From assembly GCA_009768925.2 (NCBI GenBank), contig VHIT02000018.1, forward strand, positions 62,001 through 126,000: DNA of 64,000 bases. The letters run 5' to 3'. Each line of letters starts with the position of its first letter. Position 1 is the stretch's first letter. The stretch comes from Cryptosporidium bovis. Lineage: Eukaryota; Apicomplexa; Conoidasida; Eucoccidiorida; Cryptosporidiidae. Shown one piece after another: positions 1-64,000 of this stretch. The position numbers and the translations under genes are program-made. Below the pieces are notes generated by a model. The model was not told the DNA's origin and ran no database searches. It saw only the letters and a list, made by a program, of their open reading frames with translations.

Positions 1-618
1 GATGTTAGAAGGGCTTCTGTTATGCATGATAGGGGCTTTCCAGAAATGGCAGTCATTCTCGCATTTGATGTTAAGGTAGATTCGGAGGCAGAGTTGGAAG
101 CAAAAAAGTTGAACGTGAAGATTATGAAAGCAAACATTATTTATCATCTTTGTGATATGTTCACTAAATACTATTGCGAGGTTCAAGAAGAAAAGAAAAA
201 AGAAAAATCAAATGAAGTCGTCTTTCCTTGTATTTTGAGCATTATTCCCCAATACATTTTCAATACAAGAGATCCAATTATATGTGGTGTCTATGTCGAT
301 GACGGAATTTTAAGACCGGGGACTCCTCTGTGCATCCCAGAAAAAGATAATATGATGATTGGACGTGTAACAAGTGTAGAATTCAACAAAAAACCAGTCA
401 ATGAAGGGAAAAAAGGTCAGGAAGTTGCTATAAAGATTCAACCATTTGCATCTGATTCCAATATTACTTACGGCAGGCATTTTGACTATAACGATAAGTT
501 GGTTAGCCGCATAACAAGGGATTCTATAGATATACTAAAAGAGCACTTTAGGGATGACCTATCCAAGGATGATTGGAAGTTGGTTATTCAACTCAAAAAG
601 GTGTTTGGAATTCCTTGA
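1..618 (+). CDS. eIF5B C-terminal part (5' truncated by window edge)
   Basis: The frame is open from base 1, so the first visible ATG at 22 is internal; 205 residues of the C-terminus are present. eIF5B is the GTPase that joins the ribosomal subunits at the end of translation initiation. The piece covers the end of domain III (RGFPEMAVILAFDVKV, then a long helix), then the beta-barrel domain IV with the segment RDPIICGVYVDDGILRPGTP, and the terminal helix ending in LKKVFGIP. That ending is typical of eukaryotic eIF5B, where domain IV contacts eIF1A. The GTPase domain lies outside the window. The acidic and basic insert EEKKKEKSNE before domain IV is a lineage-variable linker. Identification rests on family sequence knowledge and is firm. 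Confidence 0.93.
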   Translation, partial: DVRRASVMHDRGFPEMAVILAFDVKVDSEAELEAKKLNVKIMKANIIYHLCDMFTKYYCEVQEEKKKEKSNEVVFPCILSIIPQYIFNTRDPIICGVYVDDGILRPGTPLCIPEKDNMMIGRVTSVEFNKKPVNEGKKGQEVAIKIQPFASDSNITYGRHFDYNDKLVSRITRDSIDILKEHFRDDLSKDDWKLVIQLKKVFGIP

Positions 619-724
619 TATTGCGAGTAATATTTACTCTGCAACTTACATTTCATTCATAATGTAATATTGTAATTTCCTTTTTCACTATTTTTTAGAA
701 TTTGTCAATGTCTTTATTTTCTTG

Positions 725-901
725 ATGATTTTTTTCCTTTGTAAAACAGAGTTTTCCAGATCCCGGCATTCTTTGCGGTGTTTACCCTCAATTAGAAAGT
801 GTGCCCATATTGAGTTAATGCCGGAGGAAGTGATTGTTTGTGGCAGCCATATTCAAACATCACTTTTCCAAATATTTATAGTTACTGTCTTTTGCGGATG
901 A
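725..901 (+). other. 58-codon upstream ORF overlapping the TBC start (ATGA)
   Basis: An ATG at 725 opens a frame that ends at TGA 899-901. The stop overlaps the ATG of the TBC gene at 898-900 as ATGA. A second in-frame ATG lies at 818. The frame could be a regulatory upstream ORF, a missed 5' exon, or chance. The TBC frame itself is also open upstream to 814 without an ATG, so a 5' exon joined by an intron is an alternative. Nothing in the 58 residues is recognisable as a known family. Confidence 0.3.
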
Positions 902-2097
902 CGTTGGAGTTTAAACTTTATAAGATAGAAGATCAAAACAATAATTTTAACATCAAGTTGTTTAAAATAAATGAAAAACCAGATAAATGTGAATACACAA
1001 CTGCAAAGACTAATGAGAATACGAAAACTCACAATTATTTTGGAATATTCCCCTCTGATTTTTCAACTAGAAAATATTCTAAATTGATTTACAATACACA
1101 GTTGGAATGCAAAGTAGTTAGTGATTTTAGAACAAACAAGAGCTTAAGAAATATGTATAATAAGTTATTCAACGATCGATTTAGTTTTAATTTCAAAACA
1201 AGTGCAAAAAATTACACAAAATTAAAAAATTGGGTAAATTACAAGCGTTTTGACGTGATGAAATTAAAAAGGTTGTGTATGTATGGGATTCCTTATGAAA
1301 TAAGAGGAGAAGTCTGGTGCCATCTTTTGGGAAGTGAGAAAATGTTGCTCTGCAACCTGAATATATACCAAAAGGAAATTAATGAGTTTATTGACAGGAA
1401 GATAGAAAACCAAATAAATCTAGATTTAAACAGAACCTTTCCAAATATGATATTAGATAGGGGTGCGAACGATTCGGAAATAGTTATGGAGTTGTTTAGA
1501 GTTCTTAGGGCATTTTCATCCTTTGACTCCAATATAGGGTACTGCCAGAGTTTGAACTTTATTGCAGCTATTCTTCTCGTTAATATGAAGGAAGAACTTG
1601 CGTTTTGGACGCTCGTACAATTAATTAGTCATAAAAGGAATGAAAACTTTATGATTTGTGGGTGGAACAATCTGGAAAATTATTACAAAGATGGCATGAA
1701 TGGTATTATTTGCGATATGAAAATTTTAAATCGGATATGCGAAAGTATGTTATCAAAAGTTCATGAAAGGTTAGTGTATTTCGGAATTGATATCCAGTGG
1801 TTTGCACTAGAATGGTTTCTTTGTTTATTTGTGACAACATTTCCAACTACTGCTGCCCTAAGATTATTAGATTTTATTTTTTGTTTTGGGAGTTGTTCGT
1901 TATTTAGTATATCAATTGCAATATTAGATATAAATAAAACTAGGATTCTTTCATCTAAAGATATGGAAGAGTGCATCTATGTAATAAAAAGTGTTGGCAA
2001 GTTTTCAGATCCTCAAAAGATAATAAAAAAAGCAATTAAATATAATATTCAAGAAAGTTATATCAATTTACAACGCAATGAAACAATTCTAAATTAG
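898..2097 (+). CDS. TBC domain Rab GTPase-activating protein
   Basis: The product is a 399-residue protein read from the first ATG in frame; the frame continues upstream to 814 but has no earlier ATG. TBC proteins accelerate GTP hydrolysis by Rab GTPases and so control vesicle traffic. The TBC domain fills roughly residues 125-340. It opens with the GIPYEIRGEVW box, carries the catalytic arginine finger in INLDLNRTFPN (R179) and the glutamine finger in YCQSLN (Q217), and continues with IDIQWFALEWFLCLF and the TFP segment. Both catalytic fingers are present, so it should be active. The N-terminal 120 residues are not recognised. The gene ends five bases before the convergent F-box gene ends. 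The target Rab cannot be told from sequence. Confidence 0.85.
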   Translation: MTLEFKLYKIEDQNNNFNIKLFKINEKPDKCEYTTAKTNENTKTHNYFGIFPSDFSTRKYSKLIYNTQLECKVVSDFRTNKSLRNMYNKLFNDRFSFNFKTSAKNYTKLKNWVNYKRFDVMKLKRLCMYGIPYEIRGEVWCHLLGSEKMLLCNLNIYQKEINEFIDRKIENQINLDLNRTFPNMILDRGANDSEIVMELFRVLRAFSSFDSNIGYCQSLNFIAAILLVNMKEELAFWTLVQLISHKRNENFMICGWNNLENYYKDGMNGIICDMKILNRICESMLSKVHERLVYFGIDIQWFALEWFLCLFVTTFPTTAALRLLDFIFCFGSCSLFSISIAILDINKTRILSSKDMEECIYVIKSVGKFSDPQKIIKKAIKYNIQESYINLQRNETILN

Positions 2098-2102
2098 GCA
2101 TG

Positions 2103-3902
2103 TTAGTTTTCCCAGATAGGTCTGTCCCTCTCCAAAAAATTCTTTTTATTAGCTTCATATTTTGATAAAAATTCCGAATAAAGGATTTCTCTGGATTCAA
2201 GTACTTCTATTTCAGGAGTTGAATAGGAGCCTGAATTTTCAAGGAGCCATCTTTTAAATAGTCTTTTTTCAATAGAAAGTCGATATATACTAACGCATTT
2301 AAATGAGGGTGGTATCTCCCTCTGTACTCGCCTGTAAAAAATTTCACTTCCAATTTGGCAACACCCAGATAAGTCTAACCATTCCAATTCTCGGCATTCA
2401 GATAATATATTTATTAGCGAACTTAATTCAAAGTTTAGGCAATAGGAAAGCTTAATCCCTTTTATTTTGATAAGTTCGGTATGTATTTTGCTTATTGATT
2501 TTTCAGTGATGTTTACACAATTTGAGATATCTAGAAACTCAATTTTTTTGCAATTCATAAAAATAAACTCAAGGTTCTGATCATCGACAGTGCAGTTCGC
2601 TAGTATAAGAACTTTCAAATTTTGCAAATGTTTAGAAATATGCACAAATTCTTCTTCAAGGATACCTTTACAACCCTTCAAATTCAAATATTCAATATTA
2701 TTCCCACAAAATTGCAAAAAAGATAGTTTAGTAATATTATAACAATTCAGGAGCTCAATTTGTAACAACTCTAATGAATTGGGATTTTCATTTTTGGTTT
2801 TGACCTCATTTTGCCCGGTAAGTCCTGACAATTCTAACAATGAGTCATCCTCAAAGAAATAGTTAGGCTTATCTGTACTTCCGATTTTTAGATATTTAAG
2901 AGACTTAATATTTTTTAGTGTACTGAAAGAAGTTTTACCATTTATTTTTTTGCAATCAAGAATTTCTAAAGATTCTAGATTTTTCAATCTCAAAAAGAAG
3001 AGTTTTAGTATTTTATCTGTGAGTTTTTTTTGTTGATTGATACTAAATTTCCTGATATTAGTAGATAGGTTCCTTGAAGTTGCTAACTTTTTCAGCTCTA
3101 TTTCATTCGTGAAATCCCTATTAAATACCAAGCTTTTCAGGTTTTTGTAGTTCCCATTTATTTGGAACTTAATGGCGACTTCAGGAATAATCTTAATCTC
3201 CCACATATTGTATTGATACAAATTGAAAAATCTACGACAAGTTAATGGAATATTTGTTGATTCAAACAGTTCATCTCTGAAGAAAATAGTGTTCTTTGAA
3301 TTTCCCAAATTGCATATAGGCTTAGTAAGCATTGAAAAAATGTTATATAAAATTTCTTCAGGTAGAATTGATAAATTGTTATTTTTATTTGAAGTGTTAT
3401 ACCTTCCTAATGACAGTGAGTTTAGCTGATTAACTGGTGTATTTGCAATTTTTGTATTACTGAACTTTCTTTTTTTAAATTTTGGAGTGTCTAATTGGCC
3501 ATTATTTAGAATGGTTCTTGTGCTTACTGTATTTGAGTAGATTTGTGTAGCCATTTCCATCTTCAAAGGTGGAGTTAAGCATTCTTGTGATACTTTTGAA
3601 ACTTTCTTAATAAAAGTAATCAACGAATTTGGGTTTGCATTTGATATATAAACGGTAGAAAATGATTTACCTACAATTGTTAACTTTCCATGGGCATAAA
3701 ACTTCCACGAAATAAAAGAAATATCATTTATTGAGAAATTTACCTTGCGGATAAACCCAATAATAGTTATTTGTAGGTCGTTATCAACCAATCTATAAAG
3801 TATTCCAGATTTTTTGATATTTGATTTGGGCTTTAAATTTGCGCCTAGAATATTAGCTTCAACATTGGAGCTAATAAATATCCAATCAAGGTTACTCTGC
3901 AT
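2103..3902 (-). CDS. F-box and leucine-rich repeat protein
   Basis: The product is a 599-residue protein from the first ATG (codon 3902-3900). The frame is open upstream to about 4001 but has no ATG there, so a short 5' exon is possible. An F-box sits near residues 177-233 (ILPEEILYNIFSMLTKP, then the TCRRFFNLY end). It is followed by a run of leucine-rich repeats in the style of L..L.L..C..., for example LEYLNLKGCKGI and LEWLDLSGCCQI. F-box/LRR proteins are substrate adaptors of SCF ubiquitin ligases: the F-box binds Skp1 and the repeats bind the target. The N-terminal 110 residues form an unrecognised, well-ordered-looking domain. Substrate unknown. Confidence 0.75.
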   Translation of the reverse strand: MQSNLDWIFISSNVEANILGANLKPKSNIKKSGILYRLVDNDLQITIIGFIRKVNFSINDISFISWKFYAHGKLTIVGKSFSTVYISNANPNSLITFIKKVSKVSQECLTPPLKMEMATQIYSNTVSTRTILNNGQLDTPKFKKRKFSNTKIANTPVNQLNSLSLGRYNTSNKNNNLSILPEEILYNIFSMLTKPICNLGNSKNTIFFRDELFESTNIPLTCRRFFNLYQYNMWEIKIIPEVAIKFQINGNYKNLKSLVFNRDFTNEIELKKLATSRNLSTNIRKFSINQQKKLTDKILKLFFLRLKNLESLEILDCKKINGKTSFSTLKNIKSLKYLKIGSTDKPNYFFEDDSLLELSGLTGQNEVKTKNENPNSLELLQIELLNCYNITKLSFLQFCGNNIEYLNLKGCKGILEEEFVHISKHLQNLKVLILANCTVDDQNLEFIFMNCKKIEFLDISNCVNITEKSISKIHTELIKIKGIKLSYCLNFELSSLINILSECRELEWLDLSGCCQIGSEIFYRRVQREIPPSFKCVSIYRLSIEKRLFKRWLLENSGSYSTPEIEVLESREILYSEFLSKYEANKKNFLERDRPIWEN

Positions 3903-4170
3903 TCCCACTGGTTTAAAATGTATAAATGCTACCCTTTGTGACTTAGTTCCCAAGTAGGTAAACTCTCCGGGGGGTAGGGTGGGGAAAGAGGCGGATTTAA
4001 CTTAGAACTAAAAAATATTAGAACAAACACAATAAACTGCGGGACTAAAAATAAACAAATCATCTAAGAATCTAATAATAGAGCAAAATGCATGTTATAA
4101 ATGAAATATTTAAATAGTCTGGAATAAACAAAGAACTTCCTGATTTACAATTTACACTGAATTATTCTTT

Positions 4171-5031
4171 CTACATTGTAGGTTGAACGAAATTTCCCTC
4201 TGCCATTACAGGTGGACCGAAGTATGCAAGAGCATTTCTACTCTTATAGTACTCGTTTCTCACTGCAGATTGGGTCATTTTGATGCGAGATTTAAGTGCA
4301 ACATTTTCAAACAAACCTGCCCACAATGTGATGTGAGTTAATGAAATTGTTGTGAAAATAGTAAAAAGAGATCCAATAATTTTGCAATCTGGAAAAATTA
4401 TCGTTAGGAACATAAGAAATCCAGATATTTTACATAGTATCACGCTTGCAAACCCTAGCACTTCTCTTGTACCATCACTTGAATAAACCTCAACCAAAAA
4501 TGCAGCGAATCCAAGTAAAGTGAAACCTACACTTGTAATTGCAAGGCCCGCATTAAACATACATTTGATCACATAATTTAGGTCCAGTCCAGATAGGGCA
4601 TTTCCTTCGTAATATCCTACATTTGAGTACAATGTAACTGCAACTAAAACAAGACCCAAAAGTGTAATTAAAGTTCCTTGACCTAGTGCTTTGCAACCCG
4701 ACCTGAAACCTCTAGTTTGACAAATACTTCCGTCGTCATCCATAAGAATTGTTGAGATATTTAAACATAGAACACCAACTATCATCAATATCATGAAGAA
4801 TAGAGCAATTCCAGTTGACTGTTTTGCCTCGCTAAATGGGCTTAAAAACTTGATAACATATAATCCACTTCCGTTGAACAGGGAACAAATCGCTACTCCT
4901 AGAAATCCTAGTAACATCATTCCAAATCCAAGTTTTAAATTATTTACGAGGAAGGTTTCGAAAAAGAGTGGTTGTGTTGGTCCTCTTCCTTCTGGGGCAT
5001 CCCCTGGTCGTACAACGTATGTAAAGAACAT
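4171..5031 (-). CDS. Six-span membrane protein, GAPM-like (first of a divergent pair)
   Basis: This 286-residue polytopic protein has six predicted hydrophobic spans at about 33-53, 72-94, 118-140, 162-184, 191-216 and 218-241, with a short N-terminus and a polar C-terminus. It shares two landmarks with the divergent neighbour starting at 6083: a GFR(S/A)G box just before span 3 and a FxVExYS box just after span 4. Size, topology and apicomplexan context suggest the GAPM family of inner-membrane-complex proteins, which anchor the gliding machinery. That name is inference from architecture. If correct, the protein would sit in the alveolar membranes under the plasma membrane. The promoter carries a 16-base element also found upstream of the secreted protein gene near 37.6 kb. 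Confidence 0.6.
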   Translation of the reverse strand: MFFTYVVRPGDAPEGRGPTQPLFFETFLVNNLKLGFGMMLLGFLGVAICSLFNGSGLYVIKFLSPFSEAKQSTGIALFFMILMIVGVLCLNISTILMDDDGSICQTRGFRSGCKALGQGTLITLLGLVLVAVTLYSNVGYYEGNALSGLDLNYVIKCMFNAGLAITSVGFTLLGFAAFLVEVYSSDGTREVLGFASVILCKISGFLMFLTIIFPDCKIIGSLFTIFTTISLTHITLWAGLFENVALKSRIKMTQSAVRNEYYKSRNALAYFGPPVMAEGNFVQPTM

Positions 5032-6082
5032 GTTTTATACTCGATGTGATTTGCCACCAAATTAATAAAATAGAATTTATTTTATATTTTAACTTGATTT
5101 AAGGCCAATAAAAAGTTATTCACTACCAAAATGGTATATTGATTTTCCCTTCTTTTCATTTGCACAACATATGTCTCTCATACTCATTTTTCTATGTTGC
5201 ACGTACAGTTCTCCATGCGTAAGTACACGCTTCCACAAGACAATTCCCTCACAAGAAAAAAAAAACGGAATATGATACTTTAAGAAAAGAAAATATTAAT
5301 ATATTAATAAGTATAAATGTAATGAAGATGTCGTTTTCAAAAGAAGTCTTAACAATTTAACTGTCAAGGGGACAAAAAAAAAAAAAAAGTAATTCTACGT
5401 GTTTTTTTCCTGAATTTCCTCTATATGTTTCAATTTGTGTTATTTTTGTAAGTGAGAAACGGAGTTATATTCACAGATATATTCCGCATATCCAAGTCTA
5501 GAATATATTTCAATCTAGTAGAAAAGGAAATGGACAAGGTGTTCTTCAAAATTACACTTCGAGGTATATTGGTGGGATTTTAGGGGGGTCTACTTTAATG
5601 TAAGCATGTAGCTCTTAACACTTCAAAGTATTAATTATCTTTGTGAGATCATGTATAATATTTAACGGTTTTAAGATAATGAATCACGACAAGACACCAA
5701 CATGTTTTGCCGCGAACCTAGAGTTTAATTTTTTGTTGTAGAGGACGATAAACGACATGGCGGATTTGTGTGGCATGCATACGTATCATAACAAATGCGC
5801 AAAAATAAATCGGAAAGTGGGTAGTAATAGTGTATAATTAAATACATACGTATTATTGGAGGTTGTAGTAGACAAATTATGTGTACGAAGTTGTCTATAA
5901 ATTGAGAATAAAACTTAAAACGCATACACACTAAGGTTTTAGATTAATATTTGGGAAACAGTGTAACAAGGTGTAAATAAAAGGAGGAAGGAACATAGCC
6001 TAGTTAACTCATATTTTTGCCCAGTTGTTACTTTGTTTTATTTGTTTGAGTTCATTAGTGGTTGAAAAGATTCGAAATAAAA
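5032..6082. promoter_or_regulatory. 1.05 kb divergent intergenic region between the GAPM-like pair
   Basis: I see no gene here on either strand. Candidate elements are CATGCGTAAGTACACG at 5214-5229, a 15-base A run at 5374-5388, GCATGC at 5773-5778, and ATACGTAT twice, at 5779-5786 and 5846-5853. The GCATGC core is a known binding core of apicomplexan AP2 factors. The region is long for this compact genome and is flanked by two 5' ends, so it probably holds both promoters and long 5' UTRs. Confidence 0.5.
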
Positions 6083-7108
6083 ATGTATAATCAACAATTT
6101 TCGGGAGAGGAACCAATGCTTTATCAAGGCAGAGGGCCAAGCAAATCAGCTACAAACAAATTCAATGTCTCTGCATCAAGTGGAATGCAGGTAATGAACG
6201 ATGGGATAATTGACGATGAGATGTTAAATGAGAGAGGTGAGGAAATCACACCTTTGATAACTAACTTCTCATGCATAACGTTAAGAACAGGGACATTCTT
6301 GCAATGCGCAAGCTTATTGGTTCTGATCGTTCTGTATAATGTGTTCGGCAACAGTGGTCTATTTACATTTGACTTATATGGTAATGGTGGTACTTTAGCG
6401 GAGGATTTGAGTTATTATGCAGGTGTTGTTTCCGTTCTTTGTATTTATTTCATTGGAGTTCTATTTTTATCAGGGTTCCAGGAATTTATTTCGGATAATT
6501 CGAAGGCACCACTAGGTTTCAGGGCAGGTTCAAGGTTACTTAATACGGCTAATATTATACAGATTATTGTAATTGCCTTAAGAATAACGCAATTCTCGTT
6601 TACATACAGCTATTTTAATCAGAAATGGTATGGGAAGTTCAGTCAAACGAAAGGTGATTGGTGTCTGTACAACTTTGGGATAGTTTGTGAATCAATAAGC
6701 CTGATTATGTATGGTGTTGCTTTCTTTTATGTTGAATCATATTCTGATGTCGGAGTCGGTGAACAATATGCGTATTGGATGTTTTCATTATTCACATTGG
6801 CAGGATTATCAGAATTACTTATGTTGTTTACGGGGTTCGGTAGTTTCTTTATTTTGTTCTTCGCGGCGGCATTAATAGTTGCGTGTATATGGGCGTTCCA
6901 ATTTGAGCCACTACTGGAAGCTAATTCACCATTACTTTTCTCAAGAGATATAAATGCAGATGTATTGCCGAAAGAGACACCAATGGATGATGTGAGTATC
7001 GATAAAAATCAAACAGTTAACAACTTCCAGCCAAACTTTACCTATCAACTCTATGCAGGTGCAACTGGAGTTCCAAATGTTTCTAATTCATACGGATCCG
7101 AGATGTAG
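6083..7108 (+). CDS. Six-span membrane protein, GAPM-like (second of a divergent pair)
   Basis: This 341-residue protein starts at the first ATG, preceded by AAAA. It has six hydrophobic spans from about residue 75 to 295 (TGTFLQCASLLVLIVLYNVF, then LSYYAGVVSVLCIYFIGVL, and so on), a polar N-terminus of about 70 residues and a polar C-tail. The GFRAGSRLL box before span 3 and FYVESYSD after span 4 match the positions of GFRSGCKAL and FLVEVYSSD in the divergent neighbour, so the two look like old paralogues. Six spans with this size and context resemble apicomplexan GAPM proteins of the inner membrane complex. The family name is inference. An alternative is a separate Cryptosporidium-specific membrane family. 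Confidence 0.6.
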   Translation: MYNQQFSGEEPMLYQGRGPSKSATNKFNVSASSGMQVMNDGIIDDEMLNERGEEITPLITNFSCITLRTGTFLQCASLLVLIVLYNVFGNSGLFTFDLYGNGGTLAEDLSYYAGVVSVLCIYFIGVLFLSGFQEFISDNSKAPLGFRAGSRLLNTANIIQIIVIALRITQFSFTYSYFNQKWYGKFSQTKGDWCLYNFGIVCESISLIMYGVAFFYVESYSDVGVGEQYAYWMFSLFTLAGLSELLMLFTGFGSFFILFFAAALIVACIWAFQFEPLLEANSPLLFSRDINADVLPKETPMDDVSIDKNQTVNNFQPNFTYQLYAGATGVPNVSNSYGSEM

Positions 7109-7459
7109 TCTATCAAACTTTTAAAGGAATTTATCAAGGGATATAGACAGTTACTGTTTTAGGTAGTAATTAGATATTCCATTAACATTGGATTCGTTCA
7201 GATTTCTCCGCTATAAGTTGGGAAGTAAGAAGCCGAATTAACAGTGAACCTAGGGAATACTAAATTTTCAAAAAGTAGGTAAAGATTAGTTTTATTAATA
7301 GGAATTAGTATGAGAAAACACCTATTTTTAATTAGTAATTATATTTCTAATGCTTAGGTACCTAAATTTTCTCGGTTTAGATCTAGTTTTCTCTAATGTT
7401 GTGACTACGGGCCCCCGCCACCATTTAGTCTTACGGCCTTTTAAAAGTTTATTTCTGAA
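7109..7459. promoter_or_regulatory. Intergenic, DPH1 upstream region
   Basis: These 350 AT-rich bases between two same-strand genes show no coding signal. The only notable composition is a short GC-rich block, CGGGCCCCCGCC, at about 7409-7420, some 40 bases before the DPH1 start, which may be a promoter element. Confidence 0.3.
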
Positions 7460-8938
7460 ATGAGTTCAATTTCCAGAGTTGATTCTGTGAGTGAGAGGAG
7501 CAGGCAAAGATTCAGCGAAAGGCCATCTTATTTTGGATATGAGGATAATGATTTATTATTTGAGGCAATAAAATCTGGACTACCAGAACACTATGACTTT
7601 GAAATAATAAAAACACTTAAGAAAATAAGAGAACTTAAACTTCAATTAAATAATGGTGAAGATTTCACAGTTTATTTACAAATGCCTGAAGGCCTTTTAG
7701 CATTTTCCGAAGTTATTTCACTTATCCTTCAGCATTTCGGTGAATCGAAAGTAATCATACTTGGGGATGTTACATATGGCGGTTGTTGTATTGAAGACCA
7801 ACTTGTTTCTATGGTAGAGAAAGCAAACTCAAAACATGCAAACTCTTCATTACTTGTGCATTATGCTCATTCATGTTTAATTCCATTCGATGAGTTGCTT
7901 TCAAATGGTGATTCAGAGACTATAAATGTTTTGTACATTTTTGTAGAAATAAATTTATCGGTTGAACATTTCATAAATACTATAAAAACTAACTTCGATA
8001 GGAATGACAGAATAGCGTTGTTATCAACAATTCAATATCACAGCACGATAGTTGACTCTTTAGAAGCCCTAAATGAATACTTTTATAAGCCTGTTGAAGT
8101 ACCTGTATGTAATCCATTAGCATGGGGTGAGACATTAGGATGTACAAGTCCGGCAATTCAGGAGGATACTGAAATATGCATTTTCATTTCCGACGGTAGG
8201 TTTCATCTTGAAAGTGCAATGATACAAAACCCTTCCAAAAAGTTTTTCTTATATGACCCTTTTTCTAAAAAAATTACTAGAGAAGGGTACAATTATGACT
8301 TATTGCACGACATGAGAAAATCTGCAATTATAAATTCATATAAAAAAATGTCCGGAAATATGAAAGATAAAATAATTGAAAATCACGTTATTGTTGGCAT
8401 TTTTTTCAGCACCTTAGGACGGCAGGGTAGTTTTATGATTGTTGAAAGACTTGAAAGACTAATCAAGATTTATAATGACAATAGAACTGGGGGACCCTAT
8501 ATCTACGTTAGTTTGATATTTGCGTCTGATCTATCTTTGGATTATATTAATAATAACATAATGGATGGAATTGACTACTCAATACAACTAGGTTGCCCCA
8601 GATTGTCAACAGATTGGGGTACACATTATAAAAAACCATTATTAAATTCCTATGAAGGGTTTATCTTACTTTTTAATCTCTCAAAAAATAATATTAGTTT
8701 CTTCAGTAGCCTTGAGAATAGAATAGACAACAATTCAGAATACTCATATAGGAATGTTTATCCCATGAACTATTGGGCTTCTGACGGAGACCCTTGGTGT
8801 AATTATTATTTAAGCGAATCAAGAAATGGATCTTTTCGTGCCAGTAAGGAACAAATTGATAAAGTAAAATTAAGAAATATTCAAAAGAAGTTCAGGAAGT
8901 TAGCAGGACAAAGAACCGAACTTAAATATGAAGATTGA
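7460..8938 (+). CDS. DPH1: DPH1, diphthamide synthesis radical enzyme subunit
   Basis: This 492-residue protein is the Dph1 half of the Dph1-Dph2 complex. The complex moves the 3-amino-3-carboxypropyl group of S-adenosylmethionine onto the target histidine of elongation factor 2, the first step to diphthamide. Family signatures are in order: MPEGLL (75-80), GDVTYGGCCIED (102-113), LVHYAHSCLIP, LGCTSP (227-231), DGRFHLES (245-252), TLGRQGS (318-324), QLGCPRLSTDWG (377-388) and YPMNYWA. The three cysteines that hold the 4Fe-4S cluster are visible as C109 or C110, C228 and C379. DGRFHLES and LGRQGS favour Dph1 over Dph2. The start is the first ATG in the frame. Nothing is missing, so it should be active. 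Confidence 0.92.
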   Translation: MSSISRVDSVSERSRQRFSERPSYFGYEDNDLLFEAIKSGLPEHYDFEIIKTLKKIRELKLQLNNGEDFTVYLQMPEGLLAFSEVISLILQHFGESKVIILGDVTYGGCCIEDQLVSMVEKANSKHANSSLLVHYAHSCLIPFDELLSNGDSETINVLYIFVEINLSVEHFINTIKTNFDRNDRIALLSTIQYHSTIVDSLEALNEYFYKPVEVPVCNPLAWGETLGCTSPAIQEDTEICIFISDGRFHLESAMIQNPSKKFFLYDPFSKKITREGYNYDLLHDMRKSAIINSYKKMSGNMKDKIIENHVIVGIFFSTLGRQGSFMIVERLERLIKIYNDNRTGGPYIYVSLIFASDLSLDYINNNIMDGIDYSIQLGCPRLSTDWGTHYKKPLLNSYEGFILLFNLSKNNISFFSSLENRIDNNSEYSYRNVYPMNYWASDGDPWCNYYLSESRNGSFRASKEQIDKVKLRNIQKKFRKLAGQRTELKYED

Positions 8939-9278
8939 TTCTTGGCATAATCTCATAATATGAGCACCTAGTGAGTTATTTAATTTAAGGTATTTGCTCC
9001 CAAAATAGTCAGGTAAATTTACTTGCTGTAGCAAACCCAAAACCCAAAATTTTGAGTAGAACTTGTTGCGATGTAAATATCAAAGAAATTTTTTTAAGAA
9101 TTTTTTTTAGCAATTTAAGTACCGGTGCCTTGTCTTGTCGTCACTTTTTTTTGTATGAGATAACGATAATCAGTGTAAAGCTGCACTTAAGGTAAAAGTA
9201 TTAATTTTTTTCGTTTGGAAAGGAATATAATATATGATATGGTGGTAATTCAGACTATGTTTGTTTAATAATGGAGAT
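8939..9278. promoter_or_regulatory. Intergenic, upstream of the SET/PHD gene
   Basis: This is 340 bases of AT-rich sequence between two genes on the same strand. I see no open frame of interest, RNA gene or clear element. It likely holds the 3' UTR of DPH1 and the promoter of the SET/PHD gene. Confidence 0.3.
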
Positions 9279-12200
9279 ATGGAAGAAGTAAAAGTTGAGC
9301 ATATTGTTCTAGAAAGAGGTCTAAAGTATTCTAGTTCACAAATCCTAGATTCACATGCTAAAGCCCTTAAATGTGAAATTAATAGGAGATGTAGAGAACT
9401 TTATTCAGTAGATGAACTTATTAACTACTCACACATAAATTATGAGAACTATTGCGACCTTGAAAAAAGAATTAATTGTTTTGAAAAAGGTAAACTTCCA
9501 TATATTTATTGTCTTTCACTTGGGTATAACGACGGGTATATTGATCCAAATCTTCAAAGTGAGCTTTATTTTTCTATACTTAATTGTATTAATAATGGAA
9601 CAATATCTGAAAATATAGGGGTTGTGAAAATAATTGATCATTCTCATCCAGTGAGATTGGCCACGCCTGTTAATAAAAATTGTTATAGTTTAATTTGGTC
9701 TGGGAAGGACCTTCAAGAATCTCACTGCATACCTTTAGTTCTTGGGGAATATACTGGGGAAGTCAAGTATGTAGGGGATGAGGATATAAGTGACGAGTCA
9801 TATTCATTTCAACTTACATTCAAAAGTTCAGCATTTAGATATTCAGGTACAGTTATTTCATCTGGAAATTCTCAAATTGTTGACGAAGTTTCAAGAAACA
9901 GTACATCGAATTTACCTGCTTCTCAAAATACATATTATCCTGAGAGCTTTGAATACAATGAAATAGAAACTTCTGCCTCTAACAAGACTGAATTTTTTTC
10001 GAGAATATGCAAGCAAAAAATAGATGAACTTTTAAGTACAGATGGTAAAATAAGAAACATTGGAGCAAGACTATTACTGCCAAATGATAACGAATATATA
10101 TTATCCGCAGATAAGGCATTTAACGAAATGGCACTTCTAAACCACTACGAATGTATATTAAATAATAACTTTAACTTTAGGATAAATGTTCAATGGCATT
10201 CAGTTTATGTAGATGGGTGGCCACACGTTATTTTAACAACCATTCCTGGGATTGGAATAAAATCAGGAAATGAACTCGCAGCTGACTTTGGTGAAAATTG
10301 GTTTTCAAGAATCAAACGTCTCTCAGAATTCAATATTAAAAAGGAACTTGTTTTTTATAGATCAAATTACAATAAGTTCTGTATTGACAGTTCGACTGAT
10401 AATATTTATAGTGAAAGTAATAATCTTTTTGAAATTGAAAAAGATTCAACTTCAAATATAGAAACGGGGATAAACGAAATGATAAGTAAATATGAAATTT
10501 GCGAGATATGCCAAAACTATACTGACTTAAATATCTCAAGGTTTACAATTAATTCAAAGAATAATGACAAACAAAGTATCCTCCGCTCAGATAAGTCATA
10601 TTTACTTTGTAATGGGTGCAACAGAGCATTTCATTATTACTGTGTCTACCGTCCAGAATTCACAAATTTAGACTCTAGTTCAATACAATGGTTCTGTTTT
10701 CAGTGCGTTTCATTGACAATAAGGATTATCCCATCACTTATTTCAAAAATCCCATTTATTTCACAGGAGTTTTACATTTCGATCCTTAATTATTTTAAGA
10801 ATTATGATTTTTTGCTTCCTGGAGTGGTTAGCGCAACAGAAGAGGTGACAATAAGGTCAAGTGATGAAGTTAATAGAGAGAATTCTAAGTTACTCTTGTT
10901 TAGGCCGGTTGAATACAAACCTGAAAATCAAAGGTTTTTTCATGAGTATCAGGGTCTGGAAGGACTTTCAAGACTTAAACCCTGCTATTTGTGTCATTCT
11001 TCATTTTCAAATCAATTGTCAGTTGGAATTGCCACTATTTGTAGAATACATAGATTACATATTGCACCAGACTTTGATGAATTTTTCAATTCAGTTCAAT
11101 ATACGTACAAGTTAGATACGGGAAATTTAATTGAAAAGAACGTGCTAAGGTTATCTTTAGTCACAGAAGGTAGTGGGTTGATATCATACTCCAGCATTAA
11201 TGGGGGAAAGGAAAGTGCCTTAAAGTCACATATAAAAAAATTATCTGGCCCTAAATACATAATTGAGAGAAGTAGGAGGGTCATTTGCTCATTGAGATCT
11301 TCCCTTTATCAATCTGAAAGACATAGAATTGAACTTTTATGTAAACTTGAAAAACTCAGACGTGTACAAGACGAATATTTTAGGACAATAAGTGAAGGAA
11401 ATGGGATTATTCCAATATTCTGCATCAGGCTTGGGGATACAATAATTAACAAGGAATTCTCAGGAAAAATGTACCAAGGTGTCGCTACGAAATACTATCC
11501 AAGAGAAAGAGTTTTCCACATTGAATATTTTGATGGTGACCGTGAAGATATGGAATACGAAGAGTTCATTGCGCTTCTAGTAAATGATATAAACTCAAAT
11601 CGCATAAATATCAAAGATTTATCTATTACACTTGAAAATGAGAGTAATATAAACGCTGATAAGAATAGAATTGATAAAACAAATGAGCCAGACTGCCATT
11701 TAATTGATAATATAAGAGACGGAAATGAAAATCAAGAACACTATAATAAATTTATTAAGGAAAATGACGATCCATTTGGTGATCTAAGTAATATGCCAAA
11801 TAATTCAATCCTTGAAAAAGTTAAAATAGTACACTATTCAATAGTTAAGCAATGTAAAATAAAGAACAATAGGGACAATTATGTTTATATTTGTGACCTA
11901 CCTATGTATGAATATATTGACGAACCTAGGTGGGGGGTTATCACTGGATCCCTTAGATTAAAGAAAAGTATAATAAAATATAATATTTACATAGTACTTT
12001 CGCGTTTAAGCAACTCAACAATTACACTTACTATTAATTCCAATATTACCGTTGGAGATGTTTCTTTGAATAAAGGAATACCGATAACATTACTTGAAAC
12101 TAATCAAGAAATGGAGATAAGCCAAGAGTTCAAGAAAATGATTGAGTTGTCAAGTTCAGAGATATTAACTTGGACACAAGACCGTTTGATTGAATTTTCC

Positions 12201-13649
12201 CCAGTAGAAGTTGATCCAATTAATTCTAATACACAGAACCATTTAAAGGATAGTGACTCTTTAAAAAAAGAAATTATAGATGATGAGTGCCAGATTTCAA
12301 TTGAGAACTTAAAAGCTTTATCTAATAATATTTTCAATTTTGATCACATTTTTATCGAAGAAAATTGGTTGCAAAAGATAAATGTTATCGCACAGGCCCT
12401 ACAACCATATCCTAATGGAATTAAATGGATGAATGATGTTCATTCTTGGAAAATAGTTTACTACAATGAATCTGACCAGAAAAACATTAAAATATTTAAT
12501 GTAATACCTTTTGATGAAAAAAATACCGTTGAGTCGTTATACCTAAAGGCATGTAAATTTTTGTCGATATCTCAAACTAACAATAAGATTATTAAAATGC
12601 TAAAAACAAATAAAAAACAAAAAGAGAAAACTGAAACAGTAGAGCCAATTCATAATTTTGTTTTTAGTGAATGGGGAGATACTGTAGAAGACTTTTTAGC
12701 AAGATACAATATAAATAATCCAGATAGATGTGTCTCTTCAATTAATGATTTCAAAACAGAAATAAATTCACTCCATCCATTTCCAGATAATGTAGAGTGG
12801 TCGGACTCTTTGTTTTCGTTTACTGTTAAGCTTCGAAACTCGGAACAAAAAATTTTTAGGCTTGAAGAATATGATTTCAATATATTCAATTGCTATAAGT
12901 CCGTGGTCAATTACGCGACTAGTTTAACAAGTATAGATGAACTTTACGACAGGAAAGCAAAAAGATATCACTTAAGAAATAAAAATACCACTATTTGCAC
13001 CGAGAATATTATGAATCAAAATAACAAATCTGATGACAAGCGATCAACTATTCTAGAAAAAGGGAAAAAAGGCAAAAAAAAAGCAACTGCTTCAATTGAA
13101 TCCCATATTCAAACGTGCAATGATAGGAATAAATCAGAACAAAGCAAGGAGAATGATCAGAGTGTTGAATTTGTTCGGAATGGTGTATCAGATATTAATT
13201 CAAATAAGGTTAAACGTCTAGGGGACAGCATTTGTGAAGATATTGAAAATAAGAGTAATATTCGCAAATCTAGAAAAAAGAATGTTATGTTTGCGGACTC
13301 TGGATCACCTGCGAAAAAAAAAAGGGAAAAAAGTTTGGAAAAGGTGATTATTAGAGCTCCTCCAAGGCCTAGTGACCCTTTAAGCAGGGCTAGAATAATT
13401 GAATACAGTGAAAAAGCTGACGAGTTAAGACCATTTCCACATGGAATAACTTGGTGTTACCGTTCTGCTAGATTCAAGGTTAGATATAGGAGGCCAAATG
13501 ATAAATGTTGGACTGCAACCTCTTTTACCCCAACAAAGTACAATTCAGTCAAGGAAGCATTTGAGCACGCTGTAAAGAAGCTTGCCGCTCATATAGGAGA
13601 TTACAAAAATAGCAACGAAATTCCAGTGATACCTAAAGAAATTCATTGA
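9279..13649 (+). CDS. SET-PHD-Tudor-like chromatin protein with AP2-like C-terminal repeats
   Basis: A 1456-residue protein from the first ATG in frame. A divergent SET methyltransferase domain lies at about 150-350: GEYTGEV, later LLNHYECI (NHS/C-P-N-like box) and IKSGNELAADFG (the GEEL..DYG-like box). A PHD finger follows at about 407-476 (CEICQNY, LLCNGCNRAFHYYC, WFCFQC). A second Cys/His group sits near 570-595 (CYLCHSS, CRIHRLH). A Tudor-like segment is near 715-765 (GDTIINKEFSGKMYQG, then FHIEYFDGDRED). Three C-terminal modules near 1041, 1165 and 1383 begin LxP(Y/F)Pxx(I/V)xW and resemble AP2 domains. The role is probably histone lysine methylation with targeting by the PHD and DNA-binding modules. 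SET and AP2 calls are by eye, and activity is uncertain because the SET boxes deviate. Confidence 0.72.
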   Translation: MEEVKVEHIVLERGLKYSSSQILDSHAKALKCEINRRCRELYSVDELINYSHINYENYCDLEKRINCFEKGKLPYIYCLSLGYNDGYIDPNLQSELYFSILNCINNGTISENIGVVKIIDHSHPVRLATPVNKNCYSLIWSGKDLQESHCIPLVLGEYTGEVKYVGDEDISDESYSFQLTFKSSAFRYSGTVISSGNSQIVDEVSRNSTSNLPASQNTYYPESFEYNEIETSASNKTEFFSRICKQKIDELLSTDGKIRNIGARLLLPNDNEYILSADKAFNEMALLNHYECILNNNFNFRINVQWHSVYVDGWPHVILTTIPGIGIKSGNELAADFGENWFSRIKRLSEFNIKKELVFYRSNYNKFCIDSSTDNIYSESNNLFEIEKDSTSNIETGINEMISKYEICEICQNYTDLNISRFTINSKNNDKQSILRSDKSYLLCNGCNRAFHYYCVYRPEFTNLDSSSIQWFCFQCVSLTIRIIPSLISKIPFISQEFYISILNYFKNYDFLLPGVVSATEEVTIRSSDEVNRENSKLLLFRPVEYKPENQRFFHEYQGLEGLSRLKPCYLCHSSFSNQLSVGIATICRIHRLHIAPDFDEFFNSVQYTYKLDTGNLIEKNVLRLSLVTEGSGLISYSSINGGKESALKSHIKKLSGPKYIIERSRRVICSLRSSLYQSERHRIELLCKLEKLRRVQDEYFRTISEGNGIIPIFCIRLGDTIINKEFSGKMYQGVATKYYPRERVFHIEYFDGDREDMEYEEFIALLVNDINSNRINIKDLSITLENESNINADKNRIDKTNEPDCHLIDNIRDGNENQEHYNKFIKENDDPFGDLSNMPNNSILEKVKIVHYSIVKQCKIKNNRDNYVYICDLPMYEYIDEPRWGVITGSLRLKKSIIKYNIYIVLSRLSNSTITLTINSNITVGDVSLNKGIPITLLETNQEMEISQEFKKMIELSSSEILTWTQDRLIEFSPVEVDPINSNTQNHLKDSDSLKKEIIDDECQISIENLKALSNNIFNFDHIFIEENWLQKINVIAQALQPYPNGIKWMNDVHSWKIVYYNESDQKNIKIFNVIPFDEKNTVESLYLKACKFLSISQTNNKIIKMLKTNKKQKEKTETVEPIHNFVFSEWGDTVEDFLARYNINNPDRCVSSINDFKTEINSLHPFPDNVEWSDSLFSFTVKLRNSEQKIFRLEEYDFNIFNCYKSVVNYATSLTSIDELYDRKAKRYHLRNKNTTICTENIMNQNNKSDDKRSTILEKGKKGKKKATASIESHIQTCNDRNKSEQSKENDQSVEFVRNGVSDINSNKVKRLGDSICEDIENKSNIRKSRKKNVMFADSGSPAKKKREKSLEKVIIRAPPRPSDPLSRARIIEYSEKADELRPFPHGITWCYRSARFKVRYRRPNDKCWTATSFTPTKYNSVKEAFEHAVKKLAAHIGDYKNSNEIPVIPKEIH

Positions 13650-13769
13650 ATAGGTTAGAACAAAAAAAGATATTGAATAATCAAGATAAAACACAGAAAT
13701 CAGACTGTATTGTGACACTTAATATTTAACTACCTATTCTGAAATTACTTAGTGTGTATATATGGAAAC

Positions 13770-14948
13770 TCAAATGCTTGTAAATGAATGTAAAAAAGGA
13801 TCTACAATACTCCCGGTGTCGAGTCTTTGTAGTGGACCACTTTCCCAGCCAGTTGATTCATCATTCCAATTATACCAATTAGGCTCTCTATAGCTAATTT
13901 CCGAATAAATAGTTGATTCTTCATTTAGAGAACAAATAGTTTGTACTTGTTTTGGAGATATGTTTTCATTGGTAATTGACGAAGGAGTCGAATAATCAGC
14001 CTTAGATATGTATTCGTTATCATTAGTCCCACATGTAGAGGGTTCATTTTTATTTGGAACTTTGCATGAATCGTTGCATACTAATATTGTAGGTGTTACT
14101 GGGTAGATTCCAACATCACTTGATAGAAGTACGCCGGGGGATTGCTGAAACTCTATACATGGACTGTTTTGATTAGTTGGAGAATAATTTATTTGTCCAA
14201 TTTTTAAGCTGTTTATCTGATCTTCAGTATTTGGATGAATTCTATTAAAAGATATATCATCGCTTATGCTTTCTGAGTTTCCTATGCTTTCGAATAAACA
14301 CATTTCAGTCTCAATATTTAATTTATCAGTAGTTTCCAAATGACTCACCTCAATTTCAGAATTCTTTTCTTGATGCGTGTCATCTCCATCAACGTAAATT
14401 AACCTATTATTAATTAAATCCATCGACCCAGACTCATCGAAAGATTCTCGGATAGTCAACGCGTCCTTTCTTTTTTTGCCTTGCTTCTTAACTTTCTGTT
14501 GAAGTCCCAAAACGACATTCTTTCCAGATCCTTCTTTGATACTATTTGTTTGCTGTAAGAAATGTGGTACAACACTGATAAGAGGTGCGTTAAGAATAGT
14601 TTCTAATTTTGTTTTTCCTTGATTAAGTAGTCTTTGAAGCTGATGGTATCTATTCTTTACAGCATGAGTTGTTCTACCAGGGAGATGTCTAGCAATGTCA
14701 GCCCAACGATTACCCCATAAATTTTGTTGGTGCAAAATAAAACGATCTTCTGAAAGTGACCAGTCGCCTCGCCTTATTCTCGGATCTACATGCGATATCC
14801 ATCTTTCTCTACATTGTTTTGCTAATCTATTCACATTAAGAGTTGAATTTAGAAGTCTCGCTGTCTCAGACCAACTTGAAGGGCCAAGGCGTTGGACCAA
14901 TTGATACAACAGCTCATCTTCTTCCGCATTCCATGGCTCTTGGGGCAT
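13770..14948 (-). CDS. R2R3 Myb-type DNA-binding protein
   Basis: This 392-residue protein has two Myb repeats at residues 4-106. Repeat 1 begins EPWNAEEDELLYQLV and shows the spaced tryptophans W6, W26 and W49. Repeat 2 begins GDWSLSEDRFIL and ends GRTTHAVKNRYHQLQ, with tyrosine in place of the last tryptophan, as is common. This is the classic recognition layout of nuclear Myb factors. The remaining 280 residues are serine/asparagine-rich and acidic, apart from a basic stretch KKQGKKRKD near 155, a likely nuclear localisation signal. It lies head to head with a region leading to the Dbp4 gene. Myb proteins of this type act as transcription factors or as Cdc5-like splicing proteins; the short length argues against Cdc5. 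Confidence 0.82.
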   Translation of the reverse strand: MPQEPWNAEEDELLYQLVQRLGPSSWSETARLLNSTLNVNRLAKQCRERWISHVDPRIRRGDWSLSEDRFILHQQNLWGNRWADIARHLPGRTTHAVKNRYHQLQRLLNQGKTKLETILNAPLISVVPHFLQQTNSIKEGSGKNVVLGLQQKVKKQGKKRKDALTIRESFDESGSMDLINNRLIYVDGDDTHQEKNSEIEVSHLETTDKLNIETEMCLFESIGNSESISDDISFNRIHPNTEDQINSLKIGQINYSPTNQNSPCIEFQQSPGVLLSSDVGIYPVTPTILVCNDSCKVPNKNEPSTCGTNDNEYISKADYSTPSSITNENISPKQVQTICSLNEESTIYSEISYREPNWYNWNDESTGWESGPLQRLDTGSIVDPFLHSFTSI

Positions 14949-15094
14949 TTAGTAATTTATCATTAGAAACCTCAGAATTCTGTAAGCTCGGTGAATGTGT
15001 AAAATTTGTATTCTGGTTTTTGTTTGCTGTGGGGTACATGCTTACTGACATCACATAGGAAATTGATATCGTTGTAACGACAATACATTTGAAA

Positions 15095-15367
15095 ATGTCT
15101 CTCCAAAAACAAATAAAGGCAAATGTGGAGTTACGATTTTTGCGTTCTGGAGAATTCCTTTACTATAGGAAGTATTTGGCGGTAAATACTGGAGGTGTTT
15201 CTCTCTTTAAATTTTACTGTTACAACACAGTTTTACGTTTTGCCGCTATCGAATTTATTTCTTTGAAAGCAAAGTATACTGAAATTGTTCTTGAGGTTCT
15301 GGATGTGGTAAGTAAATTTTTTGTAGCCAGTATTTTACTTGCAACCCATGAAAAAAATACCAAATAA
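15095..15367 (+). CDS. Doubtful 90-codon ORF in the Myb/Dbp4 divergent region
   Basis: The frame from ATG 15095 encodes 90 residues with a protein-like composition. After codon 71 it meets GTAAGT at 15308, and AG at 15376 would make a 69-base intron in phase 0 with a short last exon (FGAYGGANFLDM). No family is recognised; a faint resemblance to the Alba fold is not reliable. Against it, the frame lies in the promoter zone of Dbp4, and E2F-like TTTGGCG elements at about 15176 and 15377 fall inside it. It may be intergenic DNA that is open by chance. Confidence 0.3.
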   Translation: MSLQKQIKANVELRFLRSGEFLYYRKYLAVNTGGVSLFKFYCYNTVLRFAAIEFISLKAKYTEIVLEVLDVVSKFFVASILLATHEKNTK

Positions 15368-15376
15368 TATACGTAG

Positions 15377-15384
15377 TTTGGCGC
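15377..15384 (+). promoter_or_regulatory. E2F-like element TTTGGCGC upstream of Dbp4
   Basis: TTTGGCGC lies 43 bases before the helicase ATG. A related TTTGGCGG is near 15176. E2F-like GGCGC motifs are known to be abundant in Cryptosporidium promoters. The role here is inferred from sequence and position only. Confidence 0.4.
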
Positions 15385-15426
15385 ATATGGCGGTGCAAAT
15401 TTTTTGGATATGTAAATTTTGACAAG

Positions 15427-17751
15427 ATGAGAAGTTCAGAAATGAAATTGAAAAATATAAATAAATATAATGATGACTTGGAGGTAAAAACTCTAAACAA
15501 TAGGGTAATTATTGAACTACCAAACAATGGTGAGGTCTGGAAAAATCCTAATATGAGGGAGCCTGAAGCAGGCTCTGAAAGGATCTCAAATTCAACTGAG
15601 AAGATGAAAAATAATATTATGACTTATGATTTGTTTTCTGACTTACCTATTAGCCGAAGAACTATTGAGGGTTTAAAATCGTGCGGATATAATCAAATGA
15701 CATTAATTCAAAGATCTACACTACCTCATTCTTTACAAGGAAGAGATATAATTGGGCAAGCTAGAACTGGAAGTGGGAAAACCTTGGCATACCTCATACC
15801 TATTTTGGAAAATATTTACAGAAGGGGCTATTGTTCTTCAGATGGGCTTCTTGCTTTGGTTATAGCACCAACAAGAGAGTTGGCAAGTCAAATTTTTGAT
15901 GTTGTTAGAGAAATTGGAAAATTTCACTCTTCTCTTTCAGCAGGCTGTATTGTTGGTGGTAAAGACATGAAATCTGAGGCAACAAGAATAAACTTATTAA
16001 ATATTCTTATTGCAACACCAGGCAGACTAATTCAACACATGGATGAATCTCCACTTTGGAATGCCGATAACTTGGTAATATTGGTTATTGACGAAGTTGA
16101 CAGACTGTTAGACATGGGATTCTCAAAAGAAATTGAAATAATTCTAGAAGGCATTCCAAAACCAAATTCTGGAAGGCAAACAATGGTTTTTTCTGCTACA
16201 CTTGAATCAGATGCGATAATCGATCTAAAGAGTAACCCAAAACTATTCCATATTGATAATTTGGAAAAATGTTCATTAGGTGATATTGGGTTCCTACCTA
16301 ACATACTCTGCCAATTATACATCCATGTACCTATCAAAGAAAAAATAGATACATTATTTAACTTTATACGAACACATTCAAATAAAAAAATAATAGTATT
16401 TGTCTCTTGTTGTAAACAAGTCAGATATTTTTACACGGTTTTTTCAAAATTAAAATTAGGTTGTAAAATACTAGAATTACACGGCAAACAATCACTTCAA
16501 AAAAGACTTGAGGTAGTTTACAAATTTCATATACATAAGAATAAGACAAAAGAAAAAATTAGAAATACTCCAAATGTCACAAACTTAAGTACTAATATAG
16601 TAAGTGAAGGAATAATTCTTTTCTGTACAGATGTAGCCTCTAGAGGCCTAGATTTTCCACATATTGATTGGGTTATTCAGCTAGACATTCCTGACAGTGT
16701 TGATACATATATTCACAGAATTGGGAGAACAGCCAGATATATTTCTAAGGGCAGGTCTTTGATATTCGCTATGCCAAATGAAGAATATTTTATTGATGCA
16801 ATTAAGAGTAGGGGAATTAATTCTTTGAAAAAAGTTGAATCTAGTTTCCATGAAATGCGATTTACTATAAATTCTACACTTCAAAGTCTCTGTGCTTCAG
16901 ATCCAAACATTAGAGTTTTGGCTGAAAAGGCATTCTCTGCATATGTAAAAAGTTGTTTCGTGTTAGCACCTCTAGAAAGACGCGAAGAACTGAAGAATTT
17001 GGATTTCTCTGCCCTTGCTCTTTCCATGGGTCTGGTTATCCCACCTAAGATAAAGTTCAATATTATTTCTGAAGAAAGCCAACAAAATAAGAACTTGAAG
17101 CATTCGACAAAACTTCAGAGATTTAAGGAAAAGTTGAAGCAGAAAAAGCTTTCAAAGCAGAGAAATGAAAATAACTCAGAAAATAAAACAAACTTTGATT
17201 ATAACCGCATTTATTTGGAAGAGAATCGTGAAGAGTCTAAAGATGATGATTGCATTGTTTCAGTATCAAAAGTTTCAATCGGAGATAATAGCAAATCTGA
17301 TTTAGCCATAAAAGATGAAAGAAAAATTAACAACAAACTAAAATTCAGATCTGATTCTTCTGTAAAGATTCGTGGTCATAGAGAACTCGAATTTGAAAAA
17401 AAACACTTATTTTTCAGTGATGATGATCAAGAGAAGTTGGATGAAGGCAATAGGCAATCCCTATTTAAAGAAGACACAGAAGTTGAATATTTCGAAAGAA
17501 TTAAAAACAAATTAAAGAATCAAATTGAAAGTGATAAAAGTAGAGATAGAGAAAGGGTGCATAACATGCATGTTAAAAAGAGAAGGGTTTTACGAGAGAG
17601 GAGAAGATTTGACATCTCAGACGAATTTGATATTCTAGATGGAGATAGTCCCCTTGAAGATAGTTTGGATAATAGGCATGAAGATGAAAGTAAGATAGAA
17701 GATTTAGCATCAGCGGCTCTAAAAAAGTTGGGGGTTAAAGTTTCAAAGTAG
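15427..17751 (+). CDS. DEAD-box RNA helicase, Dbp4/DDX10 type
   Basis: A 774-residue ATP-dependent RNA helicase. Motifs in order are: Q motif with Q95 (FSDLPISRRTIEGLKSCGY before it), I ARTGSGKT (112-119), Ia PTRELA (148-153), Ib TPGR (197-200), II DEVD (222-225), III SAT (256-258), V ARGLDFP and VI HRIGRTAR. The N-terminal block FSDLPIS...GL and FSAG-like SAGCIVGGKD after motif Ia match Dbp4/DDX10, a nucleolar helicase that releases U14 snoRNA during 18S rRNA maturation. Motif II is DEVD rather than DEAD, a conservative change. The C-terminal 270 residues are basic and acidic low complexity with a likely coiled coil, as in Dbp4. The start is the first ATG of the frame. Confidence 0.87.
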   Translation: MRSSEMKLKNINKYNDDLEVKTLNNRVIIELPNNGEVWKNPNMREPEAGSERISNSTEKMKNNIMTYDLFSDLPISRRTIEGLKSCGYNQMTLIQRSTLPHSLQGRDIIGQARTGSGKTLAYLIPILENIYRRGYCSSDGLLALVIAPTRELASQIFDVVREIGKFHSSLSAGCIVGGKDMKSEATRINLLNILIATPGRLIQHMDESPLWNADNLVILVIDEVDRLLDMGFSKEIEIILEGIPKPNSGRQTMVFSATLESDAIIDLKSNPKLFHIDNLEKCSLGDIGFLPNILCQLYIHVPIKEKIDTLFNFIRTHSNKKIIVFVSCCKQVRYFYTVFSKLKLGCKILELHGKQSLQKRLEVVYKFHIHKNKTKEKIRNTPNVTNLSTNIVSEGIILFCTDVASRGLDFPHIDWVIQLDIPDSVDTYIHRIGRTARYISKGRSLIFAMPNEEYFIDAIKSRGINSLKKVESSFHEMRFTINSTLQSLCASDPNIRVLAEKAFSAYVKSCFVLAPLERREELKNLDFSALALSMGLVIPPKIKFNIISEESQQNKNLKHSTKLQRFKEKLKQKKLSKQRNENNSENKTNFDYNRIYLEENREESKDDDCIVSVSKVSIGDNSKSDLAIKDERKINNKLKFRSDSSVKIRGHRELEFEKKHLFFSDDDQEKLDEGNRQSLFKEDTEVEYFERIKNKLKNQIESDKSRDRERVHNMHVKKRRVLRERRRFDISDEFDILDGDSPLEDSLDNRHEDESKIEDLASAALKKLGVKVSK

Positions 17752-17891
17752 CGCAATTTTTTTAAGTTATTTTCCTATTCGGATGTTTTTTTTTTTTTTT
17801 TTACGGTTTAAACTCATTTGTAAATATTTATATTTGTATTATAATTGCTTATACTCCTGCTAGATATGGATTATAATACTTCATTTCTAAG
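17752..17891. repeat. 17-base T run between helicase and next gene
   Basis: An uninterrupted T tract occupies 17786-17802 in the short same-strand gap. It could be a 3' UTR processing signal or a promoter tract, and no gene is visible. Confidence 0.5.
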
Positions 17892-19994
17892 ATGCAAAAT
17901 GCCTTTAGCGAGGAATCTAATTTAAACTCAGGGATTCATTCTAATTTAAATTCTAAGAAAGCTAATAAGACGAGAACAGTAGTTATTCATGCATTTGTGA
18001 GGGAGACATACGAAATTTTTCTCTTCCTGTCAATACTATCTCTGCTTTATTTTATTTTAAGTGGATACAATGGAAGCAATGCAATGATAATTGCGAATTC
18101 ATTGAGACTGATTTTTACCATTGCTTGTTATTTGGTTTCACATAGATTAAGGGAGGGGAAATTTCCTTTATTTTTGTTATGGTTGGTAATCCTGATGAAT
18201 ATTTGTGTCATTCCTATTTTTAGTATTGGTAACTTTTACTTCAGAATTTTGGACATTCTTTCGTTTTTCTTTATGTTTTGGTTTACAGGATTTCATCCAA
18301 TTTTTTTGTTTTTTAATTCAGCAATTGGTGTTGGTTCTCTCACATGGTCAAATTATAAGCTAATGACAGCTTTTGAAAGCTACTACTACGAAAAGAAAAT
18401 TTTACACGTAATGAGTTTCACACTGCTGTTTTCAAGGCTTTCGGTTGGTTTGATAGTTTTATTTAATATTTATACCAACTGTTCGATAATTAGAGATATC
18501 ACAATTAACAAAATCAGTTCACTTTATAATATTGATGTGATCATTGATAATGAGAAGGAATTGATAAAGCATACAAAAAGTCTGGGAATATCATTTAAAA
18601 AAATAATAAACCAGGCGGAGGACCTTGACAGTGAAAAAATTGGTTCAAATGATGTTACTAGAACTGGTTCTGAAGTTATATTGTCATCTAGATCTGTCGT
18701 GAATTCATCTTCGATACATTCAACAAATGGTTCACGTGCATTGTCTTATGTAGACAATTCCATTGATTCCTCTTCACTTGGTTCATCTATTTTTATTGAT
18801 ACACCTATTCAGTCAGTTGAAGAATTTGAAGCATTTCCTTACTCTTCAACATTACAGGGCCTTTATAACAGTTTATTAGTTAAGAAAAGAAATGAAGTAT
18901 ACAAAAGATTGTCGCCATCAATGACATTTATCAACAAATATAAACAGAAAACAAAGCAAATATTTAGAATATTGATGTATAAGTACGAACATTTTGTTCT
19001 CACAATAAGATTCTCGGAATTTCAGAATTCCACACTTCCTATTTCAACGAAGACTATTTCTCAGGTCTTTCTGGACCAGGAATTTGAGGGTATGTATGTG
19101 CAATGGCTTCAACGTTATTCTTGTGATACAGTAGAAAAATCACTGCTGTATATTTTTCTGTCATGTATCATAACTCCTTTCATGTCCTCGGCAGAATGGG
19201 TAATGCTTTTCTTGACGAGAGCACAGGAGCTTTTATGTATCCATTCACCATATGTGTGCGCTATAAAGTCTTCAGGTAAAATAACAGCATTCTTAATTTT
19301 TCGTGAGGGAATACAACTCTCTGTATCAATATTGCTGATCATTATTATTTATGTTTTATGTAAATTTGACAGGATTAAAATGAGTAGGATGAAAGATGTT
19401 AATAAAAGCCACAAGAGGTTTGAAAATGATAAGGTTACATACAAATGGATGATAATTAACTATTTATACAACAAGATGATTAGTATTCGTCCTATTTCTA
19501 ATTCGATTCACAGTTGTATTCAATGGCTAACTATATTAATTGGAACTTGGGTCATCTTTTGTAACGTTATAGATTGTTTATTAATGGGAAATATTACTCT
19601 AAGGTTTGTCACCCTGTCATTAACATTTTTAGTTTCAGGAACATATCTAAACCTCAGAGTAACTTCTACTATTATTATTTACTTTACTTGGGGGTTACTT
19701 TCATTTATTTTTACAGTTGTAATCTCTGGTGGTGTTGACAAATATATCCCATGTTTAATTGCAATTTTCGTGCCTTCAACATCTGTAATATTTCTACATA
19801 CGATCCCTCTAGATAGAGTCAGGAGAATCTTATTCTGTAGATATGTTCTGCCTTACATTCTATACATACAACACACTAGTTTCGTTTTAGAAGACTCGGG
19901 AGAGGATATAAGGAGGAGGCTTTCAACTAGGTTTTCTGTTTCTGTTCCGGCAACAGCAGGTACAAATATTAGTAGGTATAAGTATCAAATATAA
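17892..19994 (+). CDS. Large polytopic membrane protein of unknown family
   Basis: This 700-residue protein carries hydrophobic spans in two groups. The first group has about five to six spans between residues 42 and 195 (for example FLFLSILSLLYFILSG and FPLFLLWLVILMNICV). The second has about six between 415 and 650 (SLLYIFLSCIITPF, ILLIIIIYVLC, IQWLTILIGTWVIF, and others). The loop from about 200 to 400 is polar and serine-rich, probably cytosolic. I see no cyclase, kinase or transporter signature and do not recognise the family. The gene lies just after the Dbp4 gene and before PIG-X on the same strand. It is intact, with no stop or frameshift. Confidence 0.7.
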   Translation: MQNAFSEESNLNSGIHSNLNSKKANKTRTVVIHAFVRETYEIFLFLSILSLLYFILSGYNGSNAMIIANSLRLIFTIACYLVSHRLREGKFPLFLLWLVILMNICVIPIFSIGNFYFRILDILSFFFMFWFTGFHPIFLFFNSAIGVGSLTWSNYKLMTAFESYYYEKKILHVMSFTLLFSRLSVGLIVLFNIYTNCSIIRDITINKISSLYNIDVIIDNEKELIKHTKSLGISFKKIINQAEDLDSEKIGSNDVTRTGSEVILSSRSVVNSSSIHSTNGSRALSYVDNSIDSSSLGSSIFIDTPIQSVEEFEAFPYSSTLQGLYNSLLVKKRNEVYKRLSPSMTFINKYKQKTKQIFRILMYKYEHFVLTIRFSEFQNSTLPISTKTISQVFLDQEFEGMYVQWLQRYSCDTVEKSLLYIFLSCIITPFMSSAEWVMLFLTRAQELLCIHSPYVCAIKSSGKITAFLIFREGIQLSVSILLIIIIYVLCKFDRIKMSRMKDVNKSHKRFENDKVTYKWMIINYLYNKMISIRPISNSIHSCIQWLTILIGTWVIFCNVIDCLLMGNITLRFVTLSLTFLVSGTYLNLRVTSTIIIYFTWGLLSFIFTVVISGGVDKYIPCLIAIFVPSTSVIFLHTIPLDRVRRILFCRYVLPYILYIQHTSFVLEDSGEDIRRRLSTRFSVSVPATAGTNISRYKYQI

Positions 19995-20088
19995 AATTAT
20001 TTTTTGTTTTATCCATAATTTCTGATTTATTTGAACATGCTAACATTAGAACTTGAAGTTGAAATTCCGCCCTTTTGCAGATTATAGT

Positions 20089-20096
20089 GGCGGAAA
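20089..20096 (+). promoter_or_regulatory. E2F-like element GGCGGAAA upstream of PIG-X
   Basis: GGCGGAAA, the reverse of TTTCCGCC, lies 19 bases before the PIG-X ATG, with TTCCGCCC at about 20065 close by. Close spacing suggests a compact promoter. Inference only. Confidence 0.35.
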
Positions 20097-20114
20097 CACA
20101 CATTAAGATATTAA

Positions 20115-21407
20115 ATGTGTTTGCCTAAAATAATTGGACGAAGAATTGCTTTTATGTCGCTATTGTTGTTTTTTATTTCACTTTTATTAATAGTGGTTGA
20201 CTCAAAAAATCTATATTTTCAGACATACAATGAAAAACATAAAGCTGAAACAGAAGTATTTGAGATACGTTCAGAAAACATACTTCACAATGACTTAAAT
20301 GATTGTTTGAGTTGGTATACTATTGTGTTTAGTCCTTCTGACAATGAAATTTCTTATATACCATCTTTTCCTCCTGGATTATTTATATTCTTTAAAAGCA
20401 AAGAGAGATGTAATTTTGGCAAGAGTATTGTTGATTTAGTACTTGGTTTGCCTGATTATGATAAGTTTTTCAATACTGAAAATATTCTACCGACGAAAAT
20501 ATACTCAATCGAGGATGTATTTTATATTTTAAATAGTGGCTATGATCGTGAGCATTTTACTAAGATATTAAGTAGTGCCAATATATTCTCTCCGGACAAT
20601 TCAGAACTATTTTCACATGAAGGTGAAGAGTTAAAATACGTAAATATTCCTCTAAAGAACTATGTAAAATTTATCTCCAGAGAACAAACTTACATTTTAT
20701 TCGGTATTTCTGATTCAATTGAATCAATAAATTATTTAAAAAGAGCTTCGGTATTTGATGGTTCAAAAAAGGAATGGAAAACAAGTGTTACTGTTTCCAA
20801 GTTTATTGAATCTGATTCAAACGAAGAGTGTAATAAAGAAGGTTTTTCAGTTACTCGCAAACTTACAGGAAGTGGCTATCATTGGAATTATGAAACTAAA
20901 GTGGTATCGAACAGTGATATAGACTCTTTCGTTTTACTTGACGTACTTCCAAGAGAAGTTTTTTTAGATATTGATGAAATAACTCAAAAAAATGGAGACA
21001 TAAAAGGAATAAATGGGAAACTTATTCCACTACATCCTGTTCACATTGAAAGACCTAGCGATGAATCTCGTAGCTCACTCCTATTGAGTTTTGGATATCA
21101 ATCAAGGGTACCTATACACATGAGATATCAATCTGCATGTACCGGCTGTAATTATAAGGAAGTAAAATTAGTAACTCCAAGCTTAATTACGAACAATTCA
21201 AAAAACTTTAAGAGCGATACTTGTATATATTATACTTCAGAACTCCAAACATCACATACAAAAAATGTGGAAAGAGGTCAGGAGGGAGGGATAAAAATAA
21301 AGGTTCCAGTCGGAAATAGCGATGACATTAATTATGTTTTCTTTGCCACCTTAATATTAATGGTGCTTACTACAACAACATTAGGACTCTCAATAATAAA
21401 GTACTAG
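20115..21407 (+). CDS. PIG-X-like subunit of GPI mannosyltransferase I
   Basis: This 430-residue protein has an N-terminal hydrophobic segment (FMSLLLFFISLLLIVV, likely signal or anchor) and a C-terminal span (NYVFFATLILMVLTTTT). The luminal part carries the PIG-X/Pbn1 pattern: GSGYHWNYETKV, later LLDVLPREVFLDIDEI (compare LPxGLYxDPYEL in PIG-X), then SRVPIHMRYQSACTGCNYKEV (compare LPLHLRYHxP) and a strand ending. PIG-X pairs with the catalytic subunit PIG-M in the endoplasmic reticulum to add the first mannose of GPI anchors. The fit is by family motif, not by closeness of sequence. GPI anchors many surface antigens of this parasite, so a role in surface coating is expected. The partner PIG-M is not in the window. 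Confidence 0.7.
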   Translation: MCLPKIIGRRIAFMSLLLFFISLLLIVVDSKNLYFQTYNEKHKAETEVFEIRSENILHNDLNDCLSWYTIVFSPSDNEISYIPSFPPGLFIFFKSKERCNFGKSIVDLVLGLPDYDKFFNTENILPTKIYSIEDVFYILNSGYDREHFTKILSSANIFSPDNSELFSHEGEELKYVNIPLKNYVKFISREQTYILFGISDSIESINYLKRASVFDGSKKEWKTSVTVSKFIESDSNEECNKEGFSVTRKLTGSGYHWNYETKVVSNSDIDSFVLLDVLPREVFLDIDEITQKNGDIKGINGKLIPLHPVHIERPSDESRSSLLLSFGYQSRVPIHMRYQSACTGCNYKEVKLVTPSLITNNSKNFKSDTCIYYTSELQTSHTKNVERGQEGGIKIKVPVGNSDDINYVFFATLILMVLTTTTLGLSIIKY

Positions 21408-21441
21408 TATGAATAATAGGTAACCAATAGGCGAAATATAA

Positions 21442-22965
21442 TTAATATTCATCCTTTGCCATCTTAAGTTTTTTTTTAAGCTCAACATAAACCCCATAGT
21501 GATCACTAAGTGTGACGAGAACTGCTGATCCCACACACCCAAAACACCAACCATCTACAAGGACTCTAGGCTCCCTTAAGATTACACTTGATTTTTTGGG
21601 TTCAAAAAATGCAAGTTTTTTCGAAAGATGGGCGGGGGGAAGGAAAATATGATCACACCTTTGACCGTGACAACCACTGTGTGGGCCAATTACATTAAGC
21701 GGATTGTTTGGATCCCAAGTGAAGTCACAAGAGAAGCATGAACCACTGCAGTATTCTATATTCCCTGGTAAGTAAGGTTTAATTGAGTATTCATCTTGGA
21801 ATTCTGTGAGTTTATTTTGATTTGTAAAAGCCTTACTTGTTGGAACAACTTCTATTACAGTCGATTCCGGAGAACACGAAGTAAAACCCTTTTTTGCCGC
21901 TTCAACTGCGGCTCTTGCAACAGCGAAAGAAGAAACAAGCTTATTCACAACAGCCACGTCGTCGTTACCTCTATTAAGCCCTTTCATGGATAAGTTTTTT
22001 ATGTTTATCATTGGTGTTGTATCAACTTCAATTCTCGTTGAGTACGATTCTAAACTTGAATTGCTTCTGTGCTCGTACTCCTCCCTTTGCTCCTCCCTGT
22101 GAGTAGCACCATCTTTGGAAAAGCAACTTTCATCATCATAAAGGTCGTCCATATCTATGTATGTTCTCTCCCTTAATTCACTTTCATCACTTCTCAGATT
22201 ATTTTGTGAGTTAATTTTTGATGATGCAGATGTACTGTCCCTAAACTCGCTTTTGATATACTCAAAACAATCCCTCCATCCTCTATCAATAAAGTATTGA
22301 TAATTGCTTCCGCAGCAGTTTGGTGCGGCATTTAGGTCTCCAATAATTATTGGAATTTCTCCCCTTCTGATTGCATAGTCGCACGCTGAGAGGAGCTGTT
22401 CAATTTCTTTGTTTCTCAATGATTCTACTGTCTCCGATTCTGGGTTAACTGCACCACTTGCCATATGAATATTAAATAATGTTAAAGGTGAGCTCTCCAT
22501 TCCGGGGATTTCTATTGAAACCTCCAGCATTCCTTTACCAATAAACCACTCTTCAATTAATGTAACATCACTAAAACACGTGAATTTTGCAGCCAATATG
22601 GGGTACTTGCTTAAAACCAAAAGACCGTTATGTAGAGCCAATTGATTGCGTATTAATGAAATAGGTTGCCATCTCTTCAAACCCTTTTGCTTCGAGTTTT
22701 CTTGTTTAGATTCCCTAGCAAAATAAGGATAAAGTGGCTGAAGAGATTCAATAATGTAATCTGAGTGCTTTTCATCGAATACTTCCTGTAACGCAATTAT
22801 ATCAGCATTTATTCCTCTCAATGCCGATGGTATCTGCAAAAGCCTATGGGCAGTATAGGGAGGATTTTGATAAAGCTTCACTCCACAAAGACGGTACTCA
22901 AGGAGACCTGTATTAAATGTTAAAAAACTTATTTTATCGGGAAGGCCATCTTCTTCTACCCACAT
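21442..22965 (-). CDS. Neutral sphingomyelinase-like phosphodiesterase (EEP fold)
   Basis: This 507-residue protein has the endonuclease/exonuclease/phosphatase fold. Motifs in order are: FLTFNTG with N18, ALQEVFD with E61 (metal ligand), NGLLVLSKYPI, FNIHMASG (catalytic His region), IIIGDLNAAPNC, then the CDHIFLP box and LSDHYGVYVEL with the final catalytic Asp-His. The set is that of the neutral sphingomyelinase branch rather than DNase I. An insert between roughly residues 235 and 430 is serine-rich and charged, longer than in the family. No membrane span is clear. It probably cleaves sphingomyelin or a related phosphodiester to ceramide, but substrate is not provable here. It diverges from APC1 with a 474-base shared upstream region. 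Confidence 0.75.
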   Translation of the reverse strand: MWVEEDGLPDKISFLTFNTGLLEYRLCGVKLYQNPPYTAHRLLQIPSALRGINADIIALQEVFDEKHSDYIIESLQPLYPYFARESKQENSKQKGLKRWQPISLIRNQLALHNGLLVLSKYPILAAKFTCFSDVTLIEEWFIGKGMLEVSIEIPGMESSPLTLFNIHMASGAVNPESETVESLRNKEIEQLLSACDYAIRRGEIPIIIGDLNAAPNCCGSNYQYFIDRGWRDCFEYIKSEFRDSTSASSKINSQNNLRSDESELRERTYIDMDDLYDDESCFSKDGATHREEQREEYEHRSNSSLESYSTRIEVDTTPMINIKNLSMKGLNRGNDDVAVVNKLVSSFAVARAAVEAAKKGFTSCSPESTVIEVVPTSKAFTNQNKLTEFQDEYSIKPYLPGNIEYCSGSCFSCDFTWDPNNPLNVIGPHSGCHGQRCDHIFLPPAHLSKKLAFFEPKKSSVILREPRVLVDGWCFGCVGSAVLVTLSDHYGVYVELKKKLKMAKDEY

Positions 22966-23439
22966 GTCGAAATAGAATATATTATTTACTTTGTATCTGG
23001 TTTGTTACATCAAACGCACAATCGACCGCAATTATGCATGATACGCAAATTATAAACAAAATAAACAAAACGAAAGTAACAATTATCAGGACTTAATAGA
23101 AAAGTATTTAAATGAAAACGAAGAAGGGTTAAGACACTTATATCACCCTAAAGTCATGTAAAAAATAATTAAGATACACAGGAGCAAAGGCAACAAAATA
23201 CTATTCCGAATTTCAAGTATTAGCCACAATAGACGTTTACAATAAGAGTGGTTTTCCATAAATAGGTTATTTAAAACTAATCGTTTTACTTTTTTTTCCT
23301 TTAAAAAAAAAAAGAATAAAGTATTTTACTCAAGGTTCCCGCAATACAGGGAAATTGGAGAAATTCCTCATTAAGTAAATAATATAGTTCCACACAAGAG
23401 TGTGAGAAACCCTTGGATAAGCGAAATATTGCTCTTCAA
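22966..23439. promoter_or_regulatory. Divergent promoter region, sphingomyelinase-like/APC1
   Basis: This is 474 bases between two 5' ends, very AT-rich, with a poly-T and poly-A tract near 23289-23312. It holds a TTCCCGC element at 23336-23342, E2F-like, about 100 bases before the APC1 ATG. No gene is seen. Confidence 0.4.
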
Positions 23440-26400
23440 ATGGTGAATGCATACATTTTCGAAGAGTTTTCAATTTATAAAAATAGCATAAATGATAAAG
23501 ATGTGAAAAGTGAAAATGATACTTGTATATTTCCATTTCATGGTCATGTAAACGCAGATAAGAAGCAAAAGGAATGGAAATACCCAAGAAAGACGGAAAT
23601 AGATAGTGATGGAAACGAACTCCTTTACTGTTGGTCTAATTGTACAAAACAGCTATTTCGTATCTCGACAAAATGTAGTTATCACAATGTAGTAACTGAT
23701 CGTCCTATAAAAAGGCATATCAATACAAAAGAAGCCATTATTTCGGACATTGAACCATCATTTTGGTGTGAAGTAAATTTTTCAAAGTATGGGTTGTGTA
23801 TTATGTTCATTGACAATGATGGTTTTCTCTATTTAGTAAAAGAGTATGAGAACAAAAAAATAATTGTTGATGATTTAAGGTTTTTAGAAATTATTCCTTT
23901 GAAGGAGGGTGCGATTTTAGTTGGTTTTCGAGAGATGAACAAAGAGAATCTCGTATACAGAGCAATACTGGACCATCCATTAGAACAGCCAAGGCAAATT
24001 TTCATTGAAAATTACAACTCTTCCGAGAATGAAAAAAAACCACTCGATAATATCAAGTTAATTTGGGGTTCAAAGGAATACCCCCTTGTTTTCGCCTATA
24101 ATTTGGTTGATAAACATCACATTTTATTGAAATACTCCTACTTATGTAATTCAATTTCATCAACTTTATCTTTAAAGGTGATTTGGAGGGAAAAAGTAGA
24201 ATGTGGAGACTATATTGCAAAGACTGTTTTTATTGAGAGGACAATTTTAGAGGATAAGTATTATCTCGTATTCCACACTCCAAGAAGTGAGCAATTAAAA
24301 TTTGTCGGATTTGAAACCAGTATGTTTAGGAGTATTTGTAATGATGGAGTCTTTAACTATAATGCTTGTTATACAACTTTCGATGTGTTGAATAATGTAA
24401 AATCAGTTATACCTATGGATTTTAGGAGCAATAAAAACAAATTATTTGGATTAAGTTCTCTATTCGGATTTAATTTTCAGCCATCAGATAAATTGTTCTT
24501 CAATGAAACAGAAAATGTACCTACCTTTTCCATAGTTTTATCAAATTTAGGTGACATCTCACTTTATTTTGGTTTTACTTTTATTTCAAGAATCAACATA
24601 GATAATAAAACAAAGAACTTATTTGAAATAACAGACCTTAGCTCTGGAATTAGTGGGAATTTTGATATTCTTGCTTTGGTTCCAGACGGTGAGCTAGCAG
24701 GTAACAAAGTCGAAGTGGGACTTAGATGTAACATAAAAATAATTTCTGACGACCTTTTATTACAAACACTTATAAAATTATTAATTAAAATAACAAATCC
24801 TTATGTTTCTACGAGTATTGTGAGAAGAATTTTTGGATGCGACTGTGATTTTCAGTGGAAGACTCTATGTAATATCATATTCGGAGTTAGTCTCACCACT
24901 GATGATTTAAAAGATAAAATGACCTTTAAAAAGAATGAAAAAATATTAGAGTCACCTTTATCTAGTGTATATAAAAAAATCAAACTTTTTCAAGAAAAAA
25001 AGAATGTTTCAAATAATGGGTCAGTTCACCTACCAAATTTAATATTATTTTGGAAAGACCATCTTAAAAACAGAACAGGATCCCCTTTTAACAGAGAAGA
25101 GTTTTCTCCTCTTTTTTCAAAAGGATTGATACCACTTGAATTGCTAAATTCTGATAAACCAAGAAAAGATGAATTTAAAGACCAGGAAGGATTTTGTATG
25201 AACATAAATAAGGAACTAATGTATTTACTACATTGTTTATTCGAAGAGTTGTCTCTGTTCCAGTTGTTAAATATAACTGGTTGTATAACAAATAGATTCA
25301 AAGATGACATTTTACTTCCTCTTTCAAAAATGCTTGGTCTACAGGCTTATTACGAATATTATCAATCATTTGATCTAAAATATAATATTGTTTGTACTGA
25401 AAGCCTAAAAAAGCAACTTGACGAATGGGAAACTCCACCAATTTTACTAAATAAGATCTCGACGATATTGAACTTCAAAAAATTGGACAAAAATGATAAT
25501 TACTATTTAATTATTAAAAAATACTTTCCTTTGCAACAATTCACCTTAAGTCTCTATGAAAATCTGGTGTGGAATCCTAATAAACTCGAAATATTAAGAT
25601 TCATTAGTTCAAACGGAATCAATAGGAATATTTTGCCATTATTAAGTCCGATATTGTCATCTCCTATGGAAAAGTTTTTATCTGACCTTTCAAATGATAA
25701 TATATGTTTGAATTTGAACGATGATGAATGTTGTTTGATCGAAAGGTTCGATTTATTGAGTTTAGAAAATGTGTTTGAAAGAACAGTTATTAATTTCAAT
25801 GTCATCAAAAGTTCAAAAAAAAAATCCTATGTGAATGTTCCAGCAACTGCGCTTCCACATGGAAGGAATTCGGTTGATGATCAGAAAAACATGTTGGAGA
25901 ATATTCATTCATATTACAAAGGAAAAGTTGATAAAACAAAAAAATATAATTTTGATAGGGAAACTATTATTGAAAAATGGAAATTATATCTTTCTGAATA
26001 TTCGAATCTAAAACCATCTAACTTTCTTTTTAATTGGTTCTTTAAAATTTTTTCTTATGATACAAGATTGTGCGAAGCATTGGAGTTATTGTCGTTACAA
26101 ATCCCACCTCAAGTGTTGCTTCAGCGTTCATCTGGGGCTTACCCAATTGACGAGGAATCTTGGGATGAGTTTCAAAGGCAGAGGATTATCGATGCAATTC
26201 AAATATTGTATACAAATTTTTTGGGAAAGGTTGCATGCACATTTGGAAGTCATTCTTTTGACATCAATTTATCAAAGTTGACCAGACCTAAAATAGTTAG
26301 TAAGGTTTATGAAATAGCCTCCAACACTCTGTTGAGTGTAGATTTCGAACGTTTCAAAGAATTATATTTTGAGATTTCAGTGTGGAATGATTTCTATTTA

Positions 26401-29400
26401 GGAATATTGGAGTCAATGAAGTTTAATTTATCTTGTTACTATTTAAATAAGTCGGAACAAGACTCAAAAAGGAAGTCTTGGTTATTTGAACAAATAAAAG
26501 TATTTTCTTCACCGGATGATTCACCTTTTCTCTCTGGTTTCCTATTTGGAATTTCACTCAATGGATTTATAAAATCACAAAATAACAAAGCACCGAACAG
26601 TTACCCAATAATAATAGAGTCAACAGAAATTTATAGAATTCTCCAGAATGATGGAAATACGGTGAAAACATGTTCTCTATTGCTTGGAACTGCAATTTCT
26701 GCTTTAAAAACACAGAACAAACTCTTGTTTAGGCTTTACCTCATGCATATCCCGAGTATCCTGCCAAATGTATATACAAAGTCTCTTCAGATTTCAAACT
26801 TCAATCAATACTCCGCAATTGTATCAATTGGTCTTTTATTTGCCCAGACTAGAAATGCACAAGTAATAGAAATCCTTGTCTCTGAATTTTTAAGATCAAT
26901 TTCAGAAATAGATGACCAAGCATCAATAAATCCTTTCATATATTCAATTTCCGTGGCCATTTCTCTGGGAATGGTTGTTCAGAATAGTGAGAATATTGAA
27001 GGCAACTCTTCAAAGGCATTTTATAATGGGACTGACATTACAGAGATATTACTATCTTGCATTCATGTTAACAAAACACCAAAATTTTCTTCTAATATTG
27101 AATCCAGTCCTAATTTAGAAAATTACACTGATCATTCTGGTCTAAAGAGGTTTAATATAGAAAATGAATTACTAAATTTAGTACAGAGCGAAAGCTCGAA
27201 TAATGAGAATCATTTCGGCAAAAATTCGAATAAAACTCATGAAAACAACAAATTCTCAAATTCAAGTAAACACTTTTGTTCTAAGGCAATTGATCAAACT
27301 ATACTTAGGGTTCCTGCCATTTTAGCACTTACAATAATGTACTTGGGGACCAAAAGTAGTTATATTTCAAATTCAATCCCAATACCGTTCGATAAACCGG
27401 AGGAACTAATAAATTACAGACCGGAAACGCTAATTTTTATGGCAATGTCAAAAGTTGTGATAGAATGGGACGATAAATACATTCCTAGTTATGAATACAT
27501 TAGAAATAGAATACCGAAGTATCTCCGGTATCTCCCACCAGATAGGACATTTCCATTCCCAATTTTGGAGGAGTTGGATGAGGTTTATTCAGATTCTAAA
27601 ATTGATGAAAGATTAGTTAATCTCATAAATAAAGGGGAATTGGATTGGATACATTGCATTCAATCAAGAATAGCTATATTATGTGGCATTATTTGGGGTA
27701 TTGGAATAGTTTTTTCTGGAAAAAGAGTTAGGAGGTTGAAAACTATAATTGCTGCAGTAATAAGGTATATTGACAATATCCCACCAATACAAATCCCTCT
27801 TTGTCTTGCGTCTGCGATTCGAGACAAGGGGGTTTGTAGTTTACAAGTAACAATAGACAAATGGTCCAAAGATCTTGGAATTAGAGTTTGCTTAACAAGT
27901 CTTTCAACTATTTTTTCTGGTGATGGTGATAAAGATATCCTTGATTTAATAAAGTATTTCAGAAATCAGCTTCTAGAGTCTTCGCAGTTTCAATGGACAA
28001 GTTCTACTGCAATATCGCCATACAGTGCTTTTTCTGTACCACCAATCGAGAATGTGTATAGTCAACTAATGGCATATAACAATGCACTTGGATTTCTTTT
28101 TCTATCAGCAGGACACTTATCTTTTAATAGTAACAATACTTTATGTTCTACATTCTTATTACTTGCAACACATCCTTTTTACCCAAAAGATGCATCAGAC
28201 ACTAACACTCCAGGAATAATATTTCAACCATTGAGATATCTCTTTATTAGTACATTGGGAAGTGCAAGAAGAGCAATCATCCCAAAATTGGTTAAGAGGC
28301 TTCCAGGTTCGTATGATATTAGTGGCAAATACAAAGGACTCGCTTATAAAGAAGTGAAGTACGTCCCAGTTCAAGTCGAATTGAAGCAAACAAATAATAC
28401 TAATGAAGTTAAAACAGAATACATAATATTGCCTTCAGTGCTTCCTGATTGGAAAGAAATAAAGAGTATCACTGTTATTGGTTCTAATTACTATCCTTTT
28501 CATGTAGATTTTGAAAACGACAAAGATTCCCCTCAAGTGAAAAGACTATTTGAAGGAAAACTTTGGTTAAAACTTAGGGAAGGCTGCTCTGAGTATTCTT
28601 GGAGTGAAGCAAAGTATATAATCCAAAATGTAAGATCCCCACTACTTCCAAGCGATTTACCTAAAATTTCGGCAGATATTTCTGTTACCAAACAAATGTT
28701 TTTTTTCCACTCTGCGAATAATTATAGAGAAGTCCGTGTGAAAATTCCAAAAAACTCACTTAATGATGAAATAAATCGCTTATTTGACAAGTTTTCTAAT
28801 ACACTTGTCATTGCTGACTCTGTTTATAATAAGTCACTTAAGAAGAAAAATGAATTAATCAGTGGATCCAAAGGAAAAAAATGTGTTGGAAGGTTCATGA
28901 TACACAGCTATATTGACCAGTTGAATGCGAATTTAGATGTAATACTTGGAAATCTAGATGTATGTCATGACATTAAAGTTTCACCCGATATTATTAGAAT
29001 TCTTAGGATCACTTATTTAGTTGATAAAAACAGCAAGGTGAAAGAATTATTTGTGAAGCTTAACAACATTTTTAATTTACAAATGGATATTCTATCACAC
29101 CACATAAGGCTCTATTACGAAGGTTATGGTGGAACCATGCATCTATCATACAATGAAAGAAAAAACTTGGGTGTATTTCTTGAATTGAACGGGATGCCAC
29201 AGACAACAAACTTTAACTCAACTATTTACAACTTAATGAAAAATTCGAGCATAGATCGCCTACTTTTGCAAGACTACAAAAAAAACGAAGAAATCATTAG
29301 TCTGATATTGAGATCAGAATTCCCTATGATTACTTCTCTTGGGTTAAGGGTACTCAAAATGGTTGTTTTTGATCTTTTCTATAAAAATAGGACCCATTAA
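23440..29400 (+). CDS. APC1: APC1, anaphase-promoting complex subunit 1
   Basis: This is a 1986-residue protein from the first ATG. APC1 is the scaffold of the anaphase-promoting complex, the ubiquitin ligase that drives exit from mitosis. The N-terminal third is a beta-propeller-like region without sharp motifs. From about residue 1030 come proteasome/cyclosome (PC) repeats: GFLFGISLNGF, TCSLLLGTAISAL, IPSILPNVY, YSAIVSIGLLFAQT and SISVAISLGMV, the APC1 order of Gly/Ala-rich helices. Later IRPETLIFMAMSK-like and SAGHLSFNSNN segments match the same family. The size matches APC1 (1600-2000 residues). The gene is a single exon. APC1 and other divergent APC subunits are expected in Apicomplexa. 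Confidence 0.85.
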   Translation: MVNAYIFEEFSIYKNSINDKDVKSENDTCIFPFHGHVNADKKQKEWKYPRKTEIDSDGNELLYCWSNCTKQLFRISTKCSYHNVVTDRPIKRHINTKEAIISDIEPSFWCEVNFSKYGLCIMFIDNDGFLYLVKEYENKKIIVDDLRFLEIIPLKEGAILVGFREMNKENLVYRAILDHPLEQPRQIFIENYNSSENEKKPLDNIKLIWGSKEYPLVFAYNLVDKHHILLKYSYLCNSISSTLSLKVIWREKVECGDYIAKTVFIERTILEDKYYLVFHTPRSEQLKFVGFETSMFRSICNDGVFNYNACYTTFDVLNNVKSVIPMDFRSNKNKLFGLSSLFGFNFQPSDKLFFNETENVPTFSIVLSNLGDISLYFGFTFISRINIDNKTKNLFEITDLSSGISGNFDILALVPDGELAGNKVEVGLRCNIKIISDDLLLQTLIKLLIKITNPYVSTSIVRRIFGCDCDFQWKTLCNIIFGVSLTTDDLKDKMTFKKNEKILESPLSSVYKKIKLFQEKKNVSNNGSVHLPNLILFWKDHLKNRTGSPFNREEFSPLFSKGLIPLELLNSDKPRKDEFKDQEGFCMNINKELMYLLHCLFEELSLFQLLNITGCITNRFKDDILLPLSKMLGLQAYYEYYQSFDLKYNIVCTESLKKQLDEWETPPILLNKISTILNFKKLDKNDNYYLIIKKYFPLQQFTLSLYENLVWNPNKLEILRFISSNGINRNILPLLSPILSSPMEKFLSDLSNDNICLNLNDDECCLIERFDLLSLENVFERTVINFNVIKSSKKKSYVNVPATALPHGRNSVDDQKNMLENIHSYYKGKVDKTKKYNFDRETIIEKWKLYLSEYSNLKPSNFLFNWFFKIFSYDTRLCEALELLSLQIPPQVLLQRSSGAYPIDEESWDEFQRQRIIDAIQILYTNFLGKVACTFGSHSFDINLSKLTRPKIVSKVYEIASNTLLSVDFERFKELYFEISVWNDFYLGILESMKFNLSCYYLNKSEQDSKRKSWLFEQIKVFSSPDDSPFLSGFLFGISLNGFIKSQNNKAPNSYPIIIESTEIYRILQNDGNTVKTCSLLLGTAISALKTQNKLLFRLYLMHIPSILPNVYTKSLQISNFNQYSAIVSIGLLFAQTRNAQVIEILVSEFLRSISEIDDQASINPFIYSISVAISLGMVVQNSENIEGNSSKAFYNGTDITEILLSCIHVNKTPKFSSNIESSPNLENYTDHSGLKRFNIENELLNLVQSESSNNENHFGKNSNKTHENNKFSNSSKHFCSKAIDQTILRVPAILALTIMYLGTKSSYISNSIPIPFDKPEELINYRPETLIFMAMSKVVIEWDDKYIPSYEYIRNRIPKYLRYLPPDRTFPFPILEELDEVYSDSKIDERLVNLINKGELDWIHCIQSRIAILCGIIWGIGIVFSGKRVRRLKTIIAAVIRYIDNIPPIQIPLCLASAIRDKGVCSLQVTIDKWSKDLGIRVCLTSLSTIFSGDGDKDILDLIKYFRNQLLESSQFQWTSSTAISPYSAFSVPPIENVYSQLMAYNNALGFLFLSAGHLSFNSNNTLCSTFLLLATHPFYPKDASDTNTPGIIFQPLRYLFISTLGSARRAIIPKLVKRLPGSYDISGKYKGLAYKEVKYVPVQVELKQTNNTNEVKTEYIILPSVLPDWKEIKSITVIGSNYYPFHVDFENDKDSPQVKRLFEGKLWLKLREGCSEYSWSEAKYIIQNVRSPLLPSDLPKISADISVTKQMFFFHSANNYREVRVKIPKNSLNDEINRLFDKFSNTLVIADSVYNKSLKKKNELISGSKGKKCVGRFMIHSYIDQLNANLDVILGNLDVCHDIKVSPDIIRILRITYLVDKNSKVKELFVKLNNIFNLQMDILSHHIRLYYEGYGGTMHLSYNERKNLGVFLELNGMPQTTNFNSTIYNLMKNSSIDRLLLQDYKKNEEIISLILRSEFPMITSLGLRVLKMVVFDLFYKNRTH

Positions 29401-29654
29401 TGATCCATAATAAGTTGGATAATTAGATACGAATATACGATTTAATTAAGATTAAAACCAACCAAATTACGGGAAATACATTTTAAAAAAACTGCTTTGT
29501 ACTTTTTTTTCACAATTTAGGGAATATTTGACCCATTATATACTTCCTTGGCGGTTAATAACCCAAGTGGGCGAAACATTTTAGATAGGATTGTAGTTTT
29601 AAGAAAATCTGCCGGTTTTGTGTGCAAAAGGAATAAGATAATATTTTTATCGAG
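29401..29654 (+). promoter_or_regulatory. Upstream region of the TSP1/PAN adhesin gene
   Basis: These 254 bases hold the APC1 3' end and the adhesin promoter. TTGGCGGTTAATA lies at about 29548 and TGGGCGAAA at 29568-29576, both E2F-like, about 80-105 bases before the ATG. No open frame is present. Confidence 0.4.
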
Positions 29655-30749
29655 ATGATTAGATTTTTTTCTATAATTTCTCTTTTTCTCCTCTCAAGTT
29701 CGGAGTGCTCCTTCCAAAGAGCCACTACCACTTCGCACACATTGAGCTTACAGGAACTTGAACCTGAAGGTGGCAACAATGTAATGAACAATCAAGTATC
29801 ACGTGAATTTTGTCAATATACAGATTTCAGGTGGACAAGTTGCATATGTGACAAAGGAATAATGATAGGTGGACGACGCTTAGTTAACAAGTTAACAGAG
29901 GATTGCGTTCCTGCAATTAAGGTAATTGAGCTTCCATGTGACAAATCCTCTTGCAATCAAAAACTGTTAAGTACTTCAGAAGGCGTGGCATGCCCTTCAC
30001 TTTCTAATATCGATGGTGTCTGCAATCCATATAAGGACTTTTTAGCAGATGTAATGGCCAAATCATTTGATTCTTGCAGAGTTTTTTGTGAAGTGATGGT
30101 AGATTGCACCTTCTTCGTTCTAGATGAAAACAATAACAGATGTAAATTATATAAAGGAAGTAAAATCTGCGGGAAAGATTCTCCTGGAGTAATTACTGGG
30201 TTAGCAGGATTTGACAGTAATCCATGTACAGATTGTAAGGTGGGAACTTGGGGGAGCTTATCTGAATGTGTCGAGGCGAAGAATGTTGACAAAAATAATC
30301 CCGGTTGTGGCCAAGCAACAAGAGAGAGGGTTACAAAGGGTGTAACTGGAGTTGAGTGTCCCTATAAAATCGAGACTTGGACATGCTCTCTTCCAGGACA
30401 AACATGCAATATGAAAACAGAATTGTCAGATATTTACCTCAAGTACGAAAAAGATGATGATTACGATGATGATGACAATCTAGAATCATATAGGATGCTT
30501 GAAATATCTCTTATTTTTGCTGGAATAGTCACTGGAATACTTATTTTCATGCCAACTACACTGTTATTTCCGAAGATAGGTGTTTTCTTTTTCGGGAGAA
30601 GGCTATACTGTTTGTTATCAGGTAATGAATTGAATTTTACCTCAAATATAGATGAAGATAATACTGCGAATATTGAAGACGATTACGACGAGTGGGAGGA
30701 AGACGCGGATATAGAATATGAAACAGAGTTTACGTTAGACAGTAGGTAG
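29655..30749 (+). CDS. TSP1/PAN membrane adhesin of the micronemal type
   Basis: A 364-residue type I membrane protein. Residues 1-18 form a signal peptide (RFFSIISLFLLSS). A divergent TSP1-like module lies near 53-100 (RWTSCICDKG, then CDKSSC). A PAN/apple module lies near 113-190 (SCRVFCEVMVDCTFFVLD, CKLYKG, GKDSPGVITG). A clear TSP1 repeat at 191-251 reads CKVGTWGSLSECVE ... RERVTKG ... ETWTC. One transmembrane span is near 282-305. The cytoplasmic tail is strongly acidic with a tryptophan (DEWEED) 18 residues from the end, a layout like TRAP-family invasins that couple to the glideosome through aldolase or a similar adaptor. Role is likely attachment and gliding. Domains are directly visible; function is inferred from the family. 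Confidence 0.85.
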   Translation: MIRFFSIISLFLLSSSECSFQRATTTSHTLSLQELEPEGGNNVMNNQVSREFCQYTDFRWTSCICDKGIMIGGRRLVNKLTEDCVPAIKVIELPCDKSSCNQKLLSTSEGVACPSLSNIDGVCNPYKDFLADVMAKSFDSCRVFCEVMVDCTFFVLDENNNRCKLYKGSKICGKDSPGVITGLAGFDSNPCTDCKVGTWGSLSECVEAKNVDKNNPGCGQATRERVTKGVTGVECPYKIETWTCSLPGQTCNMKTELSDIYLKYEKDDDYDDDDNLESYRMLEISLIFAGIVTGILIFMPTTLLFPKIGVFFFGRRLYCLLSGNELNFTSNIDEDNTANIEDDYDEWEEDADIEYETEFTLDSR

Positions 30750-30871
30750 TCTCATAAAAGGTTTCAACAAAGAATTAACTACTATCCTTCAGCTGTATAT
30801 AGTAATACATGTTAGTTAGAGAAACTGAATCATTTTAATATTTATATTCACTATCATTTAATTCCTCCATT

Positions 30872-33800
30872 TTATTCATTTGCCCTTCTTTTATGAGCTT
30901 TTGAAATCGGGGCGGATTCTGTTTTTGTTGAAATGTGTGAATTGTGACCCCGTTCTAAATTTTTCTCCTCTTTCACTTCTGAGAGAGAACTAGATCCATT
31001 TAAAATATATCTTGGAAGCCTTCTTCCAAAAATAAGTCTAAGTAATTCGTATTCAATTGTCCTTATTCCCTGAACAAAGTAATTATTATTCATGTTAAAG
31101 TGCTCACAATTCGATCTAATGAGAAGAATATCACTTACAAGACCTTCCAATTTTCTATAGTAGTTTCTGTTAATTCTTTCAATCATCTTGGAAAGGCAAA
31201 GTGGAAGAGGAACCTCTTTCCAATAATGCATTACCCAAACGTCGTTAGAATACAAGGGACTGCTTCCACTTTTCTTTTTTGAATAATATGGAATCGGATT
31301 TTTAAAAACATCAATGAACGAAAAAGGTAAACTTCCAATTGTTTGTGTTGTTACCCAAGTGAATATTCTTCTAAGATTATCAACATTATCTATTTTTCGA
31401 TTGTTTTCTGGATAAGCATGTTCACTTATTTCCCATGGGTTGACCATTAATGAATTACAATTCTCAGTTTCTACCTTCCAACTGATCTCAATTGATTCCC
31501 AAACAGAACCAGTACTTATCCCTTTTATAACAACTTCGTGCCAATCATTATCAACAAATATGAACCCTTCTTGACCAGGTCTAAATCTGTTATATAAATT
31601 ATGCAATCCTCTTTCAAAATCGTCTTCTAGTACAAGGTAGTCAGGTCCATCGTTTGCTGAATACCTCAATTGCCAAAATACGACTTTCCCGGATGATAAA
31701 CAAGTGCTAAACGTTAAGATAGCAATAATTTTCGATTCCATCCTACCAGGAAATGAATATGATATATTAATGAGTTTGCATTTAACATAGTCACATTTGA
31801 CATTATTTTTTACTGTATATCTTTTATTTGTTTTTTGTGAATCTTCACTAAAGAACAATTGCTTGAAAAATAAATCATCTAAAGCAGTAGTGTAGTGTGG
31901 ACCTGGGAAAAAGTATAAGGAATCATTAATTTGTGGTGCATAGCTGACAATCGCTTCTGATGAGAGCCAATCTCTTTTACAGTTATCTGCTTCACCACTA
32001 TTCACCATATTCTCCCTATTTGCTTTGTAAGGAACATTTGAATTCTTCATTTGAATACACTTTGGGCAGTAAAATATGAAGAAACTCATAACATCACACC
32101 AATAAAAATCTGATTCACGTGGGGAAATGTAATTTGAATTAATATATTCAGGAAATGAATGAAATGCCAATGAGGAACAATGATAATGAAATTGTTGATT
32201 ACACTTTTTACCTTGACAGAGAATAGTGGCACCATATTTGTTGCAAAAACTACAATTTTTAATAGTTTTTGGAAACACAACTAGGCTAGTATCAAAAAAT
32301 GTTGATGTGAATTCAGTATTTGAAATTCTAGAATGATTTAAACCTGGATTATACATCTTTTTAACAATGTCAAAAATATTGGTATATATTTTTTCTTTAA
32401 TAACCTCCCAATAGAGAAATGGAATGGTAATTAAACATCTAGTGTGAAGATAAAAATTATTGTTTTCAAACTCTTCACCTGAACTTGTATTATTATTCGG
32501 GTTATCATTAGCCTTTTTGGTACTTTTAAAATAGTTAAAGGGTCCAATTAGAGGGCCGAAATCTATTGAACCATTAACTCCATGTAAAACCGGTCTTGAT
32601 AATTTAGGCATGTTTTCAATATTGGACTTGAACAGGTAATCATAACCGATAATTGTCGTACTTCCGATATTACAAAGTTTACATACAATATTATTTTGTG
32701 TATCTTCACAGTCAGGCATCCAGAGGAAATCTAAATTTTGAGTTTCATAGTATCTATACTCAAATTTATTGTCCTCGTAGTCACTCATAGAATCATAACT
32801 ATTAAGTCTTCGATTTGCACGACGGTTCGCATTATTTGAGGTATTTACGATGATTTCATTATATAGTGAATCCTCTGATGTCAAATCTGAGTCATTCTCG
32901 GTTTCATTTTCGTCTGAAATAGTTTGATCTGACAATGAAGAATCGTCTTCTGATTCTGAAATCGATGAAAATTGTGGAGTCCCATAATCAATTATTGCAG
33001 GTGAAACCCTATTATCTCCATTGATTTGTTCAGAGTCGACAGAATCTGTATTTTGTACATACGAATTTGTTACTTTTATATTGAAATCTTCACGAGAATT
33101 ACGCTTCCTTTCCTTAACAGGTCTAAATAACGCATCATTTAATGCTAATTCAGAAGTAGCGGATTCAATCTCAAGTTGATCACCAATAATCATATCATAA
33201 TTTTGAATCAAAATATCAAAATTTTCTTCATTAAAGATAAAATGAGGATATTTAATTTTTTTATATGATTCACTTCTAATTACTCTCTTTTTTTTGTTAA
33301 TAATATTATCATTGTCATAAATATTATCATTATCATGTTCATATTCATTATTGCAATTGTGACCACGATATTCATTATCGTATCTACTGTGATTGTCACT
33401 TTCAATAACTTCACTGTGAAATTCTTCATCTATTAATTGATTATTATCTAATTGTTCGTACATAATTTTCTCCGGATAATACTTGCTTTTATTCGTTTGA
33501 AGAAGTTCTGCGTACTTTTTTTCTCTATACAACATTCTTTTTTTTGTTCTTTCTAAATATAATTTAGAGGCAAGTTCCACCTGACTTCTAGACCCTAATT
33601 TATCAAAATATGGCATTCTTTCCGGGTAAAGATCACTTGTGAATTTCAATGTCTCATTTACTGTTAAACCAAGGGAAGATTCCTTTGGTACAGGTGGTTG
33701 CAATAATTCTGCGTACATTTTCTTAGATTTATTTACAATTACAGATCTAGGAAAAAAGTGTAGTGGTTTCCTGGTGTTGGGATTGATTAACCAAAAGGTT

Positions 33801-36091
33801 TGATCTTTTCTCATTTCACAAAAATCACCTAAAAATAATTGTTCTGTAAGTGAAAACCTATAAGTCTGAGTTAAAATATTACCACAGCCATTTTGGTTAT
33901 TACATATGTAATAAAACTCAAGACTGCCCAATTTTTGTGATATTACGAACCCCAGTCCATTTTTTAGCCATGTTCCATTTAGATATGGATTATCAGGACA
34001 TTTGTGCTCAAACAAAATATGTGTGTACATATGTGGTCTAATTGAATTAATTTGTTCCTTTAAAGTAGTAACAAAAACACCACCTCCATAAGTGAGACAA
34101 AGAGCAATACCCGGATCTAAAGGGTGTGCAATTAAATTACAGGTACGAGAAGACGTATCTGGAAGAACGATATCTAACACTCTTTTCATATTTTTTCTGG
34201 AGAAATAAGAAACACATGTTTCGACACAGACAATAGAATTGGTGTTTTTCTGTCTTTTTAGTGAGGATTTTTGAGCAACAGAATTGGCAACAATTATAAA
34301 AGAGTCGTCACAGGACCATTGTACAAAGTCAATAAATTCAACAAGGTTCGAATTCAAAGTTGAATTTAAGTTAGAAGCTTTATTATTGCAAGGAACTTCT
34401 CTAAAAACAAATCTTGAATTATTTACTGAACTTATTTCCAATGGTGACAACTCATCAATTGATCCTCCGTCAGAACAAGGTAAGTTTTCGTTATCGCTTT
34501 CGTCAGTATTCATGTTAATGTTAACTATAGACCTTCTTTTAGAATACGAGTCAGATACAATTCTTTCTGTAATATATGTAACTAAAGAATAATAATAACA
34601 AACTGTTGTTCTCTGAGTAACCCAAAGATTAATTTTGCCACCGTCAGAAGCAATAACAAGGTCTTGGGAGTTGTTTGCAAAAGACACATCTGGACTATCA
34701 CAATATTTACAAGGAATATCCAATAATTGTAGTTTTTTATCACAATCTAGTGGTATAATAAATACCAAAGCATAACCATTGTCCCATGGATCTCTAAGGA
34801 TTCTAAAATACTCAGCCTCAAAATTATTCTTCATTACATGAATTTTAATCTCTTCACAAGAATTTTTTGGATCTAAAGAAGCACCAATTGAAAATAGAAT
34901 ATACTCTTCCTCATAATGACATGAGGAATATCCTGGATTATAGACAGGGTTTAAACAAATATCAAACGCCTTTGGTGATAAAGGGAAGAGATCAATTCTA
35001 TATAGTGGTGGGGATTGGTAAAAAAGTGAATTATCATTTTTAGAATAGTATGACGAGTAGAGCAAACTTTCATATTTCTCAAACACTTTATAAAACTTTT
35101 CAAATGTGTTCTCTCTCCATTTTCTTAACCTATTTTTAGATAAGAAATGACTTACACCATTCATAAAAAGGTCTTTTACTTTGTAAATCGATATTATTGC
35201 ACTGTCACCACCAGAAATTAAAAGCTCTGATTCTTGAAAAATTTGATCTTTTTGTAACATATTGTTGTGCTTAGAATACCCAAACTTAATACAAGTAAGC
35301 CTATCTTGATTACTAATTACTGCCAATGGAAGCCATTCATTTCCTATTACTATACTCAAGATTAACTCACCTTTTCCACAACATGACGCAACAAGAGCAT
35401 TACATGAATTAACGTCAAAATCAGTTATGTCACCCGCATTCTTCTTGATTGAAGTAATGAGATTTCCTGTATATATGTTCCAAAGCCTTAAGACTCCATC
35501 ATCACCACCAGAAATCAACACATTACCTGTATTATCCTTTTTGATCAAATATATACCTGCTGGATCTCCTACAAAACCATATTCGGAGTCCACGATGTGT
35601 TGATGAGAATATACTATCGAACAATTTATGAAGTCTCCACAAAATTTATTAAAGAAGTGCGTAAATTTCAGTGTTGAGAACGAATTAAACTCAAAAAAGT
35701 CATTGTAAAAAGATCTTAACCCAAAAAACACATTTGAATTACAGATTTCATCAATGCCATCGTATATTTTAGAGTATTCTTCCAGCCCACAAATAATATT
35801 TGATGTCAATTTGACTAATTCATCTTTGTTTCTTATTAAGTTTTCAATACCTATTTCACCACAATCACGATATCTACACCTATCAAAAAATGTGAGGTAT
35901 GTGGTGACCACATCAATAATGCAAGCCGGGACAGAATTCAAGAAATCATTAAATGACATCTGTCTTTCTAACCCGTCTAGGTCAATTCTTTTTGTTATCT
36001 TGCCAACATCAAATAATCTTTGATAAACCATTTCTGAGAGATCATCCATACCATATTCCTTGAGGAAATGACATATTAAAAATGGAATCAT
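30872..36091 (-). CDS. BRWD/PHIP-like WD40, PHD-type and bromodomain protein
   Basis: This is a 1739-residue nuclear protein. A LisH-like N-terminus (FLICHFLKEYGMDDLSEMV) leads to WD40 repeats (GNVLISGGDDGVLRLWNIY near 190-210, more to about 560). An acidic, low-complexity linker fills about 930-1180. An extended PHD-type zinc module sits near 1270-1350 (CSFCNKYGATILC, FHYHC, FYCPKC). A Tudor-like PxxGxx...V..DxW segment (FRPGQEGFIFVDNDWHEV) lies near 1500. A bromodomain-like helical bundle near 1625-1690 reads LSKMIERINRNYYRKLEG and ends LLRLIFG. Order matches BRWD/PHIP proteins, which read methylated and acetylated histones. The PHD module is an unusual addition. The bromodomain lacks an obvious acetyl-lysine-binding asparagine in the visible run, so ligand binding is uncertain. 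Confidence 0.8.
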   Translation of the reverse strand: MIPFLICHFLKEYGMDDLSEMVYQRLFDVGKITKRIDLDGLERQMSFNDFLNSVPACIIDVVTTYLTFFDRCRYRDCGEIGIENLIRNKDELVKLTSNIICGLEEYSKIYDGIDEICNSNVFFGLRSFYNDFFEFNSFSTLKFTHFFNKFCGDFINCSIVYSHQHIVDSEYGFVGDPAGIYLIKKDNTGNVLISGGDDGVLRLWNIYTGNLITSIKKNAGDITDFDVNSCNALVASCCGKGELILSIVIGNEWLPLAVISNQDRLTCIKFGYSKHNNMLQKDQIFQESELLISGGDSAIISIYKVKDLFMNGVSHFLSKNRLRKWRENTFEKFYKVFEKYESLLYSSYYSKNDNSLFYQSPPLYRIDLFPLSPKAFDICLNPVYNPGYSSCHYEEEYILFSIGASLDPKNSCEEIKIHVMKNNFEAEYFRILRDPWDNGYALVFIIPLDCDKKLQLLDIPCKYCDSPDVSFANNSQDLVIASDGGKINLWVTQRTTVCYYYSLVTYITERIVSDSYSKRRSIVNINMNTDESDNENLPCSDGGSIDELSPLEISSVNNSRFVFREVPCNNKASNLNSTLNSNLVEFIDFVQWSCDDSFIIVANSVAQKSSLKRQKNTNSIVCVETCVSYFSRKNMKRVLDIVLPDTSSRTCNLIAHPLDPGIALCLTYGGGVFVTTLKEQINSIRPHMYTHILFEHKCPDNPYLNGTWLKNGLGFVISQKLGSLEFYYICNNQNGCGNILTQTYRFSLTEQLFLGDFCEMRKDQTFWLINPNTRKPLHFFPRSVIVNKSKKMYAELLQPPVPKESSLGLTVNETLKFTSDLYPERMPYFDKLGSRSQVELASKLYLERTKKRMLYREKKYAELLQTNKSKYYPEKIMYEQLDNNQLIDEEFHSEVIESDNHSRYDNEYRGHNCNNEYEHDNDNIYDNDNIINKKKRVIRSESYKKIKYPHFIFNEENFDILIQNYDMIIGDQLEIESATSELALNDALFRPVKERKRNSREDFNIKVTNSYVQNTDSVDSEQINGDNRVSPAIIDYGTPQFSSISESEDDSSLSDQTISDENETENDSDLTSEDSLYNEIIVNTSNNANRRANRRLNSYDSMSDYEDNKFEYRYYETQNLDFLWMPDCEDTQNNIVCKLCNIGSTTIIGYDYLFKSNIENMPKLSRPVLHGVNGSIDFGPLIGPFNYFKSTKKANDNPNNNTSSGEEFENNNFYLHTRCLITIPFLYWEVIKEKIYTNIFDIVKKMYNPGLNHSRISNTEFTSTFFDTSLVVFPKTIKNCSFCNKYGATILCQGKKCNQQFHYHCSSLAFHSFPEYINSNYISPRESDFYWCDVMSFFIFYCPKCIQMKNSNVPYKANRENMVNSGEADNCKRDWLSSEAIVSYAPQINDSLYFFPGPHYTTALDDLFFKQLFFSEDSQKTNKRYTVKNNVKCDYVKCKLINISYSFPGRMESKIIAILTFSTCLSSGKVVFWQLRYSANDGPDYLVLEDDFERGLHNLYNRFRPGQEGFIFVDNDWHEVVIKGISTGSVWESIEISWKVETENCNSLMVNPWEISEHAYPENNRKIDNVDNLRRIFTWVTTQTIGSLPFSFIDVFKNPIPYYSKKKSGSSPLYSNDVWVMHYWKEVPLPLCLSKMIERINRNYYRKLEGLVSDILLIRSNCEHFNMNNNYFVQGIRTIEYELLRLIFGRRLPRYILNGSSSLSEVKEEKNLERGHNSHISTKTESAPISKAHKRRANE

Positions 36092-36709
36092 TGTTTTGAG
36101 GCCGTAAATTCTAATTAATAATTTTGGAACCCTTTAGGCAGGGAGAAAAAATGCCTAATTCTGTAGAGGAAATACCTGGTTCCCGCCCATATGCACTTTG
36201 TGTCATTACCCATTTTAATATAAAATAACGAAGATTAAATGTGAAAATAAATGTGGGAACAAAACTAATAAACATCGCCTCATGACAACTTCGTGTAGAC
36301 TCACTACTGAAAGCCTACAGAGGCAAGACAACCAAATAATCCAAACTCACTCTTTTAATGAATGCATGCAAATTACACATAAATAGGACTCCCTTCAAAC
36401 AGATACAATAAGAGGTGTGAATTTCAGGGTTCTAATATACAATACAAAAACTGGTGAAGATATTCAATTTCAAACCAATTTACAAAAAAGATCATCTAAA
36501 ACCACCCTAAAGGGACTACCTATTCGAGTCACTATTAGCTAGAAATGACGATCAAAGCGTTACAAAATCTTGTAAATTGAATATATTTACAATCTCTCTG
36601 AAAGCGGTAGCATTATCTATCATTTTTTAGTCATCAAAAATTGGGGGAATTAGCGCATGCTATTTACCAGTCTATTTCCAAAACCTGATATTTTCCAGAA
36701 ACACACCGT
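36092..36709. promoter_or_regulatory. Intergenic, BRWD-like promoter and secreted gene 3' region
   Basis: This stretch of 618 AT-rich bases shows no gene. TTCCCGCCC at 36180-36188 is an E2F-type element about 90 bases upstream of the BRWD-like start. TGCATGCA at 36363-36370 is an AP2-type core. The 3' UTR of the secreted protein gene probably takes the right-hand part. Confidence 0.45.
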
Positions 36710-37618
36710 TTAATAGCTAACATTCATAGTCCCTTGGGAAACTGCCTGATAGATGAAGCTAATTTCACTTGGGTCAACATCAAACTGGCCAAGTGATGAA
36801 GAATTAGCCTCAATCAGAATTTTTCCGCCAGAACTTGGTATGATAGATACATTTATTGTACTTCCCAAAACAACACTTGGTGGAATGTTACCTTTTCCAA
36901 TGAATGTGCCTTTTGATGTAACATACCATTTATCACTTGTAAATGCAACCTCAAGAACTGGGATTTTGTAGATATTGTTGTATGCCGAGAAAAAGTATGC
37001 AAAGTAATCTTTTGGAACAGTTTCTAGAGTAGGTGATGAAACTTTGATCTCACTTTGAACTCCAGTAGTGAAGGATACAAGGGTAGATGAGGTGCATGAT
37101 TCCCTCGAATAGAATGAGCAGAAATTGCTTTCGTTTGATGAATATTCAATATGTTGGAACGAGGGGTTCTTTCCTTCAGATGTGAGTGATAACATAAACG
37201 GAGCAGCAACCAATAATGGGATTTCCAGCAACTTCTCACCTGCAATGAAAATTCCAATAGATCTATTTAGAGCAACCAAATCGAATGAAATTACAGAGCC
37301 AGTCATGTAACTAGCGTTTTTATACAAACCATATGCTCTAATTGAAGATAATGAACTTTCAATTGAACAGGAACTGACACCAAAACGAATAGTAGCAATG
37401 TTTTGGAATGCTGAGTTTGTAAGCTCAAAGGTAGCTTGTGGTAAAAGCTCCACAGAAACACGAACTGCACTACCTGGTTTCAAACCACCATCAATAAAGG
37501 CAAATTTTCCAGAGTCACAACTTGACTTTGACTTTAGCACGCAAATATTGTTCCCACTCACAAAAGAGATAATAAGGGCCAAGAAAGCAATAAACATAGA
37601 GCTCCTTGCACCGGTCAT
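36710..37618 (-). CDS. Secreted protein made of two tandem repeats
   Basis: This 302-residue protein has a signal peptide (FIAFLALIISFVSG, residues 9-22) and no other span. The mature part looks like two copies of one domain. Each copy begins with two cysteines eight residues apart (C26/C34, and C167/C175). Each continues through a hydrophobic strand run to a similar pattern near its end (GSVISFDLVALNRSIGIF and GSTINVSIIPSSGGKILI). There is no match I recognise. Secreted, cysteine-spaced, strand-rich domains of this kind occur in apicomplexan surface proteins and oocyst or lectin-like proteins, but I do not assign a function. Its promoter shares a 16-base element with the GAPM-like gene at 5 kb. 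Confidence 0.7.
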   Translation of the reverse strand: MTGARSSMFIAFLALIISFVSGNNICVLKSKSSCDSGKFAFIDGGLKPGSAVRVSVELLPQATFELTNSAFQNIATIRFGVSSCSIESSLSSIRAYGLYKNASYMTGSVISFDLVALNRSIGIFIAGEKLLEIPLLVAAPFMLSLTSEGKNPSFQHIEYSSNESNFCSFYSRESCTSSTLVSFTTGVQSEIKVSSPTLETVPKDYFAYFFSAYNNIYKIPVLEVAFTSDKWYVTSKGTFIGKGNIPPSVVLGSTINVSIIPSSGGKILIEANSSSLGQFDVDPSEISFIYQAVSQGTMNVSY

Positions 37619-38050
37619 TGTTACTTGAATTCACTATCTCAATTTAATAAGAGCTCAAATTTCAACTTTAAGGTGCAGTATTTTCCTTGAAATGATTTCG
37701 TTTTTCATTTCAAATCTTTGAAACTGCATGCATAAGTACACGTTTTGTCTTAAGGATGCACCCTTGTTGGCGCTGGACTGCCTTTTAGCGGAATTTCATT
37801 ATTTAGAAAAAAAATTTTCTGCGGAATTTACTCTTTGTATTGACATTTTTTTGTTCCACAAAATATATTTTTCACTACCGGTTTTTTGATGTAGTTTACT
37901 TTTTTTTGTTCTCAAGCATAAATCTTTTCCATTTTTTTCAGTCCGTATATGTCTAGTTTTTTATTTGTTTTTTCTTGTATGCTTTTTAGGAATCTATGGA
38001 CTCGAGGAAGTAACTAATGGCGCCTTTAATCCATTGTTCCTTAGGGTCAA
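37619..38050. promoter_or_regulatory. Divergent promoter region, secreted protein/MFS transporter
   Basis: These 432 bases hold TGCATGCA at 37725-37732 inside the 16-base element CATGCATAAGTACACG (37727-37742). TTGGCGC is at 37767-37773 and AATGGCGCC at 38016-38024, the latter 27 bases before the MFS ATG. No gene is seen. Confidence 0.5.
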
Positions 38051-39883
38051 ATGTCAGTAAGACGAGGAAAGATGCAGGAAAAGCCAAAATGCAATAGATG
38101 GTTGCTTTTGTCGCTCTATTTTGTAATTTCGTTTGGCGCATGTGGATTAGTGGGCTCTTTTACTGCAATTCTGCCTCTTCTTAGGAAGGCTTGCGTATTT
38201 GCAAATTTTTGTAGGTGCGATCCTACGACAGTAGCATATAGAGGCGTTGATTGCCTTAATCCAGAATTAAGAAACGCCATTTTATTTGAACCATTATCGA
38301 AGAACGATGATTGCAACCCCCTAGGGTGTGATGAACAAAATACGCTTCATACTGAAGCTTGGAAAATGGGATTGAGTGTTCCGCTTATAGCTAGCCCAAT
38401 AGCAGGTACCATTTCTGACGTCATTGGCCCTAGAGCACTGGGAACGATCGGTTCTTTGTTTATTTGTTTTGGTTTATCTATTTGGTTATTACTCACAAGT
38501 GCTCTTAAGATTCTTTCAATTGGAAAGTATCTTTTGGGTTTAAGTTGGCTACTTTTAGGTGTAGGAAGAGTTTGTATATCATATAGCATAGTTTCTGTGT
38601 CTTCTCTGTTTAAGATGCAATCACTCGTTATTTCAATATTAGGGGGCCTTATAGACGCAGCTATTGTACTTCCAATGCTGTTTGGATACTTCCAGATAAA
38701 CATAAACGAGAAAATAACTATTGGAGCTTCTAATTATATTGAAAATAGGTCTAATAGAGAGAGATGTTTCATATATATGTATCTAGTTCTCTCTGTTTTT
38801 TCGTTGTTTACTTTATTTTTCACGCTTCCAACTGTAACTTTTGATAAGTTAAAGAAGACTGAAAGGAAGTTAAATTCAACAAAACAATTTATCTTATGTG
38901 AGGATGAAATTATGGAAGGTGGCTTTGTAAAACATGATTTGGATAAAGTTGAGAAGAGTAATTCTCGAGAAAATTTACACTTATCTTGTCCTAAAAAGAA
39001 GCAAAATAGAACTCGCTCTGAAATCACGAATGTTAAAGTCAGAATTTCAAGCTCACCGAATGGACATGAACAAGAATCAACTGCTATCTGTAATTTAAAG
39101 GCTTCTTCAGCAATTATGGGTGGCTACAGCGTAGTTTGTTCTCTTGCAAAATGCAAATATTTATTGAGGTATGATAAAAATAGAAGTCACTCGTCTCCGC
39201 TAAATGCTTCAAATTGTAATAATGATCAACTAAATAATTCCTCAAATGAAATAAGTGTGAGCTCTCTAAGAAGTCAGCTTTTAACTTACGAATACTTTAC
39301 GTTTATGGCATTGTTTATTTTCAATTTTTGGAGATGCTCCGTCTTAGTTTCAAAAAGTGAATATATTGTTTCATCTTCAATTATAAGTTCATTCCCAGAT
39401 ATTGAACTTGATAAGAAACTACCCCAAACAATGAATATATATAATATAGTTATGAGCCTTGGAAGTATTTTTAGTGTTGTTTGGGGTGCAATTGCAACTA
39501 AATATGGTGTTAATTTTATGATTCTCTTAATTACCATACTGGCTTGTTTAATACACAGTCTACTTATACTTAATCCAATACTTCCTTTTTGGTTTATATA
39601 CATATATTTCGGTGCATTTTCTGCATTGAGATCCTTTATTTTTGGTTCTCTTAACTGTTTTATTGGGGATACATTTGGATTTTCGAACTTCGCAAGACTT
39701 GCTGGTATTCAAGCATTCACATGTTTTGTTTTCTTTCAAGCAATGAATCGTTTGACTTCAAGATATTTTGATTCAATTAACCTGACGATTATTAATGTAT
39801 ACTTGCTTATTCCTAGCATGTTGCTTATATTAGTTCCAATAATCTTATTTTTTTTTAAAAAAAAAAGAAAAGTGGTAAATTAG
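38051..39883 (+). CDS. MFS transporter, possibly SLC43/ApiAT-type
   Basis: This 610-residue polytopic protein has roughly twelve spans in two halves split by a polar loop of about 150 residues. The first extracellular loop is cysteine-rich (FCRCDPT, CNPLGC). A conserved MFS-type segment ISDVIGPRALGTIGS follows the first spans and matches the motif A position (D..GPR) between spans 2 and 3. The D..GPR box is also seen in SLC43 and the apicomplexan ApiAT amino acid transporters. The C-terminal half repeats the pattern (WGAIATKYGVNFM). Substrate is not known; amino acid or nutrient uptake is the usual role. It is intact and starts at the first ATG of the frame. Confidence 0.72.
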   Translation: MSVRRGKMQEKPKCNRWLLLSLYFVISFGACGLVGSFTAILPLLRKACVFANFCRCDPTTVAYRGVDCLNPELRNAILFEPLSKNDDCNPLGCDEQNTLHTEAWKMGLSVPLIASPIAGTISDVIGPRALGTIGSLFICFGLSIWLLLTSALKILSIGKYLLGLSWLLLGVGRVCISYSIVSVSSLFKMQSLVISILGGLIDAAIVLPMLFGYFQININEKITIGASNYIENRSNRERCFIYMYLVLSVFSLFTLFFTLPTVTFDKLKKTERKLNSTKQFILCEDEIMEGGFVKHDLDKVEKSNSRENLHLSCPKKKQNRTRSEITNVKVRISSSPNGHEQESTAICNLKASSAIMGGYSVVCSLAKCKYLLRYDKNRSHSSPLNASNCNNDQLNNSSNEISVSSLRSQLLTYEYFTFMALFIFNFWRCSVLVSKSEYIVSSSIISSFPDIELDKKLPQTMNIYNIVMSLGSIFSVVWGAIATKYGVNFMILLITILACLIHSLLILNPILPFWFIYIYFGAFSALRSFIFGSLNCFIGDTFGFSNFARLAGIQAFTCFVFFQAMNRLTSRYFDSINLTIINVYLLIPSMLLILVPIILFFFKKKRKVVN

Positions 39884-40373
39884 TAAAGTCGAAAGGTATA
39901 ATTGATTTTAAAAATCAGTATATCAGGTTAAGTTATGTACTAATTATTTGGGAATATTTAGGTTTATATCATCAAAAAAATGGTGACATGGTCTTTCAAA
40001 TATAGATTTTTAGTATTAATACTCTCATTTCTTTAATAGAAAAATGTTTTGTATTTGTAAGAATTATAATTTAAGTTAGCCATTTTGTTAAACATGCTTT
40101 ATACCACTTCATATTAACAGTTATTTTAATTGATATTACTTTTTTCCTCTATTTTTTGATTTATTTATTAATATTCTATTAGATATACTGTTTAAAAATA
40201 AGTTTATCGAGAAAAATATTCAAGGCAGGTTATAACTCCATATTGTGAAATATAAGTAGCGAGTTTAGTAACAGATTTTAATTTTAAATCAAAAAATTCC
40301 ATCAACTATGTATAATTATTTTTCCTATATATACGTTTCAGAATGTCTAATCAAAGTGTGTAAAAGCCCTTAA
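39884..40373. other. Convergent intergenic region
   Basis: These 490 very AT-rich bases lie between two 3' ends. I see no open frame, tRNA or repeat of note. Confidence 0.3.
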
Positions 40374-41348
40374 CTAATACAGAATAAGTGTTTCGTCAAG
40401 TAGGTTCATAGCAATGAATATTGAATTTATAATCATTTGACCAAAATAGATACTCCAATTAACATTTGAAAGAATATCTTTTACTTTAACATCGCCCCTA
40501 CAAAGCCCATTGTGTGAATTTGCTTGGCACCTTTGTACAGTGGAAATTAAATTTAGTGGTGAAAGTAATGAACTCGAAAGATTATTGATCCCGACTTTAA
40601 GATGTTTTTTGTTGTTTAATTTCACAGATTTCGTTGAAGATTTGTCTTGTAAACTCTTATTTTTAAGAAACTTTGATGATAAATAATTATATAGCAGGTT
40701 TCTTATTATATCATCAGCTATTTTATTCAAGATATGAGCTGTGAATCCATTCCAAAGCGAATAAATTCCTTGGTCTGATTTTGTTGAAATTTTAAGAAGT
40801 GAGTAAATTCCGACTACAGAGTCCTGAATTAGAGGGAGGTCATCATCTAGATCCAAATTATAACTCTTAGAATCAAAAATAACTTGTTGAACTGCTATTG
40901 TAAGAATGGGGTAGGTTATTGCTTCGGAAAAATATTTATTGCAATATTTGATGTAAGTAGATTTTGATAATTCCAAGTTATTTTTCAAATATCTTTTCTC
41001 CGTTTTTAGTAGTATGTTCGGTAACAATTTATTTAGATATGAATGAGCCATCATAGGAATATATCCTCTATAAAGCCCGAAATATCCTTCTTCATGATAT
41101 ACATACTTTAGTGAGTTAAACAAAATCCAAATATTACCGAAATTAAATAAACTTCTTATTTGCTTAATGGGTGTGCTACTAACGTCTTTCGAGTTTTCCC
41201 TAAGACTTTGATTATTATATGGCAGGCACATTGATTTGAGCTGAATTGTATAAATTGGGTAGACCAATATTAAGTGTGGACTATTTACGATTCCATGTAG
41301 CCTTAATAGTTGCCACTGTTCGTATAATTTGTCTTTAGTGTAATTCAT
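40374..41348 (-). CDS. Divergent mitochondrial carrier-like protein (MTCH2-type)
   Basis: This 324-residue protein starts at the first ATG; a longer frame to 41381 has no ATG. It shows carrier-like segments with weak threefold periodicity: PHLILVYPIYTIQLK, EEGYFGLYRGYIPMMAH, ITYPILTIAVQQVI, QGIYSLWNGFTAHIL and a third hydrophobic end. The signature P-x-(D/E)-x-x-(K/R) is absent or degenerate, as in MTCH1/MTCH2, which act as outer-membrane insertases for tail-anchored proteins. If targeted to the reduced mitosome it would sit in its outer membrane. The call is by pattern and could equally be a degenerate inner-membrane carrier. The gene is convergent with the MFS transporter and divergent from Vps33. 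Confidence 0.6.
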   Translation of the reverse strand: MNYTKDKLYEQWQLLRLHGIVNSPHLILVYPIYTIQLKSMCLPYNNQSLRENSKDVSSTPIKQIRSLFNFGNIWILFNSLKYVYHEEGYFGLYRGYIPMMAHSYLNKLLPNILLKTEKRYLKNNLELSKSTYIKYCNKYFSEAITYPILTIAVQQVIFDSKSYNLDLDDDLPLIQDSVVGIYSLLKISTKSDQGIYSLWNGFTAHILNKIADDIIRNLLYNYLSSKFLKNKSLQDKSSTKSVKLNNKKHLKVGINNLSSSLLSPLNLISTVQRCQANSHNGLCRGDVKVKDILSNVNWSIYFGQMIINSIFIAMNLLDETLILY

Positions 41349-41559
41349 TTTTTTGTTAGAAGCTCTGAAGTATAGAAACAAAAAATTAATAGCAATAAAT
41401 AAAACTAATGCTTAATCACAACGAAAAATAAGGACCTTATACTATCAACTTGAGCTATTCTTGTTTTTTGGGGTAGGTAATATACTCAATTATGCCAAGG
41501 AACAAATGCACCCTTTATATAGCGCGTAAGGTATGAATGCAAGCCATTTTTAATAATAA

Positions 41560-43665
41560 ATGGACTTGATTAGATTGGATTGCAGAAAGAAATTATTAAA
41601 CTTCTTGGAACACGTAACGAATAACGATGATGAAAGAAACCTGCCACCACAGATATTCATAGAGACATCTATCTCTTCTCTTTTGAGTTTAGTTACCGAT
41701 ATTGCTGATTACAATAACTACGGTTTCCAGAGACTACAGCCATTAATTACATCGGAAGACCTGGTTGAAAGAATAGAGTCTATAATACATGATTTTGATA
41801 TTGGTAAAAATTTCAGTACAAAGACTAGTATACCTGAATTTAACTCTAATTGCGTATATATTTGTCATCCCACATTTAAATCTGCATGTACTATTGTGAA
41901 TCATATAGAATGTTTCATAAATTCAGTCAAGAGCCAATCAATTAAAGCAAAGATAAAGTTTAATCATTATATTGGGTTTGTCCCATTATACACAAGGGGA
42001 ATTTTGCGACTTTTAAACCAAAAATTATCTTCATTAGAAATATTTCCAGAGTGCTACTCTATTAACTTATTTTGGGTTCCATTGGATGAAAATGCTCTTT
42101 CAATGGAGCTTAAAAATACATTTATTGATTTTCACGTGTACAAAGAAGAATCATCACTACAATTAGTTGCAAAGTCTTTATATTGGCTTTTAAAATCTTC
42201 AAATTCAACTTGCGTACCAATGTTTGCCGTTGGTTCTGCTGCAGTAAATGTACTAGAACACCTGTTAATGTCAATAAAGGAAAATAAAAATATAGTAGAT
42301 GGGCTTAAACCGTTTGATTGGAATAGTTTGAACGAAATAAACGTAGAGGATGGTATTGATTTAAGTAATTTGAAACTATCATTTTGTGATTCTTCCGAAT
42401 TCACTCAAAGATATCTGCAGGAGCCAGATAAATGTGAGAGTTTTCAAAGTCTTAGGGGTGATTATGATTTTCCTATTAGCTTCGAAAAGGTTATAATTAT
42501 CGATAGAAGGTGTGATATGGTTACTCCTTTTGTAACCCCATTTTCATATCATGCATTATTAGATTTCTTATTTGGTGCTCAAAAAACTTATGTTGATATT
42601 CCTTCGGATAAGATTCCACCAGATACATCGGAAGAAACACCTTATTGGAGGTTATCATTGTTTGGTGATCCATTGTTTTCAACATTAAAGGATTTAAAAT
42701 TGAAAGACGTTGGGATATATCTTCACAAAAAGGCTCATGAGTTACAAACGTTGTATCAAGAAAAAGAAAAATTAAAAGATATATCTGCAATTGGTGATTT
42801 TGTAAGAAAATTAAAGGGAAAACAATACGAGCAAGGAACAATTGCGAAACATGTTAATATTGCAACATTTTTGAACGAGTATTTCACGAAAAATCACCAA
42901 ACTTTAAACAGACTACAATTGGAAGACTCTATTATGTCAGAATCACCACAGTTTGTATCAAGTGTAGTTAGGGAAATTAGCACTAAGTTTACAGAAGTAA
43001 TATCCCTTAAAAATTATGAAGAATCATCTTTTGATGAGTTGTTTGATCAGGAAGGAATAGAAATAGAAGAAGTTTATAGAATACTGTGCCTTTCGTGTGT
43101 TGTTCAAAACGGATTTAAAAACAAAAGGTTTTTTGAACAGTTGAAAAAACATATTGTCTCTGTATTTGGTTTTCAGGAAATGTACAGATTAAACATATTA
43201 GACAGAGTTGGACTTTTGGATCTGAATTTGAACAGCAAATCCAACTGGCAAATAATAAAGAGGTCCTTAAATCTATTCATTGATGAAAAGTCAGAAAATG
43301 ACGTTAGTAGTGTTCACAGCGGTTATGCACCTATAAGTACAAGACTAGTTGAGTTGCTAGATAGAGAGTCAAATTTGTCCGAAGATTTAAAAAATGGCGG
43401 ACTTAAGGAGGTGTTAAATAATATTTGGGGTCCAACTGTTGAATTAATACCATCACAATCTAACATAAATAATGGGAATTCGTTATTGGTTGTTTTTGTA
43501 GGTGGTGTGACTTTGGGGGAAATAACTACCCTCAAAAAACTTCAAAGCATATTGAATAAGGACATTTACATTGCAACAACAGAGGTTATAAACCATAAAT
43601 TATTCTTTGAATCCTGTGAGAAGCCGAGTAATTTTTCGTATAAAACTAATAAAATTAAAGTTTGA
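41560..43665 (+). CDS. VPS33: Vps33, SM-family vesicle fusion protein
   Basis: This 701-residue protein is a Sec1/Munc18 (SM) member of the Vps33 branch. It acts in HOPS/CORVET tethering and SNARE assembly at late endosome and vacuole-type organelles. Typical segments are IIIDRRCDMVTPFVTPFSYHALLDFLFG near 310 (compare LDRxVDxLTPLxTxLTYEGLIDEI), an acidic N-terminal domain, and LLVVFVGGVTLGEITTLKKL near 650 (compare VFFxGGxTxAEIxAL). Size fits Vps33 (about 600-700 residues). The gene is a single exon starting 212 bases upstream of the divergent carrier-like gene. The guanylyltransferase follows on the same strand. Confidence 0.87.
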   Translation: MDLIRLDCRKKLLNFLEHVTNNDDERNLPPQIFIETSISSLLSLVTDIADYNNYGFQRLQPLITSEDLVERIESIIHDFDIGKNFSTKTSIPEFNSNCVYICHPTFKSACTIVNHIECFINSVKSQSIKAKIKFNHYIGFVPLYTRGILRLLNQKLSSLEIFPECYSINLFWVPLDENALSMELKNTFIDFHVYKEESSLQLVAKSLYWLLKSSNSTCVPMFAVGSAAVNVLEHLLMSIKENKNIVDGLKPFDWNSLNEINVEDGIDLSNLKLSFCDSSEFTQRYLQEPDKCESFQSLRGDYDFPISFEKVIIIDRRCDMVTPFVTPFSYHALLDFLFGAQKTYVDIPSDKIPPDTSEETPYWRLSLFGDPLFSTLKDLKLKDVGIYLHKKAHELQTLYQEKEKLKDISAIGDFVRKLKGKQYEQGTIAKHVNIATFLNEYFTKNHQTLNRLQLEDSIMSESPQFVSSVVREISTKFTEVISLKNYEESSFDELFDQEGIEIEEVYRILCLSCVVQNGFKNKRFFEQLKKHIVSVFGFQEMYRLNILDRVGLLDLNLNSKSNWQIIKRSLNLFIDEKSENDVSSVHSGYAPISTRLVELLDRESNLSEDLKNGGLKEVLNNIWGPTVELIPSQSNINNGNSLLVVFVGGVTLGEITTLKKLQSILNKDIYIATTEVINHKLFFESCEKPSNFSYKTNKIKV

Positions 43666-43776
43666 AGGTATTGCTAATTATTAACAACTCGGACCCGCTT
43701 AAAGAGAAAACATTTATATTTAGTGTTCATTATTTGTTAGTCTATTGCAATTTTATTCTATATAGAATAAAATCAG

Positions 43777-45189
43777 ATGGATACTGCACTTAGCATTGAT
43801 GTTCCTGGAATAGTTTTGAATGACGGTATGTTTTTTTTCTTAGTAAATACTTTTATTGCTTACAATATTAAAATTATTTTAGATAACAATAAAAATGATA
43901 TATTGAAAAAGGTCAGATCTTTATGTGGGTGGTATCAAGATTCTTTTCCGGGTTCACAGCCTGTTTCATTAAATAGGCAAAAGCTAGAATCTTGTATTGG
44001 TAGAAACCTCTATGTTGCCTGCGAAAAAACAGATGGAATAAGATTGCTTCTTTATGCAGCAAGCAAACGTGTGTTCTTAATAGATAGGAATCAACAAGTG
44101 AACATGATAATGATGACACTACCAAGCTCGTATTGGGATACAGTTTTTGATGTGAAGTCAAAAAGAATTAATGCTGAAAACTGTGAATTTCAAAAAGAAA
44201 AGAGTGATGAAATAAATGAATTACTCAACCTTGATCCGAGAAATGAGGACCACACACAATTTTTTCAACAAAACACATTGTTAGACGGGGAGCTTGTTAA
44301 AGATCTTGTAGAAATTGGTAACGAAAAGAAATATGTTCTCAGATATTTAATATATGATTGTATCTCAATTGAAAGAGATGATACGATCAAAACTCTTCCA
44401 TTGTTAGAAAGGTTGAAATATGGATACAACAAAGTGATATCACCAAAGACTAAGTATGATAATAACAGAAGAAAGTTGTTATGTGACGAAATTCCGCCTT
44501 TTGAGATATTTTTGAAGGATTTTTTTGAGGTAGACGAGGTTCCTGCAATATTAAGTTTCTCAAAGAGGCTCCCCCATCCAAGTGATGGAATTATTTTTAC
44601 TCCAGTAACTCTACCTTATATTCCGGGAACATGTACAAAGTTACTTAAATGGAAGCCTCCTCACTTAAATACAGCAGACTTCGCTGCAGCATTTCATTCT
44701 GAGAAAGAATCTTGTGAATCTAAAATATACTTGGAATTATTAGTATCAATACGTGGTGTTAGGGCAAGTGTTGATTGTTTTTGCGTTCCAACTGGTGAGA
44801 TGTTTGAGAAACTTGTTGAACAATACAGGTCATACCGAATTTCTGGTCAAATTATTGAATGTTACTATGATGAAAATGCTGTTTATTCTAAACCAAGAAA
44901 GGCTAATGATGGAACCATATTATGGAACCAACCACCTATAACAATGCATGGAGGATGGATTGTAGAGAGAGTGAGAACCGATAAGAACTCCCCAAATGAT
45001 ATAAGAACAGTAAATAAGGTATTTGAATCTATAAGAGATGGGATAGATAGTGAACTTCTGATAAAAACTATCAACCTGTACAAAAGAAGTGGGAAAAAAT
45101 TTGTCTTAAATTACTGCAATGTACCTGATCACGTTAGAAATTCAAGAGAAAAGTATGACGGTGAGAAGAAACAAAAGTTGGATAAATAG
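43777..45189 (+). CDS. mRNA guanylyltransferase (capping enzyme), two exons
   Basis: This gene encodes the enzyme that caps mRNA with GMP. The nucleotidyltransferase motifs are in order: KTDGIR with the active-site Lys (motif I), LLDGELV (III), HPSDGIIFTP (IIIa/IV) and LLKWKPP (V). GTATGT at 43826 and TTTTAG ending 43882 bound a 57-base intron that is a multiple of three and has no stop. Exons are 43777-43825 and 43883-45189, giving 451 residues. The unspliced frame would encode a 19-residue hydrophobic insert unlike the protein around it, which supports splicing. It is a single-domain enzyme of the yeast Ceg1 kind with no triphosphatase domain. Confidence 0.88.
   Translation: MDTALSIDVPGIVLNDGMFFFLVNTFIAYNIKIILDNNKNDILKKVRSLCGWYQDSFPGSQPVSLNRQKLESCIGRNLYVACEKTDGIRLLLYAASKRVFLIDRNQQVNMIMMTLPSSYWDTVFDVKSKRINAENCEFQKEKSDEINELLNLDPRNEDHTQFFQQNTLLDGELVKDLVEIGNEKKYVLRYLIYDCISIERDDTIKTLPLLERLKYGYNKVISPKTKYDNNRRKLLCDEIPPFEIFLKDFFEVDEVPAILSFSKRLPHPSDGIIFTPVTLPYIPGTCTKLLKWKPPHLNTADFAAAFHSEKESCESKIYLELLVSIRGVRASVDCFCVPTGEMFEKLVEQYRSYRISGQIIECYYDENAVYSKPRKANDGTILWNQPPITMHGGWIVERVRTDKNSPNDIRTVNKVFESIRDGIDSELLIKTINLYKRSGKKFVLNYCNVPDHVRNSREKYDGEKKQKLDK
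43826..43882 (+). other. In-frame 57-base intron in the capping enzyme gene
   Basis: The intron begins GTATGT and ends ATTTTAG and is T-rich inside. It starts after the first base of a codon and ends so that G + AT restores an Asp codon. Because length is divisible by three and no stop occurs, it is hidden in a long open frame. Confidence 0.75.
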
Positions 45190-45234
45190 ACGTATAAATT
45201 TTTTTCTGCGTCAAGATACAAAGCTATAGTAAAA

Positions 45235-47809
45235 TCACCTCCTTGTCTTTCCTCTACCTCTTAAGCTTCTTCTAGCCCTGCCTTCAATTTTTTTTGGTTC
45301 GTTTTCAAGTAAGACAAACTTATTAACTTCTTTGTCACAAACAGGGCAACCGGCAATGTTTTCTGAGGACGCCTTCTCCGTTAACTTAAGTATTCTTGTT
45401 CCACACAAGTTACAATTTTTGTTTCCTAATAAAACTTTTTGAATATTGGAGGATTTTATTAAGAATGAAACTTCGCAATTTGAACACCTAAATCTCCAAT
45501 CTGGAGAAGAGGTGACGTCCAAGGTAATAATCCCCTCAAAACATGATCTATTTGGGCATGCCATTAAATACAAAGACCTAAGTGAGAAATTGCAAGACTG
45601 ATTAGGACAAAATTTACAAAGCATACTTGTTTTTTTATTCAAAATTGGAGGATCATTGTAACATCTTGGACAAAAAATGTTCTTTATACCATTTTTGTCG
45701 GTAAATAGCAATAACTCAAAATCATCCAATGGACATCTAAGCTCTTTGTATAACTTTAATGAACCTTTTTGAGGGATATTCAAATAAACATCACAATAGG
45801 AACAATATAATTTCTGTGGGAATGTATTTGCCAAATAATTGATATAACGTTTGCATTGTCCACATCTACTTATTCTACTACAAGATGCAGTAACATCTGT
45901 GAAACTCGACCTAAATAAAGATTCAAAAACACTTAAATTTTCGGAAAAATAAACAAATTTCAGTTTAAAAACTGAAAGAGAGTGTTTCAAAACTGCCTTA
46001 TGATTGTATTTGCCTTTAGCAATAAGATTAACATATTTCTCAATCTCACTCCTTACAAGAGGAAAAACGAGTTCATGGTCAATATTTAGGATTCCGTGAG
46101 CAAGAGCCATTCCGAGTTTAGTTGGTTCTAATTTTCTTCCAGAAACAAGTTTAACGTAGTCTCTTTCCTGTATTTTTTGAATATGTGTCGGCATAGAAGC
46201 ATCTGTACCAATGCCATTCTTTTCCATTAAAGATAGAAGCTCACTCTCACTCAAAAGTGGTGGAGGGCTTGTTTCCTTTGTAATTAATTCAATACTCTTT
46301 ATTTTAACTTCCTCTCCTACAGTGAAGTTTGGTATTCCAGTTGAATCATAATAGGAATTTTCTCCATACAATATCTTTAAAAATCCATTATCCGTCATTC
46401 TCATCCCACTTAAAAAGAAAATCTCGCCCTTTACATCAAATTTTACTGTTTCTTTTACAATACTCGCGTCTCTAGAAACAGTAGCTAAAAAGTGGCGACA
46501 AATCATATCATAAAGTCTCCATGAGTCTCCGCTTAAATCATTTTTTGTAGCAGATCTAATGGGAGTAATAGGAGGGTGGTCTCCTGCATCAGACCCATCT
46601 TTTCTTGGAGTAGTAAATCCTGATTTTAATAATTCTGAGGAGTATTTACCCCAAACGGGATGAGAAGTAAACATCTGAATACAATTAATAGGCAATTAAT
46701 ATATTCATCTTAATTGAGTTTCTTTCACAAAAAAAAATAAAACTTACCGATATTGTGGATATAATATCAAATGTTTTTGAATATTGAGATGTTTCAGTTC
46801 TTGGATATGTGATATAGCCAGATAAGTACAGTTTTTCAGCTATTGATAGTGTTTGAAAGGGTCCTATTCCCAGTATTGTAGAGGAAAGTTTTAGCATATT
46901 GACTGTATTTAAAGGAAGTGGTCTGATCCTTCTTGAATTAGTTTTACTGACTTTTATTACACGACCTAATGCGTTATTTTCTTTGTCTTGAATTATTTGA
47001 AGTAAGCACTTTGCTACTTGTAAATCAAAAACTTTTGATCTACACCATTTAAGTGTAAATGTTTGAGAATCTTTCAGAATTGTAACAGAAATAGTGTAAT
47101 ACTTTTCAGAGGCAAAACTGTTAATGGCGTCTCTTCTTCTTACTGCAAAGAAAAGTGTTGGGGTTTGACAAGGGCCGTAAGAAATAATAGAATTTTTATT
47201 AAATTCACCAAATTTACTTCTTAAAAATGTCGTTTGTAGTCTTGAAAAAGCAACCCCAACCTTCAAATCAAGTTCCTGCCTAACATCGACTGAATCTGAT
47301 TCATTTTTGTTTGGATAAACAAGATTTCTCATAGCATCTGAAATATCCTTCGGGGAAATTGAAGAAAACTTCGCTCTGAAGATCCACTCCCTTTGATCCC
47401 TCCCCTTATTCATATTACCAGAGACAACACTAATTACCTCAAAACAAATATTCTCACCTTCCCTATCGCAGTCTAACCATAGGACGAGGTAATTACAACC
47501 CTTTGACTCCTTCTCCAAATGAGAAACCAATTTTGAGGAAGACTCATTTTTTATTATTGGAGCGTCAAATAACGTTATTGGATCGACTTTGTCCCAGTTA
47601 CTATAATTTTTCGGAAATCCAACCTCAAAAACATGCCCAGCTACCGAAGTTACTCTGAAAACAACATTTTTACCCATAAAAGTTCCACTAAACTCATGAA
47701 CCGGAGTCTTTCCACGTCTTGTATTTAATTTACCTTTTGAAAGTGTATTAGCTATGGTCTCTGCTATCGATGGTTTCTCCGCCACCATAAACACTATATT
47801 AAGACTCAT
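45235..47809 (-). CDS. TOP3: DNA topoisomerase III, two exons
   Basis: Two frames join through a 73-base intron (donor GTAAGT starting 47747 minus 1000, i.e. 46747; acceptor AG at 46676-46675). Exon 1 is 47809-46748 (354 codons, phase 0) and exon 2 is 46674-45235, giving 833 residues. Exon 1 holds the TOPRIM domain (AEKPSIAETI, DCDREGENICFE) and the active tyrosine Y335 in GYITYPRTETSQ. Exon 2 continues with HPVWGKYSS, GDHPPITP and LMEKNGIGTDASMPTHI. The C-terminus has many CxxC zinc motifs and a short Arg/Gly-rich tail. Type IA topoisomerases of this class dissolve recombination intermediates. Both ORF ends agree with a spliced gene. Confidence 0.9.
46675..46747 (-). other. 73-base intron in topoisomerase III
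   Basis: On the minus strand the intron begins GTAAGT and ends TTCAG. It joins exons in phase 0 and restores the usual order of topoisomerase III motifs. Confidence 0.85.
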
Positions 47810-47956
47810 TTTTTAAGGAAAAAGTTCGAACCTTACCCTTAAGTCTTGCATCAAGTTTGGCAATTACAACCCCTAAAAAAATGAAAGTAGACGAGACACT
47901 AATTTGACCTTTTCAAGTTTGTAAAAAAAAAGAATACAATAAAAAACCGAGAATAC

Positions 47957-48382
47957 TCATCCCTTGTGTTGATATAAATGATCCATTTTTGAACTCCCTA
48001 GATTAATAATTTTTGGGCATCCATCTCTATCTTTTTCACAAACAGTACATTCTCTACAGTAATAAGCGTCAGCTACGCCTTCAGAACCACAAATAATACA
48101 TCTTCCCTGAAAAGAAATAATAGTTAATTTAATTTAAGAAAGTAAAGCAACTTACATGCGAAGAGCCATAATTACAGTTATCACATATCCGAACAATTGT
48201 TTCAGGGTTAACAAGAGAATCGCAAATAGGGCATTTCCCTTCACATTTGTCACACAGACGTCCAACTGCAACCCCAGGTTGTCTTCTGCACATAATTAAA
48301 TTTGGTTCTATGTTTCAGTGTTTGGTCTTAGTTAATATTGCTCACAAATTTTTTCTAATTGAAACTTACGGTGCCTCGACAT
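47957..48382 (-). CDS. PHF5A: PHF5A/Rds3 splicing factor, three exons
   Basis: This small gene, too short for a long continuous frame, is clear when spliced. Exons are 48382-48370 (MSRH plus one base), 48307-48156 and 48106-47957; introns are 62 and 49 bases with GTAAG donors. The 104-residue product matches PHF5A along its length: [20 protein letters not shown], then [34 protein letters not shown] and [19 protein letters not shown]. All cysteines that fold its zinc knot are present. PHF5A is part of the SF3b complex that recognises the intron branch point, fitting a genome that still has introns. Start and splice sites are mutually supporting. Confidence 0.92.
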
Positions 48383-48489
48383 TTCTCCTATGCAAATAAA
48401 AATAGTAAGACAATGGCGGTATAACTTTTCGTTGTGAAGGAGTGTTATAGACTATTTGGAAATAAAAAAAAGTATACAATCATACAAAA
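48383..48489. promoter_or_regulatory. 107-base divergent promoter, PHF5A/CutA
   Basis: Only 107 bases separate two divergent starts. It contains GGCGG at about 48415-48419 and an AT-rich remainder. It is the tightest divergent promoter in the window. Confidence 0.5.
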
Positions 48490-48831
48490 ATGACAGATAA
48501 AGTTGATGAATTTGATGCAATATTGGTTTATGTCACTACATCGTCTCAGTCTGAAGCTTTATTAATAGCAAAAACATTGGTTGATAAAAAACTCTGTGCC
48601 TGTGTGAATATTATCCCAGAAATAAGAAGTATATATTCATACGATGGAAAGATAAATGACAATATCGAGGTAATGCTTGTGATTAAATCAACGGAAGAGT
48701 TATTTCCTGCTCTTGAGAAAAACATACTGGAACTTCATTCCTATGAGGTGCCAGAGATAATTGCCACAAAGATTGCTTTTGGTCATAATAAATTCATTAA
48801 TTGGATACGTGAAACTGTGAAGAAAGAATGA
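48490..48831 (+). CDS. CutA1-family protein
   Basis: This 113-residue protein matches CutA1 over its full length. Key segments are ILVYVTTSSQSEALLIAK, LVDKKLCACVNIIPEIRSIYSY, IEVMLVIKSTEELFPALE, LHSYEVPEIIA and FINWIRETV. CutA proteins form very stable trimers with a ferredoxin-like fold; bacterial members are linked to divalent-metal tolerance. The role in eukaryotes is unsettled. No signal peptide is seen, so it is probably cytosolic. It is convergent with the SRR1-domain gene 46 bases away. The gene is a single exon from the first ATG. Confidence 0.92.
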   Translation: MTDKVDEFDAILVYVTTSSQSEALLIAKTLVDKKLCACVNIIPEIRSIYSYDGKINDNIEVMLVIKSTEELFPALEKNILELHSYEVPEIIATKIAFGHNKFINWIRETVKKE

Positions 48832-48876
48832 AAAGAACAAGTAATTAAATATACTCAGCAGAGAAAAAACAACACA

Positions 48877-49737
48877 TTACACAGGTAAATTATAAATTGT
48901 AAGGTCGCTAAATGTGTAATTGAACGCAGAGTTATACTTTTCGTTTGCGTATTCGTTTTTGAAACTTGTTTTTTTGAGTGATGACAGAAGTAAATTGCAA
49001 TATCCGCAGTTTTTATTGAAATTTTTGTGGGAGTCTGTTTTAAATGTATTGAGATTATTTCCCCATACAATTATTTTTGTGTTGTCTTTTATGTATACAT
49101 CTTTCCCTGTACCGAAACTAAAATAGTGAAGGAGCATTCCAAATACACAACGATCGCAATGAGGCATAAAGAATAAAAAATTCAACTTTCTATTCCTACC
49201 ATAAATATTATTTTTAAACTGACTAATCACTGTGTCTAAGGGTATTGATAAGTCACTTCCTGTAAAAATCTCAATATGTGTTTGATGTTTCATAAATAAT
49301 TCGAATATCAAATAATTATCAACAAACGTAAATGCAGGATCACAAAAATATATGCTCTCTATGTTTATATCGTCGTTAAGAGCTAAAGTGGCTGCGAGTT
49401 GAAATAATGACGATAAATTTGACTCTCTCCCTTCTTCCAAACTCCCCAATCCTATGACAAATAAGACGATGTTGTTTGTGAGATGGGTACCATTTAAAAT
49501 CATATTTTTCTCAGGACGTGAATTTAAGCATCCCCATTCCATATAAATATGCTTTTTCAGGCAATCTCTTATGTAATTCCAAAATTCGCTTTTTACTAGC
49601 AACTCCTTCCGAGTTAATATATCTGCCTTCAGAGCAAGTATCAATTTATTTGTTTCTTTGGAACTATTTGAATCATCTATTTCACGTAAGCTACCGGAAT
49701 CACTTGCATCTTCGTACTTGTCCGTACCACTTTTCAT
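48877..49737 (-). CDS. SRR1-domain protein
   Basis: This 286-residue protein has the SRR1-like domain: VLFVIGLGSLEEGRESNLSS (compare CYGLGSFSxCxxARYQL), a central YFCDPAF (compare FDPVF), then FFMPHCDRC (compare YMPHCP) and IIVWGNNL at the end (compare IIxIGNSF). SRR1 is known from plant light and clock signalling and from heme regulation in yeast and animals, but the molecular activity is not firmly known. The N-terminal 85 residues are not recognised. The start is the first ATG. It diverges from a small two-exon gene that starts 177 bases away. Confidence 0.78.
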   Translation of the reverse strand: MKSGTDKYEDASDSGSLREIDDSNSSKETNKLILALKADILTRKELLVKSEFWNYIRDCLKKHIYMEWGCLNSRPEKNMILNGTHLTNNIVLFVIGLGSLEEGRESNLSSLFQLAATLALNDDINIESIYFCDPAFTFVDNYLIFELFMKHQTHIEIFTGSDLSIPLDTVISQFKNNIYGRNRKLNFLFFMPHCDRCVFGMLLHYFSFGTGKDVYIKDNTKIIVWGNNLNTFKTDSHKNFNKNCGYCNLLLSSLKKTSFKNEYANEKYNSAFNYTFSDLTIYNLPV

Positions 49738-49913
49738 TAATTTCAGGGTCAGAAAAAAATAATTCGGCGATTTGAACCACTTTCGAATTTATTAGATTGA
49801 TTTGTCATTTTTTGATAATACATAGACACTAATTGCCGCTGAAACAAAATTACATTAATAATTTCAAGTAACCTTAAAATTGATTTCATTTCAAGTATAA
49901 AGTGACTAAAAAA

Positions 49914-50186
49914 ATGACACAAGGATTAAATCACAAGAAAAAACTACCTAAAGTAAAATTAAAAGAAAGAAATAATAAACCGGCTCTACCGAGAAAAGAA
50001 GTAACCTATACTAAGAAAAATATTGTCAGAAAAGTAAGTTAAACTATTAAACCATTTGAATACTATTAATTATCATAATTTAAGGGAAAAAAAATAGTAG
50101 GGATACAAAAGATTGAAAATTTGCTATCAGGAGCGGCGATATCCGCACAGGAACATATGAAACACCTCACAAATAAGCTAAAGTAG
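49914..50186 (+). CDS. UPF0390/C19orf53-like small basic protein, two exons
   Basis: Exon 1 runs 49914-50033 (40 codons), then a GTAAGT intron of 51 bases (50034-50084, ending TTTAAG), then exon 2 to the stop at 50184-50186. The 73-residue product begins MTQGLNHKKKLPKVKLKE, close to the MAQGxxKxxxxKPxK start of the UPF0390 family (human C19orf53). It continues as basic helix RKGKKIVGIQKIENLLSG. Function of the family is unknown; it is small, basic and probably nucleolar. The intron has in-frame coding on both sides and the protein is continuous. Assigned by pattern, so moderate confidence. Confidence 0.62.
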
Positions 50187-50429
50187 ATGTATATGTTTCT
50201 CTAGAACTAGTATCGACACCTACGGAACAAGTCAATACATACCATATACCCAGAAATAGGTGAGAAAGTTGAATCAAATGTAGACGACGGGATTCACCTT
50301 GAAGTAGTTCGATTGGAAAAAAATAGCTATATTTCGCCTATTCAACGTTCTAATTTTTTATTACCTACATTCGAGAAATTTCCTCTTGTTTTGTCTAATT
50401 ATCAACTACGTTTTTCAACGTGCAAGTAG
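50177..50429 (+). pseudogene. Coding-like remnant downstream of the UPF0390-like gene
   Basis: Two overlapping frames look like protein without a start. One, at 50177-50260, reads KVDVYVSLELVSTPTEQVNT and ends at TGA 50261. The other, at 50211-50426, reads on as GEKVESNVDDGIHLEV, RSNFLLPTFEKFPL and YQLRFSTCK before TAG 50427. A +1 shift near 50258 would join them. A GTGAGA site at the junction leaves splicing as an alternative. No family is recognised. Confidence 0.35.
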
Positions 50430-50645
50430 GGCGTATAAGTCCAAAGACTTACCCCATGTGTATTGTGTTGTGAATTAACAATGGCACTATAATTTATGAA
50501 GTTTTCCTAATATCCCATATAGATTTGGAAATAAAAGTGAGGGAATAACATGCTAAGTATTTGTGATGCAATATTATCTTAATTTGCCGCAATGTAGGTA
50601 ACATTAGTGGGTCTTGCACCACTTTCCGAGAAGTTTAACAGGATT

Positions 50646-51143
50646 TCACTCATCCGTAACTTTTTTTTCTTCAACCTCTTCAAAGTTCTCAACCAAATCG
50701 GGAATATCGTCATCTTCGCTGGCTTCTTGATTTGCTTGCGACTCCTCGAGGAGTTTTTGGAATTTTGGGTCATTCAGAAATGCACTTAGATCGACTGGAT
50801 TAAAATGCTGTGGGAGATCCTTAGTAAGTTTTTCTTGCGGATTACCTGAAAGAATGTATGTATTGGAAGCAACGGATGCTTGAAGCCTTGGATTGGAGAA
50901 ATAAAGGCAAGTTCCATTGTTTCTCATCATCATGACCTCTCCAATTGCTGGGAAAAGTTGGCATCTAAAGCGAGAAGTCACGGCCTGAATTTTCTTTGCA
51001 TCGGCCCCAAGTGATTGTTTCTGAGCTCTTTTCTTCCTCCTTGCTGTTCCTTTTCCTCCAACCTGGGTAGCGAGACCAAACTTGTCCCTAAGTCTCTGGC
51101 GAGCCTGTTCAATGGAATCATTTGTAGGTGCTTCAGAGTTCAT
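50646..51143 (-). CDS. Nascent polypeptide-associated complex beta subunit (BTF3)
   Basis: This 165-residue protein is NAC-beta. It has the basic ribosome-binding segment (GGKGTARRKKRAQK), then the NAC domain (residues about 48-115) with KIQAVTSRFRCQLFPAIGEV, a beta strand run and YILSGNPQEKLTKDLP, and an acidic C-tail ending TDE. With NAC-alpha it binds nascent chains at the ribosome exit. Length and order match the family. The start is the first ATG. The 51144-51573 region upstream has CGCGCG at 51199-51204 and no gene. Confidence 0.92.
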   Translation of the reverse strand: MNSEAPTNDSIEQARQRLRDKFGLATQVGGKGTARRKKRAQKQSLGADAKKIQAVTSRFRCQLFPAIGEVMMMRNNGTCLYFSNPRLQASVASNTYILSGNPQEKLTKDLPQHFNPVDLSAFLNDPKFQKLLEESQANQEASEDDDIPDLVENFEEVEEKKVTDE

Positions 51144-51573
51144 TTTTTATTAACTTCTTTCTAAACTCCTATACTAATGTACAGTTTTGGGGATGTTACG
51201 CGCGACACTTTCAAGATTATTTTTCTTTAATTTCATTCATTTTGTCTCGTATTGATTAAAACTATACGTCTTGTGCGCCTCCTTAAATTCCACCCGCATA
51301 ATATTTCGAGGTCTTTAAAAGCGCAGATATACTCCTTTGAAAGAGGTAAGGGAAGGGAAATAATGTTAGAGATACTTATTTTCAGGCACAAAAATATAAG
51401 TTATTTTACCTAAGTGCGTATTTTTTTCATCACAACCACTGTCACCACAACCCAATTCAAGCAGTGCGTTTCCGTTGCATTTGTGACTATTCGCAACCTA
51501 TTTTTTCTTAGTTATATTATTTTACAGATGAATTATTTTTATTAACACTCCCAACGTTTTTTATACCTTACTT

Positions 51574-52365
51574 TTATCCAACAAATATAGACCCCAGTCT
51601 CTTCCTTACTCCGTGTGTTTTTCTAAGTTCTTGCGCCTTTTTTATAATTCTTAAACTCTTCTTGACAAAGTGATCATCTTTGTGTTTGCTCCAAATTTTG
51701 TCTTTAAGAGAAATACACATTGTAGCAATGACAGCTATTTGGTGAGCAATGAGCACTAGTACCATGGCCAAACCGACGACTAGCCAAGATTCAAGAGTGT
51801 TATAGGTTATTCCTGGATATATCATTGTTTCTAGTTTATTAACAACGAGATAATTCAGAACTAGATATGAGAACACAACCGTTAGCAAATTAGCAGTAGT
51901 TAATGTTGAGAAATTGGACACGCGGATAAGGTAATCAATACAAATGAAGACAAGTCCCATCCCATGCATTTGCACCTCCCAATGAATAGGCCTCCACCTT
52001 TCTTTTGGATAAACAATAATCCAGAAAAATGGTACGATTACACTTTGAAGGGAAACACTAAGTTCCCTTAAAAATGTGCACATATATATTAATGGAAACG
52101 AAACATTCACCCTTGTACAACGTTCGTAATCAACCAATGTTGCAACTATATAAAAGAGTAAGGTAGAGGTCCATCCCCAGTTTGTCAAGTAATAGAAAAA
52201 ACTAAAATAATTTGGTCCACAATCTAAAAACATTATCATCCAATCTGTAGCGAAATAACAAACTGACAACACGTCGTATATTAACCTCATTTTTGCTCTT
52301 GAAGTAACCTTGACTCGGCTATCCACCACAGTCACCCTTTTCCTAGAATTGTTATTTTCTTCCAT
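51574..52365 (-). CDS. Polytopic membrane protein, Rolling stone/AIG1-like
   Basis: This 263-residue protein has about six hydrophobic spans. The segment YYLTNWGWTSTLLFYIVATLVD followed by PFFWIIVYP and WEVQMHGMGLVFICIDYLI resembles Rolling stone-like and FAR-17a/AIG1 proteins, which have a TNW-type box and a conserved His in the fourth span region. AIG1 members hydrolyse fatty-acid esters of hydroxy fatty acids; the His would fit, but the match is loose. The basic C-tail (KKSLRIIKKAQELRKTHG) is cytosolic. I cannot separate the two families here. Confidence 0.5.
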   Translation of the reverse strand: MEENNNSRKRVTVVDSRVKVTSRAKMRLIYDVLSVCYFATDWMIMFLDCGPNYFSFFYYLTNWGWTSTLLFYIVATLVDYERCTRVNVSFPLIYMCTFLRELSVSLQSVIVPFFWIIVYPKERWRPIHWEVQMHGMGLVFICIDYLIRVSNFSTLTTANLLTVVFSYLVLNYLVVNKLETMIYPGITYNTLESWLVVGLAMVLVLIAHQIAVIATMCISLKDKIWSKHKDDHFVKKSLRIIKKAQELRKTHGVRKRLGSIFVG

Positions 52366-53030
52366 GATTAGGACATAATTGAATATTTAAAATGTTTGTT
52401 TGCAATTGTATTTAATTTCACGACTTTAAAGATTTATTTTACTTCACAGGCGCTTCAAAAAGATATGAAATTCCATGCTTTGATTTCACGTAGGCCCCAA
52501 ACTGGGCACCTAGTAAAAAAATTAATGGCGCTCATTTGATTTTTGCACATTTCCCTTCTCACAAACAACCCAAATTTGAGTAGGGAAATATTTGTGGGTT
52601 TTGATGGAGAAAAGAACGCCTTACTGGGGGTGAATCAAACCGTCTCAAAAGGAGATTAGGTACGTAATAAAAAAGATTGAATCAAAATTTAAAGAGCAGC
52701 TCAAATTTGGTTACCATTTCTCTTAATAACGTATTTCAATGAATACAACTTATTTACTATGTATAAATTTAGGGTATTAATGGGACTACTTGAGGTGATT
52801 TTTGAGATTAAATAGACGTTGACAAGTGGAAATAACAAAAAAACTGTTTACAGTTTCTATGAAAGTTCGTATCCCTTTTTTCGCCAGACCAACACCCAAT
52901 TGATTTTATTTTGAATATAAATCGAGCTCATTTTGTATTAACTGTCTGTTTGATATTAAATTAAATTCTAAAATAACCTCTCACAATAACTCTATGTGAG
53001 TAGTAGTGTGTCAATTTTGGAGATTATTAT
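52366..53030. other. Intergenic region with an ATTAATGGCGC element
   Basis: This 665-base stretch holds the promoter of the polytopic gene, with ATTAATGGCGC at 52521-52531, about 156 bases upstream of its ATG. A 38-codon open stretch near 52540-52660 has no ATG and is not called. No RNA gene is seen. Confidence 0.35.
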
Positions 53031-53442
53031 TTACTGAAGGTCAGGTAATGCTACCTTTCTGTAACTTTTCTTGGCTTTGGTAAAAGTGGCGTTTCTACGA
53101 AATAAAACTAGATATTGCCGATATGTAACACGATCGAAACAATAGTATGTTGTAGTAATAACCCCGAATGTTCCACAAACCTGCAAATAAATTACTTGAC
53201 TAATATAATAGGAATGGCGAGATAATCACGTGCTTAAGTGATTTCCTAGTTCAAGCTAAGGACATCAGTGACAAAAAATCCAACAGGGTTTAAAATGAAA
53301 CTATTGCAAGAGGATATAGTGTTCATAATGGAAGGTAATATTAAAACTGTGATTGGCACTAATTGATGTAGTAACAGTCATTTACCTTCGAATTCTTAAA
53401 TTCCTCATACAATTTTCTAGAATAGTCCACATTAACACCCAT
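53031..53442 (-). CDS. Two-exon 68-residue gene of unknown function
   Basis: A small gene, in the gap after glycogen phosphorylase on the same strand, is suggested by splicing. Exon 1 is 53442-53386 (19 codons, MGVNVDYSRKLYEEFK...) and exon 2 is 53180-53031 (49 codons plus stop). The intron of 205 bases starts GTAAAT and ends TTTGCAG, phase 0. The product has a hydrophobic run (CGTFGVITTTYYCF) and a basic tail (KAKKSYRKVALPDLQ). It starts only 27 bases after the phosphorylase stop, so exon 1 is the weaker half. No family recognised; a single-span membrane protein is possible. Confidence 0.5.
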
Positions 53443-53468
53443 TATAGTCACTTTGTTGAATTGAAGAT

Positions 53469-56177
53469 CTACTTCTTACTTGTTTGGCCTGTAAAATTTG
53501 AGAGCTTCCTACAAGTTTCGGGAGCAGGTCTCTCACATTGTTCAAGTCCCCAAATCGCATTGGCATACTCCTCTATTGTTCTATCAGTTGAAAACTTTCC
53601 CATTGAAGAGGCAGCTTTAATACAAGTTTTTACCCAAGTAGTTTTGTCTCTATATGATTGATCAACTCTAGACTGAGCCTCACAATAAAGAGGGAAATCA
53701 TGGCAAAGTAGATAGAAGTCACCGATGTGGCCATCTCCATTGTTACATATTCTGTCAACAATGTCACAGAATTCTCCCTGAGCCTTTCCATCACCAAGCA
53801 TAATTCCACCGGTACGTATAAAGTTGAAAACATCATGCAATCTCTGATCAATAGGATAGTTACCACTCCTTGCTCTATTTCTGATATTTTCAACTTCGTG
53901 TTCCAATGCACCGAAGATAAACATCGTGTCATTACCACATTCTTCACGAATCTCAACGTTTGCACCATCAAGAGTGCCTAAAATCAGACCACCATTCATT
54001 ACGAATTTCATGTTGCTCGTTCCGGATGCCTCAGTACCAGCTGTAGATATATGTTGAGATATATCTGATGCCGGAATAATAATTTGTGCATTACTGACGT
54101 TGTAATTCGGCAGGAAAATGCACATTAGGTAATCTTTAGTATCCGGATCGTTGTTTATTATCACGGATAGGTTATTCATCATCTTGATTGCTGTTTTTGC
54201 TACGGCATACCCAGGGGCTGCTTTCCCACCAAAGAAACAACACCTAGGAACAAATTTTTTTCTTTCTTCGTGAGATATGTGTTTAAGTGTCAAATATCTA
54301 TGTATAATATAGAATAGATTCAACAACTGTCTCTTATATTCGTGAATTCTCTTTACTTGAATATCGAAAAGCATACTTGTGTTAACCTTGTATCCTGTAT
54401 TAATTTCAACCCACCTCGCAAGTCTCTCTTTATTGCTTTGTTTAACCTCATCCCATTCTTTTTGAAGATTCTTATCATCAATATTATTTTGAAGGCTTCT
54501 GATCATATCAAAATTAGTTAACCAACTATCTGATCCCAACCAACTCGAAATTAAATGAGATAGTTTAGGATTGGCACAATTTACCCATCTTCTTGGTGTG
54601 ACACCGTTTGTAACGTTGATAAATTTGTCGGTAATACCCTTCTTTCTGTAATATTCAACAAAGTCAGCAAACAAATCCTTTTTCACTATTTCACTGTGAA
54701 TTACAGCTACACCATTAACCTTTCTACAACCAACAACAGCAAGATTTGCCATTCTTATCTTTTTGTCCCAGCCCTCTTCATAAATTGACATCTTCGAAAT
54801 CCAGGGACCATCTCCAAGTACCGATCTAACGTCACACAGGAAACGGTGATTTATCTCATTAATGATCATTAAGTGTCTCGGAAGAAGTTTATTAAACAAA
54901 TTTGAACTCCATTTTTCCAACGCTTCTGGCAAAACCGTGTGGTTTGTGTAGTTAAAGCACTGACTTGTAACATTCCAAGCTAAGTCCCAGTCTAATTCCT
55001 CAACATCAACAAGAATACGCATCATTTCCGCAACAGCAATTGTTGGATGAGTGTCATTAAGTTGACAAGATACCTTATTTGGCAAATCACTCCAGTTTAC
55101 CTTACCCGATTTTTTGAATCTTCTTAATATATCCTGAATGGTTGCACAAACAAAGAAATATTGTTGTTTAAGTCTAAGTTCTTTACCTTGTTCAGTATTA
55201 TCATTAGGATAAAGCACAGAAGTGATATACTCAGCTCTTTGCCTCGCACAAACTGCATCAACATACTTACCTTCATTGAAGGCATTAAAGTCGAATTCTT
55301 TTGATGGAGTTGCTTTCCAAAGCCTTAAGTTAATGCAGTTGTATGTATCAAAACCAGGTATAGGATTGTCATAGGCAACTGCTTGGATAACTTCACCATC
55401 TACCCATCTATATTTCTTTCTCCCATGTTCTTCGAACTCGCGAACCGTACCGTAAAATCTTACTCCATAGGTAACGTCTTGACGCTCTATTTCCCAAGGA
55501 TTGGATTGAACAAGCCAATAATCCGGATGCTCGAACTGACGTCCCTGAACTATCTTTTGTTCAAAGATACCGTATGTATACCTAATGCCATAACCCCAAC
55601 CTGCATAATTCTTCGTTGCAAGAGAATCTAAGAAACATGCTGCAAGTCTTCCTAAACCACCGTTTCCAAGAGCTGCATCATGCTCATTATCATACAAAGC
55701 TTCTAAATTATATCCCAGGTCGAACAATGATTTCCTGTAGTTTTCTTCGATATCCAAATTCACCAGGGCATTTTGCATTGCTCTTCCTAATAGAAATTCG
55801 AGACTCAAATAATAGCAACGTTTACAATCCTTTTCATTGAAGTATTCATTTGTATCGTTAAGGTTTTCAATAAGACGATCTCTAATGCTATAGGCAGTGG
55901 CTCTATACGCGGCATTGTCATCAAAGTTAAACCTTGTACGTGCTAATGTATACTCGACATGATTCACTATTGACCTTTGAATTGACTCAATATCAGTAGG
56001 TAGATAACTTTCCATCAAATGCCACAATTTCTCTCTTCTCTTGTCTGCAGTTGGATCAAAATCATCCAGGTACATTCCTGTCATTCCTCTCGGAACTGCT
56101 CCAGTTAACTTGGAGAAAGAGGCCTTTCTTCTCATTTCGAAGTTATAATTATCACGTGTAAATACACTATCTCCCAT
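53469..56177 (-). CDS. Glycogen phosphorylase
   Basis: This 902-residue protein breaks alpha-1,4-glucan (amylopectin in these parasites) into glucose 1-phosphate. Family landmarks are in order: LEFLLGRAMQNALVNL, DAALGNGGLGRLAACFLDS, GYGIRYTYGIFEQK, NDTHPTIAVAEMMR, FNYTNHTVLPEALEKW, NVTNGVTPRRW, VKRIHEYKRQLLN and the pyridoxal phosphate lysine in TEASGTSNMKFVMNG. The N-terminal 90 residues lack the phosphorylation site pattern of mammalian enzymes, so regulation probably differs. It is a single exon, reading from the first ATG, divergent from eL21 with a 513-base gap. This is the storage polysaccharide enzyme needed for oocyst energy. Confidence 0.95.
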   Translation of the reverse strand: MGDSVFTRDNYNFEMRRKASFSKLTGAVPRGMTGMYLDDFDPTADKRREKLWHLMESYLPTDIESIQRSIVNHVEYTLARTRFNFDDNAAYRATAYSIRDRLIENLNDTNEYFNEKDCKRCYYLSLEFLLGRAMQNALVNLDIEENYRKSLFDLGYNLEALYDNEHDAALGNGGLGRLAACFLDSLATKNYAGWGYGIRYTYGIFEQKIVQGRQFEHPDYWLVQSNPWEIERQDVTYGVRFYGTVREFEEHGRKKYRWVDGEVIQAVAYDNPIPGFDTYNCINLRLWKATPSKEFDFNAFNEGKYVDAVCARQRAEYITSVLYPNDNTEQGKELRLKQQYFFVCATIQDILRRFKKSGKVNWSDLPNKVSCQLNDTHPTIAVAEMMRILVDVEELDWDLAWNVTSQCFNYTNHTVLPEALEKWSSNLFNKLLPRHLMIINEINHRFLCDVRSVLGDGPWISKMSIYEEGWDKKIRMANLAVVGCRKVNGVAVIHSEIVKKDLFADFVEYYRKKGITDKFINVTNGVTPRRWVNCANPKLSHLISSWLGSDSWLTNFDMIRSLQNNIDDKNLQKEWDEVKQSNKERLARWVEINTGYKVNTSMLFDIQVKRIHEYKRQLLNLFYIIHRYLTLKHISHEERKKFVPRCCFFGGKAAPGYAVAKTAIKMMNNLSVIINNDPDTKDYLMCIFLPNYNVSNAQIIIPASDISQHISTAGTEASGTSNMKFVMNGGLILGTLDGANVEIREECGNDTMFIFGALEHEVENIRNRARSGNYPIDQRLHDVFNFIRTGGIMLGDGKAQGEFCDIVDRICNNGDGHIGDFYLLCHDFPLYCEAQSRVDQSYRDKTTWVKTCIKAASSMGKFSTDRTIEEYANAIWGLEQCERPAPETCRKLSNFTGQTSKK

Positions 56178-56690
56178 TTTCAGTTACTTTAGTTAAATTT
56201 TATTAAGGAACTAGTACTAATATTGTTCTTTGTTTTACTAAAGTTGTCTATTATAATTTTTTTTAATAAGCATGTACCCTCTTTTTACTGATTTAAACAT
56301 GCGAATCAGTGCTAATGCCACTAATTCGGGTTATGCTCGGCAATAAGTAAAAAATAACGAAAAATCGGGAAACAAATAATAAATATATCTAATAACCTAT
56401 AAAATGTTTGTTTCACAAATTCTTGTCCGTGATCCTGAACAAAATAAATTGCTAACATGTGTTCTAGGGGTCCAAACGGGCGATCGCATGATCTAATAAT
56501 TGTTGTTCAGTCTTTTGGCGCCATTAATGTACGTACGCTGTAATTATTAATTTATTTATGTCTCCGCGTCTCTAAAAAAAGCGATAAAGCAATAGGAGGT
56601 TATATTTTAATTTTCATCTAGGGGTGTTACAGATAAATTAAAAATTTATTTTAGTGTAAATTTCAGCATTTTCTGAAGAGTTTGTTCAAG
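56178..56690. promoter_or_regulatory. Divergent promoter, glycogen phosphorylase/eL21
   Basis: This 513-base region holds TTTTGGCGCC at 56513-56522, whose surrounding TGGCGCCATTAAT is the reverse of the ATTAATGGCGC seen upstream of the polytopic gene at 52.5 kb. The rest is AT-rich. No gene is seen. Confidence 0.5.
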
Positions 56691-57170
56691 ATGCCTCATT
56701 CATTTGGTAAAAGAGCAAGGACCCGTTCAAAGTTCTCCAAGGGATTCCGCCAAAAGGGTATGCCCATGATATCCCGTTACCTTAAACAGGTCAAAGTTGG
56801 AGATTATGTAGACATTGTTGTTGATGCATCGATTCACAAGGGAATGCCATATCAATTTTATCATGGCCGTACTGGTGTTGTTTATAACATCACTCCAAGA
56901 GCAGTTGGTGTAATTGTAAACAAGATAGTTGGGAATCGTCAGATAGCTAAGAGAATTAATGTAAGGATAGAGCACATTAGACTCAGTCGTTGCAATGAGG
57001 ATTTTCTCAACAGAGTTAGGTCTAACGATGCAGCGAGACACGATGCTCATGTTGCAGGCTTAAAATCACCAGTCACAAAACGTTCACCGGTTTTACCAAG
57101 GGAGGGTGGATTTGTTGACTGTTCAGATATTGAGGTTCTAACTCCTCATACTACAGTTTCAGTTTGTTAG
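56691..57170 (+). CDS. RPL21: 60S ribosomal protein eL21
   Basis: This 159-residue protein is eL21, a core part of the large subunit. It starts MPHSFGKRARTRSKFSKGF, continues with VGDYVDIVVDASIHKGMPYQFYHGRTGVVYN, GVIVNKIVGNRQIAKRINVRIEHI and ends near the usual size. The first in-frame ATG at 56691 is used because upstream codons include only a TTG. The gene is a single exon. Confidence 0.95.
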   Translation: MPHSFGKRARTRSKFSKGFRQKGMPMISRYLKQVKVGDYVDIVVDASIHKGMPYQFYHGRTGVVYNITPRAVGVIVNKIVGNRQIAKRINVRIEHIRLSRCNEDFLNRVRSNDAARHDAHVAGLKSPVTKRSPVLPREGGFVDCSDIEVLTPHTTVSVC

Positions 57171-57446
57171 GTTATAATTTCAAATTATAAACAATAGGAG
57201 ATAAGTGCCTTTTAAGTTTCCTTTTTTCCACTAAGTCGTATTTATTTCGGAACGAAACCCAGCGCTGTCATGTTTATGTAATGTGATTTTTGTGTATCTA
57301 CTTCGTCCTAGAGAACGAACATTCTGAGGAGGTGTACCTTTCGAGGTGATGTTTGGATTGGAAGAGAGCGATATGTGAAAATAACAATTAATTTGTTGCT
57401 AAAAATGAAAACGAAATTTACAGAAATAACGATAAGCATAGAAGCA
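57171..57446. other. Convergent intergenic gap
   Basis: These 276 bases between the eL21 and QSOX 3' ends hold no supported gene. Confidence 0.3.
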
Positions 57447-59438
57447 TTAAATACTAATTTGTTTCTGATCTTCAAGCAAAGGTCCGGTTTCAACGAGATA
57501 AAAGGCAGTCAATGAAAAAATGAAGAATGTGATGATAGGGTATAATACTGGAAAAACATCAAAAACAGACCCAACTTTATTTCCATTAAGATTTTTACTG
57601 GAAGTAATTACATCCATGAAAGGATCTGGATTAGGTGTTGCTCCAATATCACCTGTTAACCCTATATTAGATTCACTTATAGCAACATTGAGATCTGTCT
57701 CGGGTAAAATCCATCCTTCAACCCAATAATACGATTCTAAAAATGCTACAACTGCATCTTTATCAAATAAATCCTTGTCATAATCATCATACTTAAGATT
57801 ATTGTAATTGTCCAGCATTTCATTCGTGACAGTTGCAGGAGTTTTATTTTGTCTGTAACAATCAGGGCATAACCCCTTAGGCGGAAATGAAACATTGATT
57901 CCTACGTAAGAAACTGAAGAAGACCTTGATTGTTTCATATGGTCGTAGCTGCTTTCAGTTGCAGTTCTAAGAGTAACGAGATTGTGAACTCTGAAAAGCC
58001 AAAACACAAGACCTTCAGCTTCATATTCAAGTACAGGAAATTTGTCACCGCCTACAGGGGGAATATATGAGGTTCTGTCACATGTATTATTTTCGATCAT
58101 TGATTGGAAATGCTCCCTGCAAGTTTGACAAACCAAAAAATACTGCACTGTCTCTGCAATTCTAGAAACAACCTGGTTAGGAGTAAGTGTAGGTCCATTG
58201 TAAATAGGGTTCCCTCTTCCTTGTTTCTTAACTCCCTTAAGTAGAGATATAGACCATATATGAAATATAAGCCACAAACCACAAAATAGTGATTTTCTAC
58301 AAACGCGAAGGATTGGCTCGTTGTTATTCATTGATGTACTTATTCCCTCAATTTGAATTGAATCAATATATGTTTGCCATTCGTCCTGAGATAATTTAGA
58401 AAATATACTATTTTCTTGATCAGCAGAAAAATCCTTCAAAAAAATTAAAATCTCTTTGAGTTTTTTCCTAGTCCTGGTACTTGGTATAAGTGCCCAGTTT
58501 GTTTCAACAAATCTGTATAGTGCATGATAACGTCTTTTCTCAAGATAATGAACATCTTCTTTCATAATATTTCCAAAAAATACCCAATTCCTCAAAAGAT
58601 AAAATATTACAGAAACTGAATCAGCAATTACATATGAAGGATTAACCTTCAATGATTCCTCGTTCCATCTACCTTGTTTGTCAACGGCTTCCAAACTATT
58701 CAGAGTGGCTAGTGACGTTGAAACAAGTAATTCTGGCTGAATTGGTTTATATATGTTTTCGAGATTAAAAGCCCTAATTATTGAGCATAGAATAAAGTTA
58801 TCGTGACTTATAATAGACATGGAAATGGATTGCTCAGTATTATGTTTGAAATAAGGGATATCGACAAATTTTGGGGTAAATTTTTCTGGGAATTCTATAA
58901 ACTTCTCATTAACCCTTGTACAATTAATATCTGGAAACTCTGTGTAACTTGTAACTGCATCCTTATTTATTTTATTTCCATTCCCCTCAATAAGTCTCAT
59001 ATTTGGGAGTCCACTAACTCCCCAAAGGGAGCATTCACTGTAACCTTTACCACACTCAAATGCATAGAACTTGACTCCTGTTTGAAGAAGAGACTCTGCT
59101 ACTCTTTTGATAGTGTTTGAAACCATATAGCAATACGCACAGTATGAGGAATAAAAAATAATAACTTTCCGCTCATTCGGTGACGAGGTAACTGCCTCTC
59201 TTAGAGAAGAAACGGAATCTAACTCACTAACAAACAGGGATTTTGCATAAATTCCATCTCTTGTCTCCATCTTAAGTAACTGTGCACCTACAAACCATGT
59301 GCAAATGTACCAGATCAGCAGGAGCATCAGGCCGAAGAAGTACCTGGAATTCAACAAACCTCCAATAGTTCCAACACTAGAGCAAATCGCAGTATTGCTT
59401 CCTCCTTTCTTTCTATCTCTCCAAGAAAAACGGTTCAT
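57447..59438 (-). CDS. Quiescin sulfhydryl oxidase (QSOX) with membrane anchors
   Basis: This 663-residue protein has a hydrophobic segment at about 34-51 (a signal anchor), a thioredoxin-like domain with the redox pair C100-x-x-C103 (SSYCAYCYM), a middle helical part, and an Erv/ALR flavin domain (LWLIFHIWS, VCQTCREHF with the CxxC pair near residue 437, FWLFRVHNLVTLR and LCPDCYRQ). A C-terminal span lies near 630-655. QSOX makes disulfide bonds in secretory proteins using oxygen. The presence of both Trx and Erv domains is characteristic. Such an enzyme suits a parasite rich in cysteine-stabilised surface proteins. Confidence 0.85.
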   Translation of the reverse strand: MNRFSWRDRKKGGSNTAICSSVGTIGGLLNSRYFFGLMLLLIWYICTWFVGAQLLKMETRDGIYAKSLFVSELDSVSSLREAVTSSPNERKVIIFYSSYCAYCYMVSNTIKRVAESLLQTGVKFYAFECGKGYSECSLWGVSGLPNMRLIEGNGNKINKDAVTSYTEFPDINCTRVNEKFIEFPEKFTPKFVDIPYFKHNTEQSISMSIISHDNFILCSIIRAFNLENIYKPIQPELLVSTSLATLNSLEAVDKQGRWNEESLKVNPSYVIADSVSVIFYLLRNWVFFGNIMKEDVHYLEKRRYHALYRFVETNWALIPSTRTRKKLKEILIFLKDFSADQENSIFSKLSQDEWQTYIDSIQIEGISTSMNNNEPILRVCRKSLFCGLWLIFHIWSISLLKGVKKQGRGNPIYNGPTLTPNQVVSRIAETVQYFLVCQTCREHFQSMIENNTCDRTSYIPPVGGDKFPVLEYEAEGLVFWLFRVHNLVTLRTATESSYDHMKQSRSSSVSYVGINVSFPPKGLCPDCYRQNKTPATVTNEMLDNYNNLKYDDYDKDLFDKDAVVAFLESYYWVEGWILPETDLNVAISESNIGLTGDIGATPNPDPFMDVITSSKNLNGNKVGSVFDVFPVLYPIITFFIFSLTAFYLVETGPLLEDQKQISI

Positions 59439-59716
59439 TTTTAACTGGTCAGTTCGAAACTATTTCAGTACTTGCCCTTAAATGCCAAATTGGGCGCTAT
59501 TCTCTAATTCATTGAATTTTGTTCCTGAAAACCACTATGGCGCGTGCTCTTACCCCGAGAATGAATTACACTAATTTAAATTGAAATACGGAAAAAAGGA
59601 AAAAAAAGCGCTTAAACCTTTACCCTAGTTTGCGAACACTCACTCTTGTGACCTGAAAACCACTTAATTGGCCGGAGTTTATGTAAGAAGAGTGTTTTGG
59701 GTTTGTTTAGTCCTTG
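59439..59716. promoter_or_regulatory. Divergent promoter, QSOX/CNOT2
   Basis: This is 278 bases between two 5' ends. It contains TTGGGCGC at 59490-59497 and GGCGCG at 59539-59544. No gene is seen. Confidence 0.4.
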
Positions 59717-61390
59717 ATGGATACCTTGAAAAAAACGAGGGTTGGGTCTTCCTCAAATGACCATGAGAGCCAAAATGGAAGAAACGGACACTCGGGAAGT
59801 AGGTACTTCAGTAAAGGAAGAAGATCACCATCCCAGATAGGGAGTGGAAATATCATTGCTGGTGTGAGTAGCAATAATAACAATATAGGAAACAATGATA
59901 TGGGCAATAACAAGGAAAGTAATAATAATGGCAGCAATAGAAAAAGTGGGACTATTGAAACAGGTGATCTGATGAATTCTACTAGTAATGGTAGCGGAAA
60001 GAATATTGGAAATGGTAAGATTAACGTCAAGATTGGAAACGGAAATAATGGAAATAATAAAAATAATATCGGTAATATCAATGCTAATAATAAAGGTAAT
60101 GGCGTCAGTGTAAGCAGAAATATAAATTCTAATATGAATATAGGTGATAACAGAGGTAGTAACAACAGAATTAGCAGTGGTATTGGCAGTAGTAGCAGTA
60201 GTATCAGCAAAATTAGCGGTGTCAACAATAATAGGAATAGTAACAACGCTAGTATTGGAAGCAAAGGTAATAATGACATTGTCAATGTATGCAACAACAG
60301 AAATAACAGTGACAACAATATAGGTAACAGTGATATAAATAACAATATCAATAATATTTATGGTGATGACATTACCTCTGATAATAAACTGACTCTTGAG
60401 GAGATATTATTTGAAACTACTCCACAAGCTGTCCGTTATAATAGAACAAATTATGGACTTATGGGGATATTAAACGTGATTAGAATGAAGGATTCCGATT
60501 TGAACATCTTAGCATTAGGTACAGACCTAACCACATTGGGTTTGAATTTAAATTCATCAGAATGTTTGTATTTGAATTTTGATTCCCCTTGGAATACAAG
60601 TAAATCGAACCAAACTAATCCAGAATATAATGAATACATTCAAGCATTTGCAAATTCTCCACCTGCAGTTACACAAATGATTGGCTTGAAGTCTAGTTAC
60701 GTCCAAAAATTTTCTCTGGAAACTTTATTCTATATTTTTTACAATATGCCCCAAGATTTACTCCAGGGTTTCGCTTCAGTAGAGCTTTGTAATAGAGGCT
60801 GGTTATACTATCCAAGTTCTTACCTTTGGTACTGCAAGCCTCAAAAAGATGAGAGAAAAGGGGAGTGGCACATTTTTGACGTAAAGAAGTGGAAGAGAAT
60901 TCCAGTTAAAGATGTCCCTAAGGGGGAATTATTAGGCATAGATGACATACGCCCAAGTGTAGAAGAGGGAGTTAGAATACATTCAAAATGGATACAAGAA
61001 CAAAATCATATTTATCAACTTGTTCAACAACAAATGCAACAAACAAGTAGTGGTAATAATGATAACAGTAGCGGTAGCATCAATGATAATGTTGGTGTTA
61101 GTAATATCAATAATAACTGTATAGAAGTGAACAGCGGTATTAATAATAATAATAAGAATGGAGATAATAATGATAGTGTCAATGGTACTCACTTGAAGAT
61201 ATCTGAGAAACAGAAAAATAACGCCAATATAACCAACCATCTGGGGGAAACAACTATTGGGTACAATAGAAACAATAATCCACACAGAATCCCCCACCAA
61301 ACAACAATGAACCAAACGGTTCACAGTATAAATAACAATATTAATCAAAGAACGTCTCAAAGATTAAATACGGATCTTCAAAATAAATAA
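59717..61390 (+). CDS. CNOT2/NOT2 subunit with Asn-rich N-terminus
   Basis: This 557-residue protein starts at ATG 59717; a TTG just upstream is not used. Residues 40-220 and 425-500 are Asn/Ser/Gly-rich, from AAT/AGT-type codon repeats. A NOT2-family segment DLTTLGLNLNSSECLYLNF (compare LGxDLTTLGLNLN in CNOT2) precedes the NOT box at about 320-405: YVQKFSLETLFYIFYNMP, DLLQGFASVELCNRGWLY and HIFDVKKWKR. CNOT2 is a core subunit of the CCR4-NOT deadenylase, which shortens mRNA tails. The Asn-rich parts are fast-evolving low complexity. Strong match in the conserved core. Confidence 0.88.
   Translation: MDTLKKTRVGSSSNDHESQNGRNGHSGSRYFSKGRRSPSQIGSGNIIAGVSSNNNNIGNNDMGNNKESNNNGSNRKSGTIETGDLMNSTSNGSGKNIGNGKINVKIGNGNNGNNKNNIGNINANNKGNGVSVSRNINSNMNIGDNRGSNNRISSGIGSSSSSISKISGVNNNRNSNNASIGSKGNNDIVNVCNNRNNSDNNIGNSDINNNINNIYGDDITSDNKLTLEEILFETTPQAVRYNRTNYGLMGILNVIRMKDSDLNILALGTDLTTLGLNLNSSECLYLNFDSPWNTSKSNQTNPEYNEYIQAFANSPPAVTQMIGLKSSYVQKFSLETLFYIFYNMPQDLLQGFASVELCNRGWLYYPSSYLWYCKPQKDERKGEWHIFDVKKWKRIPVKDVPKGELLGIDDIRPSVEEGVRIHSKWIQEQNHIYQLVQQQMQQTSSGNNDNSSGSINDNVGVSNINNNCIEVNSGINNNNKNGDNNDSVNGTHLKISEKQKNNANITNHLGETTIGYNRNNNPHRIPHQTTMNQTVHSINNNINQRTSQRLNTDLQNK
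59833..60360 (+). repeat. Asn/Ser/Gly trinucleotide-rich low complexity in CNOT2
   Basis: AAT, AAC, AGT, GGT and related codons dominate this part and encode Asn/Ser/Gly-rich sequence. The opposite strand has a long leucine-rich open frame, which is a mirror artefact of the same composition. Confidence 0.7.
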
Positions 61391-61669
61391 ATTCACACAA
61401 TTTTGGCTAATTCCTTTTTTTCTGAGGATTAGTGCTAATTAATTAATAGATCGGCTTTATATTAAACAAGTAGCAACATAACTTTTTAATAATTGAAATT
61501 GTTATTTCCGTATAGTTGTGACAAACATTGTTTCCTTTAGTACAATTTTTTTGAAAACATTTCAAATGCTTTAAAAACCTCACCACTCTTCTACAGTCAA
61601 AAACAAGGTATATATGGGTATTTCTCTTTTTAATGGCTGAATTCAACTCCTTTGTTCTCTATTTGTTAA

Positions 61670-63757
61670 CGCACCTATAGGGGCTTTGTACCATTATGCA
61701 TCAACGAGAAGTATTTAGAGAAAGAACATTACTTGAATTCGTATAATATTGTACAAAGAAGGAATGATGAATGTTATAAATTATTATAGGGAGTATCTAC
61801 TTATTTTGACCCAACTCTATCAATTCTAAGTACAATTTCACTTGCAAATCAATTCATAGAAGTATTATCTTCTGATAGTGGCATATATTCAGTATTAATT
61901 ATCAGATGGTGTTTTATGGTTTTTTATGGAAACACAGTTTATGTTGAGGAATTATATACGGTTTTAGTCGTTACAAACGTTTTCGTAATTTAGCTGCTGA
62001 TTTAAGTACTGTAAACTTTTCTATTGAATTGTTTTCAACAATATTATCAAATCACGGAATTAATATTTCTGATATATCAGTATTATATTCCAGAAATTAT
62101 ACATTAAATGGACTATTTAGATGTAATATTCTTAATAATGGCATAGATGTTGATTTTTTTTTTGCTTTAGGAAAGCAATGGTTAGACTAAAGTCGCTTGC
62201 GTCAGAATTTGCTAGAGTTGTTTGAAAAAGACGATTCCAATATGATAAAGATAGCTGAATCCTTATTGAATTTAATATAACATTGTGGGATATAGTGAAC
62301 AATACTCAAAATCAAGTACGACACCAAATTATTCAAAAAGATTCTGTTGTTTATGTGGAGTTTATAAAGAGTTACTGAACAAGGTTCTTTCTTCTATTTC
62401 CAGGAAGGGATTCTGACGAATTTTTTCCGAGATTTCGCATTTTTAAGGACAATCCTTGGAACTGTAGACAATTTCCAGAACAGTCAATGGAAATCCTTCA
62501 ATATTGGTTTTCTAAAGTGCCTCTAAGTTATTTATGAGCAGAACAAATGCGATACACTATTTTATTGAACTCAGATTAAATATGTTTATAACGAAAACAG
62601 GAATATTAAGGACGCCTCATTTTTCCTGCACAAAGTAATACTAATATCACAATAGGTATTCTCAGACTAGTTTTTCGATCGACTTTAAATTTTTTCGAAC
62701 TTCATGGAACAAATAAGGAGTAATATAACGAATTACTCTAATTTACTACTAATATTAAACTCAATTCCTTATTTATGGTGTAGTTAATTCATCGAAGAAG
62801 TCTACTAGACATGGATTCAAACAATGGTTTCTCACAAGTACAACAAATGAAATCGGATTTCGATTTTTTTAAAGAAACACATTTAATACAAACATTTAAG
62901 GATTAATTATTCTATCAAAATTCATTGTGCAACAAAAATTCGAGATGGTGCCATCTGTTTCTTAGATTATCAGTTCTGCAGATCTGATACCAAGTTCAAG
63001 TGGAACGTCTAATTCGTTTTTATCTTTGAGAGTTAAAAGAAATTCAAACTCAAGATTCGTCAGAATGACTGTTATTTTAAAATAATTCAACAAAACAACT
63101 CAAAGCATCTTTCGTTGATAAGGGAGGAATTCAAAAAGGACTTTGAATTTTGCCTCTGAAATTTTTAATATGTATTTTGAGATGTTCAAGTATTCAAGAA
63201 CAATGGGTTATTTTTATTTGAGCCTTATTCATCTGAATATGTAACATTGCTTGTTTTTACTAAATAAAGCAATCCGGAAAAGAAAATGAGACAACTTTAC
63301 GTACCATTCTCGATAACGGTGGATCAATTTGATTCCATGATAGAAGTCATTACCGCTCCTGGAGTTTATTACCAATCTAAAATCAATTCGGACCTTTTAA
63401 AGGTAATTTCGAGCTAATTTGTGAGCATAGACTCCTGAAATTTTTTTCGGAAGAACTTTTACTTGCTTTTGCAGAAATGAAAGTTTCAATATTGATATTT
63501 TAATAGAGTCTTCTAGATGCCAGAATAGATTCACAAAAAACAGCACTACCATAATGATGCCATAGGGTGCTGCAAAGGGCTTTGATATTTCTGATTAGAG
63601 AGAGCTTTTATTTTTTACAGCGGAATCTGATATAGTCCCAACAAAAGCTTTATACAGTTAAGAATTTTTAATTGAGAGTTTTTGAATTGATCCCAACTAC
63701 ATAAACCTGTTCAATTTATTGCTACCCTCCGAGTATAAGGAAATAAAGGTTAAATAA
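61670..63757 (+). pseudogene. Decayed gene with frameshifts and stops
   Basis: No intact ORF fills this 2.1 kb, but protein-like stretches persist on the plus strand, with stops and shifts. One frame runs 61670-61978 (GFVPLCINEKYLEKE, then a stop at about 61787, then GVSTYFDPTLSILSTISLAN). After a shift near 61955 another frame runs to about 62278 (FSRYKRFRNLAADLSTVNFS, SVLYSRNYTLNGLFR) with a stop near 62188. More pieces are RDSDEFFPRFRIFKDNPW near 62406-62535, RQLYVPFSITVDQFDSMI near 63289, and a final piece NLFNLLLPSEYKEIKVK with TAA at 63755-63757. The pattern fits a gene that lost function. Family unresolved; a faint likeness to M16 (insulinase) peptidases is unproven. Confidence 0.55.
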
Positions 63758-64000
63758 ATTGTTGCCTGTTGTAATTAAAAAATCAAATGGATTTGTACAG
63801 AAACAACTGTTTTTAAACAGTTTTTTTAAATCTTAATTAATTGATATTAATATTCCCTCTTACTACTATTTTCACAAGGGATAAATAAACACGTACTTGA
63901 AATATTTAAACATGCAATTGCACTCACGTTATTTTATTGTGAATTGCGAGTGGATCCTTATGTATCCTAATTTTTGATTTATAGAGTTTTTTATAAAACG
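63758..64000. other. Right edge, no gene seen
   Basis: These 243 AT-rich bases hold no open frame or element that I can support. Confidence 0.3.

Follow-up and report, generated by a model that had tools for sequence, protein, structure and literature searches.

Pseudogene classes and the setting of the locus

Degenerate duplicates, retrocopies and integrated viral genes form a known class of pseudogenes. The locus described here is compared with a different class, the unitary pseudogenes, which it resembles in that a frame-broken coding tract lies between intact genes and no second copy was found. It differs from them in that no intact orthologue was found either among the annotated proteins searched, so that the comparison that defines the class is missing. 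Intron-containing Cryptosporidium genes are a further point of reference: here, too, the coding signal in a gap between ORFs is divided among frames, but the tract has no acceptable spliced model. Finally, Xu et al. (2020, as cited in passages of PMC10454211 and PMC11514877) described a reduced repertoire of secreted proteins in C. bovis and C. ryanae. The lineage is presumably the same and a gene would have been lost relative to the ancestor, but nothing links the tract to secreted proteins or to the families listed in that work. We consider the tract to be best read as the relic of a single-copy protein gene on the plus strand, that is, as a unitary pseudogene (probability of about 0.75).

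Positions of the tract and its neighbours refer to the window, the whole stretch of 64,000 nucleotides of C. bovis DNA that was analysed. The setting of the tract is as follows.

59717..61390, plus strand: intact CNOT2-like gene of 557 aa, upstream of the gap (ORF; Pfam PF04153)
61391..64000, no strand: portion, inside the window, of a 3,400-bp gap that lacks ATG ORFs of at least 100 aa; the gap ends at 64790
64791 onward in window numbering (L002:3791-8248): intact gene of 1,486 aa, 3' of the gap and the next gene after the relic

The CNOT2-like protein carries a NOT2_3_5_C domain (PF04153, residues 287-397, E 2.4e-18), and this conserved domain is flanked by long Asn-/Ser-rich stretches. For the downstream gene nine matches were listed in the protein database: a C. 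xiaoi protein with 95% identity, one of C. ryanae with 75%, and seven more, including that of C. parvum, with 43-46%. The C. parvum protein and others are annotated as 'rhoptry protein, possible'. These identities point to C. bovis as the most likely source species, and the 75% excludes C. ryanae. According to the preliminary description there is no intact gene in the last part of the window, and this was confirmed: beyond 61390 the ORF list holds no ATG-to-stop ORF of at least 150 aa, and the gap in fact continues outside the window as far as 64790. With gaps defined as intervals between ORFs of at least 100 aa in the first 250 kb of the contig (C13:1-250000), the gap at 61391-64790 ranks second of 95 by size (3,400 bp, median 469 bp). 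The largest one, of 3,592 bp, lies outside the window (G000:C13:51787-55378, L010-L011); its coding score of 1.8 is nearly no signal, and it may contain RNA genes or other non-coding DNA.

Coding signal and lesions in the gap

Coding potential was scored with a three-periodic Markov model that allows frame switches and was trained on ORFs of at least 200 aa from the same contig; 200 dinucleotide shuffles served as the null, at switch costs of 4 and 6. On the plus strand of the whole gap (61391-64790) the best local score was 57.7 at cost 4 and 32.0 at cost 6, against shuffle maxima of 27.5 and 24.9, and at neither cost was it matched by any of the 200 shuffles. The minus strand was matched by 57 (cost 4) and 19 (cost 6) of the 200 shuffles. 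Segment 61670-62530 scored 42.8 and 32.0 on the plus strand, again beyond all 200 shuffles at each cost, while its minus strand was matched by 13 and 43 of them. For the segment 62531-63757 taken alone, 10 and 22 of the 200 shuffles matched the plus strand, and 25 and 7 the minus strand. Since the 5' part lies beyond all shuffles and the 3' part near chance, only about 0.74 kb of the relic can be regarded as secure. Over this length the plus-strand triplet signature persists only when frame switches are allowed, and successive plus-strand frames tile 61804-62491 almost without break. A decayed plus-strand gene, as put forward in the preliminary description, is thus upheld for 61754-62491 by coding statistics, by the failure of spliced models and by the lack of a second copy. 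The proposed full extent of 2.1 kb is not secured, as the minus strand of the 3' part does as well as the plus strand.

The main rival reading takes the gap for intergenic or regulatory DNA of the usual kind, or for the gene of a non-coding RNA, with coding-like composition. The near-chance 3' half is consistent with this, as is the absence of a homologue among the proteins searched (see below), and other gaps exceed this one per kb: its score of 11.3 per kb compares with a median of 3.3 for the 43 other gaps of at least 500 bp, ten of which score higher. A plus strand beyond every shuffle next to an unremarkable minus strand argues against it, and only three of 60 gap-strand tests (30 other gaps of at least 700 bp) exceed the 40.5 that the target reaches at switch cost 5. 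Spliced models exist for two of the three gaps (90.6 and 55.2), and the third has a 256-codon stop-free frame. Moreover, no Rfam family was matched in the window, which speaks against a non-coding RNA. A non-coding origin is therefore regarded as improbable. A tRNA search, run in its bacterial setting, returned none, and the tract contains no tandem array and only short, weak repeats.

The relic and its lesions are listed below. Stops and frame switches were positioned by coding statistics and not by an orthologue.

61754..62491, plus strand: core of the decayed tract, which looks coding in one plus-strand frame after another (0 of 200 shuffles)
61787..61789, plus strand: TAG stop in frame, preceding the GVSTYFDP... 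piece
61948..62190, plus strand: longest stop-free plus frame of the tract, 80 codons, terminating at TAA 62188
61980..61992, plus strand: frame change, with the switch at 61985/61986; the open frames overlap at 61948-61993
62175..62280, plus strand: lesion cluster, either stop 62188 in one frame or two switches (62175, 62221)
62277/62278, plus strand: additional frame switch in the lesion cluster
62395..62405, plus strand: frame change into the FPGRDSDEFFPRFRIFKDNPW piece, with the switch at 62400/62401
62531..63757, plus strand: possible, unproven 3' continuation of the relic (10 and 22 of 200 shuffles)
62904, 63265, 63563, 63596, 63659 and 63683, plus strand: stops on the best path in the 3' part

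The best path through the core contains five frame switches within about 690 bp. Both stops named in the preliminary description, TAG at 61787 and TAA at 62188, were found in the sequence, together with all four peptides that it quotes. Its frame changes were recovered as well: the one it puts near 61955 lies near 61986, and more follow near 62277 and 62400. Open segments of up to about 100 codons were not seen, as the two longest stop-free plus-strand frames have 80 and 67 codons and about 110 are reached only by reading across the stop at 62188. The 3' part as far as 63757, which includes the 'tidy end', is at best weakly above chance; the best path through that end (63472-63751) scores -2.6 and runs into four in-frame stops. 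A candidate decayed signal peptide at 61614-61675 also had a negative coding score (-2.6).

A signal divided among frames might also come from an intact gene with several introns. Cryptosporidium genes can have introns, which average 104 bp in C. proliferans according to a passage of PMC13125899, and spliced genes occupy other gaps on this contig. Spliced models running from ATG to stop with GT-AG introns were computed at varied intron cost. The best model of the gap scored 19.8 with 11 introns (intron cost 4) vs 57.7 with frame switches; it exceeded ten of ten shuffles (maximum 13.1), and the reverse strand reached 8.8. At an intron cost of 6 the score was 12.5-17.9 (7-9 introns), at 8 it was 6.9 (two introns) and at 10 it was 5.6 (none). 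Three other gaps yielded models of 90.6, 55.2 and 34.9 with 2-3 introns, and comparison gap 59622-60791 retains at least 78.6 with two introns at higher intron costs. No acceptable ATG-to-stop GT-AG reading with a good coding score was obtained for the relic gap, and an intact spliced gene is considered extremely unlikely.

Searches for copies and homologues

The genome of C. bovis itself (9,064,136 bases in 43 contigs) was searched for a second copy. The DNA search returned only the tract itself, and so did the protein searches with all three plus frames, apart from a single extra match of one piece (60 residues, E 0.78). A recognisable parent gene was found by neither type of search. Of Pfam families, the three whole frames matched none; among nine pieces, ACT (E 0.21) and Glrx-like (E 0.058) appeared far under the cut-off and were rejected. 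Viral contigs contained 23 pattern stretches and no relative. These results argue against a degenerate duplicate, a retrocopy or an integrated viral gene in place of the original gene of the locus; a highly diverged parent could evade such searches, and we give this origin the same very slight chance as the spliced gene.

Two other groups of matches were discarded. Prokaryote genomes contained 143 pattern stretches and one putative relative, from an Actinomycetaceae MAG (L029; 40% over 57 aligned columns), which was discounted: the alignment runs through a stop, sits in antisense orientation inside a frame of 1,172 codons and depends on the seed word FRCNILNN. In the PDB, eight sequences, all of NKG2-D, matched the same 44 residues. 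The best had an E of 0.00088, with no single stretch passing, and the other seven had E values of 0.2-0.31; they were attributed to chance, and the frame has no Pfam lectin match. Among the literature searched, no paper title concerning the tract was found.

Piece 61948-62286 was compared, within two longer readings, with about 5.8 billion proteins. For the 695-aa reading 469 candidates of 382-1216 aa were scored, none at E <=1, and for the 300-aa reading 261 candidates of 165-525 aa, none at E <=10. As a positive control, the downstream gene retrieved its C. xiaoi, C. ryanae, C. parvum and other Cryptosporidium orthologues from the same database. By its own terms, the preliminary description would be refuted if no fragment resembled one protein family in related species; for this one piece, such a resemblance is indeed absent among annotated proteins of 165-1216 aa, a result that weighs little for distant species. 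Detection power was modelled with the downstream gene as proxy, using a 113-residue piece, 300 trials each and an assumed threshold of at least four exact words in common with the orthologue. At 0.05, 0.10, 0.15 and 0.20 substitutions per site, a C. xiaoi orthologue would be detected in 100, 100, 99 and 79% of trials, one of C. ryanae in 100, 93, 68 and 32%, and one of C. parvum in 23, 9, 6 and 1%. An intact annotated copy evolving like the neighbouring gene should therefore usually be detected in C. xiaoi, often in C. ryanae and rarely in C. parvum. These figures make an intact annotated C. xiaoi copy within the searched lengths unlikely, and leave C. ryanae uncertain.

The same result bears on the proposal that the gene is intact and that all its breaks are artefacts of sequencing or assembly. 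In favour of this, the published assemblies of C. bovis rest on Illumina data, according to passages of PMC11130048 and PMC10454211. In that case, however, C. xiaoi should also have an intact copy, and the search of annotated proteins of 165-1216 aa yielded none. In addition, five switches would have to fall within about 690 bp, yet other ORFs in the window, the longest with 1,986 codons, are unbroken. Errors as the sole cause are thus very unlikely, if slightly less so than introns.

Origin and age of the probable relic

The preferred reading as a unitary pseudogene implies that the original gene would have stood between the CNOT2-like gene and the gene for the possible rhoptry protein. Stops and frame-shifting indels, as read from the statistics, would have broken it, and the broken tract would now drift as non-coding DNA. 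We infer that the tract was once a gene and yields no protein today. The sister species C. xiaoi presumably has no intact annotated copy; therefore, the loss probably took place before C. bovis and C. xiaoi split, or else twice. A lineage-specific loss, as initially proposed, is not shown: the claim presupposes an intact orthologue, and annotated proteins of 165-1216 aa, searched with one piece, included none.

The age of the decay was approached by simulation, in which intact genes were decayed with an assumed 0.12 indels per substitution in 30 trials per level. At 0.15 substitutions per site the median simulated score was 52.6, and at 0.20 it had fallen to 29.0. With its score of 40.5 at switch cost 5, on a path with 12 switches and one stop, the target falls within the simulated 10-90% range at 0.10, 0.15 and 0.20 substitutions per site. 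This suggests that the whole tract resembles genes that have undergone moderate decay, on the order of 0.1-0.2 substitutions per site, although the levels overlap widely. The estimate would be too high if codon bias in the original gene was weak or if the 3' part is foreign to the gene. The 5' part appears less decayed than the 3' part. The loss had been called recent, which these values do not support.

It is tempting to speculate that the relic was an orphan gene of the bovis-xiaoi(-ryanae) branch, or one too fast-evolving to be recognised, that originated or diverged, and then died, within the intestinal Cryptosporidium, although we regard this as rather doubtful. If so, its decay would mark the turnover of a host-interaction gene beside a rhoptry-annotated gene. 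Should other Cryptosporidium prove to have an intact orthologue, the relic would put a date on one gene loss in the branch that infects cattle, in which, according to reviews, the set of secreted proteins is reduced. At present it is one anonymous dead gene, mainly of use to annotators, who should place no gene model here.

Two other loci emerged from the comparison. In a gap outside the window (G000:C13:214456-215472) the frame-switching score of 27.0 exceeds the best spliced model of 13.7; it is possibly a second relic, or a gene running beyond the gap. On the minus strand of L023:5381-6151 a 256-codon stop-free frame without a long ATG ORF adjoins frame 6200-6766, which begins with a hydrophobic stretch. 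This pair of frames is probably a spliced gene, the product of which looks exostosin-like by eye.
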